Part shown: positions 1 through 64,000 of the stretch, one piece after another
How positions within the stretch are numbered: position 1 is the stretch's first letter
Layout: each line of letters begins with the position of its first letter
NCBI GenBank assembly: GCA_004297305.1
Contig: SCTR01000002.1
Coordinates: 143,440-207,439, forward strand
Reading direction: 5' to 3'
Length of the DNA: 64,000 nucleotides
Origin: Actinomycetota bacterium
GTDB taxonomy: Bacteria; Actinomycetota; Actinomycetes; S36-B12; FW305-bin1
Program-made: the position numbers and the translations under genes
Notes under the pieces: generated by a model
Told to the model about the DNA's origin: nothing
What the model saw: the letters and a program-made list of their open reading frames with translations, nothing else
Database searches by the model: none

Positions 1-1
1 C

Positions 2-661
2 GTCGCGCGTCCCGGGATCAACTCGATCACCGACTGCAAGACGCTGGCCACGCAGCCGCCCGGCTTCGGGGTCTACGCCTGGGGCGAGGTGTACAAGACC
101 GCGTTCGGCGCCACCTACCAGCACGTGACTTTCGGCGACCCGCCCACGGTCGCGTCGAACGTCACCGCCGGCAACGTCGATTGCGCGATCTCGACGTACG
201 ACCAGTTCTACTCGGCGATCAAGGCGGGCAAGCTCCACCTGATCGTCGACCCGCGCGACGAGGCTTCGCTTCCGGCGCAGGTGAAGTCGACGGACTTCCT
301 CGACGCCACGTTCTGGGGCATGACCGACAGCCTGAAGAACAAGCGCGAGGCGGTCACCCGGTTCGTCGCCGGTATGAAGAAGGCGTTCGCCTACATCAAG
401 ACCGCGACGCCGGAGCAGGTCGCCGACCTGTTGCTGACCAGCAACGACTGGAAGACCTACACGCGCGAGGACCTGGTCGCCTTGCTCACCGCCGCTTTGC
501 CCCTGATGGGCCCGAACGGCGGCGCGATCACGGAGAAGGACTGGACCGCCGCCCTCGAGGTGGCCAAGCTCGGCGGGCTGTCGTTCGTCGACCCGGCCGC
601 GCCGAAGTGGTCGTACCAGTCGATGGTGGACATGTCGTACTTCGACGCCGCCAAGGGTTAG
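2..661 (+). CDS. ABC transporter substrate-binding protein (NMT1/THI5-like), 5' truncated
   Basis: The open frame runs in from the window edge and stops at TAG 659-661. Its 219 visible residues cover the C-terminal two thirds of a periplasmic-type solute-binding protein. It aligns without gaps over most of its length with the complete paralogue at 957-2000, sharing GINSITDCKTLAT, TYQHVTFGDPPTV, KAGKLHLIVDPRDEASLPAQ and the ending MVDMSYFDAAK. By family these SsuA/TauA/THI5-type proteins deliver nitrate, sulfonate, pyrimidine or similar ligands to an ABC permease. The signal peptide and lipobox lie outside the window. No permease or ATPase gene follows, so any partner genes are upstream or elsewhere. 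The ligand cannot be told from sequence. A terminator-like hairpin follows at 668-694. Confidence 0.85.
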   Translation, partial: VARPGINSITDCKTLATQPPGFGVYAWGEVYKTAFGATYQHVTFGDPPTVASNVTAGNVDCAISTYDQFYSAIKAGKLHLIVDPRDEASLPAQVKSTDFLDATFWGMTDSLKNKREAVTRFVAGMKKAFAYIKTATPEQVADLLLTSNDWKTYTREDLVALLTAALPLMGPNGGAITEKDWTAALEVAKLGGLSFVDPAAPKWSYQSMVDMSYFDAAKG

Positions 662-667
662 GCACCT

Positions 668-694
668 GACCCGCTGCGCTTGACGCGGTGGGTC
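668..694 (+). terminator. Hairpin terminator candidate after first substrate-binding gene
   Basis: An 11-bp stem pairs 668-678 (GACCCGCTGCG) with 684-694 (CGCGGTGGGTC) around a CTTGA loop, with two G-U wobbles. It starts 7 bases after the stop codon. No T-run follows, which is common for actinobacterial terminators. Confidence 0.5.
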
Positions 695-875
695 GACGTC
701 GTGGACCTCCTGCCGGAAGGCGTGCACCGGGCGCCCTCCGCGGGAGGTCCTCGCGGTTGTGGGCCCCGTCGCGCCGGCGCACCAGCGCCCGCTGACCGCT
801 ACCTCACGCCCCTGGCTGTCCCCGATCCGCCCCCTTTGACGTGTCGCCGTCGCCGGCCGCCATACTAAATCGATA

Positions 876-904
876 TTGATCTGGACAATCGAGATCCGTA
901 GGGT
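876..904 (+). promoter_or_regulatory. Promoter of second substrate-binding gene, with possible operator
   Basis: TTGATC at 876-881 and TAGGGT at 899-904 are separated by exactly 17 bases, a good -35/-10 pair that would give a leader of about 45 bases before ATG 957. An inverted repeat GATCT-N9-AGATC (878-896) fills the spacer and could be an operator. The patch 861-890 is unusually AT-rich for this genome. Confidence 0.5.
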
Positions 905-956
905 CGATTCGGCCCGTGCCGGTCGGCGGCACAGGCGTCGGTCGAGGGAGTTGTTC

Positions 957-2000
957 ATGGGCAGGATGGCCTTGCGTCGGTCACTGGTGCTTGCTGCGGC
1001 GGGCTCTCTGGTGATGGTGCCCGCACTGGCGGCATGTGGCGGCGGCTCGTCGTCGAGTAGCTCCGCCGCCCCGCCGGAGAAGCTGACTGTGGCCCTCGGC
1101 GCGGTAGCGGTCACGCTCTCGCCGGTGTGGCTCGCTCAGCAGCTCGGGTACTTCAAGGACGCCGGGGTCGACGTCACGATCAGCAACGCCGGGGGACAGG
1201 TCGCCACTTCGGTGGCCTCCGGGCAGGCCGACGTGGCGATGCTGGGACTGCCGGGCGCGCTGGCCGTGGCCAACCAGGGCCGGGCTACCTCGGTCATCGG
1301 CTGGGTGCTGGGCAAGCGCGGATCGGGCTTCACGGTCGGACGTCCCGGGATCAACTCGATCACCGACTGCAAGACCCTCGCGACGCTGCCACCGGGGACG
1401 TCGATCTACGCGTGGGGCGAGATCTACAAGTCGGCCTTCGGTGCGACCTACCAGCACGTCACCTTCGGCGACCCGCCGACGGTGGTCGCGAACGTGGTGT
1501 CCGGCAACGTCGACTGCGCGTTGACGTCGTACGACCAGTTCTATGCGGGCATCAAGGCCGGCAAGCTTCACCTCATCGTCGATCCCCGCGACGAAGCGTC
1601 GTTGCCGGCGCAGATCCGCTCGACCGACTTCATGGACGCGAGCCTGTGGGGAGCCACGGACACCCTGAAGTCCAAGCGGGAGGCCGTCACGCGCTTCATG
1701 GTCGGCTTCAAGCGGGCGCTGGCCTACATCAAGTCCGCGACGCCGGAGCAGATCGCCGACACCCTGCTGCAGAACAACGACTGGAAGACCTTCCCCCGCG
1801 AGGACCTGGTCGCCCTGGCCGCAGCCAACAAGCCGCTCCTCGGCGGCCCCGAGGCCGGCTACATCAGCGAGAAGAACTGGCAGGGGGCGCTCCAGGTGGC
1901 GAAGCTCGGCGGCCTGGCCTACGTCGATCCTGCCTCGCCGAAGTGGTCCTACCAGACCCTCGTCGACATGTCGTACTTCGACGCAGCCAAGACGAGCTGA
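957..2000 (+). CDS. ABC transporter substrate-binding lipoprotein (NMT1/THI5-like)
   Basis: The 347-residue precursor starts with a lipoprotein signal peptide: MGRMALRRS, a hydrophobic stretch, then lipobox LAAC with the lipidated cysteine at residue 27 and a Gly/Ser-rich linker. The mature part is a type-2 periplasmic fold of the NitT/TauT/THI5 kind. ATG 957 is chosen over an in-frame ATG at 876 because it is preceded by GAGGGAG and puts the signal peptide at the N terminus; the 27 residues before it are Arg-rich and look untranslated. The gene is a close paralogue of the truncated gene upstream, so the pair is a tandem duplication. No permease or ATPase is adjacent on the downstream side. 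Lgt and LspA, which would process the lipoprotein, are both encoded in this window. The substrate is unknown. Confidence 0.88.
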   Translation: MGRMALRRSLVLAAAGSLVMVPALAACGGGSSSSSSAAPPEKLTVALGAVAVTLSPVWLAQQLGYFKDAGVDVTISNAGGQVATSVASGQADVAMLGLPGALAVANQGRATSVIGWVLGKRGSGFTVGRPGINSITDCKTLATLPPGTSIYAWGEIYKSAFGATYQHVTFGDPPTVVANVVSGNVDCALTSYDQFYAGIKAGKLHLIVDPRDEASLPAQIRSTDFMDASLWGATDTLKSKREAVTRFMVGFKRALAYIKSATPEQIADTLLQNNDWKTFPREDLVALAAANKPLLGGPEAGYISEKNWQGALQVAKLGGLAYVDPASPKWSYQTLVDMSYFDAAKTS

Positions 2001-2021
2001 CCGCGGTAGAGACCAGCTGAG

Positions 2022-2049
2022 CATCGCGTGCGGCCCTCGTGCCGCGATG
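2022..2049 (+). terminator. Hairpin terminator candidate
   Basis: CATCGCG (2022-2028) pairs perfectly with CGCGATG (2043-2049) around a 14-base loop, 22 bases after the stop of the substrate-binding lipoprotein gene. No T-run follows. Confidence 0.4.
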
Positions 2050-2261
2050 GGTGGTCGGACCGAGCCGCGGTGGTGGGCCCCGTCGCGCGCACCGGGTCGA
2101 GCTGCCGGGGCTGAGCGGTTCCACCGCGTCCGTCGGTAGCCGGCCGTCGCGGTGGGTACAGTGACCGCGGCGGAGCGCGCATGCCCGTCGCCGGCAGGGT
2201 TGGCCCCGGGTACGACGGGCCCACCGTCTGGAGGCCACCATCGGGCAGGAGGACCAGGACT

Positions 2262-2546
2262 GTGACGGGCGTCGGTCAGGTGCTCGCCACCGTTCTGTGG
2301 CTCTACTTCATCATCCTCATCGCCCGGATCGTCTTCGACCTGGTCCAGGCCTTCGCGCGCTCGTGGGAGCCGCGCGGCCCGCTGCTGTTGCTCGTCGAGA
2401 TCGTCTACACCGTGACCGACCCGCCGCTGCGAGCATTGCGCCGTGTCATCCCTCCGCTACGGCTCGGGGCCGTCATGCTGGACCTGTCCTTCCTCGTCCT
2501 CGTCATCGGGATCCAGTTCCTGATCCCGCTGGCCCTGCGCCTGTAG
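2262..2546 (+). CDS. YggT/YlmG-family small membrane protein
   Basis: A 94-residue protein with two hydrophobic segments, near residues 5-25 and 70-92, joined by a loop containing DLVQAFARSW and VTDPPLRALRRVIPPLR. The T-(D/E)P-hhxP-hRxhhP pattern is the hallmark of the YggT family (YlmG in Firmicutes; near SepF in actinobacteria), which is linked to cell division and envelope organisation. GTG 2262 is chosen because AGGAGG (2247-2252) lies 9 bases upstream; the longer frame from 2181 begins with a Pro/Arg-rich stretch unlike the family. It sits directly upstream of divIVA, the usual actinobacterial order. SepF is not in the window. A TACAGT hexamer at 2157-2162 could be the -10. Confidence 0.85.
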   Translation: MTGVGQVLATVLWLYFIILIARIVFDLVQAFARSWEPRGPLLLLVEIVYTVTDPPLRALRRVIPPLRLGAVMLDLSFLVLVIGIQFLIPLALRL

Positions 2547-2631
2547 TCCCGCCCCCGGTCCCGTCCGTGCCGCCCCCAGCCGAACGACGACTCCCGACCA
2601 TGACGACACCCGACCCCTCGCGAGGTGCCCG

Positions 2632-3519
2632 ATGCCGCTGACGCCCGAAGACGTCCGTACCAAGCAGTTCTCCACAGTCCGCATGCGTACCGGCTACGAC
2701 ATGGACGAGGTCGACAAGTTCCTCGACGAGGTGGAACTGGAGCTGGCCCGGCTAGCTCGCGAGTCCGACGACCTCCGTGCACAGCTGGCAGCCGCGCCCG
2801 TTGGTGCCGGATCGACGACGGCGGGCTCTGCGGTACCCCCGCCGCCCGTTGCGGTGCCCGTGCCGCCGGCGCCTGCCGCACCGGCATCGGCTGCGTCGGC
2901 CTCGGCCAGCGGCGAGGCCGCGGCCCGGATCCTGGCGCTGGCGCAGAAGACGGCGGACGAGCACCTGTCGCAGGCGCAGGCCGAAGCCGAGACGCTGGTC
3001 TCGCAGGCTCGCGACCGCGCGACCGCGATGTCGCAGGAGGCCGAGACGCAGCGGACAGGTCTGCTGCGACGCGTCGACGAACTGCGGGCCTTCGAGCGGG
3101 AGTACCGCAGCCGGCTCCGTGCGTACTTCGAGACCCAGCTGCGCGAGCTGGACAGCCGGGGTCCGGAGGCCCCGGCGAGCCCGCCCGCCGACGTCGTGAC
3201 CGCGACAGCACGACCGGCCGCCGCCACCTCCGGTGGCCCGGCCACCGACCGGCCGGCGGCCGCCGGCGACGAGGCGGCGGCAGACGCGGCAGGCAACGAG
3301 GACAGCGGGGAGGCCGGCGAGACCGCGCCGCGTCCGGCGCCGGGCTCTGACGGGGGCGCTGGCCAGGCTGCACCCCGCCCGGCACCACCGTTGGCGCCTC
3401 CGGTCGCGCCGCCGCCGGCCGCGCCTCGGTTGGCTGAGCCCCGGGTGCCTGAGCCGCAGGACGCTCCCCGCCCCGTGCTGCCGCCGTTCGGCCAGCAACC
3501 CTCGTCCGCTCAGGACTGA
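2632..3519 (+). CDS. divIVA: DivIVA/Wag31-family polar growth protein
   Basis: A 295-residue protein. The N-terminal DivIVA membrane-binding domain is clear: PLTPEDV at 2-8, then FSTVRMRTGYDMDEVDKFL at 13-31, followed by a short coiled coil. Residues about 53-90 are a Pro/Ala linker. A second coiled coil spans about 91-170, rich in Ala, Glu and Gln. The tail from about 175 is Pro/Ala/Glu-rich and probably disordered. By family it marks negatively curved membrane at cell poles and recruits the cell-wall elongation machinery; in mycobacteria and Streptomyces it is essential for tip growth. It lies 85 bases after the yggT-type gene and converges with ileS. The long tail resembles mycelial or rod-forming actinobacterial homologues more than Bacillus DivIVA. 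Confidence 0.93.
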   Translation: MPLTPEDVRTKQFSTVRMRTGYDMDEVDKFLDEVELELARLARESDDLRAQLAAAPVGAGSTTAGSAVPPPPVAVPVPPAPAAPASAASASASGEAAARILALAQKTADEHLSQAQAEAETLVSQARDRATAMSQEAETQRTGLLRRVDELRAFEREYRSRLRAYFETQLRELDSRGPEAPASPPADVVTATARPAAATSGGPATDRPAAAGDEAAADAAGNEDSGEAGETAPRPAPGSDGGAGQAAPRPAPPLAPPVAPPPAAPRLAEPRVPEPQDAPRPVLPPFGQQPSSAQD

Positions 3520-3540
3520 GCCGGCAGGCGCCCGGCCGGC
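3520..3540. terminator. Convergent hairpin between divIVA and ileS
   Basis: Two copies of the palindrome GCCGGC (3520-3525 and 3535-3540) can pair around a 9-base loop immediately after the divIVA stop. It lies between convergent genes and could serve both. There is no T-run. Confidence 0.35.
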
Positions 3541-3629
3541 AGGCTGGATCGCCGCGGCGGCCCCGCCATCGCGGACGCCCCGTCGTGGAAGTCGGTGCGG
3601 GCTGTCGCCGGCCCGCCGAGCGCCGTTGC

Positions 3630-6600
3630 TCAGGCCAGCGCGATCCAGAACCGCACGTCGAGCGCGGCGTCAGCGCCCGACGGCGGATCGGTGACGTCGG
3701 ATCCGGTGACTTCGGCGTACGTCGTGGCGAGCACCTCACCGGCCACCGCGGCGCCGTGCTCGCGCAGCGCTGCGGCGGTATCTCCGGTCGCCTGCCACTG
3801 CAGCGCGATCCGGTCGCTGATCTGCAGGCCAGTCGCCTTCCGGGCATCCTGCACCAGCCGGACCACCTCGCGGGCGATCCCGGCCCGGCGCAACTGCGGG
3901 GTGATCGTGAGGTCCAGCGCGAGCGTTTCCCCTGCGTCGGCGGCGACCGACCAACCCGCTCGGGGCGATTCGGTGACCACGAGGTCGTCCGGTTCGAGGC
4001 TCACCACACCGAGCCCGGCGACGTCGAGGTCGGCCCGCCCGGCTTCCCGCAGTGCAGTGGTGACCGTCCGCGGGTCGGCCGCGGCCACAGCTGCGGCCAC
4101 CGCCGGGGTCTGGGAGCCGAAACGCCTTCCCAGCGAACGGAAGTTGGCCTTGAGCGAGACGTCGACCAGATCGCCTTCGGCGCTCGACAGCGCGTCGATG
4201 CGCCGGCAGTTGAGTTCCTCGGCGACCTGGTCCCGCAGTTCGATGGGAAGGGAGTCCCAACCCGGCGCGGACACCAGCGCCCGGCCGAGCGGCTGCCGGG
4301 TCCGGACCGCTCCGGCGCCGCGGGCGGCGCGGCCCAGTTCGACCAGCCGTCGTACCAGGGCCATCTGCGCGGTCAGTTCGTCGTCGACCAGGTCGGGCCG
4401 CGGTTGCGGCCACGAGGCCAGGTGCACCGAGGCCGGGGCATCCGGATCCACCGGTAGGACGAGGTCCTGCCAGACGCGCTCGGTGATGAAGGGTGTGAAG
4501 GGGGCCATGAGCAGCGTCACGATCGTCAGGCACTCGTGCAGCGTCGCCAGGGCTGCGGGATCGCCGTCCCAGAACCGGCGGCGCGAGCGCCGCACGTACC
4601 AGTTCGACAGGTCGTCGACGTACGTCGTCAGCAGCCGGCCGGCCCGCTGCGTGTCGAACTCGGCCAGCGCGCGGTCGACCTCACCGGACAGCCGATGGGC
4701 TGCCGACAGCGCCCACCGGTCGAGCGCGGGACGCTCGGCGACCGGCACCGTCGGCGCCGCGGGGTCCCAGCCCGCGGTGCGCGCGTAGAGGCTCTGGAAC
4801 GACACCGTGTTCCAGTACGTCAGCAGCACCCGGCGGACCACGTCCTGGATGGCGCTGTGGCCGATCCGCCTTGCCTGCCACGGTGAACCGCCGGCCAACA
4901 TGAACCAGCGCAGGGCATCCGCGCCGTGTTCGTCCATCAGCGGGATCGGCTCCAGCACGTTGCCCAGGTGCTTGCTCATCTTGCGGCCGTCCTCGTCGAG
5001 GATGTGGCCCAGGCAGACGACGTCGCGGTACGGCGAGCGGTCGAAGACCAGGGTGCCGATCGCCATGAGCGTGTAGAACCAGCCGCGGGTCTGGTCGATC
5101 GCCTCGCAGATGAAATCCGCCGGATAGCCGGCTTCGAGCTCCTCGACGTTGTGGTGCGGATACCCCCACTGCGCGAAGGGCATCGCGCCGCTGTCGTACC
5201 AGCAGTCGATGACCTCGGGAACCCGGGTCGCCGGTTGCCCGCATTCGTCGCAACGGAAACTGATGTCGTCGACGAACGGCCGGTGCGGGTCGAGCGCCGA
5301 CAGGTCCCGGCCGGCCCGGTTGCCCAGGTCGGCCAACGACCCGATGCAGGTCAGGTGGCCGGCCTCGCAGCGCCAGATGGGCAGCGGCGTACCCCAGTAC
5401 CTGTTGCGCGACAACGCCCAGTCGACGTTGTTGCGCAACCAGTCGCCGTACCGGCCCCACTGGATCGTCTCGGGGTGCCAGGTGGTCCGGGAGTTCTCGC
5501 GCAGCAGGGCGTCCTTGATCGCCGTGGTGCGGATGTACCACGACGGCTGCGCGTAGTAGAGCAGCGGCGTGTGGCAGCGCCAGCAGTGCGGGTACTGGTG
5601 CTCGTACGGCAGGTGGGCGAACAGCAGCCCCCGGGCGTCAAGGTCGGCGACCAGACGCTCGTCCGCCTTCTTGAAGAACGCACCGCCCACCAGGGCCAGC
5701 TGTGGTTCGAACGTGCCGTCGGGGCGCAGCGGATTGATCACCGGCAGGCCGTAGGCACGGCAGACGGCGAGGTCGTCCGCGCCGAACGCGGGCGCCTGGT
5801 GCACCAGACCGGTGCCGTCGTCGGTGGTGACGTACTCGCCCAGCACGACGAAATGCGCGTCGGGGATGTCGACCAGATCGAACGGCCGCGAGTAGGGGGT
5901 GCGTTCCAGGTCGCTCCCGGACATCCGGCGCAGCACGGTGTAGTCGTCCCCGACGACGTCGGGCGCCAGGTCCTCGGCGACGACCAGCAGTTCGCCGGCC
6001 GCGGTGCGGACCACGACGTAGCCGGCCGTGGGCTTGACCGCGACCGCGGTATTGGACACCAACGTCCAGGGGGTCGTGGTCCAGACCAGCAGCGCGACGC
6101 CGGGAAACTCCGCCGCAAGAGAGCCACCGACGACCGGGAACCGGACGAATACCGACGGGTCCACCACCGTCTCGTAGCCCTGGGCCAGTTCGTGGTCGGA
6201 CAACCCGGTGCCGCAGCGGGGGCAGTACGGCGACACCCGGTGGTCGGACACCAGCAGACCGGCGTCGAAGATCACCTTGAGCGACCACCACACCGATTCG
6301 ACGTACGACGGGCTCATGGTCCAGTAGGCCTCGTCGAGGTCGACCCAGTAGCCCATCCGCTCGGTCATCGCCGCGAACTCGTCGACGTGCCGCAGCACGG
6401 ACTCCCGGCAGCGGGCGTTGAACGCCTCGACGCCGTACGCCTCGATGTCGCCCTTGCCGGTGAAGCCGAGTTCCTTCTCCACCGCGAGCTCGACCGGCAG
6501 CCCGTGGCAGTCCCAGCCGGCCCGGCGCGGGACGTGGTAGCCCTTCATGGTCCGGTAGCGGGGGAAGACGTCCTTGAATGCCCGGGCCTCGACGTGATGC

Positions 6601-6767
6601 GTGCCCGGAGTTCCGTTGGCCGTCGGAGGCCCCTCGTAGAACACCCACCGTGGCCGATCGGCCGACGCCTCAAGGCTGCGCTCGAAGATCTTCTCGGCGG
6701 CCCAGAACGCCAGGACCTCGCGTTCCAGCACGGGCAGATCGACTCCGGCGGGGACCGGGCGGTACAT
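3630..6767 (-). CDS. ileS: Isoleucyl-tRNA synthetase
   Basis: A 1045-residue class I aminoacyl-tRNA synthetase that charges tRNA-Ile. The HIGH-type signature appears as GTPGTHHVEA near residue 52, and the KMSKS-type signature as KMSKHLGN near residue 600, followed by HGADALRWFMLAGGSPW. Between them are the CP1 editing domain (VWTTTPWTLVSNTAV, TDDGTGLVHQAPAFG) and Zn-type cysteine pairs. The C-terminal anticodon-binding region carries the long extension of the eukaryote-like (type 2, usually mupirocin-insensitive) IleRS found in actinobacteria. Length fits that subfamily. It is transcribed opposite to its neighbours, from a 259-base divergent region shared with the traR-like gene that may contain a T-box leader. 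Confidence 0.97.
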   Translation of the reverse strand: MYRPVPAGVDLPVLEREVLAFWAAEKIFERSLEASADRPRWVFYEGPPTANGTPGTHHVEARAFKDVFPRYRTMKGYHVPRRAGWDCHGLPVELAVEKELGFTGKGDIEAYGVEAFNARCRESVLRHVDEFAAMTERMGYWVDLDEAYWTMSPSYVESVWWSLKVIFDAGLLVSDHRVSPYCPRCGTGLSDHELAQGYETVVDPSVFVRFPVVGGSLAAEFPGVALLVWTTTPWTLVSNTAVAVKPTAGYVVVRTAAGELLVVAEDLAPDVVGDDYTVLRRMSGSDLERTPYSRPFDLVDIPDAHFVVLGEYVTTDDGTGLVHQAPAFGADDLAVCRAYGLPVINPLRPDGTFEPQLALVGGAFFKKADERLVADLDARGLLFAHLPYEHQYPHCWRCHTPLLYYAQPSWYIRTTAIKDALLRENSRTTWHPETIQWGRYGDWLRNNVDWALSRNRYWGTPLPIWRCEAGHLTCIGSLADLGNRAGRDLSALDPHRPFVDDISFRCDECGQPATRVPEVIDCWYDSGAMPFAQWGYPHHNVEELEAGYPADFICEAIDQTRGWFYTLMAIGTLVFDRSPYRDVVCLGHILDEDGRKMSKHLGNVLEPIPLMDEHGADALRWFMLAGGSPWQARRIGHSAIQDVVRRVLLTYWNTVSFQSLYARTAGWDPAAPTVPVAERPALDRWALSAAHRLSGEVDRALAEFDTQRAGRLLTTYVDDLSNWYVRRSRRRFWDGDPAALATLHECLTIVTLLMAPFTPFITERVWQDLVLPVDPDAPASVHLASWPQPRPDLVDDELTAQMALVRRLVELGRAARGAGAVRTRQPLGRALVSAPGWDSLPIELRDQVAEELNCRRIDALSSAEGDLVDVSLKANFRSLGRRFGSQTPAVAAAVAAADPRTVTTALREAGRADLDVAGLGVVSLEPDDLVVTESPRAGWSVAADAGETLALDLTITPQLRRAGIAREVVRLVQDARKATGLQISDRIALQWQATGDTAAALREHGAAVAGEVLATTYAEVTGSDVTDPPSGADAALDVRFWIALA

Positions 6768-6842
6768 CGGTCCCTCCGTCCGTTGCGGGCCGTGGTGTCC
6801 GGGCCTCGGTGTCCAGGCCGCGGTCTCCAGACCGTGGTGTGG

Positions 6843-6935
6843 GGTGCCAGGGGCGACGCCGCGGGTGGTGTCGCGGCGTCAGTGTGTGGCGGCCGCGTCG
6901 GTGGAGCGCGGCCCCGCGAGGATACCGTCGGCGCG
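6843..6935 (-). promoter_or_regulatory. Candidate T-box leader of ileS (ultrashort stem I type)
   Basis: On the ileS strand, CGCGCC (6935-6930) and GGCCGCG (6913-6907) can form a short stem whose terminal loop carries ATC (6923-6921), the isoleucine codon, as the possible specifier. A perfect 9-bp hairpin follows (6880-6872 with 6863-6855), then TGGCACC (6849-6843), which fits the T-box core TGGNACC. Actinobacterial ileS genes are known for translational T-boxes in which the specifier sits in the terminal loop of stem I. The remaining T-box consensus is poor, so this is a proposal. Confidence 0.38.
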
Positions 6936-6954
6936 AGACAGGCGGCGTGCCCGG

Positions 6955-6983
6955 TTGATCGCTTCCGGCTGGGTCCCTATCCT
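6955..6983 (+). promoter_or_regulatory. Promoter of the traR/dksA-like gene
   Basis: TTGATC (6955-6960) and TATCCT (6978-6983) are spaced by 17 bases. The predicted start of transcription is near 6990, ahead of ATG 7027 and its GGAGCGGAG ribosome site. The same -35 hexamer and spacing occur in the promoter at 876-904. Confidence 0.55.
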
Positions 6984-7026
6984 CCGTCGCACCGACGGGG
7001 GCGCAGCGGCGCCGGAGCGGAGCGGC

Positions 7027-8022
7027 ATGGCAGCCACCCAGGGTCGTCGACCTGCCGCCGTCTCGGCCGAGCAGGCCGAGTCGGCTGTGCCGGAGGCGCG
7101 TCGGGCCCGGACCTCCACAGCGGCGCGGGCGACCGCGAAGGCAACGCCGGCCAAGTCGGCGCCAGCCAAGTCGGCACCAGCCAAGTCGGAGCGGCCGAAG
7201 TCGGACGGTACGTCGTCGGCGAAGAAGGCCCCGGGCGGCGTTCCGGCGAAGAAGGCAGCGTCGACGTCGACCAAGAAGACGCCGACGACGAAGAAGTCGA
7301 CACCCGCGAAGAAGTCGGTGGCAGCGCCGGCGCCGGCGAAGAAGGCCCCTGTGACGAAGACCCCCGCCGCGAAACCGACCGCGCCGAGGGCTGCTTCCCA
7401 GGCCACAGCACGTAAGGCGGCCGCGCCCAAGGCTGCTGCCGAGTCCGCGGGACAGGCGGCCGCGCCGACCAACGGGACCAAGACGCCGGCGACCAAGGCC
7501 GCCGCAACCAAGACCGCCGCGACCAAGACCGCCGCCACCAAGACGCCGGCCGCCCGAACCGTCCGGGACACCGCCTCCGCCGGCAGCACGGAACCGGGAA
7601 CCTCTGGCGGACATGACGTCCCGTCGCCAGCCGGTCCTGCCGTCCTCCCCGGCGAAGCGCCCTGGACCGATGCCGAACTGGCCGATCTCAGGTCGGCGCT
7701 GTCGGTCGACCTCCACCGGCTACGCGAGGAGGTCCGGATCGCCGAGGCCGACATCGCCGACCTCATCCGGGACTCCGGCGAGGGTGCTGGCGACGATCAG
7801 GCGGACGCCGGGACCAAGACCTTCGAGCGCGAGCACGAGATGTCGTTGGCCAACTACGCCAGAGACATGGTCGATCAGGTCCTGCATGCGATCAGTCGGC
7901 TCGACGACGGCACGTTCGGTAGCTGCGAATCGTGCGGCAACCCGATCGGCAAGGCGCGGCTGCAGGCGTTCCCGCGCGCCAGCCTGTGCCTGTCGTGCAA
8001 GCAGCGCGAGGAGCGTCGGTGA
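7027..8022 (+). CDS. TraR/DksA-family zinc-finger protein with long histone-like N-terminal tail
   Basis: A 331-residue protein in two parts. Residues about 25-190 are low-complexity Lys/Ala/Pro/Thr, with repeats such as AKSAPAKSAPAKS (42-54) and ATKTAATKTAATKT (near 160-173), resembling the tails of linker histones and mycobacterial HupB. Residues about 210-331 are the TraR/DksA unit: a coiled coil (213-250), then a C4 zinc finger with Cys300, Cys303, Cys321 and Cys324 (CESC and CLSC). By family the C-terminal part may enter the RNA polymerase secondary channel or simply bind zinc; the role in actinobacteria is poorly known. ATG 7027 is chosen because GGAGCGGAG lies just upstream. The place between ileS and lspA is the usual one in Streptomyces. 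Confidence 0.85.
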   Translation: MAATQGRRPAAVSAEQAESAVPEARRARTSTAARATAKATPAKSAPAKSAPAKSERPKSDGTSSAKKAPGGVPAKKAASTSTKKTPTTKKSTPAKKSVAAPAPAKKAPVTKTPAAKPTAPRAASQATARKAAAPKAAAESAGQAAAPTNGTKTPATKAAATKTAATKTAATKTPAARTVRDTASAGSTEPGTSGGHDVPSPAGPAVLPGEAPWTDAELADLRSALSVDLHRLREEVRIAEADIADLIRDSGEGAGDDQADAGTKTFEREHEMSLANYARDMVDQVLHAISRLDDGTFGSCESCGNPIGKARLQAFPRASLCLSCKQREERR

Positions 8023-8092
8023 CTCCGGCGGCGTTCGTGTCGCGCTGATCCCCGACGATCGCTCGCCCGGCCGGGGCACCGTCGCGCTGCCG

Positions 8093-8106
8093 TAGGCTCG
8101 CGTGCC
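8093..8106 (+). promoter_or_regulatory. -10 element giving a leaderless lspA transcript
   Basis: TAGGCT at 8093-8098 ends 8 bases before GTG 8107, so transcription would start at or next to the start codon. No Shine-Dalgarno is present and no clear -35 was seen. Confidence 0.45.
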
Positions 8107-8697
8107 GTGAGCCGAGCCGCTGCTGTCGATGCCGATCAGCGGCGCCGGCTCCTCGTGATCCTGGGTTCGGTCGTCGCGGGCGTGGTCGTCATCGATCAGG
8201 TGACGAAGGCGCTGGCCGTCGCCTACCTGCGCCCTCGTATCGAAGCCGGCGAAGGTCCGCTGGACCTCATCGGACCTATTCTCAAGCTCACCTATACGTT
8301 GAACTCCGGTGCCGCCTTCAGCATCGGGACCGGCTTCACGTGGATCTTCACCGCGATCGCCGTCGTCGTGGTCATCGTCATCGCCCGGACCGCGCGCCGG
8401 CTGGGCAGTCTGTGGTGGGCCATCGCCCTGGGGGGTCTGTTGGGCGGTGCCATCGGCAACCTGCTCGACCGCGCGTTCCGGTATCCCGGCCCGGGCCGCG
8501 GCTACGTCGTGGATTTCCTCGAACTGCCTCGGTGGCCGATCTTCAACGTCGCCGACATGGCCGTGGTGGGCTCGGCGATCCTCATGGTGATCCTGTCGCT
8601 GACCGGTGTGGAACTCGGCGGCCGACGGGCGGACGACGCGCCGCCGGACGCCGACGATGCCGATGCGCTGCCTCGGCCCCCGGCGACCGATGCCTGA
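8107..8697 (+). CDS. lspA: Lipoprotein signal peptidase (signal peptidase II)
   Basis: A 196-residue integral membrane aspartyl protease that cuts the signal peptide of prolipoproteins after lipid transfer by Lgt. Four hydrophobic segments are visible. Family motifs are present: [11 protein letters not shown] near the first helix, [18 protein letters not shown] with one catalytic Asp, and [10 protein letters not shown] with the second. The C-terminal 25 residues are Asp/Pro-rich and probably cytoplasmic. GTG 8107 is placed at the predicted leaderless start. The stop overlaps the next gene by 8 bases (ATGCCTGA), so LspA and the pseudouridine synthase are translationally linked, as in other actinobacteria. 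Confidence 0.95.
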
Positions 8698-9613
8698 GCA
8701 GCGCGCGCTCGCGGTTCCCGACGGGCTGGACGGCGAGCGGCTCGATGCCGCGCTGTCCCGGCTGTTCGGGCTCTCCCGTACCCGTGCCGCCGACCTCGTC
8801 GAGGCAGGACGGGTCAGGCTCGGCGGCCAGCAGTGTGCGAAGAGCACGCGGGTGCAGGCCGGCGACTGGCTGGAGGTCGAGCTGCCCGACCCCGCCGTCG
8901 CGGCAGCGCCGGTCAACGAACCGGTCCCGGGCATGCGGGTGGTGTACGACGACGACGACCTGGTGGTCGTCGACAAGCCCGTCGGAGTTGCGGCCCATCC
9001 CAGTCCGGGCTGGCACGGACCGACCGTCGTGGGTGGCTTGGCAGCGGCGGGGTTCCGGGTATCGACGTCGGGGGCCGCCGAGCGCCAGGGGATCGTGCAC
9101 CGGCTGGACGTGGGCACCAGCGGGCTGATGGTGGTGGCCAAGAGCGAAACCGCCTACAGCTCACTCAAACAGCAGTTTCGCGATCGGACGGTCGAGAAGA
9201 TCTACCACGCTCTGGTGCAGGGACACCCGGACCCGCTGCGCGGCACGGTCGACGCCCCCATCGACCGGCATCCGCGCGACGACTGGAAATGGGCCGTGGT
9301 CTCCGGAGGCAAGCCGTCTGTCACGCACTACGACACGCTGGAGGCTTTTCCCCACGCGAGCCTGCTGCAGGTCCGGCTGGAGACCGGTCGGACTCACCAG
9401 ATCCGGGTGCACATGGCGGCACTACGACACCCCTGCGCCGGCGACGTGATGTACGGCGCGGATCCGGTGCTCGCGGCTCGGCTGGGCCTCACCCGGCAGT
9501 GGCTGCACGCGACGCAACTGCAGTTCGAACACCCCAGCAGTGGGGCGCGGCTGAGCCTGTCCGCGCCGTACCCAGACGACCTCCGTATCGCCCTCGACCG
9601 CATCTCGTCCTGA
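8690..9613 (+). CDS. RluA-family 23S rRNA pseudouridine synthase (RluD-like)
   Basis: A 307-residue protein with an N-terminal S4 RNA-binding domain (about residues 5-70, including [20 protein letters not shown]) and a RluA-type catalytic domain. The catalytic aspartate lies in [18 protein letters not shown]. Downstream [11 protein letters not shown] is also a family signature. Members convert specific uridines of large-subunit rRNA to pseudouridine. RluD (positions 1911/1915/1917) is the likeliest assignment from domain layout and its place after lspA, but target sites cannot be read from sequence. ATG 8690 starts inside lspA; the longer frame from 8606 would run inside lspA and lacks homology. 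Confidence 0.9.
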
Positions 9614-9727
9614 CGGAACACTTGAACGAGCAGACCCTGATCGACCCAACTCCGGGCCCCGCCGCCGACCGGCCAGGCGATCCGCACGGCGACGCGTCCG
9701 GACCGGATCGGCCACCAGGAGGCACTG

Positions 9728-10600
9728 ATGTCCAGCAGCACGGACGACGCCGCTGTGGCGGCCGCCGGGACCGTGAGGATCGGCTCGAGCGTGACGGTCA
9801 ACCGGCTCGGCTTCGGCGCGATGAATCTGACCGGGCCGGGCGTGTGGGGTCCTCCTGAGGACCGGCAGGCGGCTATCGATCTGGTGCGTCGCGCGGTCGA
9901 CCTCGGCGTGAACTTCATCGACACCGCGGACGCCTACGGCCCGTTCGTCAGCGAGGAGATCCTCTGCGAGGCGTTGCATCCGTACGGCGGCGTCCTCGTG
10001 GCGACCAAGGGTGGGCTGACCCGCCCGGGCCCGGGGCGCGCCCTTCCGGTCGGCCGGCCCGAGTACCTGCGGCAATGCGTGGAGATGTCGTTGCGGCGAC
10101 TGCGGGTGGAGCGGATCGAGCTCTACCAACTCCATCGGATCGATCCACTTGTGCCCGTCGCCGATCAGATCGGTGAGCTTGCGCAACTGCAGGCCGAGGG
10201 CAAGATCGGCCAGCTGGGCCTGTCGGCGGTCACGGTCGAGGAACTGCAGCACGTGCAGACCATGGCGGACATCGTGAGCGTGCAGAACCGCCACAACGTC
10301 GTCGACCGGGGCAGCCAGGCGCTGCTCGACCACTGCACCGCGACCGGCATCGCCTTCATCTCCTACTCGCCGATGGCGATCGGCCGCCTGGCCGAATCGG
10401 AGGGGCCGCTGCAAGCAACCGCGCTCCGGCTGGGTGTCACGCCGTCGCAGGTGGCGTTGGCGTGGCTGTTGCGGCAGTCGCCGGTCGTCGTGCCGATCCC
10501 CGGGACCAGATCGGTCACCCACCTCGAGGAGAACTGCCGGGCTGCGGCCATCGAGCTCGACGAGGAGGCCAACGCGGCGCTGAGCGCACTGGCCGGCTGA
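9728..10600 (+). CDS. Aldo/keto reductase
   Basis: A 290-residue TIM-barrel oxidoreductase. The catalytic tetrad is visible: Asp in FIDTADAYG, Tyr in the same motif, Lys in VLVATKGGL and His in YQLHRIDP. Near the C terminus, VVVPIPGTRSVTHLEEN is the NADP(H)-binding signature. Members reduce aldehydes or ketones with NADPH; substrate unknown. AGGAGG at 9717-9722 is a strong ribosome site 5 bases from ATG 9728. The gene stands alone between the pseudouridine synthase (113-base gap) and dnaE (244-base gap), so context does not suggest a pathway. Confidence 0.92.
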   Translation: MSSSTDDAAVAAAGTVRIGSSVTVNRLGFGAMNLTGPGVWGPPEDRQAAIDLVRRAVDLGVNFIDTADAYGPFVSEEILCEALHPYGGVLVATKGGLTRPGPGRALPVGRPEYLRQCVEMSLRRLRVERIELYQLHRIDPLVPVADQIGELAQLQAEGKIGQLGLSAVTVEELQHVQTMADIVSVQNRHNVVDRGSQALLDHCTATGIAFISYSPMAIGRLAESEGPLQATALRLGVTPSQVALAWLLRQSPVVVPIPGTRSVTHLEENCRAAAIELDEEANAALSALAG

Positions 10601-10844
10601 GCGGCGGTTCGCCCGGCTCGGCCGGCCCCGGGCGTTGCGTGGGCGGGACCGCGGCGACCCTCTCGGCTCGGCCGGGCAGCCGTCGAGAGTCTTCCGGTTC
10701 CTGTCGGTGCTGGCGACTAGGCTCGCCACGGCCCCGGACGTCGTCCTTCCCCGGCGGACGGGTCGCGGCGCCGTGAGGTGCCGGCGACGGTGATGGTGAT
10801 GTGGTGCGGGCCCGGCTGCGGTCGGGCGGGAGGGAGTCGGTGCA

Positions 10845-14390
<3,546 letters not shown>

Positions 14391-14399
14391 GCGCGTTCC

Positions 14400-15023
14400 G
14401 TGGCTGCTGAGCCGGACCCCGCAGCGACTCACCCGCCCGGAGCGGACGACGACCGGCCGCCGGAGGGCGACGCCGCCATAGCCGGTGGCGAGACCGTCGA
14501 CGTACGGCCCCGAGAGGTGATCGTCGATCGCGCCGACCTGCGCGGCGGCGCCCTGACCGTACTCGGTTGCCTGCTGCTGGGTGTCGTTGTGGCGTTGCTG
14601 TGGTGGTGGCGCGCGCCGCGAGAGATGGTCGTCGTCGTGTCCGGCGGCGCCGATCCGGTCGATGCGCAGCCCGGTGCCTTCTTCGCCGCCGACCTGTGGT
14701 TCCTCGGCATCGGAGCGGCGGCCGGTGTGCTGGTCGGCGTCATCGGCCTCCGGCTGGCCGGGACCGCACGGATCGGCCTGCTGGTCGGTGGAGCGATCGG
14801 CGGCGTCGTCGGTTCGATCCTGGCCACGTGGCTGGGCGAGCGTTGGGGCGCAGTCGATCTCGCCGGTCTGGGGCAGGGGACCGTGCTCGACGCGGGACTA
14901 CGGGTACGGGCCACCGGGGTACTGCTGGCGTGGCCGATCGTCACGGTCGCCTTCGTCGGTCTGGTCACCCTGGCCGAGTGGTTCGTCGACCGCCAAGTTC
15001 CGGATCCTCTAGGAACGACATGA
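14400..15023 (+). CDS. Hypothetical membrane protein (DUF2567-like)
   Basis: A 207-residue protein that starts 9 bases after the dnaE stop, so it is probably cotranscribed. The first 45 residues are Pro/Asp-rich and cytoplasmic. Four hydrophobic segments follow: LTVLGCLLLGVVVALLWWW, LWFLGIGAAAGVLVGVIGL, GLLVGGAIGGVVGSILATWL and a last one near 175-195. Between the first two is a short outside loop with VVVSGGADPVDAQPG. The overall pattern recalls DUF2567 proteins found beside dnaE in actinobacteria; this is from memory and not tested. Function unknown. It ends just before the lower-GC cassette, which lies on the other strand. Confidence 0.75.
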   Translation: MAAEPDPAATHPPGADDDRPPEGDAAIAGGETVDVRPREVIVDRADLRGGALTVLGCLLLGVVVALLWWWRAPREMVVVVSGGADPVDAQPGAFFAADLWFLGIGAAAGVLVGVIGLRLAGTARIGLLVGGAIGGVVGSILATWLGERWGAVDLAGLGQGTVLDAGLRVRATGVLLAWPIVTVAFVGLVTLAEWFVDRQVPDPLGTT

Positions 15024-15061
15024 CTTGATTCAGGTCGGTCGCTTGACTCGCAGCGTCTTCC

Positions 15062-15784
15062 TCAGTCGACGGCCATGGTCGGCGCCGACTGGCGTTCGGC
15101 TTCGACGGCGGTCCACATGGCGACATCGAGCAGTCGCAAGGCGGATACCTCGGCCAGGAGTCGGGAGGCTGTCGTGTTTGCGTTGCGCAGGGCATCGGCA
15201 CGCAATTGCTCGAGTGCGTCGAGAGTGCCCTCGGTCTGGAGCCAGGCGCGGAGGTAGTGCCAGAAGGATCCGGCGACTCGAGCATCGGTATGGACGGGTC
15301 TTGCTGCGACGTCTGCGGCCAGGTGCAGCATGACGTACGAGTCCTGAATCGGTACCAGACTGGAACGCTTGTGGGCAAGCAGCTTGCTCGCAGTCGTGGG
15401 CCCGACACCAGGGAGGCCAACGAGCAGGTCCCATAGGCGCCACAGAGGCGAGTCACGACCGAGGGTCACGTCGGGGGCGTCAGATAGGGGGACGTTGGTC
15501 GGTACGTCTCTCAGCAACGACCTGATTTCGTGCTCTCGTGTTATCAGGATCTCGATGGCGGCGCGAGGAGGCACCGTAACGCTAAGCATGCTGGTGGCGA
15601 CGATGTCCTCGCAGAGCAGTCTGTCAGGATCGAGGGTGCCCGTGTCGCGTCCGACAACCTCGAACATTCTGCCCGTGTAGGTGGCGAAGTACTGTCCGAC
15701 GAGGCTGAATGTACGGTCATAGATTGGTGATCCTGGCCGTACGACGGCGTCTAAGAAGTCCCATCCGCTGGCCTTGCTCGCCAT
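15062..15784 (-). CDS. Helix-hairpin-helix-like protein A of cassette (DUF6308-like)
   Basis: A 240-residue cytoplasmic protein, last gene of the three-gene reverse cassette. The strongest signal is GLPGVGPTTASKLL followed by VPIQDSYV, which reads like the helix-hairpin-helix and catalytic-Asp region of HhH-GPD DNA glycosylases; the position of the EndoIII Schiff-base lysine is Thr here. It is homologous to the first cassette gene (16914-17549), matching at LLRDVPTNVPLSDA, DLLVGLPGVGP, KRSSLVPIQD and the ending LRLLDVAMWTAV. The family resembles Pfam DUF6308 from memory. ATG 15784 is chosen over ATG 15820, which overlaps the ATPase stop as ATGA, because AGAGGAGGA lies 7 bases upstream. Base composition is visibly lower in GC than the flanks. 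Function unknown. Confidence 0.8.
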   Translation of the reverse strand: MASKASGWDFLDAVVRPGSPIYDRTFSLVGQYFATYTGRMFEVVGRDTGTLDPDRLLCEDIVATSMLSVTVPPRAAIEILITREHEIRSLLRDVPTNVPLSDAPDVTLGRDSPLWRLWDLLVGLPGVGPTTASKLLAHKRSSLVPIQDSYVMLHLAADVAARPVHTDARVAGSFWHYLRAWLQTEGTLDALEQLRADALRNANTTASRLLAEVSALRLLDVAMWTAVEAERQSAPTMAVD

Positions 15785-15816
15785 GTCGTCCTCCTCTGGC
15801 GTTTCCAGGTTGACAT

Positions 15817-16911
15817 TCATAGGTAGTTTCCATGCGTCATCTGCGAGGTGGGCTTACTTACAAGTCGAGTAACAGCGCCGCTACGCTCGAACAACTCGGC
15901 GAGCGTCAGACCTCCTGCCGGAATCGCTGCCGTGGAGTTACCTAACCATCTCTGTGCCTCAACCTCGCTCAGAGCCTCGAACTCAAGATGCCCGAGATTT
16001 CGCCCGGGCCGCAGAAGCGCCGGATCGATACGTGACACCGGAGCATTGCTGGTCATAAGGATGAGTACCCGCTCGCCTTGGCCGAGCACGCCGTCGGCGA
16101 CGTTCAACAGGCGGCTCATTCCAGCACCGGTGGCCTTTCGGTTGCTGGATGCGATGAAGTCGTCAGCGTCCTCGCAGACTATCGCGCGCCACGGTCGCGC
16201 GGCTGGCTCTTGCGTATCGGCGCTTTGGTAGTTGCCTCTTTGTGCCTCGTTGAGAAGGTCGAGGAGGTAGGACGGCTCAGCGAAGAGTCGTTCTGGGTCG
16301 ATGATCACGTGGAATTGACACCATGATGCCCATTCGCGCATGAGCGCTCGTAAGGCTGTTGTTTTTCCGGTGCCCGGCGGGCCCGTCCAGATAAGCAGCT
16401 GACCCTGTCCGACTTTTCCGTCCAGTGCGACCAGCTGACTGAGCGCTGAACTGACCGCTGCCGCGTAATTCATCTCGATCTCCGCCCAGGCCGGTGTGGA
16501 CAACCGCTTGACCTGTACTCGAGGATAACCGCGCGAAAGAGTCCAGAAGGTGACATCCACAACGCCGGGCAGGCGCGGTGCCTTAGCCAGTCGTTCGATA
16601 CTTGTCAAGGCGGTTTCGACCAGGGCCCGTGTGGGTGCCGCCACGGTGACCTGTGCCGACGTCCTTGTCGCGCTAATATAGATCGTTGATTCGCCAGACT
16701 GTGCGACGGCTGTCGAGTATCCGACGGTGGAGAATTCGTGAATGACAGATCCGGCTAGTTCTGCGAGATCCGCTGCATCGACCTGCCCGGGGATTTGTAG
16801 AGAGCGGAGCACCGGCAGGTGTCCGGCAACGGCCCGGAAGACCCACGCGCTTATATTGGTCAACTCCGAGGCGGGATTGGCTGCCTGGTAGTCGAGTGAG
16901 GTCAGGTCCAT
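15817..16911 (-). CDS. AAA+ ATPase of cassette (DUF5925-like N terminus)
   Basis: A 364-residue protein from ATG 16911; an alternative ATG at 16941 would add 10 residues and overlap the preceding gene. Residues 1 to about 160 match no domain I recognise. The C-terminal half is an AAA+ core: Walker A GPPGTGKTT, Walker B AIVCEDADDF (Glu-Asp in place of the usual Asp-Glu), sensor 1 LMTSNAP, and an arginine-finger region IDPALLRPGR. The arrangement recalls actinobacterial DUF5925 ATPases, unverified. Its start lies 2 bases after the stop of the first cassette gene and it ends just before the third, so the three form one operon. A stretch such as 16681-16740 has 34 of 60 G/C, well below the flanks. 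The partner choice suggests remodelling of a protein-DNA complex; that is inference. Confidence 0.85.
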   Translation of the reverse strand: MDLTSLDYQAANPASELTNISAWVFRAVAGHLPVLRSLQIPGQVDAADLAELAGSVIHEFSTVGYSTAVAQSGESTIYISATRTSAQVTVAAPTRALVETALTSIERLAKAPRLPGVVDVTFWTLSRGYPRVQVKRLSTPAWAEIEMNYAAAVSSALSQLVALDGKVGQGQLLIWTGPPGTGKTTALRALMREWASWCQFHVIIDPERLFAEPSYLLDLLNEAQRGNYQSADTQEPAARPWRAIVCEDADDFIASSNRKATGAGMSRLLNVADGVLGQGERVLILMTSNAPVSRIDPALLRPGRNLGHLEFEALSEVEAQRWLGNSTAAIPAGGLTLAELFERSGAVTRLVSKPTSQMTHGNYL

Positions 16912-16913
16912 GA

Positions 16914-17549
16914 TCACCGCCGGCCCACCGTCGACATCCAAACAGCTATATCGAAGATCCGTAGTTGAGAGGGCACGAAGCCGCCGTCAGTTTCAGCGAT
17001 GATTTGTTGTTGGAAACCGGTCAGTGCGCGGACATTTGCAGGGATCTGTAGGTCTGCGCGCATGGCGAACAACAGGTCAGGAAGGCGACCGGCGGCCCGC
17101 CGACCTGTGGCACCTGCGTACAGGTCCGAGGTCGCTCTGTCGTATGGAGGAATGAGGCGAGGACGGGCTCGATGCACGATCTTTGCCAGAAGCGTCGGCT
17201 CAAGATCGGTCCCAAGGAGCAGGTCGGATACATCTGTCAGTTGCTTGTTGGACGCGTCGCGAAGCGAGGTACTCGTCGGTATGGCGGCGAGGCGGGCCTC
17301 AACCAGATCGCGACATCGATCAAAATGCTCGAGATCGCGCCGCGTGAGTCGCGCCCCAAGGCTGCTCGCCGCCAGGAGGTCGTCGTCATCGACCCGTCCG
17401 TCCGACCGACGGCGGGAGGCGTCATACGTGCGGAACGCCCAAGTCTCCCGCGGCTCGGTTAGGCCCAGGTAGCGACGGACAAGCTGGCCTGCGTCTGGCA
17501 GCCCCGTGTTGGCCGCGCTCAACCCAGCGTCCCACAAAACGTTTTGCAT
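16914..17549 (-). CDS. Cassette protein B, paralogue of protein A (DUF6308-like)
   Basis: A 211-residue protein, first gene of the cassette. It shares with protein A the order of motifs LAAIPTSTSLRDA, VSDLLLGTDLEPTLLAKI, RPRLIPPYDRAT and QLRIFDIAVWM. The canonical hairpin LPGVG has decayed to TDLEP, but the following Asp (PPYD) remains. ATG 17549 (MQNVLWDAGL) is chosen over the longer frame from 17615 because AGAGGAGGA lies just upstream, the same ribosome site used by protein A. The AAA+ gene follows after 2 bases. A and B look like diverged duplicates, perhaps a heteromer acting with the ATPase. No known function. Confidence 0.8.
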   Translation of the reverse strand: MQNVLWDAGLSAANTGLPDAGQLVRRYLGLTEPRETWAFRTYDASRRRSDGRVDDDDLLAASSLGARLTRRDLEHFDRCRDLVEARLAAIPTSTSLRDASNKQLTDVSDLLLGTDLEPTLLAKIVHRARPRLIPPYDRATSDLYAGATGRRAAGRLPDLLFAMRADLQIPANVRALTGFQQQIIAETDGGFVPSQLRIFDIAVWMSTVGRR

Positions 17550-17945
17550 GCTGCTTCCTCCTCTGGAGCGATCAGCGAGAGCAGAACCATAGCCCACGCG
17601 ACCGACAGGCGACACGGCCTCTGGTAGGCGGGTTGATCATGGCGGTCGACGGACTCAATCTGCCGGTAGCTCTTGAGGTGCTAGGTGTGAGTGAAATGCG
17701 CGACACGAGTCGAACAGTTTCCTCCCGTGGCGCGTGCTGTTCCGGTGAGCTCTTCTGGGGTTGCGCGCTCTGTTGCCGTCACCGGACCGTAGCGGCGCCA
17801 GTCGCCACCGACCACTGATCCAACGTCGGCGCATCCGCAACACCGGGGGTTTGTCGGCCCCAGTTTGGGGAACGTCGGTCGTCGGTTCCGAAACGCCGAT
17901 ACGCCGGGACGCCGGTGCGTCCCAAAGCGGTTGCGGTGGCGGGGG
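17550..17945. other. Gene-free stretch upstream of the cassette
   Basis: This 396-base region separates the cassette from the LON-domain gene. Short frames in it have no homology I recognise and no good ribosome sites. It probably holds the cassette promoter. I saw no inverted-repeat ends, tRNA or integrase that would mark it as an insertion boundary. Confidence 0.5.
17586..17614 (-). promoter_or_regulatory. Possible promoter of the three-gene cassette
   Basis: On the reverse strand TATGGT (17591-17586) is a fair -10; 17 bases further upstream TGTCGC (17614-17609) is a weak -35. The start codon at 17549 lies about 30 bases downstream of the predicted start. Confidence 0.3.
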
Positions 17946-18629
17946 TCAGTTCAGGGTGATCGGGGCGCGAGCGAGTTCCGGCGCCGGGAGCGACCGCACC
18001 GCGGCGATCAGGCCGGTCTCGCGGCGCAGCAGCCGCAACTCGGCACGCAGCCGGGCACTGGTGTCGGGACATTCCAGGAGTGCCTGGCGCTCGGTCAGAT
18101 CCAGCACCATGGCCGCGCCGACCAGGTACGACACCAGCGTCGGCTCGGCCGGCAGGCCGGGCCCCTCGTCCTGCTCGCCGGTGTCACCGGCGCCCAGCAC
18201 CGCGGCGCGGTAGTCGGAGAATCGCTGCGAGACCCAGGCGGCCAGCTCGTCGGCGCGGTCCCCGTCGGTCTCGTCGAGGAAACTCACGGTTCCCTGCAGG
18301 TACGGCCGGCCACTCTCGACGCTGTGCAGCCGGAATCGGGGACCGCCGTGGGCCATCAGGTCGAACCGGCCATCGGCATGCGGGTCCACGCGGTCGACCA
18401 CGGCGACCGTGCCTACCTCGTACAGCGCCTTCGCCCCGTCCGGGCCGACCTCGCGACCCTCCCGGATCGCCACGACCCCGAACCGCTGCTGATCCTCCGG
18501 GCGGGCGAGCAGGTCGGCGACCAGCGTCCGGTACCGGGGTTCGAAGATGTGCAGCGGCAGGACCAGCCCAGGCACGAGCACGGTCCGCAGTGGGAACAGC
18601 GGAAGGACGACCTGCTCGTCGGGCGCCAC
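17946..18629 (-). CDS. LON substrate-binding domain protein
   Basis: A 227-residue stand-alone LON-N domain protein without the ATPase or protease of Lon. VVLPLFPLRTVLVPG at residues 6-20, LPLHIFEPRYR near 22-32 and FGVVAIREGREVG are typical. Such proteins are thought to bind unfolded or peptide substrates; their task in bacteria is unknown. GTG 18629 is the only start that places the LON motif at the N terminus; the long frame through 19988 is antisense to hisD. The minus strand has TACGCT (18641-18636) 6 bases before the GTG and no ribosome site, so the mRNA may be leaderless. It is divergent from hisD across 84 bases, a neighbour pair common in actinobacteria. Confidence 0.85.
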   Translation of the reverse strand: MAPDEQVVLPLFPLRTVLVPGLVLPLHIFEPRYRTLVADLLARPEDQQRFGVVAIREGREVGPDGAKALYEVGTVAVVDRVDPHADGRFDLMAHGGPRFRLHSVESGRPYLQGTVSFLDETDGDRADELAAWVSQRFSDYRAAVLGAGDTGEQDEGPGLPAEPTLVSYLVGAAMVLDLTERQALLECPDTSARLRAELRLLRRETGLIAAVRSLPAPELARAPITLN

Positions 18630-18635
18630 CGCCTC

Positions 18636-18641
18636 AGCGTA
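18636..18641 (-). promoter_or_regulatory. -10 element giving a leaderless LON-domain transcript
   Basis: TACGCT on the reverse strand ends 6 bases before GTG 18629. It lies back to back with the hisD element at 18702-18707. Confidence 0.4.
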
Positions 18642-18701
18642 GGGCGCCGCGCGGGCGGCCGGGCGCCCGAAGCGCGACCGCAGAGGGCTGCCGTGCCGCC
18701 G

Positions 18702-18713
18702 TAGGATCGCGGC
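18702..18713 (+). promoter_or_regulatory. -10 element giving a leaderless hisD transcript
   Basis: TAGGAT at 18702-18707 ends 6 bases before GTG 18714. There is no Shine-Dalgarno and no obvious -35. Confidence 0.45.
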
Positions 18714-20039
18714 GTGATCCGCCGCCTCGACCTGCGTGGCTCGACCGTCGACGCGCGCACCGTCCTGCCGCGATCCGCCCTGGACGTCGAGGCGGCGCTG
18801 CAGCAGGTGCGCCCCATCGTCGACGACGTCGCCGCGCGTGGCGAAGCCGCGGTGCTGGACTGGTCCGAACGGCTCGACGGTGTCCGGCCGCCGCAGCTGC
18901 GGGTCCCCGCCGCGGCGATCTCCGCCGCCGTCGACGGCCTCGACCCGGCGTTGTACGACGCGCTGACCGAGGCGATCCGGCGGGTCCGGCTGGTCAGTGA
19001 GGACCAGCGCCGTACCGAGACCACGACGACCGTGGTCGCCGGTGGCACGGTGACCGAACGCTGGTTGCCGGTGTCCCGGGTCGGTCTGTATGTCCCGGGC
19101 GGGCGGGCGGTCTACCCCAGCAGCGTGATCATGAACGTGGTGCCGGCGCAGATCGCGGGCGTCGGATCGCTCGCGGTCGCCAGCCCGCCGCAACGTGACT
19201 ACGGCGGACTGCCGCACCCGACGATCCTCGCCGCCTGCGGCCTGCTCGGGATCGACGAGGTGTACGCCGTCGGCGGGGCGCAGGCGGTAGCCATGTTCGC
19301 GTACGGCGTGGAACTCGGCGACGGTCCGGCCTGCGAGCCGGTCGCGATGGTCACCGGCCCCGGCAACATCTGGGTCACCGCCGCCAAGCGATTGCTCAAG
19401 GGACGCATCGGGATCGACTCCGAGGCGGGGCCCACCGAGATCGTGATCCTCGCCGACGACAGTGCACGGCCGGATTTCGTTGCCGCGGACCTGATCAGCC
19501 AGGCCGAGCACGACGTCGTGGCGGCCTCGATCCTGGTGACCGATTCGGTCGAGCTGGCCGACGCGGTCGCCGCCGAACTCGCCGTCCAGGTGCCGGCCAC
19601 CAAGCACGCCGAGCGGATCGCTACGGCGTTGGCCGGACCGCAGAGCGGCATCGTGCTGGTGGACGACCTGGCCGCCGGGCTGGCGGTCGTCGACGCTTAC
19701 GCCGCAGAGCATCTCGAGGTGCACACCCGCGACGCCCGGCAGGTCGCGCTGCAGGTGCGCAACGCCGGGGCGATCTTCGTCGGGCCCTGGTCCCCGGTTT
19801 CCCTCGGCGACTACGCCGCCGGTTCCAATCACGTGCTGCCCACCGGGGGTTGCGCCTGTCACTCCTCGGGACTGTCGGTGCAGACGTTCCTGCGCGGCAT
19901 CCACGTCGTCGACTACGACGTCGCGGCGCTGCGCGATATCGCCGCGACGGTGATCACCTTGGCGCAGGCCGAGGATCTGCCCGGCCACGGCGCCGCGGTC
20001 AGCGTGCGGCTGACCGACCGTCCCGACGGTGCTCGGTGA
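18714..20039 (+). CDS. hisD: Histidinol dehydrogenase
   Basis: A 441-residue zinc enzyme that oxidises histidinol to histidine in two NAD-dependent steps, the end of histidine synthesis. Motifs include [59 protein letters not shown] and [14 protein letters not shown]. Length is normal. It is the first gene of the operon hisD-hisC-hisB-small peptide-hisH-hisA-hisF. The stop overlaps hisC by GTGA, so HisC translation is probably coupled. The start GTG coincides with the predicted leaderless start of transcription. Confidence 0.97.
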
Positions 20040-21124
20040 CCACGCTCGGCGATCTCCCGCTGCGTGACGAACTGCGGGGACGCACGCCGTACGGCGCCCC
20101 CCAACTCGACGTCGCGGTGCGCCTCAACGTCAACGAGAATCCCTATCCGCCGTCAGAAGGCCTGGTCGCCGACGTCGCCGCAGCGGTGGCCGCCGCGACA
20201 CGGGGCCTGAACCGCTACCCCGACCGCGATGCGATCGCCCTGCGCACGGACCTCGCGAGTTTCCTGGGCCGCGAGAGCGGCGTCGCAGTCCAGGCCGGTC
20301 AGTTGTGGGCGGCCAACGGCTCCAACGAGGTGATGCTGCACCTGCTGCAGGCGTTCGGCGGCCCGGGCCGGGTCGCGCTGGGCTTCACCCCGACGTACTC
20401 GATGTATCCGGACTACTGCCGGGACACGTTCACCGAGTACCGCACGGTGCCGCGCCGCGACGACTTCACCGTGGACCTCGATACGGCGCTCGCGGCGGTC
20501 GCCGAACACCGGCCGAGCGTGATCCTGCTGGCCTCGCCGAACAATCCGACCGGTACCGCGCTGCCACCCGACACGATCGTGGCGCTGCACGAGGCCAGTA
20601 GCGGGATCGTCGTGGTCGACGAGGCGTACGCCGAGTTCCGCCGTCCGGGTACGCCGAGCGCGCTGTCGTTGCTGGCCGGGCACCCGCGGCTGGTGGTGAC
20701 CAGGACGATGAGCAAGGCCTTCGCGTTGGCCGGAGCCAGGGTCGGCTACCTCGCCGCGGCAGCGGCGGTGGTGGACGCGGTGCAGCTGGTCCGATTGCCC
20801 TACCACCTGTCGGCGGTGACCCAGGCCGTCGCCCGCACGGCGCTCGCCCACGCCGACGAGTTGCTCGCGCAGGTCGCCGCCCTCCGTACCGGTCGCGACG
20901 ATCTCGTGGAGTGGTTGCGCGGCAAGGGGTACGAGGTTGCCGACTCGGACGCGAACTTCGTGTTGTTCGGGCCGTTCGCCGATCGGCACGCGGTGTGGCA
21001 GGGGTTGCTGGACCGCGGCGTGCTGGTCCGCGAGACCGGCCCGGCGGACCGGTTGCGGGTCACGGTCGGGACGCCCGAGGAGATGGCGGCCTTCCGGGTC
21101 GCGTTGGAGGAGAGCACGCGATGA
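20036..21124 (+). CDS. hisC: Histidinol-phosphate aminotransferase
   Basis: A 362-residue PLP-dependent fold-type I aminotransferase that converts imidazole acetol phosphate plus glutamate to histidinol phosphate. Visible signs are [10 protein letters not shown] near the N terminus, [22 protein letters not shown] and the PLP lysine in [18 protein letters not shown] 20036 is chosen because it overlaps the hisD stop as GTGA and gives the expected N terminus; a longer frame from 19850 lies inside hisD. Its own stop overlaps hisB by ATGA. Confidence 0.96.
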
Positions 21125-21708
21125 GTCGCACGGCCACGGTGCACCGCACCACCAAGGAGAGCGACGTCCTGGTCGAACTGGACCTCGACGGGACCGGCAC
21201 GGCCGACGTCGCCACCGGGGTGCCGTTCTACGACCACATGCTGGCCCAGCTGGGCAAGCACGGCGGCTTCGACCTGACGGTCCGGACCACCGGCGACCTC
21301 GAGATCGATGCTCACCACACCGTCGAGGACACCTCGCTCGCCTTCGGCGCCGCGCTGCGGGAAGCGTTGGGGGACAAGGTCGGTATCCGCCGGTTCGGTG
21401 ACGCCCTGGTCCCGCTCGACGAGGCTCTCACGCAGGCCGCGGTGGACCTGTCCGGCCGGCCGTATGTGGTGCATACCGAGCCGGAACTGGTGGAACTCAT
21501 CGGGTCCTACGACACCACGCTCACCCGCCATGTCTGGGAGTCCATCAGCGCGTCGGCGCAGATCGCGCTGCACGTGCGAGTGATCTCCGGCCGCAACGCC
21601 CACCACATCGTGGAGTCCCAGTTCAAGGCGGTGGCCCGGGCGATGCGTGACGCGGTCGCGCTGGACGCGCGCGTCGTGGGCGTGCCGTCGACCAAGGGCG
21701 CGCTGTAG
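21121..21708 (+). CDS. hisB: Imidazoleglycerol-phosphate dehydratase
   Basis: A 195-residue monofunctional HisB that dehydrates imidazole glycerol phosphate to imidazole acetol phosphate, with Mn-binding His/Glu clusters. [31 protein letters not shown] and [19 protein letters not shown] are the three family signatures. It lacks the N-terminal histidinol-phosphatase domain of enterobacterial HisB, as expected in actinobacteria; the separate phosphatase is not in the window. ATG 21121 overlaps the hisC stop. Confidence 0.97.
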
Positions 21709-21710
21709 CG

Positions 21711-21863
21711 GTGCCCGCGGTCCTGCTGCTGGCCCTCACGGCCTTCCTGGCCGGTGGGGTGTACAGCCTGGCTCGCCAGGGTCACCGTGGCGGCGCCGCC
21801 GTCGTCGGCGTCATGGCCGCCCTCAGCCTGCTCGGCGCCGGACTCTGGGCGTGGCAACCGTGA
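21711..21863 (+). CDS. 50-residue predicted membrane peptide inside the his operon
   Basis: A short frame from GTG 21711 to TGA 21863 fills the space between hisB and hisH. It starts 2 bases after the hisB stop and its own stop overlaps hisH as GTGA (21860-21863). The peptide has two hydrophobic helices, [19 protein letters not shown] at residues 3-21 and [20 protein letters not shown] at 29-48, joined by RQGHRGG. The position, tight coupling and double-helix design support a real gene, and actinobacterial his operons often hold a small membrane protein here (from memory). It is too short for ordinary gene finders. Role unknown. Confidence 0.65.
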
Positions 21864-22513
21864 GCCGACCCCAGGTGGTCGTCCTCGACTACGGCTCGGG
21901 CAACCTGCGGTCCGCGCAGCGGGCGCTGGAACGCGCCGGTGCGCAGGTCAGCGTGACCGCCGACTTCGACGCGGCGATGGCCGCGGACGGCCTCGTAGTG
22001 CCGGGGGTCGGGGCGTACGAGGCGTGCATCCGCGGCATCCGGGCGGTTCGAGGCGACCAGGTGGTGGGTCGCCGGCTCGCCGGCGGCCGGCCGGTACTCG
22101 GGATCTGCGTCGGGATGCAGGTGTTGTTCGAACTCGGGGTGGAGCACGGCGTCCGGACCGAGGGACTCGGGGAGTGGCCCGGAGTCGTGGAACGACTGCA
22201 CGCCCAGGTGTTGCCCCACATGGGGTGGAACACCGTGGAGGTGGCCGAGGGTTCGCAACTGTTCGCCGGCGTCGCGGCCGAGCGGTTCTATTTCGTGCAC
22301 TCCTACGGCGTCCTGCGGTGGACCTTGGGCGATTCGGCTCCCGCCCTGTCGCCGGCCCGGGTGAGCTGGTCGCGGCACGACGAGCCGTTCGTCGCCGCGG
22401 TCGAGAACGGGCCGCTGTGGGCCACCCAGTTCCATCCCGAGAAGAGCGGTGACGCGGGAGCGGCCGTCCTGCGCAACTGGCTGGCAACCGTGCCGTCGGG
22501 CCCGGCTCGATAG
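21860..22513 (+). CDS. hisH: Imidazole glycerol phosphate synthase, glutaminase subunit
   Basis: A 217-residue class I glutamine amidotransferase that supplies ammonia to HisF. The catalytic cysteine is in [12 protein letters not shown] and the His/Glu pair in [13 protein letters not shown]-terminal [17 protein letters not shown] is typical, as is the P-loop-like [14 protein letters not shown] 21860 overlaps the small peptide gene; GTG 21851 is an in-frame alternative adding three residues. The stop TAG (22511-22513) is also the first part of the proposed -10 for hisA. Confidence 0.96.
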
Positions 22514-22524
22514 GGTCGCCGACC
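22511..22524 (+). promoter_or_regulatory. -10 element giving a leaderless hisA transcript
   Basis: TAGGGT (22511-22516) includes the hisH stop codon and ends 8 bases before ATG 22525. No ribosome site precedes hisA, so an internal promoter is plausible. Confidence 0.42.
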
Positions 22525-23268
22525 ATGGCCGACGTCCTGCAGTTGTTGCCCGCTGTCGATGTTGCCGATGGCACCGCCGTCCGGCTGGTGCAGGGCGAGG
22601 CCGGGTCGGAGACGTCGTACGGCGACCCCTGGCAGGCGGCCCTGGCCTGGCAGGAGGCCGGCGCCGAATGGATCCACCTGGTCGACCTCGACGCGGCGTT
22701 CGGGCGCGGCAGCAACCGTGCGCTGCTGGCGTCGGTGGTCGGCCGGCTGGACGTGGCCGTGGAGTTGTCCGGCGGCATCCGCGACGACGAGTCCCTTCGG
22801 TCCGCGCTGGCCACCGGATGCCGGCGGGTCAACATCGGCACCGCGGCGCTGGAGAACCCGCAGTGGTGCGCGGCGGCCATCGCCGAGTTCGGCGACCGGA
22901 TCGCGGTGGGCCTCGACGTGCGGGGTACGACGCTGGCGGCGCGTGGCTGGACCCAGCAGGGCGGCGAGCTGTTCGACACCCTGGCCCGCCTCGATCGCGA
23001 CGGTTGCGCCCGGTACGTCGTGACCGACGTGACCAAGGACGGCACGCTGGCCGGCCCCAACCTCGACCTGCTCCGCCAGGTGTGCGCGGCCACCGATCGA
23101 CCGGTCGTCGCCAGCGGGGGAGTCTCCTCGTTGGCCGACCTGTCGGCCCTGGCCGGGCTGGTCGACCTCGGGGTGGAGGGGTGCATCGTCGGGAAGGCGT
23201 TGTATGCCAAGGCTTTCACATTGCAGGAGGCGCTCGCCGAGGTCGCCGGAGCGGCGTCGGTCCGGTGA
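22525..23268 (+). CDS. hisA: Bifunctional HisA/TrpF isomerase (PriA type)
   Basis: A 247-residue (beta/alpha)8 barrel that isomerises ProFAR in histidine synthesis and, in actinobacteria, also phosphoribosylanthranilate in tryptophan synthesis. The two catalytic aspartates are in [10 protein letters not shown] and [14 protein letters not shown]. The stretch [14 protein letters not shown] carries the Arg/Trp pair typical of PriA (mycobacterial RGWTRDGG) and not of plain HisA. No trpF occurs in the window although trpE, C, B and A do, which fits the dual role. It overlaps hisF by GTGA. Confidence 0.93.
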
Positions 23269-24035
23269 CCGTCGCGGTCCGGGTCATCCCGTGTCTCGAC
23301 GTCGACGCCGGTCGAGTCGTCAAGGGCGTCAACTTCGTCGCGCTGCGGGACGCCGGCGATCCGGTGGAACTGGCCAAGGCGTACGACGCGGCCGGTGCCG
23401 ACGAGTTGGTGTTCCTCGACATCACCGCGTCCAGCGGTGGCCGGCAGACCACGTACGACGTGGTGTCCCGCACCGCCGAGCAGGTGTTCATCCCGCTGAC
23501 CGTGGGCGGCGGCGTGCGCACCGTCGACGATTTCGACCGACTGCTGCGGGCCGGCGCGGACAAGGTGGGAGTCAACACGGCCGCGTTGCAACGGCCGCAG
23601 TTGCTCACCGACGCGGCAGCGCGATTCGGCGCGCAGTGCGTGGTGCTGTCGATCGACGCCCGCCGCTGCGGGCCGCAGCACGTGACCGGCAGCGGTTTCG
23701 AGGTGACCACCCACGGCGGGCGGCGCGGCACCGGGGTGGACGCGGTGGACTGGGCGCGACGCGCCGCCCAACTCGGTGCCGGCGAGATCCTGCTGAACTC
23801 GATGGACGCCGACGGCACCCGGGACGGTTTCGACCTCCCCCTCATCGAGGCGGTGCGGGCCGTCGTGGACGTCCCGGTCATCGCCAGCGGGGGTGCCGGC
23901 GCCGTCGGCGACTTCCTGCCCGCGGTGCGAGCCGGCGCTGACGCGGTGCTGGCCGCGAGCGTCTTCCACTTCGGCGAACTCACGCTGGCGCAGGTGAAGG
24001 CGGCGCTGCGGTCGGGCGGCGTCGAGGTCCGCTGA
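23265..24035 (+). CDS. hisF: Imidazole glycerol phosphate synthase, cyclase subunit
   Basis: A 256-residue (beta/alpha)8 barrel that joins PRFAR with ammonia from HisH to give imidazole glycerol phosphate and [24 protein letters not shown] holds the first catalytic Asp, and [19 protein letters not shown] the second. [15 protein letters not shown] and [13 protein letters not shown] are phosphate-binding loops. GTG 23265 overlaps the hisA stop; the longer frame from 22449 is inside hisA. It is the last gene of the his operon. Confidence 0.96.
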
Positions 24036-24060
24036 GGCAGACCGGTCCGGTGAAGCGTCG

Positions 24061-24705
24061 TCAGTCCGGCGCGTCGGCGTACCGCCACGACCGGAATGCC
24101 GCAACCGCGTCGGGTTCGCCCAACACCTCGGCCTGGTTGCGGGAGCGGCCGTAGACGGCCAGCACGATCTCCGGTGAGGGGCCCCACAGCGTGACCGACG
24201 GATCACTGCCGTGGCCGCGCCGGGGCGCCCGGCCCGGATCCCGTTGCAGCCACACCCCGACCGGACAGCCGCGCAACGCCAGCCGCGCCGACCGCGTGAC
24301 GGTGTGCCACAACGCGTCTGCCTCGGCCGCGGGCAGGCTGCGGGGCGTCCAGCCGGGCTGCGCCCGGCGCACATCCTCGTGATGGACGAACATCTCCACG
24401 GTGTTGGTTGCCGCGTCGATCGGCGCCAGCCGGACCGGTGACCACCAGGGCGGCCCGGACCGGACCCGGTCGAGCAGCTGCTGCCACGGCCACGTCGCGA
24501 CGTCCTGTTGCACGCGCTGCGTCCAGCCGGCCAGGACAGGCACCACGATTCCGGGCATCGCGTCAGGCCGGGAATCGCGGATCACGGTGTGCGCGGCCAG
24601 ATCCCGGGTGCTCCAGCCCGCGCATCGCGTCGGTGCCAGCGGACCGGCCGCGGCCAGCGCGTCCGCGTAGCCACGGCGTTCCGAGCGAGCCCAGCGTGCA
24701 TCCAT
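24061..24705 (-). CDS. TIGR03085-like metal-binding / mycothiol-dependent enzyme family protein
   Basis: A 214-residue DinB/maleylpyruvate-isomerase-type protein. Motif order fits TIGR03085: [12 protein letters not shown], a [20 protein letters not shown] segment with the first His, [15 protein letters not shown] with the second pair, and a C-terminal [15 protein letters not shown]. Such proteins bind a metal and in some cases use mycothiol; the reaction is unknown. ATG 24705 is chosen from three clustered starts (also 24711 and 24717); none has a ribosome site, but CATGAT lies 7 bases before it on the reverse strand. It sits between hisF and hisI on the opposite strand, a position also seen in other actinobacteria (from memory). 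Confidence 0.82.
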
Positions 24706-24831
24706 GGTCACGATCATGGGCGCCGCCCGCGATCCACGCAGCACGACCGGGCGCCGCGCCGACCAACCGGACGTGGCGACGCACCGGCCGGACGGCCAGA
24801 AGTCGGTGGCGGTGGGCCGCGACGGCACCGG

Positions 24832-24843
24832 CACAATGACCGC
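24832..24843 (+). promoter_or_regulatory. Possible -10 for leaderless hisI
   Basis: CACAAT at 24832-24837 ends 6 bases before GTG 24844. It departs from TANNNT at the first base. No ribosome site is present. Confidence 0.35.
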
Positions 24844-25254
24844 GTGACCGACGTAGCCGCGACGACGGGGCAGCCCGCACTCGACCCCGCTGTCGCGGCC
24901 CGGCTCAAGCGGGACGCGAACGGCCTGGTGGTCGCCGTAGCCCAGCAGTGGGACACCGGCGAGGTACTCATGGTCGCCTGGATGAACGACGAGGCGCTGC
25001 ACCGCACCCTCACCAGCGGCCGGGCCACCTACTTCAGCCGGAGCCGGCAGCGGCTGTGGGTCAAGGGCGAGACGTCCGGTCATGTGCAGTCGGTGAAGGA
25101 GGTCCGGCTGGACTGCGACGGCGACACCGTGCTGCTCCAGGTCGATCAGGCCGGCGCCGCCTGCCACACCGGTGACCGCACCTGTTTCGACGCCGACGTG
25201 CTGCTGCGCGGGGCGATCGACCAGCACGACCTCGCCGCCGGAGGTCCCGCGTGA
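24844..25254 (+). CDS. hisI: Phosphoribosyl-AMP cyclohydrolase
   Basis: A 136-residue metalloenzyme that opens the purine ring of PR-AMP, the third step of histidine synthesis. [36 protein letters not shown] and the metal-binding [26 protein letters not shown] segments are all present. It lacks the HisE pyrophosphohydrolase domain, as usual in actinobacteria. GTG 24844 lies at the predicted leaderless start. Its stop overlaps trpE by GTGA, physically joining the last his gene to the first trp gene. Confidence 0.96.
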
Positions 25255-26912
25255 GCGTCCTCGGGGCCGCCGCGGACAGCATCGCGGCCACGTTCACCGG
25301 CGACGCGACGCCCGACCTGCCGGCCTTCCGGGCGCTGGCCGGCCGCCGCCGGGTGATCCCGGTCGTGCGGCGACTCCTCGCCGACGGTGAAACCCCGGTG
25401 GGGCTGTACCGCAAGCTCGCCGGCGAGCGGGCCGGCACGTTCCTGCTGGAGTCCGCCGAGAACGGCCGCACCTGGTCGCGCTACTCCTTCGTCGGCGTCC
25501 GGTGCCCGGCGATGCTGACTGCGGTCGACGGGCAGGCGACCTGGATCGGTACCCCGCCGGCCGGCGTCCCGACCGGCGGCGATCCGCTGGAAGCGTTGCG
25601 GGACACGGTCTCGCTGCTGCACACCGAGCGCCTGGCGGGCCTGCCGCCGCTGACGTCGGGGATGGTCGGGCTGCTGGCGTACGACGCGGTCCGGCGTTGG
25701 GAACGTCTGCCGGACAACAACCCGGACGAACTCGCCATCCCCGAGGTGGCCCTGCTGCTGGCTGCCGACCTGGCCGTCCTCGACCACTCCGACGGCTCGG
25801 TCCTGCTGGTCGCCAACGTCATCGACGCCAACGTCAGCGATACCAACGTCAGCGGCGCCGACGGCAATGCCGACCGCAACTCCGACGGCAGCGGTACGGC
25901 GGACCCCGCGGCCGTCGACGCCGCGTGGCGGGACGCGGTCGCCCGGCTGGACCGGATGCAGCGGGATCTCGCTCAGCCCGCCGGGTCCACCGTCGCGGCC
26001 TACGACCCGGACGCCGCGGCCGACGTGACCGCGCGGACCGAGCGCGCGGCGTACCTGGCCGGCGTCGAGCGGTCCCGGGAGTACATCCGGGCCGGCGACG
26101 CCTTCCAGATCGTGCTGTCCCAACGGTTCGAGGCCCCGTGCCCGGCCAGTGCCCTGGACGTGTACCGCATCCTGCGGGTGACCAACCCGAGTCCGTACAT
26201 GTACCTGTTGCGGATCCCGGTCGCCGGTACCGCGGCCGACGGTGGCGTGCCGGCGCAGGTGGGTTTCGACGTCGTCGGGTCCTCGCCCGAAGCGCTGGTC
26301 ACGGTCACCGACGGCCAGGCGGTGATGCATCCGATCGCCGGGAGCCGGCCGCGCGGGGCGACCGAGGCGGAGGACGCGGCGCTGGCCGACCAGTTGCTCG
26401 CCGACGCCAAGGAACTCGCCGAGCACCTGATGCTGGTCGACCTGGGCCGCAACGACTTGGGCCGGGTCTGTGCCGCCGGATCGGTGGAGGTCGCGGCGTT
26501 CATGGAGATCGAGCGGTACTCCCACATCATGCACATCGTCTCGACGGTGGTCGGCCGGCTCGCGCCGGGCCGCACGGCGTACGACGCCCTGGCCGCAACC
26601 TTCCCGGCCGGCACGCTGTCCGGCGCACCCAAGGTGCGCGCCATGCAGATCATCGACGAGCTCGAACCGGCGCGGCGCGGACTGTACGGCGGGGTCGTCG
26701 GGTACCTCGACTTCGCCGGCGACCTCGACACCGCCATCGCGATCCGGACCGCGGTGATCCGCGACGGCGTCGCCTACGTGCAGGCAGGCGCCGGCATCGT
26801 CGCGGACTCCGACCCGGCCACCGAGGACCAGGAGTGCCGCGCCAAGGCCGCTGCCGTGCTGCGCGCGGTGGCGGTCGCCGCGACGCTTCGCTCGCCCGGC
26901 GGTGGCGGGTGA
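25251..26912 (+). CDS. trpE: Anthranilate synthase component I
   Basis: A 553-residue chorismate-utilising enzyme that makes anthranilate with ammonia from TrpG. Near the N terminus, [19 protein letters not shown] carries the LLES tryptophan feedback site. The catalytic half shows [60 protein letters not shown] and [16 protein letters not shown] low-complexity Asn/Asp/Gly stretch lies near residue 190-215. TrpG is not in the window. GTG 25251 overlaps hisI and follows GGAGG. The next gene overlaps by GTGA. Confidence 0.96.
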
Positions 26913-27511
26913 CCGGTCGACGCGGCTACCTGCTCGCGTTGGGAGGGCTGCTGGCCGGTGGCGCACTCACCCTGCTGGCCCTCGGCCGGCCCTGGCTGTT
27001 CGTCCAGTTGCGGCTGGGCCCGTCGGCTCCGGTGACGACGGCGACGTACGCCGGCAGCGCGCTGCACCCGTGGGGCGCCGCGCTCGGGGTGGCCGCCCTC
27101 GCGGTGGCGCTGGCCGTCGTGGCCACCCGCGGCTTCGCGCGGCGACTGCTGGGCCTGCTCGTGGTGGCCGGGGCGATCCCGCTGCTGGTCCTGGCCGTCA
27201 CCACCGGCCGGTCCGGTCCGGATGTCGCGGTGCTGACCCGCGACTACGGCCCGGTCACAGTGGTTTCCGACGGCGCCCCGGCGACGGCGGTGGGAGCCAC
27301 GGCCGTGGTGAGCGGAAGTGCGTGGTGGGTGCTGCTGCTCGTGGCGGCGGGACTGCTGGCGGTCGCCGGGGCGGTCACCTGCTGGTGCGGTCCGCAGTGG
27401 CCGGTGATGAGCCGCCGCTACGAGCGCCGCGGCGCCGCCGCTCCGGCCGACACCACCACGCCGCAGGGCCAGTGGGACGCGCTGGACCGCGGCGAAGATC
27501 CGACCCGGTGA
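26909..27511 (+). CDS. Trp-operon-associated membrane protein (TIGR02234-like)
   Basis: A 200-residue protein with four hydrophobic segments, starting with LLALGGLLAGGALTLLALG; a periplasmic-type loop with PWLFVQLRLG follows the first. The C-terminal 35 residues are hydrophilic and end in QGQWDALDRGEDPTR, the WDALdrGeDPT motif I associate with actinobacterial TIGR02234 proteins next to trpE. Function unknown. GTG 26909 overlaps the trpE stop, so it is cotranslated. It is followed by the two-component system where the usual order would lead on to trpC. Confidence 0.85.
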   Translation: MTGRRGYLLALGGLLAGGALTLLALGRPWLFVQLRLGPSAPVTTATYAGSALHPWGAALGVAALAVALAVVATRGFARRLLGLLVVAGAIPLLVLAVTTGRSGPDVAVLTRDYGPVTVVSDGAPATAVGATAVVSGSAWWVLLLVAAGLLAVAGAVTCWCGPQWPVMSRRYERRGAAAPADTTTPQGQWDALDRGEDPTR

Positions 27512-27556
27512 TGTCGGAGACGACCGGCGTGGCCGGCGTCTGACACGCTGAGCCGC

Positions 27557-28309
27557 GTGCCAGCCACTGACGTCCGCGGCCTGGTCCTCGTCGTGGAAGA
27601 CGAGCGGCCCATCGCCGACCTGATCCGCATGTACCTGACCCGCGAGGGTTTCGGGGTGCACGTCGAGCACGACGGCCGCGGCGGCCTGGCCGCTGCCCGT
27701 TCGCTGCACCCCGTGGTGATCGTCCTGGACGTCGGCCTCCCCGAGCTGGACGGGACCGAGGTCTGCCGACGACTGCGGGCCGACGGGGACTGGACGCCGG
27801 TGATCTTCTGCACCGCGCGCGACGACGAAGTCGACCGGGTGCTGGGTCTGGAGCTGGGCGGCGACGACTACGTCACCAAGCCGTTCAGCCCGCGCGAACT
27901 GGTCGCCCGGGTCAAGGCCGTGGTCCGCCGGGTGACCCGGCCGGAGGAGGGCGGCGCGGTCATGACGGTGGGCCGGGTGACCCTCGACCGTGGCCGGCAT
28001 CGCGTGGTGGTCGACGACACCCGCGAAATCACGCTGACCGCAACGGAATTCGACCTCCTCGCCCACCTGATGGCGCGTCCCGGCCGGGTGCTCAGCCGCG
28101 AGCAGCTGCTGTCGGAGGTATGGGGCTACTCCTCGGTCGTCGGGACGCGCACCGTCGACGTCCACGTCGCGCAGGTACGCGGGAAGCTCGGCGAGGCCAG
28201 CCCGATCCGCACAGTGCGCGGCGTGGGGTACGCCGCGGACGCCGTCGTCGACGGTGCGTCGATGGCCGGGTCGACGTCGGGCTCGCCGGACGACGAGCCG
28301 TGGCCCTGA
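27557..28309 (+). CDS. OmpR/PhoB-family response regulator
   Basis: A 250-residue regulator. The receiver domain has acidic residues in VVEDERPIAD, phospho-acceptor Asp58 in IVLDVGLPELDG and conserved Lys108 in DDYVTKPFSPREL. The winged-helix DNA-binding domain runs from about 135 to 232 (LTATEFDLLAHLMARPGRVLSREQLL, TRTVDVHVAQVRGKLG, RTVRGVGYA). CACGCT lies 7 bases before GTG 27557, a weak hint of a leaderless start. It overlaps the kinase gene by 10 bases. It sits between the Trp membrane protein and trpC, an unusual place that suggests either control of amino-acid or envelope functions or a chance insertion. Signal unknown. Confidence 0.93.
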   Translation: MPATDVRGLVLVVEDERPIADLIRMYLTREGFGVHVEHDGRGGLAAARSLHPVVIVLDVGLPELDGTEVCRRLRADGDWTPVIFCTARDDEVDRVLGLELGGDDYVTKPFSPRELVARVKAVVRRVTRPEEGGAVMTVGRVTLDRGRHRVVVDDTREITLTATEFDLLAHLMARPGRVLSREQLLSEVWGYSSVVGTRTVDVHVAQVRGKLGEASPIRTVRGVGYAADAVVDGASMAGSTSGSPDDEPWP

Positions 28310-29757
28310 CGTCGGGACCGGATCCGGCCAGCCGACCGTCCGGGGCGGACAGCTCGCGGCCGGGACGCCGGCGGGCGAGCCTGACGTCGCGCACCGTCGT
28401 GGCCATGGCCGTCGTCGCCGCTGTCGCGGTCGTCGTGGCCGGGCTGGTGTCGATCCCGTTGGTCCGCAACGCTGCGGTGGCCCAGGCGCGCAGCACCCTG
28501 GGCGACCTGGCCGACCTCGTCGCGGCGACCTTGGACGGCCCCCGGCCGCCGGACACGTTGGATCCTCGGCTGCGGCAACTGCTGGCCGCCCAGTCCGTCA
28601 GCGAGGCGTACGTCGTCGGGCCCGGGCTCGGCCGGCCGGAGGTCGTCAGCCCGCTGGTGGCGGCCCAACTCGCGGCAGGGCTGGACGTGTCCACGACGGC
28701 CGCCACCGACCAGGGCGAGGTCTTCCTCGAAGGCCGGCCGCTGGGGGCGGGCCTCAGCGTCGTGTTGGTGCAGCCGGCGTCGATCGCCTCGCAACCGGCC
28801 GACGACGCGGTACGACGATTGGCCGTGGCCCTGGTGATCGGGCTGGCGATCGCCGTGGTGATCGGAGTGTTGGCGGCCCGCCGCCTCACCCGGCCACTGC
28901 GGTCGGCGGCCGATGCGGCCAACCGGATGTCGGCAGGGGAGCGGGACGTCCAACTGGTTCCGGAGGGACCCGCGGAGGTCGCGGAGATCGCCGAGTCACT
29001 GAACCGGCTGTCGGCGGCCCTGGCGGCCAGCGAGGGGCGGCAGCGCGAGTTCCTGCTGTCCGTCTCCCACGAGTTGCGGACGCCGCTCACCGCCGTCCGC
29101 GGCTACGCCGAGGCCCTGTCGGACGGGGTCGTCGCACCGGACGACGTCACCCGGACCGGGGCGACCATGCGCGCCGAAGCCGAACGGCTGGACCGGCTGG
29201 TGGCCGATCTGCTCGACCTCGCGCGGCTGGGCGCCGCGGACTTCCGGGTCGACCCGGTCGAGCTGGACCTGGCGAGTTTCGGTGCGGACGCTGCGGAGGT
29301 CTGGCGGGTGCGGTGCGCCCGGGCCGGTATCACCTGGCACGCGGAACTGCCTGCGCCCGTGCTGGTTCGTACCGATCCGGTGCGGTTGCGGCAGATCGTG
29401 GACAACCTCGCCGAGAACGCGCTGCGGGTGACCCCGGCCGGACGGCCCGTCGTGCTGGCGTTGCGCCCGGACGGCGACGGGTGGTTCGTGGTCGAGGTGC
29501 GTGACGGCGGGCCGGGCCTCACCGCGGACGACCTCGCCGTCGCTTTCGAACCCGCCGCGTTGTACGCCCGCTACCGCGGTGTGCGGACCGTGGGCAGTGG
29601 CGTCGGCCTCGCCCTGGTCGGCAGCCTGGCGCAGCGGTTGGGTGGGCACGCCGTGGCCGGCGTCGCGCCCGAGGGCGGCGCTCGGTTCACCGTCCGGCTG
29701 CCCGGGGGCCAGGGCGGGGGGCCACTGCCTGGCGGCTACCCTCGGTCGGACCGATGA
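28300..29757 (+). CDS. Sensor histidine kinase
   Basis: A 485-residue membrane kinase paired with the preceding regulator. TM1 is near residues 32-54; an outside sensor region of about 110 residues follows; TM2 is near 172-192 ([18 protein letters not shown]). A HAMP linker leads to the HisKA domain with phospho-acceptor His257 in [20 protein letters not shown]. The ATPase domain has the N box [11 protein letters not shown] and G1 [13 protein letters not shown] 28300 is chosen because it lies inside the end of the regulator gene; the longer frame from 28120 is antisense-like Arg-rich sequence. Its stop overlaps an ATG as ATGA, but the real trpC start is probably 29784. The sensor region gives no ligand clue. 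Confidence 0.93.
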
Positions 29758-29783
29758 CCAACGGCGTTCGAGAGGGGGACGGC

Positions 29784-30593
29784 GTGACGGTGCTCGACGA
29801 CATCGTGGCGGGAGTCCGTGCCGATCTCGAGTCACGCATGGCAACGACTCCGCTCGACCAGCTGAAGGCCCTCGCCGACCGCCGGCCGGCGGCCCGCGAC
29901 CTGCGGTCGGTGCTGTCGGCCGACGGGGTGCAGGTCATCGCCGAGGTCAAGCGGTCCAGTCCGAGCAAGGGGCAACTGGCGGCGATCGCGGACCCGGCCG
30001 CGTTGGCCTGCGACTACGAGGCCGGCGGTGCCCACGTCATCAGCGTGCTGACGGAGGAACGCCGGTTCGGCGGCAGCCTGGCCGACCTCGCGGCGGTCCG
30101 CGCCGCGGTGGATATCCCGGTGTTGCGCAAGGACTTCATCGTCGGGAGCTATCAGCTCTGGGAGGCCCGGGCGTACGGCGCCGACGTCGTGCTGCTCATC
30201 GTCGCCGCACTGCCGCAGCTGGCCCTGGTGAGCCTGATCGAGCGCGCCGCCTCGATCGGCCTGGCCACCCTCGTCGAGGTCCACGACGCCGAGGAGGTCG
30301 ACCGCGCGCTGGATGCCGGCGCGACGGTCATCGGCGTCAACGCGCGCAACCTCAAGACGCTCGAGGTGGACCGGACCACGTTCGCCCGGCTCGCGCCCCG
30401 CATTCCCGACCGCTGCCTACGGGTCGCCGAGTCCGGGGTGCGGGGGCCGCACGACCTGATCGCCTACGCCAACGCCGGAGCGGACGCGGTGTTGGTCGGG
30501 GAGAGCCTCGTCGTCGGACAGGATCCGCGAGCCGCCGTCCACGACCTGGTCACCGCCGGGGCGCACCCGGCCATCAAGCACGCCCGCGGCTGA
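29784..30593 (+). CDS. trpC: Indole-3-glycerol phosphate synthase
   Basis: A 269-residue (beta/alpha)8 barrel that closes the indole ring. [16 protein letters not shown] carries the catalytic Lys; further marks are [50 protein letters not shown] and [14 protein letters not shown] 29784 is preferred to ATG 29754 because GAGGGGG (29772-29778) precedes it and the protein then opens with [15 protein letters not shown], as in relatives. No trpD or trpF is linked; the HisA/PriA upstream can supply TrpF activity. Confidence 0.95.
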
Positions 30594-30630
30594 CCCGCAC
30601 GCGGCTCCGTCCCGGCCGCGGGGAGCCAAC

Positions 30631-30643
30631 TAGGCTGCGACGC
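30631..30643 (+). promoter_or_regulatory. -10 element giving a leaderless trpB transcript
   Basis: TAGGCT (30631-30636) ends 7 bases before ATG 30644 with no ribosome site. This would give trpBA and the redox genes after it an internal promoter. Confidence 0.45.
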
Positions 30644-31900
30644 ATGGATTCCCCGCCCCCGACCCCCGACGCGACGGCGACCGGCGCCGCACCCTGGTCG
30701 CCGGACAGCACCGGCCATTTCGGTCGCTACGGCGGGCGGTTCGTCCCCGAGGCGCTGATGGCCGCCCTCGACGAACTGGACGCGGTGTTCCGTTCCGCGG
30801 TGGCCGATCCGGCGTTCACCGCCGAACTCGACGAGCTGCAGCGCAGCTACACCGGCCGGCCGAGCCCGGTGACCGAGGTCGCCAGGTTCGCCGAGCACTG
30901 CGGTGGGGCGCGGGTGCTGCTGAAGCGCGAAGACCTCAACCACACCGGATCGCACAAGATCAACAATGTGCTCGGCCAGGCCCTGCTCACCCGCCGGATG
31001 GGCAAGTCCCGCGTCATCGCCGAGACCGGGGCCGGACAGCACGGCGTCGCCACGGCGACCGCCGCAGCGCTGCTGGGCCTGCAGTGCACGGTCTACATGG
31101 GCCAGCAGGACACCCGGCGGCAGGCACTGAACGTGGCGCGCATGCGGCTGCTGGGCGCCGAGGTGATCGCGGTCGCCGCCGGCAGCGCCACCCTGAAGGA
31201 CGCGATCAACGAGGCGATGCGGGACTGGGTCACCGCGGTCGAGGACACCCACTACGTGCTGGGCACGGTCACCGGGCCGGCACCGTTCCCCGAACTGGTC
31301 GCCTGGTTCCATCGGGTGATCGGTACGGAGGCACGGGCCCAGGTGCTCGAGCTGACCGGCCGGCTGCCCGACGCGGTCGCCGCCTGCGTCGGTGGCGGAT
31401 CCAACGCGATGGGCATCTTCAGCGGCTTCCTGGACGACCCGCAGGTGCAGCTGTGCGGCTACGAGGCCGGCGGGCACGGCGTCGAGTCCGGGGAGCACGC
31501 CGCGCGCTTCAGCGGCGGCTCGCCCGGCGTCCTGCACGGCGCGCGCACCTACGTGCTGCAGGACGAGGACGGCCAGACCCGGCCGTCGCACTCGATCAGC
31601 GCCGGCCTGGACTATCCCGGCGTCGGCCCGGTCCATGCCCTGCTCCACGAATCCGGGCGGGCCCGCTACGAGCCGGTGGACGACGCCGAGGCGATGGCAG
31701 CCTTCGGGCTGCTGTGCCGTACCGAGGGCATCATCCCGGCCATCGAGAGCGCCCACGGGCTGGCCGGCGCGATGCGGCTGGGCCGCGAGCTGGGGCCGGA
31801 CGCCCTGATCCTGGTGAACCTGTCCGGCCGGGGCGACAAGGATGTCGAGACGGCCGCTCGGTGGTTCGACCTGACCGGCGACATCGAGGTTCGCGGGTGA
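30644..31900 (+). CDS. trpB: Tryptophan synthase beta subunit
   Basis: A 418-residue PLP enzyme that joins indole and serine. The PLP lysine is in [15 protein letters not shown]; other marks are [34 protein letters not shown] and [14 protein letters not shown]. The N-terminal 25 residues are Pro/Thr-rich before [19 protein letters not shown] 30644 is chosen because it matches the predicted leaderless start; the longer frame from 29501 overlaps trpC. Its stop overlaps trpA by GTGA. Confidence 0.97.
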
Positions 31901-32703
31901 CCGGGCTCGCGGCGGTCTTCGCCGCGGCCCGCGCCGAGGGCCGCGCCGCGCTGATCGGTTACCTGCCGGCCGGTTTCCCGTCGTACGACGGCGCGGTTCG
32001 CGTGGTGACGGCGATGGTGGCCGCCGGAGTCGACATCGTGGAGATCGGGCTGCCGTACTCCGATCCGCTGATGGACGGGCCGGTCATCCAGGCGGCCGCC
32101 GAACAGGCGCTGCGGAACGGCACCACGACCAGCGACGTCCTTGCCACTGTGCAGGCAGTCGCGTCCACCGGCGCCCCGACCCTGGTGATGTCGTACTGGA
32201 ATCCGGTGGAGCGCTACGGCGTCGAGGAGTTCGCCGACGGACTGGCTGCGGCCGGCGGCACCGGCGTCATCACGCCCGACCTGACGCCCGAAGAGGCCGG
32301 CCCCTGGATCGCCGCCACCGACCGTGCCGGGATCGACCGGATCTTCCTGGCCGCGCCGTCGTCCACCGACACTCGGTTGTCGGTGGTGGCACAGGTCAGC
32401 ACCGGCTTCGTCTACGCGGCCTCGACCATGGGAGTGACCGGCGCTCGCGACGCGGTCTCCGACGCCGCGCCGCGGCTGGTCGGCCGCCTGCGCGAGGTCA
32501 CCGACCGGCCGGTGGCGGTCGGCCTCGGGGTGTCGACCGGCGCCCAGGCCGCCGCGGTCGCCCAGTTCGCCGACGGCGTCATCGTCGGCTCGGCATTCGT
32601 CCGCCGGGTGGCGGCCGCCGCGACGCTGGCCGAGGCGGTCGCGGGCGTCAGTGCGCTGGCCGCCCAGCTCGCCGACGGCGTGCGCGCCGCGGCGATGCGG
32701 TGA
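31897..32703 (+). CDS. trpA: Tryptophan synthase alpha subunit
   Basis: A 268-residue barrel that splits indole-3-glycerol phosphate and channels indole to Trp[33 protein letters not shown] (with the catalytic Glu and Asp) and [25 protein letters not shown] are present in parts. GTG 31897 overlaps trpB by 4 bases and its stop overlaps the MauE-like gene by GTGA, so the redox genes are translated as part of the trp transcript. Confidence 0.96.
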
Positions 32704-33242
32704 GCCCGGTCGTGCCGCCGTACGCCGGTCGCCGGACCTGGGGCAACCCCTGGCTCGGGACGCTCGCCCGGCTGGTGCTGGCCGCCGTGCTGCTGTACGC
32801 CGGGCTGGCGAAGCTCTTCGCACCGCAAGGCGCCCGTGACGCGATCCTCGCCTACCGGATCTTCCCGGCGTCGTGGGCGGACGCGCTCGGCTGGGGCCTG
32901 CCGGTGCTGGAGGTGCTGCTCGGCATCGCGTTGCTGGCCGGGCTGTTCACCCGGCTCGCGGCGGCCGTCACCGCCGTGCTCATGATCGGTTTCGTCGCCG
33001 GCATCGTCAGTGTCTGGGTGCGCGGCTACTCCATCGACTGCGGCTGCTTCGGCGGGGGTGGTGACGTCGCCACCGACGGCCTCGTCTGGCGCTACACCTC
33101 GGAGATCGCGCGGGACCTGCTCTTCCTCGGCCTGGCCTGCTGGCTGGTGGCCTGGCCGCGCACGCGGCTGTCGCTGGCCGGTCCGGGCCAGCCGGTCACC
33201 GGCGAGCCGGCCGCCGAGCACGCCGAGGCGGTGTCGGCATGA
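32700..33242 (+). CDS. MauE/DoxX-like membrane protein
   Basis: A 180-residue protein with four membrane segments beginning LARLVLAAVLLYAGLAKL. The pattern AKLFAPQGARDAILAYRIFP and the DCGCFGGGG motif in the outside loop are typical of MauE-type proteins, which support disulfide formation in methylamine dehydrogenase maturation and, in actinobacteria, partner DsbA-like proteins. The two cysteines of CGC could exchange with the CPVC of the next gene product. GTG 32700 overlaps trpA and the stop overlaps the next gene by ATGA, so the pair is strongly coupled. Confidence 0.87.
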   Translation: MSPVVPPYAGRRTWGNPWLGTLARLVLAAVLLYAGLAKLFAPQGARDAILAYRIFPASWADALGWGLPVLEVLLGIALLAGLFTRLAAAVTAVLMIGFVAGIVSVWVRGYSIDCGCFGGGGDVATDGLVWRYTSEIARDLLFLGLACWLVAWPRTRLSLAGPGQPVTGEPAAEHAEAVSA

Positions 33243-34072
33243 GCAGTCGTCCCTCCCGCCCGGCGACGGCCGCCGCGGCTGCCGCCCGAGCGGCAGCCGC
33301 GCAACAGCAGCAGCGCCGCGAGCGGGTGATCCGGGCCGTCGGGATCGTCGTCGTCCTCGCGGTGCTGGCCGGCATCGTGTTCCTGTTCGTCCGGTCGCGG
33401 GCGAATGCCCCGGCGCCGGTCCCGACCGACAGCAGCGCACCGCTGCCGGCCGGCGTGATGCCGGCGACGGGGGCCCAGCCGTACGGCTGGACGTATCGCT
33501 GGACGCCGGGCGCCCCGGTGCTGCAGCTGTGGGAGGACTTCCAGTGCCCGGTCTGCGGGCAGCTGGAGCGGCAGAACGGCGCGGCGATCGAGGCGCTCGC
33601 CGATGCCGGCAAGGTCACCCTGGTGTACCGCCCGGCGACCTTCCTGGACCTCAACCTGCGCAACGGCTCGTCGAACCGTGCCGTCGCGGCTTGGGGTTGC
33701 GCCATCGACGCGGGCCGGGGGATCGAGTACCACAACGCGGTGTTCGCCGCGCAGCCCGCGCGGGAAGGCGACGGGTTCACCGACCAGCAACTGGTGGCGT
33801 TCGGCACGACCGCCGGCATCACCGGAGCCGCCCGGGACACCTTCGACCGATGCGTGGCCGCCGGCACCTATCGCAGCTGGCCGGCCAACTCGCAGGCCCA
33901 GTTCGAGTACGACGGCATCGCCGGGACGCCGACGGCCGTGCTCAACGGCACCGAGCTTCCGCGGCAGACGCTGTTCGACATGACGGCGTTGACCGCGGCG
34001 GTGGCAGCGGCTGGGCCGGGCACCACCGCGACGCCTGCGGGGACGCCGTCGTCGTCGGTCTCGCCGTCGTGA
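33239..34072 (+). CDS. Membrane-anchored DsbA-family thiol-disulfide protein
   Basis: A 277-residue protein with an Ala/Gln/Arg-rich cytoplasmic start, one membrane helix near residues 33-56 (GIVVVLAVLAGIVFLFV) and an outside thioredoxin-like domain. The active-site motif is CPVC in WEDFQCPVCGQLE near residue 105. Later family marks are YRPATFLDLN, GAARDTFDRCV and GIAGTPTAVLNG with the cis-Pro-type loop. The Thr/Ser/Pro-rich tail is probably disordered. It probably oxidises or reduces exported thiols using the MauE-like protein as membrane partner; direction unknown. Confidence 0.9.
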   Translation: MSSRPSRPATAAAAAARAAAAQQQQRRERVIRAVGIVVVLAVLAGIVFLFVRSRANAPAPVPTDSSAPLPAGVMPATGAQPYGWTYRWTPGAPVLQLWEDFQCPVCGQLERQNGAAIEALADAGKVTLVYRPATFLDLNLRNGSSNRAVAAWGCAIDAGRGIEYHNAVFAAQPAREGDGFTDQQLVAFGTTAGITGAARDTFDRCVAAGTYRSWPANSQAQFEYDGIAGTPTAVLNGTELPRQTLFDMTALTAAVAAAGPGTTATPAGTPSSSVSPS

Positions 34073-34206
34073 GCGGAGCCGGGTGACCGGGACAGTCGTG
34101 ATCGCACGGCGTCGTGGTCGGTCCGGTCTCGCCGAGCGTCGTGAGCGCCGCCCGGCCGGGCGGTGGTCGGGCGTTGTGGCAGGCGATGACGCGGCGGGCA
34201 CGGTCG

Positions 34207-34219
34207 TAGGGTGAGCGCC
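34207..34219 (+). promoter_or_regulatory. -10 element giving a leaderless lgt transcript
   Basis: TAGGGT (34207-34212) ends 7 bases before GTG 34220. An earlier in-frame GTG at 34211 overlaps this hexamer and so is less likely to be used. Confidence 0.42.
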
Positions 34220-35206
34220 GTGCCGACCGCGCTGATCGCCGCGATTCCCAGCCCGTCGCAGGGCGTCTGGGAGATCGGGCCGGTCCCGGTACGGGCCTAC
34301 GCCCTGGCGATCCTGGCGGGGATCGTGGTGGCCATCGTCGTCGCGAGCCGGCGCTGGGTGGCCCGGGGCGGCCTGCCCGGCACCGTCGGCGACGTGGCGA
34401 TCTGGGCCGTGCCGTTCGGGATCATCGGGGGCCGGCTGTACCACGTGATCACCGACCACCAGCTGTACTTCGGTCCCGACGGCCGCGGAGTTGTTGCGAC
34501 GCTGCGGATCTGGGACGGCGGCCTCGGCATCTGGGGTGCCATCGCGTTGGGCGGCGTCGGCGCCTGGATCGGCTGCCGGCGTCGCGGGATCCCATTGCCG
34601 CCGTTCGCCGACGCGCTGGCGCCCGGGCTGCTGCTGGCCCAGGCAATCGGCCGCTGGGGCAACTACTTCAACCAGGAACTGTTCGGTTCGCCGACCGACC
34701 TGCCGTGGGGACTGCAGATCGACGTCGCCCATCGTCCGGCCGGTTTCGCCGACGTCGCGACCTTCCACCCGACGTTCCTGTACGAGTCACTGTGGTGCCT
34801 GGCCGCGGCCGGTGTCGTGGTCGTCGCCGACCGGCGATTCCGTATGGGACACGGCCGGGTCTTCGCGCTGTACGTCGCCCTCTACTGCGCCGGGCGGCTG
34901 TGGTGGGAACTGCTGCGCATCGATGAGGCCAATCAGGTGCTGGGCCTGCGCCTCAACGTCTGGACCGCGGTCCTGGTCGGCCTCGGCGCGGTGGTGTACC
35001 TCGTGGTGAGTGCCCGGCTGCGACCCGGCCGTGAGACACCCGACCAGCTGCGCGGCCGTGCCGCCGGGCGCCAGCCTGCCGCGCCGGACGAGGCCGGCCC
35101 GGACCAGCCGGACACCGAGCCTCCCGGGGACGGTGCGGCTGCGCCGGCCGAATCCGCCCGAGACGGTGCTGCCGCGCCGGCCGAGCGGTTCGCTGAGGGG
35201 CGCTGA
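34220..35206 (+). CDS. lgt: Prolipoprotein diacylglyceryl transferase
   Basis: A 328-residue membrane enzyme (331 if GTG 34211 is used) that moves diacylglycerol from phosphatidylglycerol to the lipobox cysteine of prolipoproteins. Seven or so hydrophobic segments are visible. Signatures are VPFGIIGGRLYHVITDHQLYF in parts, WDGGLGIWGAI, and GRWGNYFNQELFGSPTDLPW with the essential Arg and Asn/Glu. The last 60 residues are a Pro/Ala/Glu/Arg-rich cytoplasmic tail common in actinobacterial Lgt. Together with lspA and the lipoprotein at 957 the window holds client and both first modifying enzymes. The 138-base gap upstream separates it from the DsbA-like gene. Confidence 0.95.
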   Translation: MPTALIAAIPSPSQGVWEIGPVPVRAYALAILAGIVVAIVVASRRWVARGGLPGTVGDVAIWAVPFGIIGGRLYHVITDHQLYFGPDGRGVVATLRIWDGGLGIWGAIALGGVGAWIGCRRRGIPLPPFADALAPGLLLAQAIGRWGNYFNQELFGSPTDLPWGLQIDVAHRPAGFADVATFHPTFLYESLWCLAAAGVVVVADRRFRMGHGRVFALYVALYCAGRLWWELLRIDEANQVLGLRLNVWTAVLVGLGAVVYLVVSARLRPGRETPDQLRGRAAGRQPAAPDEAGPDQPDTEPPGDGAAAPAESARDGAAAPAERFAEGR

Positions 35207-35210
35207 GCCG

Positions 35211-35939
35211 GTGCCGGGCCGGTCACGGGTGTTCCCGGAACACCACCACGGCCATCGCGACGTCACCGGCGGCTCGCTGCGTCCCGCCGTGTTCGGTTTC
35301 TCCGACGGCCTGGTGTCCAACGTCGCCCTGATGGCGGGCGTGGCCGGTGGTGCTGCCGCTGCCGGTGCCGATCCCTCCGCGGTCCTGATCGCGGGTCTTG
35401 CCGGGCTGGTGGCCGGATCCTTCTCCATGGCGGCCGGCGAGTTCGTCTCGGTCTCCAGCCAGTCCGAACTGGCGGCCGCAGAGATCGAGGCCGAGCGTCG
35501 TGAGTTGTCTCGCAGCCCGGAGGCCGAGGCCGCTGAGCTGGCGCGGCTGTGGGAGAGCCGGGGCCTCGACCGCGCCACCGCCGAGCAGGTCGCCCGCCAG
35601 ATCTCGCGGGACCCCAAGACCGCCCTGGAGGTCCATGCCCGGGAGGAGATCGGCCTCGTCGAGGCCGAGCTGCCGTCGGCCTGGCGGGCCGCCTGGTCAT
35701 CGCTGGCCGCGTTCGCCGTGGGCGCCATGGTTCCGCTACTGCCTTACCTGCTCGGCGCGCGGGCGCTGGCGATCTCGCTGGCGTGCTCGGCCGTGGCGGC
35801 GTTCGGCGCCGGTGTCCTGGTCTCCCGGCTCACAGTGCGATCGTGGTGGTTCGGCGGGCTGCGCCAGCTGCTGGTGAGCGCAGCCGCTGCCGGGGTCACC
35901 TACGCCGTCGGCGCCCTCATCGGATCCGCCGTGGGCTGA
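35211..35939 (+). CDS. VIT1/CCC1-family predicted membrane transporter
   Basis: A 242-residue membrane protein. Signatures are FGFSDGLVSNVALMAGVAGG near residue 27, AAGEFVSVSSQSELAAAEI after the second helix, a cytoplasmic charged region (ELSRSPEAEAAEL to EEIGLVEAELP) and three C-terminal helices. By family, members move iron or manganese or act as nodulin-21-like proteins. GTG 35211 lies 4 bases after the lgt stop with GAGGGG upstream; GTG 35229 is an alternative. It probably shares the lgt transcript. Metal specificity is not readable. Confidence 0.88.
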   Translation: MPGRSRVFPEHHHGHRDVTGGSLRPAVFGFSDGLVSNVALMAGVAGGAAAAGADPSAVLIAGLAGLVAGSFSMAAGEFVSVSSQSELAAAEIEAERRELSRSPEAEAAELARLWESRGLDRATAEQVARQISRDPKTALEVHAREEIGLVEAELPSAWRAAWSSLAAFAVGAMVPLLPYLLGARALAISLACSAVAAFGAGVLVSRLTVRSWWFGGLRQLLVSAAAAGVTYAVGALIGSAVG

Positions 35940-35981
35940 GCGGCACCGCGCGGTGATCTTGGCCACCTGGCCAGCGGCGGT

Positions 35982-35997
35982 GTCCACCATGTGGGAC
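35982..35997. promoter_or_regulatory. Imperfect palindrome upstream of gltB, possible IclR-type operator
   Basis: GTCCACCATGTGGGAC is an imperfect 16-base palindrome (GTCC...GGAC). It resembles sites of IclR-type amino-acid regulators such as LtbR (Corynebacterium), whose consensus I recall as CA(T/C)ATAGTGGGA. About 205 bases before the gltB start. Confidence 0.35.
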
Positions 35998-36014
35998 GAC
36001 GGTCGAATCGGCGT

Positions 36015-36049
36015 TGGGGAAGCCGTCGACGGCTGAGTACCATTCCCCA
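36015..36049 (+). promoter_or_regulatory. Nested stem-loop in the gltB leader
   Basis: TGGGGAA (36015-36021) pairs perfectly with TTCCCCA (36043-36049). Inside lies the 14-base perfect palindrome AGCCGTCGACGGCT (36021-36034). The structure is about 150 bases before ATG 36203 and may be a leader control element or a dimeric operator; no known riboswitch consensus was recognised. Confidence 0.4.
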
Positions 36050-36202
36050 GGTCGGGCCAACGTCGTCCCTGCCTGTGTCGAACCGGGCTGCGCCGCTCGG
36101 GAACCCTCCCGCCCCGGCCCGCCCGGACCGTACGCCGCTGCACCGCCACCACGGCCACTCTCGTCGTGCCGGTGGCACGACCGACGACGTGAAGGTGACC
36201 TC

Positions 36203-40775
<4,573 letters not shown>

Positions 40776-40783
<8 letters not shown>

Positions 40784-42230
40784 CCCCCGCGGGTTCCTGA
40801 CGACCGGTCGCGAGCTACCGACCCGGCGACCGGTGGACGTCCGGATCTCCGACTGGCGCGAGGTGTACGAGCCGTTCTCGACCGATCGGGTCGAACGGCA
40901 GGCCGGTCGCTGCATGGACTGCGGGATCCCGTTCTGTCACAACGGTTGTCCGCTGGGAAACCTGATCCCCGAATGGAACGACCTGGTCTGGCGTAGCGAC
41001 TGGGCTGCCGCGGCCGAACGGCTGCACGCCACCAACAACTTCCCGGAGTTCACCGGCCGGCTGTGCCCGGCACCGTGCGAGACGGCGTGCGTGCTGGGGA
41101 TCAACCAGGACCCGGTCACCATCAAGCAGGTCGAGGTCTCGATCGTCGACCGGGCCTGGGAGTCGGGCTGGATCACCCCCCAGCCGCCCGGGCGGGTTTC
41201 CACCCGCACCGTCGCGGTCGTCGGCTCTGGGCCGGCGGGGCTGGCTGCCGCGCAACAACTGGCGCGCGCCGGGCACACCGTCGCGGTGTACGAGCGTGCC
41301 GACCGCATCGGCGGGCTGCTGCGATACGGCATCCCCGAGTTCAAGATGGAGAAGCACCATCTTGACCGCCGGCTGGAGCAGCTGACGGCCGAAGGCGTAC
41401 GGCTGCGGCCCGGCGTCGACGTCGGCACCGACGTGACGGGGGAGTACCTGCGAGCCAAGTACGACGCGATCGTGCTGGCGGTCGGCGCGACGGCATCTCG
41501 CGACCTGCCCGTGCCAGGCCGGGAACTGGCCGGCATCCACCAGGCGATGGAGTTCCTGCCGCTGGCTAACCGGGTGTCGGCCGGCGACGCTCAGGACACC
41601 CCGATCGACGCCGCCGGGCGGCATGTGGTCATCATCGGTGGCGGCGACACCGGGGCGGACTGCCTCGGGACGTCGCACCGGCAGGGCGCAGCGTCGGTCA
41701 CCCAGCTGGAGATCCTGCCGACGCCGTCCGACCAGCGTCCGGCGGCGCAGCCGTGGCCGACGTATCCGGCCGTCTACCGGGTATCCAGCGCGCACGAGGA
41801 AGGCGGCGATCGCATCTTCGCGGTGTCCACCAAGGCGTTCCTCGCCGACTCCGCGGGCCGGGTCCGCGCGCTGCAGGTGGTCGAGGTGGAGTTCGTTGAC
41901 GGCAGCTTCCGCGAGGTGCCGGGTAGTTCGCGGGAGATCCGGGCCGACCTGGTCCTGCTCGCCATGGGGTTCACCGGGCCCGAGCGCGGTCCGCTCCTCG
42001 AGCAGCTCGGCGTCGAGCTCGACGATCGGGGAAATATCTTGCGGGACAACGACTATGCCTCGACAGTTCCGGGTGTCTACGTCGCCGGCGACGCCGGCCG
42101 TGGGCAGTCGCTCATCGTGTGGGCGATAGCCGAGGGGCGCGCCGCAGCCGCGGCGGTCGATCGCTACCTGACCGGCAGCACGAACCTGCCTTCGCCGATT
42201 TCGCCTTCGACGCGCCCGCTCGTGGTCTGA
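40776..42230 (+). CDS. gltD: Glutamate synthase small subunit
   Basis: A 484-residue flavoprotein that passes electrons from NADPH to GltB. The N-terminal Fe-S cysteines lie in [17 protein letters not shown] and [13 protein letters not shown]. The FAD site is [19 protein letters not shown] and the NADPH site [35 protein letters not shown] closes the FAD domain. ATG 40776 overlaps gltB. The 3' end runs into the repeat GTGGTCTGACG, whose first copy contains the TGA stop. Confidence 0.96.
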
Positions 42231-42331
42231 CGCTCGCCGGTGGTCTGACGCCGGTGTCCTGACGTCCGCTCGTGGTCTGACGCGCCCGTGGTCTGCGGCC
42301 GGTGTGCGGACGTCCCGCTCGTGGTCTGCCG
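42222..42331 (+). repeat. Degenerate 11-bp repeats after gltD
   Basis: GTGGTCTGACG occurs exactly at 42222-42232, 42240-42250 and 42272-42282, with variants at 42254, 42288 and 42321. The first copy includes the gltD stop codon. Spacing is irregular (18, 14, 18, 16, 33). Confidence 0.8.
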
Positions 42332-42384
42332 GCGGCGTCGTGATCGGCTGCCATCGGGCAGCATGATCGACGGCAGGGATGACC

Positions 42385-42415
42385 ACGGCCGTGATGACCG
42401 ACGGCCGTGATGACC
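42385..42415 (+). repeat. 15-bp direct repeat upstream of pyk
   Basis: ACGGCCGTGATGACC occurs at 42385-42399 and 42401-42415, exact copies one base apart. They lie 62 bases upstream of the pyk start. Confidence 0.8.
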
Positions 42416-42463
42416 TCAGGCAGCGATGATCGAAGGTCGCCGGTCTGCGGCAAGGCTGCTCGG

Positions 42464-42476
42464 TACAGTCGGGACC
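42464..42476 (+). promoter_or_regulatory. -10 element giving a leaderless pyk transcript
   Basis: TACAGT (42464-42469) ends 7 bases before ATG 42477. No ribosome site precedes the gene. Confidence 0.45.
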
Positions 42477-43904
42477 ATGCGCCGCGCGAAGATCGTCTGC
42501 ACGATGGGGCCGTCGACCGGCACGCTGGCAGCGATCCGCGACCTCGTCGACGCCGGCATGGATGTGGCCCGGCTCAACCTGTCGCACGGCAGCTATGCCG
42601 ACCACGAGCAGGCGTACGCCCGGATCCGGCAGGTCGCCGACGAGACCGGCCGCGGTGTGGGCGTCCTGGTCGACCTGCAGGGCCCGAAGATCCGCCTCGG
42701 CCGCTTCGCCACGGGATCGGCACACCTGGAACCGGGGGCCCTCTTCACCATCACGACCGAAGACGTGGCCGGCGACGAAGACTGTTGTTCCACCACGTAT
42801 TCGGGCCTGACCCGTGACGTCGCGGCGGGCGACACGATCCTGGTCGACGACGGTCGCGTCGCCCTGGAAGTGGTGGAGGTCGTCGGCGCCCGGGTGGTCA
42901 CCAAGGTCATCGAAGGCGGCCCGGTGTCCGACCACAAGGGGATCAACCTTCCCGGGGTGGCGGTGTCCGTGCCGGCGTTGTCGGACAAGGACATCGAGGA
43001 CCTGCGGTGGGCGCTGCGTACCGGGGTGGACCTGATCGCGCTGTCATTCGTCCGTTCAGCGGCGGACATGGACGACGTCGTCCGCGTCATGGATTCCGAG
43101 GGCGTCCGCATCCCGATCCTGGCCAAGGTCGAGAAGCCACAGGCGGTGGAGAACCTCGCCGACATCGTGGCCGCCTTCGACGGCGTGATGGTCGCTCGCG
43201 GCGACCTCGGCGTGGAGTTACCGCTGGAACAGGTGCCGTTGGTGCAGAAGCGGGCCATCGCGTTGTGCCGGGCCGCCGGCAAACCGGTCATCGTCGCCAC
43301 ACAGATGCTCGACTCGATGATCTCGGCGAGCCGGCCGACCCGGGCGGAGGCCAGCGACGTGGCCAACGCGGTGCTCGACGGTGCCGACGCCCTCATGCTG
43401 TCCGGCGAGACCAGCGTGGGCGTGCATCCCGGCCTCGTCGTACGCACGATGGCGCGCATCATCGCGCACGTCGAGGACGAGGCCCTGGACCGGTTGGCGC
43501 GGCTGGAGCCCGACCCGCCCGGATCCACCGCGCGCGCGCTGACCGCGGCGGCGGTCAGCGTCGGTGAGGCGGTCAGCGCGACGTACCTGATCGCGTTCAC
43601 CGAAACTGGAGTTTCGGCCCGCCTGATCGCCCGCCACCGCACGTCCATCCCGCTGCTGGCCTTCACGCCGAACCCGCGGGTACGCAGCCAGTTGTCGCTG
43701 GTGTGGGGCGTCGAGACGTTCCTGGTACCGCAGGTCACCCACACCGACGACATGGTCGAACAGGTCGACGCCACCCTCATGGAGATCGGACGGGCGACGT
43801 ACGGCGACCGCGTGGTGTTCGTCGCCGGTGTCCCACCCGGGATCCCCGGCACCACCAACGGTATGCGGGTCCACCGGATGGGTTCCGGCTCCGCCGAACG
43901 CTGA
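42477..43904 (+). CDS. pyk: Pyruvate kinase
   Basis: A 475-residue glycolytic enzyme that makes pyruvate and ATP from phosphoenolpyruvate. RAKIVCTMGPSTG opens the protein; NLSHGSYADH, DLQGPKIRLG, ILAKVEKPQAVENL, VMVARGDLGVELPLE and PVIVATQMLDSM follow in order, with the catalytic Lys in AKVEKP. The C-terminal domain lacks an obvious insertion. ATG 42477 fits the predicted leaderless start; the frame from 42426 would add 17 residues from the repeat area. It converges with bldD. Confidence 0.97.
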   Translation: MRRAKIVCTMGPSTGTLAAIRDLVDAGMDVARLNLSHGSYADHEQAYARIRQVADETGRGVGVLVDLQGPKIRLGRFATGSAHLEPGALFTITTEDVAGDEDCCSTTYSGLTRDVAAGDTILVDDGRVALEVVEVVGARVVTKVIEGGPVSDHKGINLPGVAVSVPALSDKDIEDLRWALRTGVDLIALSFVRSAADMDDVVRVMDSEGVRIPILAKVEKPQAVENLADIVAAFDGVMVARGDLGVELPLEQVPLVQKRAIALCRAAGKPVIVATQMLDSMISASRPTRAEASDVANAVLDGADALMLSGETSVGVHPGLVVRTMARIIAHVEDEALDRLARLEPDPPGSTARALTAAAVSVGEAVSATYLIAFTETGVSARLIARHRTSIPLLAFTPNPRVRSQLSLVWGVETFLVPQVTHTDDMVEQVDATLMEIGRATYGDRVVFVAGVPPGIPGTTNGMRVHRMGSGSAER

Positions 43905-44011
43905 AGCCGCACTCTCGCAGCGTTTTCCCGGTGGGTGCCGGTGCACTCCGGTCCTTTTCGCGGTGCCACCGGAAGGGCGCACAACGCTGGACCGTTGCCG
44001 ACCCTTGCGGT

Positions 44012-44034
44012 GGCAGCGGCGGAGCCACGCTGCC
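44012..44034. terminator. Convergent hairpin between pyk and bldD
   Basis: GGCAGCG (44012-44018) pairs perfectly with CGCTGCC (44028-44034) around a 9-base loop, in the 171-base convergent gap. No T-run follows on either strand. Confidence 0.4.
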
Positions 44035-44075
44035 CTACGGCCGCAGCGATTTTGTGGTGCCGCCGTCCGACGTGG

Positions 44076-44564
44076 TCAGTCCAGGGCGTGCCGGGCCTCG
44101 GGGTTGAGGACTCCCCAGGCGATGAGTTGGTCGGCGAGCATGCTCGGCGGCTCGTCGTAGATGACCGCCAGGGTGCGCAGGTCGTCCTGACGGATGGACA
44201 GGATCCGTCCGTTGTAGTCGCCGCGCTGCGCTTGGATGGCAGCGGCGTACCGCGCCAGCGGCCCGGCCTTCTCGGCCGGGACCTGACCCAACCGTTCCAG
44301 GTCGATGACCAGTCGCGGAGGCGGTTCGGCGGCGGAGTTCGGGGAACCGTCCGGGAGCAGTTCGGAGACCGGTACGCCGTAGAAGTCGGCGAGCTCGGCG
44401 AGCTTCTGCACCGTGACGGCGCGGTCGCCGCGTTCGTAGGACCCGACGACGACCGCCTTCCAGCGGCCGTCGGACCGTTCCTCGACACCGTGCAGCGACA
44501 AGCCCTGCTGCTGGCGGATGGCGCGCAGCCGTGAGCCCAGCGCCTTCGCGTAGTCGGTGGCCAT
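44076..44564 (-). CDS. bldD: Developmental regulator BldD (c-di-GMP-responsive)
   Basis: A 162-residue DNA-binding protein. The N-terminal HTH domain is nearly a textbook BldD: YAKALGSRLRAIRQQQGLSL and WKAVVVGSYERGDRAVTVQ, LAELADFYGVPVSELLP. The C-terminal domain has the c-di-GMP motif RGD (114-116), eight residues, then RQDD (125-128), the same numbering as in Streptomyces coelicolor. By family, tetrameric c-di-GMP dimerises BldD, which then represses sporulation genes. Its presence suggests a multicellular or sporulating actinomycete, although non-sporulating ones carry it too. It lies beside pyrR as in Streptomyces. A promoter with a BldD-box-like site lies upstream at 44709-44738. Confidence 0.95.
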   Translation of the reverse strand: MATDYAKALGSRLRAIRQQQGLSLHGVEERSDGRWKAVVVGSYERGDRAVTVQKLAELADFYGVPVSELLPDGSPNSAAEPPPRLVIDLERLGQVPAEKAGPLARYAAAIQAQRGDYNGRILSIRQDDLRTLAVIYDEPPSMLADQLIAWGVLNPEARHALD

Positions 44565-44574
44565 GGTGCGCTCC

Positions 44575-44652
44575 AGGTGCAGTGGTCGTCAGGTGCGGTC
44601 GTCGTCAAGTGCAGTGGTCGTCAGGTGCGGTCGTCGTCAGGTGCAGTCGCCG
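44575..44652. repeat. 16-bp tandem repeat in the bldD leader
   Basis: Four full units (44575-44590, 44591-44606, 44607-44622, 44623-44638) and a partial one alternate between AGGTGCAGTGGTCGTC and AGGTGCGGTCGTCGTC types, with one A variant. They start 10 bases upstream of the bldD start codon, so they lie in its 5' leader. Confidence 0.9.
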
Positions 44653-44708
44653 CGGCTCGGCGCCGTACGTGTCACGTCGCGTCGCCGCCGCTCTGGTGAC
44701 GTCACTGG

Positions 44709-44738
44709 ACGTTACGGAGCGTGATCGAGGGGAAGCAA
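44709..44738 (-). promoter_or_regulatory. bldD promoter overlapped by a BldD-box-like site
   Basis: On the reverse strand TTGCTT (44738-44733) and TAACGT (44714-44709) are spaced by 18 bases. The 15-mer GTTACGGAGCGTGAT at 44711-44725 fits the BldD consensus NTNACNC(A/T)GNGTNAN except for one base, and covers the -10. This suggests autoregulation, as known in Streptomyces. Confidence 0.5.
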
Positions 44739-44763
44739 CTCAGCGGGCGACCGTTGCTCCATC

Positions 44764-44819
44764 CGGCGCAGACCGGGGCAGACCGTTCGGCGCAGACCGT
44801 CCGGCGCAGACCGTCCGGC
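44764..44819. repeat. GCAGACCG repeat cluster
   Basis: GCAGACCG occurs at 44768, 44778, 44792 and 44806, at steps of 10, 14 and 14 bases, embedded in CCGGC-type sequence. Confidence 0.8.
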
Positions 44820-44879
44820 TTTGCGCGCCTTGACGTCGCTCACGGCGGCCTTGGGCCGCCGCTGAGCGACCACAACGCG

Positions 44880-45038
44880 CGCAACACCGGAAACGACGAC
44901 GGCAACACCGGAAACGACGACGCCACCGCCGGGACCATGACGGCAACACCGGAAACGACGACGGCGACGCCGGGACCGACGACGCCACCGCCGGGACCGA
45001 CGACGGCGACGCAGGGATCGACGACGGCCACGACGCGG
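44880..45038. repeat. 21-bp minisatellite, about seven units
   Basis: Units of the type GGCAACACCGGAAACGACGA(C) repeat from 44880 to 45025 with partial copies to 45038; one unit (44922-44941) is 20 bases. Two families alternate (ACACCGGAAACG and ACGCCGGGACCG). It ends 21 bases before the proposed pyrR -35. Confidence 0.9.
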
Positions 45039-45059
45039 CCGGGGGGTGGCGACGCCGGA

Positions 45060-45087
45060 TTGGGGGAACGGCTTGCGCTGCTAGGCT
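45060..45087 (+). promoter_or_regulatory. pyrR operon promoter
   Basis: TTGGGG (45060-45065) and TAGGCT (45082-45087) are spaced by 16 bases. Transcription would start near 45094, leaving a leader of about 58 bases that holds the PyrR-type hairpin. Confidence 0.5.
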
Positions 45088-45114
45088 CAGCGGCGCAACG
45101 ACGTCCTTTAACGA

Positions 45115-45140
45115 CCCGTCCGGCGAGGCGGGGAAGGAGG
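45115..45140 (+). promoter_or_regulatory. PyrR-binding hairpin next to the pyrR ribosome site
   Basis: CCCG-TCC (45115-45121) pairs with GG-CGGG (45127-45132) around the loop GGCGA. The loop region TCCGGCGAGG fits the PyrR-binding core TCCNGNGAGG. AAGGAGG (45134-45140), the ribosome site for ATG 45152, follows at once, so PyrR bound to UMP could block translation, as shown for Mycobacterium smegmatis pyrR. Confidence 0.6.
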
Positions 45141-45148
45141 TCGGCTGA

Positions 45149-46691
<1,543 letters not shown>

Positions 46692-46695
<4 letters not shown>

Positions 46696-47990
46696 CCGGT
46701 CCCGATTACGTACTGCGCGGCGCCCGGCCGTACGGCGGTGATCCCGTCGACCTCGTGCTCGCCGACGGCCGGATCGTCGAGGTGGCGGCGCCGGGGACGG
46801 CGTCGCGGGCCGGCGCCGGCGTCGTCGACGCCGACGGTCTGGTGGCGTTGCCCGGTCTGGTCGACCTGCACACCCACCTGCGCGAGCCCGGCCGCGAGGA
46901 CGCCGAGACCGTCGAGACCGGCTCCTGCGCAGCGGCTCTGGGCGGTTTCACGGCGGTCCATGCGATGGCCAACACCGATCCGGTCGCCGACACCGCGGGG
47001 GTGGTGGAGCAGGTCTGGCGGCTCGGTCAGCGCGTGGGCCTGGTCGAGGTCCGGCCGGTCGGCGCGGTCACGGTCGGCCTCGACGGGGAACGGTTGGCCG
47101 AGCTCGGGGCGATGGCCGACAGCGCCGGGGGCGTCCGGCTGTTCAGTGACGACGGCCGCTGCGTGAGCGACGCCGTGCTGATGCGCCGCGCGCTGGAGTA
47201 CGTCAAGGCGTTCGACGGTGCCATCGCGCAGCACGCCCAGGAGCCCCGGCTGACCGAGGGCGCCCAGATGAACGAGGGGGTGCTCAGCGGTGTCCTCGGC
47301 CTGCGCGGCTGGCCGGCGGTGGCCGAGGAGGCCATCGTCGCGCGCGACACCCTGCTGGCCGCCCACGTCGGGTCGCGGCTGCACGTCTGCCACGTGTCGA
47401 CGGCGGGCACCGTCGAGATCGTCCGCGCGGCCAAGGCCCGCGGCATCGCGGTCACCGCGGAGGTCACCCCGCATCACCTCAGCCTCACCGACGAGCTGGC
47501 CACGACCTACGACCCGGTCTACAAGGTGAACCCGCCGCTGCGGACCAAGGCCGACGTCGAGGCGGTGCGGGCGGGACTGGCCGACGGGACCATCGACGCC
47601 GTCGCCACCGACCACGCGCCGCATCCGCACGAGGACAAGGACTGCGAGTGGGCCGACGCGGCCTTCGGCATGGTCGGCCTGCAGACCGCACTGGGGGTGA
47701 CCGTCGAGGCCACCAGCGGTCCGGACGGCCCCGACTGGCGGCTGCTGGCCGACCGGATGTCGGTGCGACCGGCCCGCATCGGCCGGGTCGCCGGACAGGG
47801 GCGGCCGCTGGCGGTCGGCGAACCGGCCCACGTCGTGCTGGTCGACCCGGCGGCGCGGTGGGTCGTCGACCCGGCGGCGCTGGCCAGCCGCAGCCGCAAC
47901 ACTCCGTTCGCGGGCCGCGAACTGCCGACCCGGGTGGTCGCCACGTTCTTCGCCGGCCGCGCCACGGTGCTGGACGGAGCGCTCACGTGA
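46692..47990 (+). CDS. pyrC: Dihydroorotase
   Basis: A 432-residue type I amidohydrolase that cyclises carbamoyl aspartate. The metal-binding [20 protein letters not shown] starts near residue 56, [14 protein letters not shown] follows, then the bridging-Lys equivalent region and [22 protein letters not shown]-type [14 protein letters not shown] and [14 protein letters not shown] with the catalytic Asp. Length fits the Bacillus/actinobacterial type. Overlaps on both sides show operon coupling. Confidence 0.96.
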
Positions 47991-48547
47991 GCGGTGGCGA
48001 CGGAGCGCTGGCGGCCGCGTCGGCACCGGTGACCCAGGGCACGGTCCGGTTCCTGCTCGTCCTGGCGTTGCTCGGTGTCGTCGGGCTGGCGCTGTGGGCG
48101 ATGCGCCGCGGCTGGGTACGGCGAGGCCGCCGGCAGGCCGACGTGCCCGCGCCGGCACCGCCGCCGGCGCGGCTGTCGGCGCCGCTGGTCGACCGGCTGG
48201 ACGGCCTGTACGTCGGCACGGTCCGGTCCGGCGACTGGCTGGACCGGATCGTCGCGCACGGCCTCGGTACACGCAGCGCCGCCTCGCTCACCGTGACGGC
48301 CGAGGGCGTGCTGCTCGATCGGGCGGGCGGCGCCGAGCTGTTCGTCCCGGCTACTGCCCTGCGGGCGGTGAGCCTGCAGCGGGGTATCGCCGGCCGGGTG
48401 TACGAGGCGCACGGGGTGCTGGTGCTCACCTGGTCGCTGGGCGATCTGGTGCTGGACACCGGGTTCCGCGCCCGGCACACCGCGGATCACGAAGCGGTCG
48501 CCGTCGCGGTGGCAGGACTGGTCCACGCCCAGGAGGGAGCTGCATGA
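47987..48547 (+). CDS. Single-pass membrane protein of the pyr operon (PH-like domain)
   Basis: A 186-residue protein with one membrane helix near residues 21-40 ([19 protein letters not shown]), an Arg-rich cytoplasmic stretch, a Pro/Ala linker and a beta-rich domain of about 130 residues. [32 protein letters not shown] and [18 protein letters not shown] resemble the PH-like domain annotated as transporter-associated in the actinobacterial pyr operon. Function unknown. GTG 47987 overlaps pyrC and the stop overlaps carA by ATGA. Confidence 0.82.
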
Positions 48548-49727
48548 CCGCGCTGATAGGACGTTCGGCGGTGCCGGGGATGCTCGTGCTGGAGGACGGC
48601 CGGGTGCTGCGGGGATCGTCGTTCGGGGCGGTCGGCGAGACGTTCGGCGAGGCGGTGTTCGCCACCGGGATGTCCGGTTACCAGGAGACGCTGACCGACC
48701 CGTCGTACCACCGGCAGGTCGTGGTGATGACCGCGCCGCACGTCGGCAACACCGGGATGAACGACGAGGACGCTGAGTCGCGCCGGATCTGGGTCGCCGG
48801 GTTCGTCGTACGCGACCCGTCACGGGTCGCCAGCAACTGGCGATCGCGCCGGACCCTGGACGACGAGCTGCGGGCCGGCGGCGTGGTCGGGGTGTGCGAC
48901 ATCGACACTCGGGCGCTGACCCGGCACCTGCGCGAACGGGGCGCCATGCGCGTCGGGCTGTTCAGCGGCGACGCCGCGGCGGCCCCGGTCGACGACCTCG
49001 TCGAGCGGGTGCTGGCCAGTCCGCCGATGACCGGCGCGGACCTCACCGGCGCGGTCACGACGCCGGAGCCCTACGTCGTGCCGGCGATCGGCGAGAAGCG
49101 GTTCACCGTCGCGGCCGTCGATCTTGGCATCAAGGCCATGACGCCGCATCGCATGGCGCAGCGGGGGATCGAGGTGCACGTGCTGCCGGCGACGGTGAGC
49201 GCCGCGGACCTGCTGGCAGTGCCGGCCGATGGTGTCTTCCTGTCCAACGGACCCGGCGATCCCGCCGCGGCCGACCATGCGGTCAGTCTCGCCCAGGCGG
49301 CGCTGGACGTGAGCCGGCCGCTGTTCGGGATCTGTTTCGGCAATCAGATCCTCGGCCGGGCGCTCGGCTTCGGCACGTACAAGCTGAAGTACGGCCACCG
49401 GGGCATCAACCAGCCGGTGCAGGACCGGGTCACCGGCCGGGTCGAGGTCACCGCGCACAACCACGGCTTCGCCGTCGACGCCCCGCTGGACCGGGTCTGC
49501 GACACCCCGTACGGCCGCGCCGAGGTCAGTCACGTCAACCTCAACGACGACGTGGTCGAGGGACTGCACTGCCTGGACGTCCCGGCGTTCAGCGTGCAGT
49601 ACCACCCGGAAGCCGCCGCCGGGCCGCACGACGCGGCGTACCTGTTCGACCGGTTCTGTTCGTACCTGGGCGGTTTCGTCGATGCCCCAGACTCAGGCGG
49701 CGCGACCGCCGGGAAGGGCGGCCGCTG

Positions 49728-49728
<1 letters not shown>
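48544..49728 (+). CDS. carA: Carbamoyl-phosphate synthase small subunit
   Basis: A 394-residue glutaminase subunit that feeds ammonia to CarB. The N-terminal domain shows [32 protein letters not shown] and [17 protein letters not shown]; the amidotransferase half has the catalytic Cys in [16 protein letters not shown] and the His/Glu in [15 protein letters not shown]. It overlaps carB by one base (TGATG). Confidence 0.97.
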
Positions 49729-53083
<3,355 letters not shown>

Positions 53084-53084
<1 letters not shown>

Positions 53085-53971
53085 TGCCGGTCCAGGTCAA
53101 GGGCGAGGTGCTCGCGCTGCGCCGGGTCGGTGGCTATCACGTCATGACCATCACCTGTCCCGGAGTGCCGGAGCTGACCCGGCCCGGGCACTTCCTCACC
53201 CTGGCCGTGGGCGGCGAGGAAAGCGGCATGGTGCTGCGGCGTGCCTTCAGCATCCACAAGGTGCAGTCCCGCGGCGTGTACGGCGGCACCGCCGACATCG
53301 TCTTCGCGGTCAACGGCAAGGGCACCCGCTGGTTGGCCGAGCGGCACCGGCACGATCCGCTCGAGGTCGTCGGCCCGCTCGGCCGGCCGTTCGCGCTGCC
53401 CCGCGAGCCGGTGTCCTGCGTGCTGGTCGGCGGCGGCTACGGGTCGGCGCCGCTGTTCATGCTCGCCGAGCAGTTGCGCGCCCGGGGCTGCCGGGTCGAC
53501 GTGGTCCTCGGCGCGGCACGCGAGGACAAGCTGTTCGGCGTACTGGACGCCAAGCGGATGGCCGCCTCCCTCACGCTGACGACCGACGACGGCTCGGTGG
53601 GAGAGCGAGGCCGGGTCACCGACGTGCTGCCCGAACTGCTGCGCCGGGTGGGCGGCGAGGTGGTCTACGCCTGCGGCCCGATGCCCATGCTCGCCGCGGT
53701 CGCCGAGCAGGCCGCCGCGCACGGCGCGCACAGCCAGACCGCGGTCGAGGAGTCCATGGCGTGCGGCGTCGGGGTCTGCATGACCTGCGTGCTACCGGTG
53801 GTCGGCGACGACGGGCAGACCCGGATGCTGCGCTCGTGCGTGGACGGACCGGTGTTCCGAGGTGACCGGGTCCGCTGGGCCGACGTCGGTACGGTGCCCG
53901 CGGACTGCCTCGGCGCTCCCGAGCCGGAGCCGGAGGCCGCCGTACCGGCCGCGAACGGAGGCCCGTCGTGA
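53084..53971 (+). CDS. pyrK: Dihydroorotate dehydrogenase electron-transfer subunit
   Basis: A 295-residue ferredoxin-reductase-type protein with FAD (RRAFSIHKV), NAD ([18 protein letters not shown]) and a C-terminal [2Fe-2S] site whose cysteines lie in [14 protein letters not shown] and RSCVDGPVF. It passes electrons from the class IB PyrD to NAD. The C-terminal 35 residues are Pro/Glu-rich. ATG 53084 overlaps carB; the stop overlaps pyrD by GTGA, which keeps the two subunits together. Confidence 0.94.
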
Positions 53972-54987
53972 CCCGAGCCGTCATCGCCTACGGCCCCCGG
54001 CAGCGCCCGGACGTGCTGCCCGACGTCGACATGTCCACGTCGCTGGCCGGCGCCACGCTGCCCAGTCCCGTGCTGACCGCATCCGGCTGTGCCGCAGCGG
54101 GTCGCGAGCTCGACCAGTTCCTCGACGTGGCCTCGCTCGGCGCCGTGGTGACCAAGAGCATCATGCTGCGGCCGCGGTCGGGCCGCCCGACGCCGCGGAT
54201 GGCCGAGACCCCCGCCGGCATGCTCAACTCGATCGGCTTGCAGGGCCCGGGGATCGACGCGTTCCTGGAGCACGACCTCGCCTGGCTGCGGGAACGTGGC
54301 GCGCGCGCGGTGGTGTCCATCGCCGGGGGGTCCATCGACGAGTACACCCGGCTCGCGCAGAAGCTGCGCCACGTCAGCGACATCACGGCGATCGAGGTCA
54401 ACATCTCCTGCCCGAACGTCGAGAGCCGCGGGCAGGTCTTCGCCTGCGACCCGAGCGCCGCGGCGGCGGTGATCCACACCGTCCGCCGCAGTTCCGCGCC
54501 GGGGCTGCCGGTGCTGGCGAAACTGTCGCCGGACGTCACCGACATCACCGTGATCGCCGGTGCCTGCATCGACGCCGGCGCCGACGGGATCTCGTTGATC
54601 AACACGGCCCTCGGCATGGTCATCGATACCGACACGATGCGACCGGCGCTGGCCGGGATCACCGGGGGCCTGTCCGGACCGGCGATCCGGCCGATCGCGG
54701 TCCGCTGCATCTGGCAGGTCCGGCAGGCGTTTCCCGACATCCCGATCCTGGGGATGGGCGGGATCCGCACCGGCCGGGACGCCCTGGAACTCGTGCTGGC
54801 CGGCGCGGACGCGGTATCGGTCGGTACGGCGACGTTCAACGACCCGTCGGCACCGGCCCGAGTCGCCGCGGAGCTGACCCGGGCGCTGGCGGAGCGTGGC
54901 TTCGACCGGTTCCGGGACGCGGTGTCGTTCGCGCATCGCGACCCGGCCGCCGCCCTCGGCGACGACGACGGCGAGGTCGGCCCGTGA
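53968..54987 (+). CDS. pyrD: Dihydroorotate dehydrogenase, class IB catalytic subunit
   Basis: A 339-residue FMN barrel that oxidises dihydroorotate. The catalytic base of class I enzymes is Cys, seen in [11 protein letters not shown]; other marks are [22 protein letters not shown] and [14 protein letters not shown]. Class IB is confirmed by the adjacent pyrK. This differs from the membrane-linked class II enzyme of mycobacteria. The stop overlaps pyrF by GTGA. Confidence 0.95.
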
Positions 54988-55679
54988 CCGCGGCGCTCGC
55001 GGTCGCCCTCGACGCCCCGGACCTGGCGACGGTGCGGGCCTGGTCCGGTGCCGTTGCGCCGTACGTGAGCACCCTGAAGGTCGGCCTGCAGGTGTATCTG
55101 CGCGACGGCGAGGCCGGCGTCCGGGCGGCCCGGCAGGCCGCTGCCGACGCCGGCTCGCCCTGCGAGCTCTTCCTGGACCTGAAGCTGCACGACATCCCGG
55201 CGACCGTCGGCGGGGCGGCACGGTCGCTGGCACCGCTGCGTCCGGCGTACGTCACCGTGCACGCCAGCGGCGGGGCGGCGATGGTGCGCGCCGCCGTCGA
55301 GGGCCTGCCCGGCTGTTGCGTGGTCGCGGTGACCGTGCTGACCTCGCTCGGCCCGCAGGACCTGGCCGCGGTCGGCCTCGCCGGCCCGGCCGGTACGGCG
55401 GCGACCCGGCTGGCCGAACTCGCTGTCGCGGCCGGGGCGACCGGGGTCGTCTGCTCGCCGCAGGAGGTGGCCGCGGTCCGCGCCGCGGTGGGCCCCGAGA
55501 TCACCCTGATCACGCCGGGGATCCGCCCCGCGGGCGCTGCGCTGGGCGACCAGCAGCGGGTCGCCACGCCGCAACAGGCCCTGGCCGACGGCGCCGACCT
55601 GCTCGTGGTCGGCCGGCCGATCACCGGGGCCGCCGATCCGGGCGCCGCCGCCGCGGCGATGGCGGCGAGCCTGCGCTGA
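54984..55679 (+). CDS. pyrF: Orotidine-5'-phosphate decarboxylase
   Basis: A 231-residue barrel that makes UMP. The catalytic Lys/Asp cluster is in [29 protein letters not shown] opens the protein and ITPGIRPAG with [12 protein letters not shown] closes the phosphate site. It is the shorter (E. coli/Bacillus) form, not the longer mycobacterial type. GTG 54984 overlaps pyrD. It ends the operon; pyrE is not in the window. Confidence 0.95.
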
Positions 55680-55794
55680 CGCGATGGCCGGAGCCGTCCG
55701 CCCGGCCCGGTGCGATACCGTCGCCGACGTCGCCGGCGGCCGGGGGCGAGCCGCTCGGTGACCCCACGATCGGACCGGCACGAAGGCAGGTCAG

Positions 55795-56130
55795 ATGGCC
55801 CTCCCGAACCTCACCGCGGAGCAGCGTGCCGCGGCATTGGCCCAGGCCGCGGCGGCCCGGCGACTGCGCGCGGAGGTCAAGAACCGCCTGAAGCACTCCG
55901 GCGCCGACATCGGTGACGTGATTCGCGACGGGCAGTCCGACGAGGGCGCCGGCAAGGTCATCGGGAAGCTGCGGGTCTCCGCACTGCTGGAATCCATGCC
56001 CGGAGTGGGCAAGGTCCGCGCCCGGCAGATCATGGAACGGCTGGGCATCGCCGAGTCCCGGCGGGTGCGCGGCCTCGGGCCGCACCAGATCGCCGCCCTG
56101 GAGGGCGAGTTCTCCCGATCCGGGTCGTGA
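55795..56130 (+). CDS. mihF: Actinobacterial integration host factor (mIHF/sIHF)
   Basis: A 111-residue nucleoid protein. [18 protein letters not shown], then the S13-like helix-two-turn-helix region [33 protein letters not shown] in parts, are diagnostic. By family it bends DNA, promotes phage integration and affects nucleoid compaction, and in Streptomyces sporulation. ATG 55795 is preceded by an AAGG-type ribosome site (GAAGGCAGG). Next to gmk as in all actinobacteria; overlaps it by GTGA. Confidence 0.95.
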
Positions 56131-56705
56131 ACCGCCTCACGGTGCTGTCCGGTCCGTCCGGCGTCGGCAAGAGCACGGTCGTGGCCCGGCTGCGCGCCGA
56201 GCACCCCGACGTCTGGGTGTCGGTGTCGGCGACGACCCGGCCGCCGCGCCCCGGGGAGACCGACGGCGTCGACTACCGCTTCGTCACCGCCGACCACTTC
56301 GACGCCCTGGTCGCCGCCGGCGCGCTGCTGGAGTGGGCGGAGTTCGCCGGCAACCGGTACGGCACCCCCCGGGCCGACGTCGAACGGCAGCTGGCGGCCG
56401 GCATCCCGGTGCTGCTGGAGATCGAACTGCAGGGGGCGCGGCAGGTCCGCGCGGCGATGCCGGACGCCCGGCTGGTCTTCCTGGCCCCGCCGAGCTGGGA
56501 GGAGCTCCGCCGGCGGCTGGTGGGTCGCGGCACCGAGCCGGCCGACGTCATCGCCCGGCGCCTGGAGGTGGCCCGGCAGGAGCTGGCCGCGGAGCGGGAG
56601 TTCGACGCCACCGTGGTGAACTCGTCGGTCGGTGACGCCGCGGCCGCCTTGGTAGAGTTGCTCGGTTCCTCCTGCGGCCAGCGCGCCGGCGACGACCGCG
56701 GCTGA
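56127..56705 (+). CDS. gmk: Guanylate kinase
   Basis: A 192-residue P-loop kinase that phosphorylates [19 protein letters not shown] is the P-loop at residue 8; [34 protein letters not shown] and [23 protein letters not shown] are the GMP-binding and lid motifs. GTG 56127 overlaps the mIHF stop. A TAGAGT inside its 3' end (56652-56657) could be a -10 for rpoZ. Confidence 0.96.
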
Positions 56706-56779
56706 CCACCGAGGACACCCGAACCACCGGACCCCACCGCTCTGCTTCACCGCCGCCGTACCCGACCGGAAGGCCACTC

Positions 56780-57058
56780 GTGCCCACGTCAGCCCGTCCT
56801 GAGGGCATCACCCATCCGTCGATCGACGAGCTGCTCGAGGCGACCGACTCGAAGTACTCGCTGGTGATCTACGCGGCCAAGCGGGCGCGGCAGATCAACG
56901 CGTACTACTCCCAGCTCGGCGAGGGCCTGCTGGAGTACGTCGGTCCCCTCGTGGAGACGCACGTGCAGGAGAAGCCGCTGTCGATCGCGATGCGGGAGAT
57001 CAACGCCGGCCTGCTGGTCGCCGAGCCGATCGAGCCGCTGGAGGAGGCGGCGGGCTGA
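56780..57058 (+). CDS. rpoZ: RNA polymerase omega subunit
   Basis: A 92-residue subunit that helps assemble beta' into RNA polymerase. [34 protein letters not shown] and [16 protein letters not shown] match actinobacterial omega. GTG 56780 follows GGAAGG about 8 bases upstream. It precedes coaBC by 16 bases, the usual gmk-rpoZ-coaBC order. Confidence 0.96.
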
Positions 57059-57074
57059 CCCCGCCGTCAACGCC

Positions 57075-58310
57075 GTGACCGCCGGCCCGCAGGCTCGCCG
57101 CATCGTCCTCGGGGTCGGTGGCGGGATCGCGGCGTACAAGGTCGCCGACCTGCTCCGGCGGCTGACCGAGAGCGGCCACGACGTGCGAGTCGTGCCGACG
57201 GCCGCGGCGCTGCAGTTCGTCGGCGCGCCGACGTGGGCGGCGCTGTCCGGGCACCCGGTCGCCAGCGACGTCTTCGCCGACGTCCACGACGTGCCGCACG
57301 TGCGGCTGGGCCAGCAGGCCGACCTCGTCCTGGTGGCCCCGGCCACGGCCGATCTGCTCGCCAAGGCCGCCACGGGCCAGGCCGACGACCTGCTCACCGC
57401 GACGCTGCTGACCGCCCGCTGTCCGGTCGTGCTCGCGCCGGCGATGCACACCGAGATGTGGGAGCACCCCGCCACCCGGGCCAACGTCGCCACGCTGCGC
57501 TCGCGCGGCGTGCTGGTCGTCGAGCCGGCGGTCGGCCGGCTGACCGGGGCCGACAGCGGCGCCGGCCGGCTGCCCGAGCCGGCGGAGCTGGCCGCCCTCG
57601 CCGAACGGGTGCTCACCCGCGGCGGGTCCGGCGCCGCCGACCTGCTCGGCCGCCGGGTGCTCGTCAGCGCCGGCGGGACACGCGAGCCGATCGACCCGGT
57701 CCGCTTCCTGGGCAACGCCTCCAGCGGCCGGCAGGGGTGGGCGCTGGCCGCGACCGCGGCGGCCCGGGGCGCCGAGGTCGTGCTGGTCGCCGCGAACGTC
57801 ACGCTGCCCGAGCCGGCCGGAGTCAAGGTCGTGACCGTGGGGACGGCGCTGGAGTTGCAGGACGCGGTCTCCGCCGCCGCTGTCGACGTCGACGCCGTGG
57901 TGATGGCCGCGGCGGTGGCGGACTTCCGGCCGGCGGCCGCCGCGGCGTACAAGATCAAGAAGTCGGACGATCCCGATCAGGTCCCCGAACCCCTTGTGCT
58001 GCAGCGCAATCCGGACGTCCTGCGGGAGATCGTAGCGACCCGCCGGCCGGGTCAGGTGATCGTCGGCTTCGCTGCCGAGACCGGCGACGACCACGCCACC
58101 GTGCTCGAGCACGGCCGGGCCAAGCTCGCGCGCAAGGGCGTCGACCTCCTCGTGGTGAACCCGGTCGGCTCGGGCCTGGCGTTCGGTACGGCCGACAACG
58201 AGGCGGTCGTGCTCGGCGCCGATGGCGCCGAGGTACCGATCGCGAGGGGACCCAAGGACGTGCTGGCCGACGCCGTCTGGGACCTCGTCGTGGCCCGTCT
58301 CACCCACTGA
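57075..58310 (+). CDS. coaBC: Phosphopantothenoylcysteine decarboxylase / synthase
   Basis: A 411-residue bifunctional enzyme of coenzyme A synthesis. The CoaC half has the FMN-binding [18 protein letters not shown], the His-containing [10 protein letters not shown] and the substrate clamp [17 protein letters not shown]. The CoaB half has [28 protein letters not shown], and [20 protein letters not shown]. It adds cysteine to phosphopantothenate with CTP, then decarboxylates. Starts at GTG 57075. Confidence 0.95.
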
Positions 58311-58337
58311 CTTCCGATTGGGGGTCCGCCGGCTCGG

Positions 58338-58343
58338 TAGACT
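58338..58343 (+). promoter_or_regulatory. -10 element of metK
   Basis: TAGACT is a good TANNNT hexamer 37 bases before GTG 58381. A -35 was not clear. AGGAGA about 8 bases from the start serves as ribosome site. Confidence 0.35.
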
Positions 58344-58380
58344 CCCTCGACCCCGCCGGCTGCATCCACAGGAGATCCGC

Positions 58381-59574
58381 GTGGCACATCGCCTCTTCAC
58401 CTCGGAGTCCGTGACCGAGGGCCACCCGGACAAGATGGCTGACCAGATCAGCGACGCCATCCTCGACGACCTGCTGCGGCAGGACCGCCGCAGCCGGGTG
58501 GCCGTCGAGACGATGCTCACCACCGGGCAGGTGCACGTGTCCGGCGAGGTCACCACCGACGGTTTCGCCGACGTGATGAAGCTCGTCCGCGACGTCGTGC
58601 TGGAGATCGGTTACGACTCGTCGGTGAAGGGGTTCGACGGGGAGTCCTGCGGGATCCAGGTGTCGATCGGCAAGCAGTCGCCGGACATCGCCCAGGGCGT
58701 CGACGACGCGTTCGAGGAGCGCGTCGAAGGCTCCGGGGACGAGATCGACCGGCAGGGGGCCGGTGACCAGGGCCTGATGTTCGGCTACGCCTGCAACGAC
58801 ACCCCGACGCTGATGCCGCTGCCGATCAGCCTGGCGCACCGGCTCGCCGAACGGCTCACCGCGGTGCGCAAGGACGGGACGGTGCCGTACCTGCGCCCCG
58901 ACGGCAAGACCCAGGTGACGATCGCGTACGACGGCGACCGCCCGGTCCGGATCGACACCGTCGTGGTCTCCAGCCAGCACGCCAAGGACATCAGCCTGGA
59001 CAACATGCTCGCGCCGGACATCCGCAAGCACGTGGTCGAACCGATCCTGGACACCGTCGACCTGCCCTCGGACGGCTTCCGGCTGCTGGTGAACCCGACC
59101 GGCAAGTTCGAGGTCGGTGGGCCGATGGGCGATGCGGGCCTGACCGGTCGCAAGATCATCGTCGACACGTACGGCGGGATGGCGCGGCACGGCGGCGGCG
59201 CCTTCTCCGGCAAGGACCCGTCGAAGGTGGACCGGTCAGCGGCTTACGCGATGCGCTGGGTGGCCAAGAACGTCGTGGCGGCGGGGCTGGCCACCCGCTG
59301 CGAGGTGCAGGTCGCCTACGCGATCGGTAAGGCGCATCCCGTCGGCGTGTTCGTCGAGACCTTCGGCACCGGTGTGGCGTCCGACGAGGCGATCCAGGCC
59401 GCGGTCCTCGACGTCTTCGACCTGCGGCCGGCCGCGATCATCCGCGACCTGGACCTGTTGCGGCCGATCTACCGGCAGACCGCGGCGTACGGCCACTTCG
59501 GACGCGAACTGCCCGACCTCACCTGGGAGCGCACGGACCGGGTCGACGCGCTGCGCGCCGCCGCCGGCCGCTGA
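58381..59574 (+). CDS. metK: S-adenosylmethionine synthetase
   Basis: A 397-residue enzyme that makes SAM from methionine and [39 protein letters not shown], and [19 protein letters not shown] (the phosphate loop) are the signatures, plus [23 protein letters not shown] 58381 begins exactly at the conserved AHRLFTSES start; the longer frame from 58222 overlaps coaBC. No SAM riboswitch fits in the 70-base leader. Confidence 0.97.
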
Positions 59575-59716
59575 CCGTCCCGGCGCTGCTGTTGCCGCCG
59601 CTGACCTGCGGGGGAGCGGCGGGAGCGGGTCGCTGACTGCCGGGTGTCCGGGCGGGAACGTCGCGGATGGGGACAGCGACGGCCGACCGTCACCGGGTGC
59701 TGCCAGGATCGGCGCC

Positions 59717-59787
59717 GTGACCGGGGCGGCTGCCATAACCAGGGCGGCTGTCGTGACCAGGGCGGCTGCCGTGACCAGGGTTGTGCC
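59717..59787 (+). repeat. 18-bp tandem repeat between metK and priA
   Basis: Units at 59717-59734, 59735-59752, 59753-59770 and a shorter one at 59771-59787 follow GTGACCAGGGCGGCTGCC. The array ends 17 bases before the priA start. Confidence 0.9.
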
Positions 59788-59804
59788 GTGACCCGGGTAG
59801 CGCC

Positions 59805-61799
59805 GTGATCGGGACGGAGCCGCTGGCGGACGTCGATCCGGTGGCCAGAGTGGTGGTCGCGGTGGCGCTGCCACATCTGGACCGGCCCTTCGACTACGCC
59901 GTCCCGGCCTCGCTGGCGCCCACCGCGTTGCCGGGGACCCGGGTCCGGGTCCGCTTCGCCGGCCGGCTGGTCGACGGCTGGCTACTCGAACGCGTAGCGG
60001 GCAGCGAGCATCCCGGCCGCCTGGCCCGGATCGAGCGCGTCGTCTCCCCGGAGCAGGTCCTCACCACCGAGGTTGCCGGCCTCGCCCGGGCGGTGGCCGA
60101 TCACTACGCCGGCAGCCTGGCCGACGTGCTGCGGCTGGCCGTGCCGCCGCGGCACGCCCGGGCCGAGCGCCGGGCCGATCCCGATCCGGCACCGCGCCCG
60201 GTGCCGCCGGCCGACGACGGGCCCTGGGCGCAGTACACCGGGGGTGCCGCGCTGCTGGCCCGGGTCGGCGCGCCGGTGCCCGGCGAACCGGGCCCCCGGG
60301 CGGTGTGGTCGGCACTGCCGGGCCAGCCGTGGATCGAGGCCGTGGCGCACCTCGCGGTCGCGACCCTCGCTGCCGGCCGGGGGGTGCTCGTGGTGGTCCC
60401 GGACGCGCGCGACGCCGGCCGGATGACAGCACAGCTGCGGGCCCGGACCACCGTCGGCAGCGTCGCCGAGCTGCGCGCGGACGCCGGCCCGGAACGGCGG
60501 TACCGCACGTTCCTCGACGTACGGCGAAGCCTCGTGCGCGCCGTCGTCGGCACCCGCGCCGCGGCATTCGCGCCGGTCGATCAGCTGGGCCTGGCCGTGC
60601 TGTGGGACGACGGGGACGACCTGCTCGCCGAGCCCCGGGCGCCGTACCCGCACGCCCGCGAGGTGCTGGCGCTGCGGGCTCACCGCACCGGCTGCGCGCT
60701 CGTGCTGGGCGGCTACGCCCGCACGGCCGAGGCCGCGCGGCTGGTGGCGACCGGGTGGGCCCGGCCGGTGACGGCGCCGCGAGGAGTGGTGCGGACGTAC
60801 GCGCCGCGGGTGCGGGCGACCGGTGAGGACGCCGAACTGGCGCGCGACCCCGCAGCTCGATCCGCCCGGCTCCCGCACCTGGCGTGGCGGACGGCGCATG
60901 CCGCGCTCGCCGACGGCCCGGTCCTGGTGCAGGCGCCGCGCCGCGGCTACGTCCCGGCGCTGGCGTGCCAGTCCTGCCGTACGCCGGCGCGCTGCGCGGT
61001 GTGCTCGGGCCCGCTGCAGGTCTCGTCCGGGCACGCGGTGCCCGCCTGCGCGTGGTGCGGACGGCTGGCCGGCGACTGGCGCTGCCCGGTCTGTGCGGGC
61101 ACCCGGCTGCGAGCGGTGACGGTCGGGGCGCTGCGAACCGTGGACGAGCTGGGCCGCGCGTTCCCCGGCGTACCGGTCACGGTGTCGGCCGGCTCCGACG
61201 TCGTCGCGACGGTGCCGGACAAGCCTGCGCTGGTGGTCGCGACGCCGGGCGCGGAGCCGATCGCTGCCGGTGGCTACGCCGCGGTGGTGCTGCTGGACGC
61301 CCGCGCATTGCTCGGCCGGGCCGACCTGCGGTCCGGTGAGGAAGCGGCGCGGCGCTGGTTCGGCGCGGCGGCGCTGGCCCGGCCGCAGGCGCCTGTGGTG
61401 GTCGTCGGCGACCCGGCCCTGCCGCAGCTGCAGGCGCTGCTTCGGTGGGACCCGGCCGGTCTCGCCGAACGCGAGCTCGCCGAACGCGAAGCGGCGCAGC
61501 TGCCACCGGCGGTACGACTGGCGACCGTCACCGGTCCGGCGGCGGCCGTCGGCGAGTTGCTGGCCGCCCTGCAGCCGCCGCCGGGGACCCGGGTCCTCGG
61601 CCCGGCACCGGTGTCGCCGGGGCGCGACGAGGCTGCGGAGCGGACGCCGGGACCGGCCCGCGCCCGCGCGATCCTGGTCACCCGCATCGCCGACGGGGCA
61701 GCGCTGGCGCGCGCCCTGCACGCCGCCGCGTCACTGCGCAGTGCCCGCCGCGCGACCGACGCCGTCGAGATCCGGCTGGATCCGGTCGCGCTGGGCTGA
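59805..61799 (+). CDS. priA: Primosomal protein N' (PriA) lacking helicase motifs
   Basis: A 664-residue protein. The DNA-binding domain is clear: VVVAVALPHLDRPFDYAVP and GTRVRVRFAGRLVDGWLLE. The eight zinc-binding cysteines are kept in CQSCRTPARCAVC and CAWCGRLAGDWRCPVC. The P-loop, where other PriA proteins have GVTGSGKT, is missing; the region reads AVATLAAGRGVLVVVPDARD. The DEAH-type box is replaced by LWDDGDDLLAEPRAPYPHAR. This loss is known for actinobacterial PriA, which may load the primosome without unwinding DNA. GTG 59805 gives the family N terminus. It lies between metK and def as usual. Confidence 0.9.
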   Translation: MIGTEPLADVDPVARVVVAVALPHLDRPFDYAVPASLAPTALPGTRVRVRFAGRLVDGWLLERVAGSEHPGRLARIERVVSPEQVLTTEVAGLARAVADHYAGSLADVLRLAVPPRHARAERRADPDPAPRPVPPADDGPWAQYTGGAALLARVGAPVPGEPGPRAVWSALPGQPWIEAVAHLAVATLAAGRGVLVVVPDARDAGRMTAQLRARTTVGSVAELRADAGPERRYRTFLDVRRSLVRAVVGTRAAAFAPVDQLGLAVLWDDGDDLLAEPRAPYPHAREVLALRAHRTGCALVLGGYARTAEAARLVATGWARPVTAPRGVVRTYAPRVRATGEDAELARDPAARSARLPHLAWRTAHAALADGPVLVQAPRRGYVPALACQSCRTPARCAVCSGPLQVSSGHAVPACAWCGRLAGDWRCPVCAGTRLRAVTVGALRTVDELGRAFPGVPVTVSAGSDVVATVPDKPALVVATPGAEPIAAGGYAAVVLLDARALLGRADLRSGEEAARRWFGAAALARPQAPVVVVGDPALPQLQALLRWDPAGLAERELAEREAAQLPPAVRLATVTGPAAAVGELLAALQPPPGTRVLGPAPVSPGRDEAAERTPGPARARAILVTRIADGAALARALHAAASLRSARRATDAVEIRLDPVALG

Positions 61800-61843
61800 T
61801 CGCCGCGCGGCCCGGTGGCCGCGGCGGTCCGCGCGGCGCCGCC

Positions 61844-61849
61844 TAGACT
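61844..61849 (+). promoter_or_regulatory. -10 element of def-fmt-rsmB
   Basis: TAGACT is a TANNNT hexamer 29 bases before GTG 61879, leaving a leader of about 22 bases. The same hexamer precedes metK. Confidence 0.4.
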
Positions 61850-61878
61850 CGTGCCCACCGAGCTGAGAGTGAGCTGCT

Positions 61879-62424
61879 GTGGCCATCCTGCCGATCCGCC
61901 TGTTCGGCGACCCGGTCCTTCGTACCCCCGCCGCCCCGGTCGAGACCTTCGACAAGGAGCTGCGCCGGCTCGTCCAGGACCTCACCGACACCATGCTGGA
62001 CGCGCCCGGGGCGGGCCTCGCCGCTCCGCAGCTGGGTGTCTCGCTGCGGGTGTTCACGTGGTGGGTCGACGACGAGATCGGCCACCTGATCAACCCCGTC
62101 CTGGACCTGTCCGACGAGACGCAGGACGGCGACGAGGGCTGTCTGTCCATCCCCGACCTGGCGTTCCCGACCCGGCGGGCGCTGCAGGTGGTCGCGACCG
62201 GTCAGAACATGTACGGCGAACCCGTGACCATCTCCGGCAGCGACCTGCTCGCCCGCTGCGTGCAGCACGAGACCGATCACCTCGACGGGGTGCTGTTCGT
62301 CGACCGACTGGATCCGCAGGTCCGCAAGGAGGCGATGAAGGCCATCCGCGAAGCGGAGTGGTTCGCCGAGGATGCGCCGCAGGTCAAGGTCAGCCCGCAC
62401 CAGATCTCCGCTCGCTGGCTGTGA
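61879..62424 (+). CDS. def: Peptide deformylase
   Basis: A 181-residue metalloprotease that removes the formyl group from new proteins. The three motifs are [21 protein letters not shown] with the metal Cys, and [12 protein letters not shown] with the two metal His and catalytic Glu. It is transcribed with fmt, which makes the formyl-Met-tRNA that creates its substrate. Confidence 0.96.
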
Positions 62425-62431
62425 CGGGCAG

Positions 62432-63361
62432 GTGCGCCTGCTGTTCGCCGGTAGTCCGGCGGTCGCGTTGCCGTCGCTGCACGCCCTGCTGGGGTCGCCC
62501 CGGCACGAGGTCGTGGCCGTGCTCACCCGGCCCGACGCGCCGGCCGGCCGAGGCCGGTCGCTGACGTCGTCCGCGGTGGCGGTCGCGGCCCGTGAGGCCG
62601 GGGTGGACGTCCTGACCCCGGCGCGTCCGGGCGAACCGGAGTTCCTGCGCCGGCTGGCGGAACTCGCGCCGCAGTGCGCGCCGGTGGTGGCGTACGGCGG
62701 CCTGCTCCCGCCCGCGGCCCTGGCGGTCCCGCACCACGGCTGGGTGAACCTGCACTTCTCGTTGCTGCCGGCCTGGCGTGGCGCAGCACCCGTGCAACAC
62801 GCTGTGCTGCACGGGGATCAGATCACCGGGGCGTCGACGTTCCAGATCGAGGCGGGGCTGGATACCGGACCGGTGTACGGCGTGGTGACCGAGGCGATCC
62901 GCCCGGACGACACCAGCGGCTCCCTGCTCGATCGGCTCGCGGTGTCCGGGGCCGGGCTGCTGCTGGCGACGCTGGACGGGATCGCCGACGGCACGTTGCG
63001 GCCGAGGCCGCAGCCGGCCGACGGGATCTCGTTGGCTCCCAAGCTGTCGGTCGAGGATGTGCGGGTCGACTGGACCGCCCCGGCGGTCCGGGTGGACCGG
63101 CTGGTCCGGGCCGCGACGCCGGAACCGGGCGCGTGGACGATGCTCGGCCAGGCACGACTGAAGCTGCGCGGCGTCGTCGTCGCCCCCGACGTCGCCGACC
63201 TCGCGCCGGGACAGCTGCGGATCGAGCGGCGTCGCGTCCTGGTCGGTACGGCGACCTGCGCGGTGGCGCTCGGATCCGTTCAGCAGCAAGGGAAGAAGGA
63301 GATGCCGGCCGCCGACTGGGCCCGCGGGCAGCGGCTGGACCCCGCCGCCGGGCTGCAGTGA
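62432..63361 (+). CDS. fmt: Methionyl-tRNA formyltransferase
   Basis: A 309-residue enzyme that formylates initiator Met-tRNA with 10-formyl-THF. [21 protein letters not shown] opens the protein in family form, and the catalytic Asn/His/Asp core is [20 protein letters not shown] with [12 protein letters not shown] 62432 is chosen because the protein then starts at the conserved strand; the longer frame from 62372 overlaps def. It overlaps rsmB by GTGA. Confidence 0.95.
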
Positions 63362-64000
63362 GCGAGTCCTCCGGCAGCGGCCGGCCGAAGCGCGCGACGC
63401 CGCACCACGGCCGGCCGCCGGCCACCCGGCGACCTCGCCGGCTGGCAACCGCTGTCCCGGCTGATCCGGCTCGCCGCGCCGCCTACGACCTGCTGCACGA
63501 GGTCGGCGCGCAGGGCGCCTACGCCAACCTCGCGCTGCCCGCCCTGTTGCGCCGTGACCGGCTCACCGGCCGCGACGCCGCTTTCGCCACCGAGCTGGCC
63601 TTCGGGACACTGCGCTGGCAGGGCCTGTACGACGAGATCCTCGGGGCCTGCCTGGATCGTCCGCTGCCACAGGCGGATCCGCGGGTGCGCGACCTGCTGC
63701 GGCTGGGCTGCCACCAGGTGCTCGGGATGCGGGTACCGCCCCACGCGGCGGTCGCGACGACGGTCGACCTGGCCCGCGACGTCGCCGGCGACGGGGCAGC
63801 CCGGCTCGGCAACGCCGTGCTGCGCCAGGTCCTGCGCCGGTCCCGGGACGAGTGGGTCGCCGCCGTGGCGCCGGATCGGGCGAGCGACCCGGCCGGTCAC
63901 CTCGCCGTCGCCTGGTCGCATCCACGCTGGATCGTCAGCGCCCTGCACGACGTGCTCGGCGGATCCTGGGACGCCACGCAGGAGTTGCTCCGGACCGATA
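63358..64000 (+). CDS. rsmB: 16S rRNA m5C methyltransferase RsmB (Sun), 3' truncated
   Basis: The frame opens at GTG 63358, overlapping the fmt stop, and runs off the window edge after 214 codons without a stop. The first 38 residues are Arg/Pro-rich; then the NusB-like RNA-binding domain appears: [48 protein letters not shown] and [13 protein letters not shown]. By family the missing C-terminal half methylates C967 of 16S rRNA with SAM. The Rossmann motifs lie beyond the window. Position after def-fmt is standard. Confidence 0.92.

Follow-up and report, generated by a model that had tools for sequence, protein, structure and literature searches.

Three genes inserted between dnaE and hisD

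Three intact open reading frames lie in succession on the minus strand at positions 15062-17549 of the window, as the whole 64,000-nucleotide stretch of actinobacterial DNA analyzed here is called. Gene A (16914-17549) encodes an A-type DUF6308 protein of 211 aa (PF19827, E 1.8e-23); gene B (15817-16911), in the middle, encodes a 364-aa DUF5925-AAA+ ATPase in which PF19347 and PF00004 both score above their cut-offs; and gene C (15062-15784) encodes a second DUF6308 protein of 240 aa (PF19827, E 3.4e-42). Re-derivation of the open reading frames reproduced exactly the strand and spacing given in an initial annotation of this DNA, with 2 bases between gene A and the ATPase gene and 32 bases between the ATPase gene and gene C. 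The identical ribosome-binding site that it placed upstream of the outer genes was also recovered (AGAGGAGGA, minus strand, at 17556-17564 for gene A and 15789-15797 for gene C), and its description of these genes as paralogues agrees with their common DUF6308 membership and with a BLASTP match of 26% between A and C (E 5e-4). Gene C has an alternative upstream start, the ATG at 15820, which would extend the protein to 252 aa and cause an overlap with the ATPase stop, as seen in related cassettes.

The three genes are part of an inserted segment (15024-17945), evident from the dnaE-hisD distance and from GC content, that is flanked by a dnaE-side open reading frame (14400-15023) and by a LON-domain gene on the minus strand (from 17946). 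The GC content of the insert is 61.9%, versus 71.7% for the window. GC3 of A, the ATPase gene and C is 65-73%, versus 86.6 +/- 5.3% (minimum 75%) in the 41 other genes, and the codon usage of all three deviates from the mean more than that of any of those 41. The lower base composition reported earlier was thus confirmed, and the count of 34 G/C in the 60 bases of 16681-16740 was exact. The distance from dnaE to hisD is 4324 bp here, versus 515-1793 bp in ten relatives of the same order, all ten of which lack the cassette; the interval in these relatives often holds the same small open reading frame and LON gene. This empty site, together with the foreign composition, bears out the earlier proposal that a unit was acquired between two conserved blocks, and horizontal transfer is the best explanation for the low-GC insert between dnaE and hisD. 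No ortholog of the ATPase was found elsewhere in the order (166 genomes, which gave distant generic AAA matches only), and a search for close relatives across 84,980 species genomes, in which the ATPase was the only query, found none. At the edges of the insert there were no attachment-site or target-duplication repeats beyond short, chance-like ones, and no viral contig or phage record was found to carry a relative of the DUF6308 queries used. Elsewhere in the window, the AT skew jumps from +0.32 to -0.18 between the adjoining kilobases of 7001-9000.

Other cassettes were sought through DUF6308 matches in phylum and class samples, of which about 6% and 18%, respectively, contained DUF6308, together with a contig-level scan of genomes. 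DUF6308, DUF5925-AAA and DUF6308 genes were found as a set in four genomes besides that of the window, so that the ATPase does co-occur with homologs of both outer proteins. The order is A-ATPase-C in Mycolicibacter longobardus and M. sinensis, ATPase-A-DUF6308 in a Jiangellales metagenome-assembled genome (MAG) and A-A-ATPase-DUF6308 in an Acidimicrobiales MAG; a fixed A-ATPase-C layout, as first described, thus recurs in both Mycolicibacter but is too narrow a description, because elsewhere the DUF6308 genes differ in how many there are and in how they are arranged. Between the two Mycolicibacter, 2.4 kb of cassette can be aligned at 76%, and the flanks have no alignable match, so the cassettes occupy different loci. 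In the tree, the A proteins of the cassettes, gene A included, form one clade (support 99/98), and the second DUF6308 partners are drawn from different DUF6308 clades. By these sequence comparisons, A and the ATPase are the constant pair of the cassette, and the second DUF6308 protein is exchangeable.

The presence of the same gene set in four other genomes indicates a real, sporadic and transferable unit. The foreign composition, and the lack of a close ATPase relative in the rest of the order, would also be expected if decaying foreign genes had gathered here by chance and had no joint function. However, all three open reading frames are intact and have ribosome sites, and the set recurs in four other lineages, at different loci in the two Mycolicibacter, which makes a chance gathering very improbable.

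The ATPase and its C-terminal tail

The identification of the middle gene as an AAA+ ATPase is secure: it contains a Walker A motif (GPPGTGKT, 16360-16383, minus strand), a Walker B motif (IVCEDAD, 16162-16182, minus strand), a sensor-1 (MTSN) and an arginine finger (RPGR). The DUF5925 domain (PF19347, 45.9 bits, cut-off 27) comes first and is followed by the AAA domain (PF00004, 43.5 bits, cut-off 21.2). Among 14 homologs the Walker A motif is invariant except for its second residue (P188) and its last T, and Walker B residues E257 and D258 are invariant. All that follows the AAA core is a brief conserved segment, SLAELYE, and then a tail of low model confidence that ends in G-x-Y-L.

The structural model of the ATPase is weak (pLDDT 65) and does not resolve the C-terminal tail. 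Foldseek ranked Bcs1 (6.5e-12) and YjoB first, both as full-length matches, and in VIA comparisons YjoB (Z 14.7) and the proteasomal activator Mpa (Z 13.9 over 168 residues) were tied within 1. A Bcs1/YjoB-like N-domain plus AAA arrangement may be present by the top Foldseek and VIA matches, which come with a large full-length rmsd and at that low model confidence. Assignment to two known families was rejected: the Mpa/ARC model TIGR03689 scored 13 bits against a cut-off of 504.75, and the Cdc48/Cpa model TIGR01243 scored 28.8 bits against 802.65, the window protein having a single AAA domain.

The ATPase ends in G-N-Y-L (15820-15831, minus strand), a proposed 20S proteasome docking motif that is common to the cassette ATPases and was missed by the initial annotation. 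In Mpa and Bpa, a C-terminal GQYL, in which the Q is replaceable, is the 20S docking motif (PMC6017811, PMC12288473) and inserts between the alpha-subunits of the 20S core (PMC6017811, PMC12288473, PMC8223512). The tails of the five cassette ATPases are GNYL in the window, GMYL, GMYL, GTYL (the Jiangellales MAG) and GQYL, and the same type of end was present on every homolog checked from Nonomuraea and from Streptomyces-type and Rhodococcus-type genomes, these last two being labels of genome kinship and not species names. YL ends are carried by 35 of the 907 distinct genes called in the fetched loci, and all 35 are G-x-Y-L. A separate list of open reading frames with this end consisted of AAA ATPases, among them the Mpa-like proteins of order relatives, which end TGQYL, with one exception, a small GroES-like open reading frame (L119:262-594) ending TGLYL. 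Given this C-terminus, the likely mechanism shifts toward the 20S proteasome.

The genome from which the window derives encodes two 20S subunits (PF00227), on contig C7 of G000. Among genomes with YL-tailed ATPases, 20 have a 20S proteasome and one does not, compared with two with and 12 without among the non-YL genomes (Fisher p 1.3e-6; 1e-4 counted by genus). The single YL genome in which no proteasome was detected is the Jiangellales MAG, which is 81% complete, and the two non-YL genomes with a proteasome (G124 and G167) are of GF type. In the twelve genomes lacking the proteasome, the DUF5925-like ATPases end in GF(A) and none in YL. The GF ATPases form a single clade (support 100/99), apart from the YL ATPases in one tree, so the correlation with the proteasome amounts to essentially one evolutionary contrast. 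The conserved C-terminus of this sister clade (L204-L219, L033, L035 and L036) is GF or GFA(A).

These observations can be read in two ways. The ATPase may act without the proteasome, as a Bcs1/YjoB-like remodeler of DUF6308 proteins or of DNA-bound complexes, with a YL end that is inherited and does not dock. The full-length matches to Bcs1 and YjoB fit such a role, as do the GF-ending sister clade, which works without a proteasome, and the DUF5925 ATPases that stand alone in Streptomyces and Rhodococcus types. Nevertheless, the terminal G-x-Y-L is kept although the 20 residues preceding it vary freely, and an unrelated AAA+ protein beside an A-type DUF6308 gene has the same end: in genome G162, the DUF6308 gene follows a different AAA+ gene with an IS30-like element inside, the C-terminal fragment of which ends GAYL. 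A remodeler that makes no use of the proteasome is accordingly considered unlikely, and docking of the ATPase on the 20S proteasome through its G-x-Y-L tail is the probable reading of the sequences. At the G162 locus (L144:6892-10091), a GNAT-like gene also follows.

The window ATPase resembles Mpa/ARC and Bpa/PafE in ending with G-x-Y-L, the penultimate Tyr of which is essential, and in having hosts with a 20S proteasome; like Mpa, it is also a classical AAA+ protein. It differs from Mpa in having a beta-rich DUF5925 N-domain where Mpa has a coiled coil (PMC12288473), and from both Mpa and Bpa in that its gene belongs to a mobile cassette and has DUF6308 genes as partners. With Cpa it shares the AAA+ neighborhood of Cdc48, an actinobacterial host and a link to the proteasome, but the terminal Tyr motif is absent from Cpa (PMC6017811), whereas the window protein combines a single AAA domain with that motif. 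A beta-rich N-terminal domain followed by one AAA module may be shared with Bcs1 and YjoB. Bcs1 is a membrane protein translocase, and chaperone-like roles occur in the Bcs1/YjoB group; neither protein is known to have a proteasome tail.

The DUF6308 proteins

Both outer proteins belong to PF19827 by a wide score (A, 83.9 bits; C, 145 bits; gathering cut-off 27.3). They had been labeled HhH-like, which is appropriate for gene C, with its LPGVG hairpin, but less so for gene A, in which the hairpin is degenerate and its glycines are lost. The AlphaFold model of gene C (pLDDT 77.9) gave no Foldseek match under E 0.001. In the VIA comparison, HhH-GPD DNA glycosylases accounted for all 50 of the 50 matches listed, each with Z below 8, the best being Helicobacter pylori MagIII (Z 7.4, 155 residues at 4.1 Å). 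Z values of this size are no proof of the fold, but a DNA-acting role of the outer proteins is plausible, in line with the possible DNA-acting system of the initial annotation.

In the HhH segment of gene C (LPGVG...IQD, 15341-15415, minus strand), hairpin+25, which is where HhH-GPD enzymes have their catalytic residue, is an Asp, and this residue is D in 56 of 60 DUF6308 sequences; a K at hairpin+11 (54/60) and a P at +22 (58/60) are also kept. The hairpin-to-Asp spacing in the HhH-GPD superfamily (EndoIII/MutY) is likewise about 25 residues. DUF6308 thus resembles MagIII, OGG1, EndoIII and MutY in this spacing, may resemble them in fold by the matches of gene C, and differs in lacking a sequence-level match and in the degenerate hairpin of its A-type members; glycosylase activity is putative. 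Classification as HhH-GPD glycosylases by sequence was rejected: neither A nor C hit the Pfam HhH-GPD family at E 1, and the generic HHH motif reached 17.2 bits (cut-off 24). A PDB sequence search with gene C found no relative. On the strength of the model comparison and the conserved residues, DUF6308 proteins are likely to recognize DNA through a glycosylase-like fold.

The conserved Asp at the catalytic position would also suit a toxin. One or both of the DUF6308 proteins could attack DNA and be toxic, and would be kept in check through degradation by the ATPase and the proteasome until infection disturbs the latter. Each ATPase is accompanied by two or three DUF6308 genes, the open reading frames lie close together or overlap, and the second partner is exchangeable, all of which such a toxin-antidote arrangement might show. 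However, many genomes carry DUF6308 genes alone, with no adjoining ATPase, which is unexpected of an unrestrained toxin, and this arrangement is thought improbable.

A candidate role for the cassette

These elements are best explained by an operon, gained by horizontal transfer, that makes use of the 20S proteasome of its host. The ATPase would form rings, act as an AAA+ unfoldase and dock, by its G-x-Y-L tail, into the alpha-ring of the PrcA/PrcB core, in the manner of the Mpa and Bpa tails. A and C, with a putative HhH-GPD fold, would recognize DNA, perhaps an unusual base or a lesion, and would serve as sensors of DNA or as adaptors; they may also be glycosylases. Through them the ATPase would be guided to proteins that sit at the recognized DNA, which it would unfold into the proteasome. 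The most likely use of such an operon would be defense against invading DNA. Taken as a whole, the description of the operon as a proteasome-coupled, DNA-directed and probably defensive unit stands at about an even chance.

The defensive role is itself finely balanced, and is suggested by the neighbors of solo DUF6308 genes, not by those of the cassettes. Solo genes lie repeatedly near defense genes, in keeping with the possible defense system of the initial annotation. Type I restriction-modification genes adjoin solo DUF6308 genes at L112 and L122, and at L151 the gene for a class I prokaryotic Argonaute (pAgo), in an operon with a REase partner, precedes the DUF6308 gene by 10 bp. Other solo genes are found near a PDC-S28 helicase and a PDC-S39 protein (L099), DpdF/DrmD-like helicases (L106), MkoB (L107) and a RAMA protein (L114). 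Many solo genes have ordinary neighbors, and the defense neighbors are individual cases.

A DNA-repair or stress accessory unit with no part in phage defense would account for some of the same facts, as most HhH-GPD glycosylases function in base-excision repair and two large actinobacterial families keep a single DUF6308 copy vertically. Against this, the cassette is sporadic in distribution and foreign in composition, and several solo DUF6308 genes sit within restriction or Argonaute operons; a pure repair unit is rather unlikely.

Glycosylases are known anti-phage effectors (PMC11078745), and DUF6308 proteins can be likened to the Brig1-type antiviral glycosylases by their putative glycosylase fold. 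PADLOC-DB 2.0.0 gave no match to DUF6308 and only partial, generic AAA matches to the ATPase (best, mad8 at 23.8 bits), and no paper mentioning DUF6308 or DUF5925 was found. In keeping with the earlier statement that no characterized system with such a layout is known, no counterpart was found in the literature searched or in PADLOC-DB 2.0.0, and the tests made set the cassette apart from Mpa, from Cpa and from the known PADLOC systems.

A 2025 review lists two well characterized bacterial proteasome activators, Mpa and Bpa/PafE, plus Cpa (PMC12288473). Bpa was found by searching the Mycobacterium tuberculosis genome for an Mpa-like C-terminus (PMC8223512), and only that genome was covered. 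If the DUF5925 ATPases do dock on the 20S core, they would be a further activator family, with members both in the core genomes of Streptomyces types and in mobile cassettes, and would give a simple means of testing for other functions of actinobacterial proteasomes. Their glycosylase-fold partners and transferable operons would then link the bacterial proteasome with conflict directed at DNA; no precedent for such a link was found. It is conceivable, though we propose it tentatively, that the cassettes are a new class of mobile immunity in which glycosylase-fold sensors of invading DNA are paired with an AAA+ activator that delivers DNA-bound proteins to the host's 20S proteasome by way of its G-x-Y-L tail, and that DUF5925 ATPases, which are conserved in Streptomyces-type genomes, are overlooked activators.

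Several other DUF6308 loci were recorded. At L122 (7463-8885), genes for HsdR, a 239-aa protein with a weak HNH/type IV restriction match and DUF6308 follow one another on one strand. At L151 (3193-9994), the REase partner in the pAgo operon is Aga and a helicase is encoded as well; the DUF6308 protein there is perhaps an undescribed pAgo accessory. The genome of the window carries a third DUF6308 gene, a solo one, on contig C8 (L105:8982-9932). In four Rhodococcus plasmid records (NZ_CP080955, CP003952, NC_008270 and NZ_CP118328) a DUF6308 gene lies within about 1-3 kb of the record end, and one of these records is linear.
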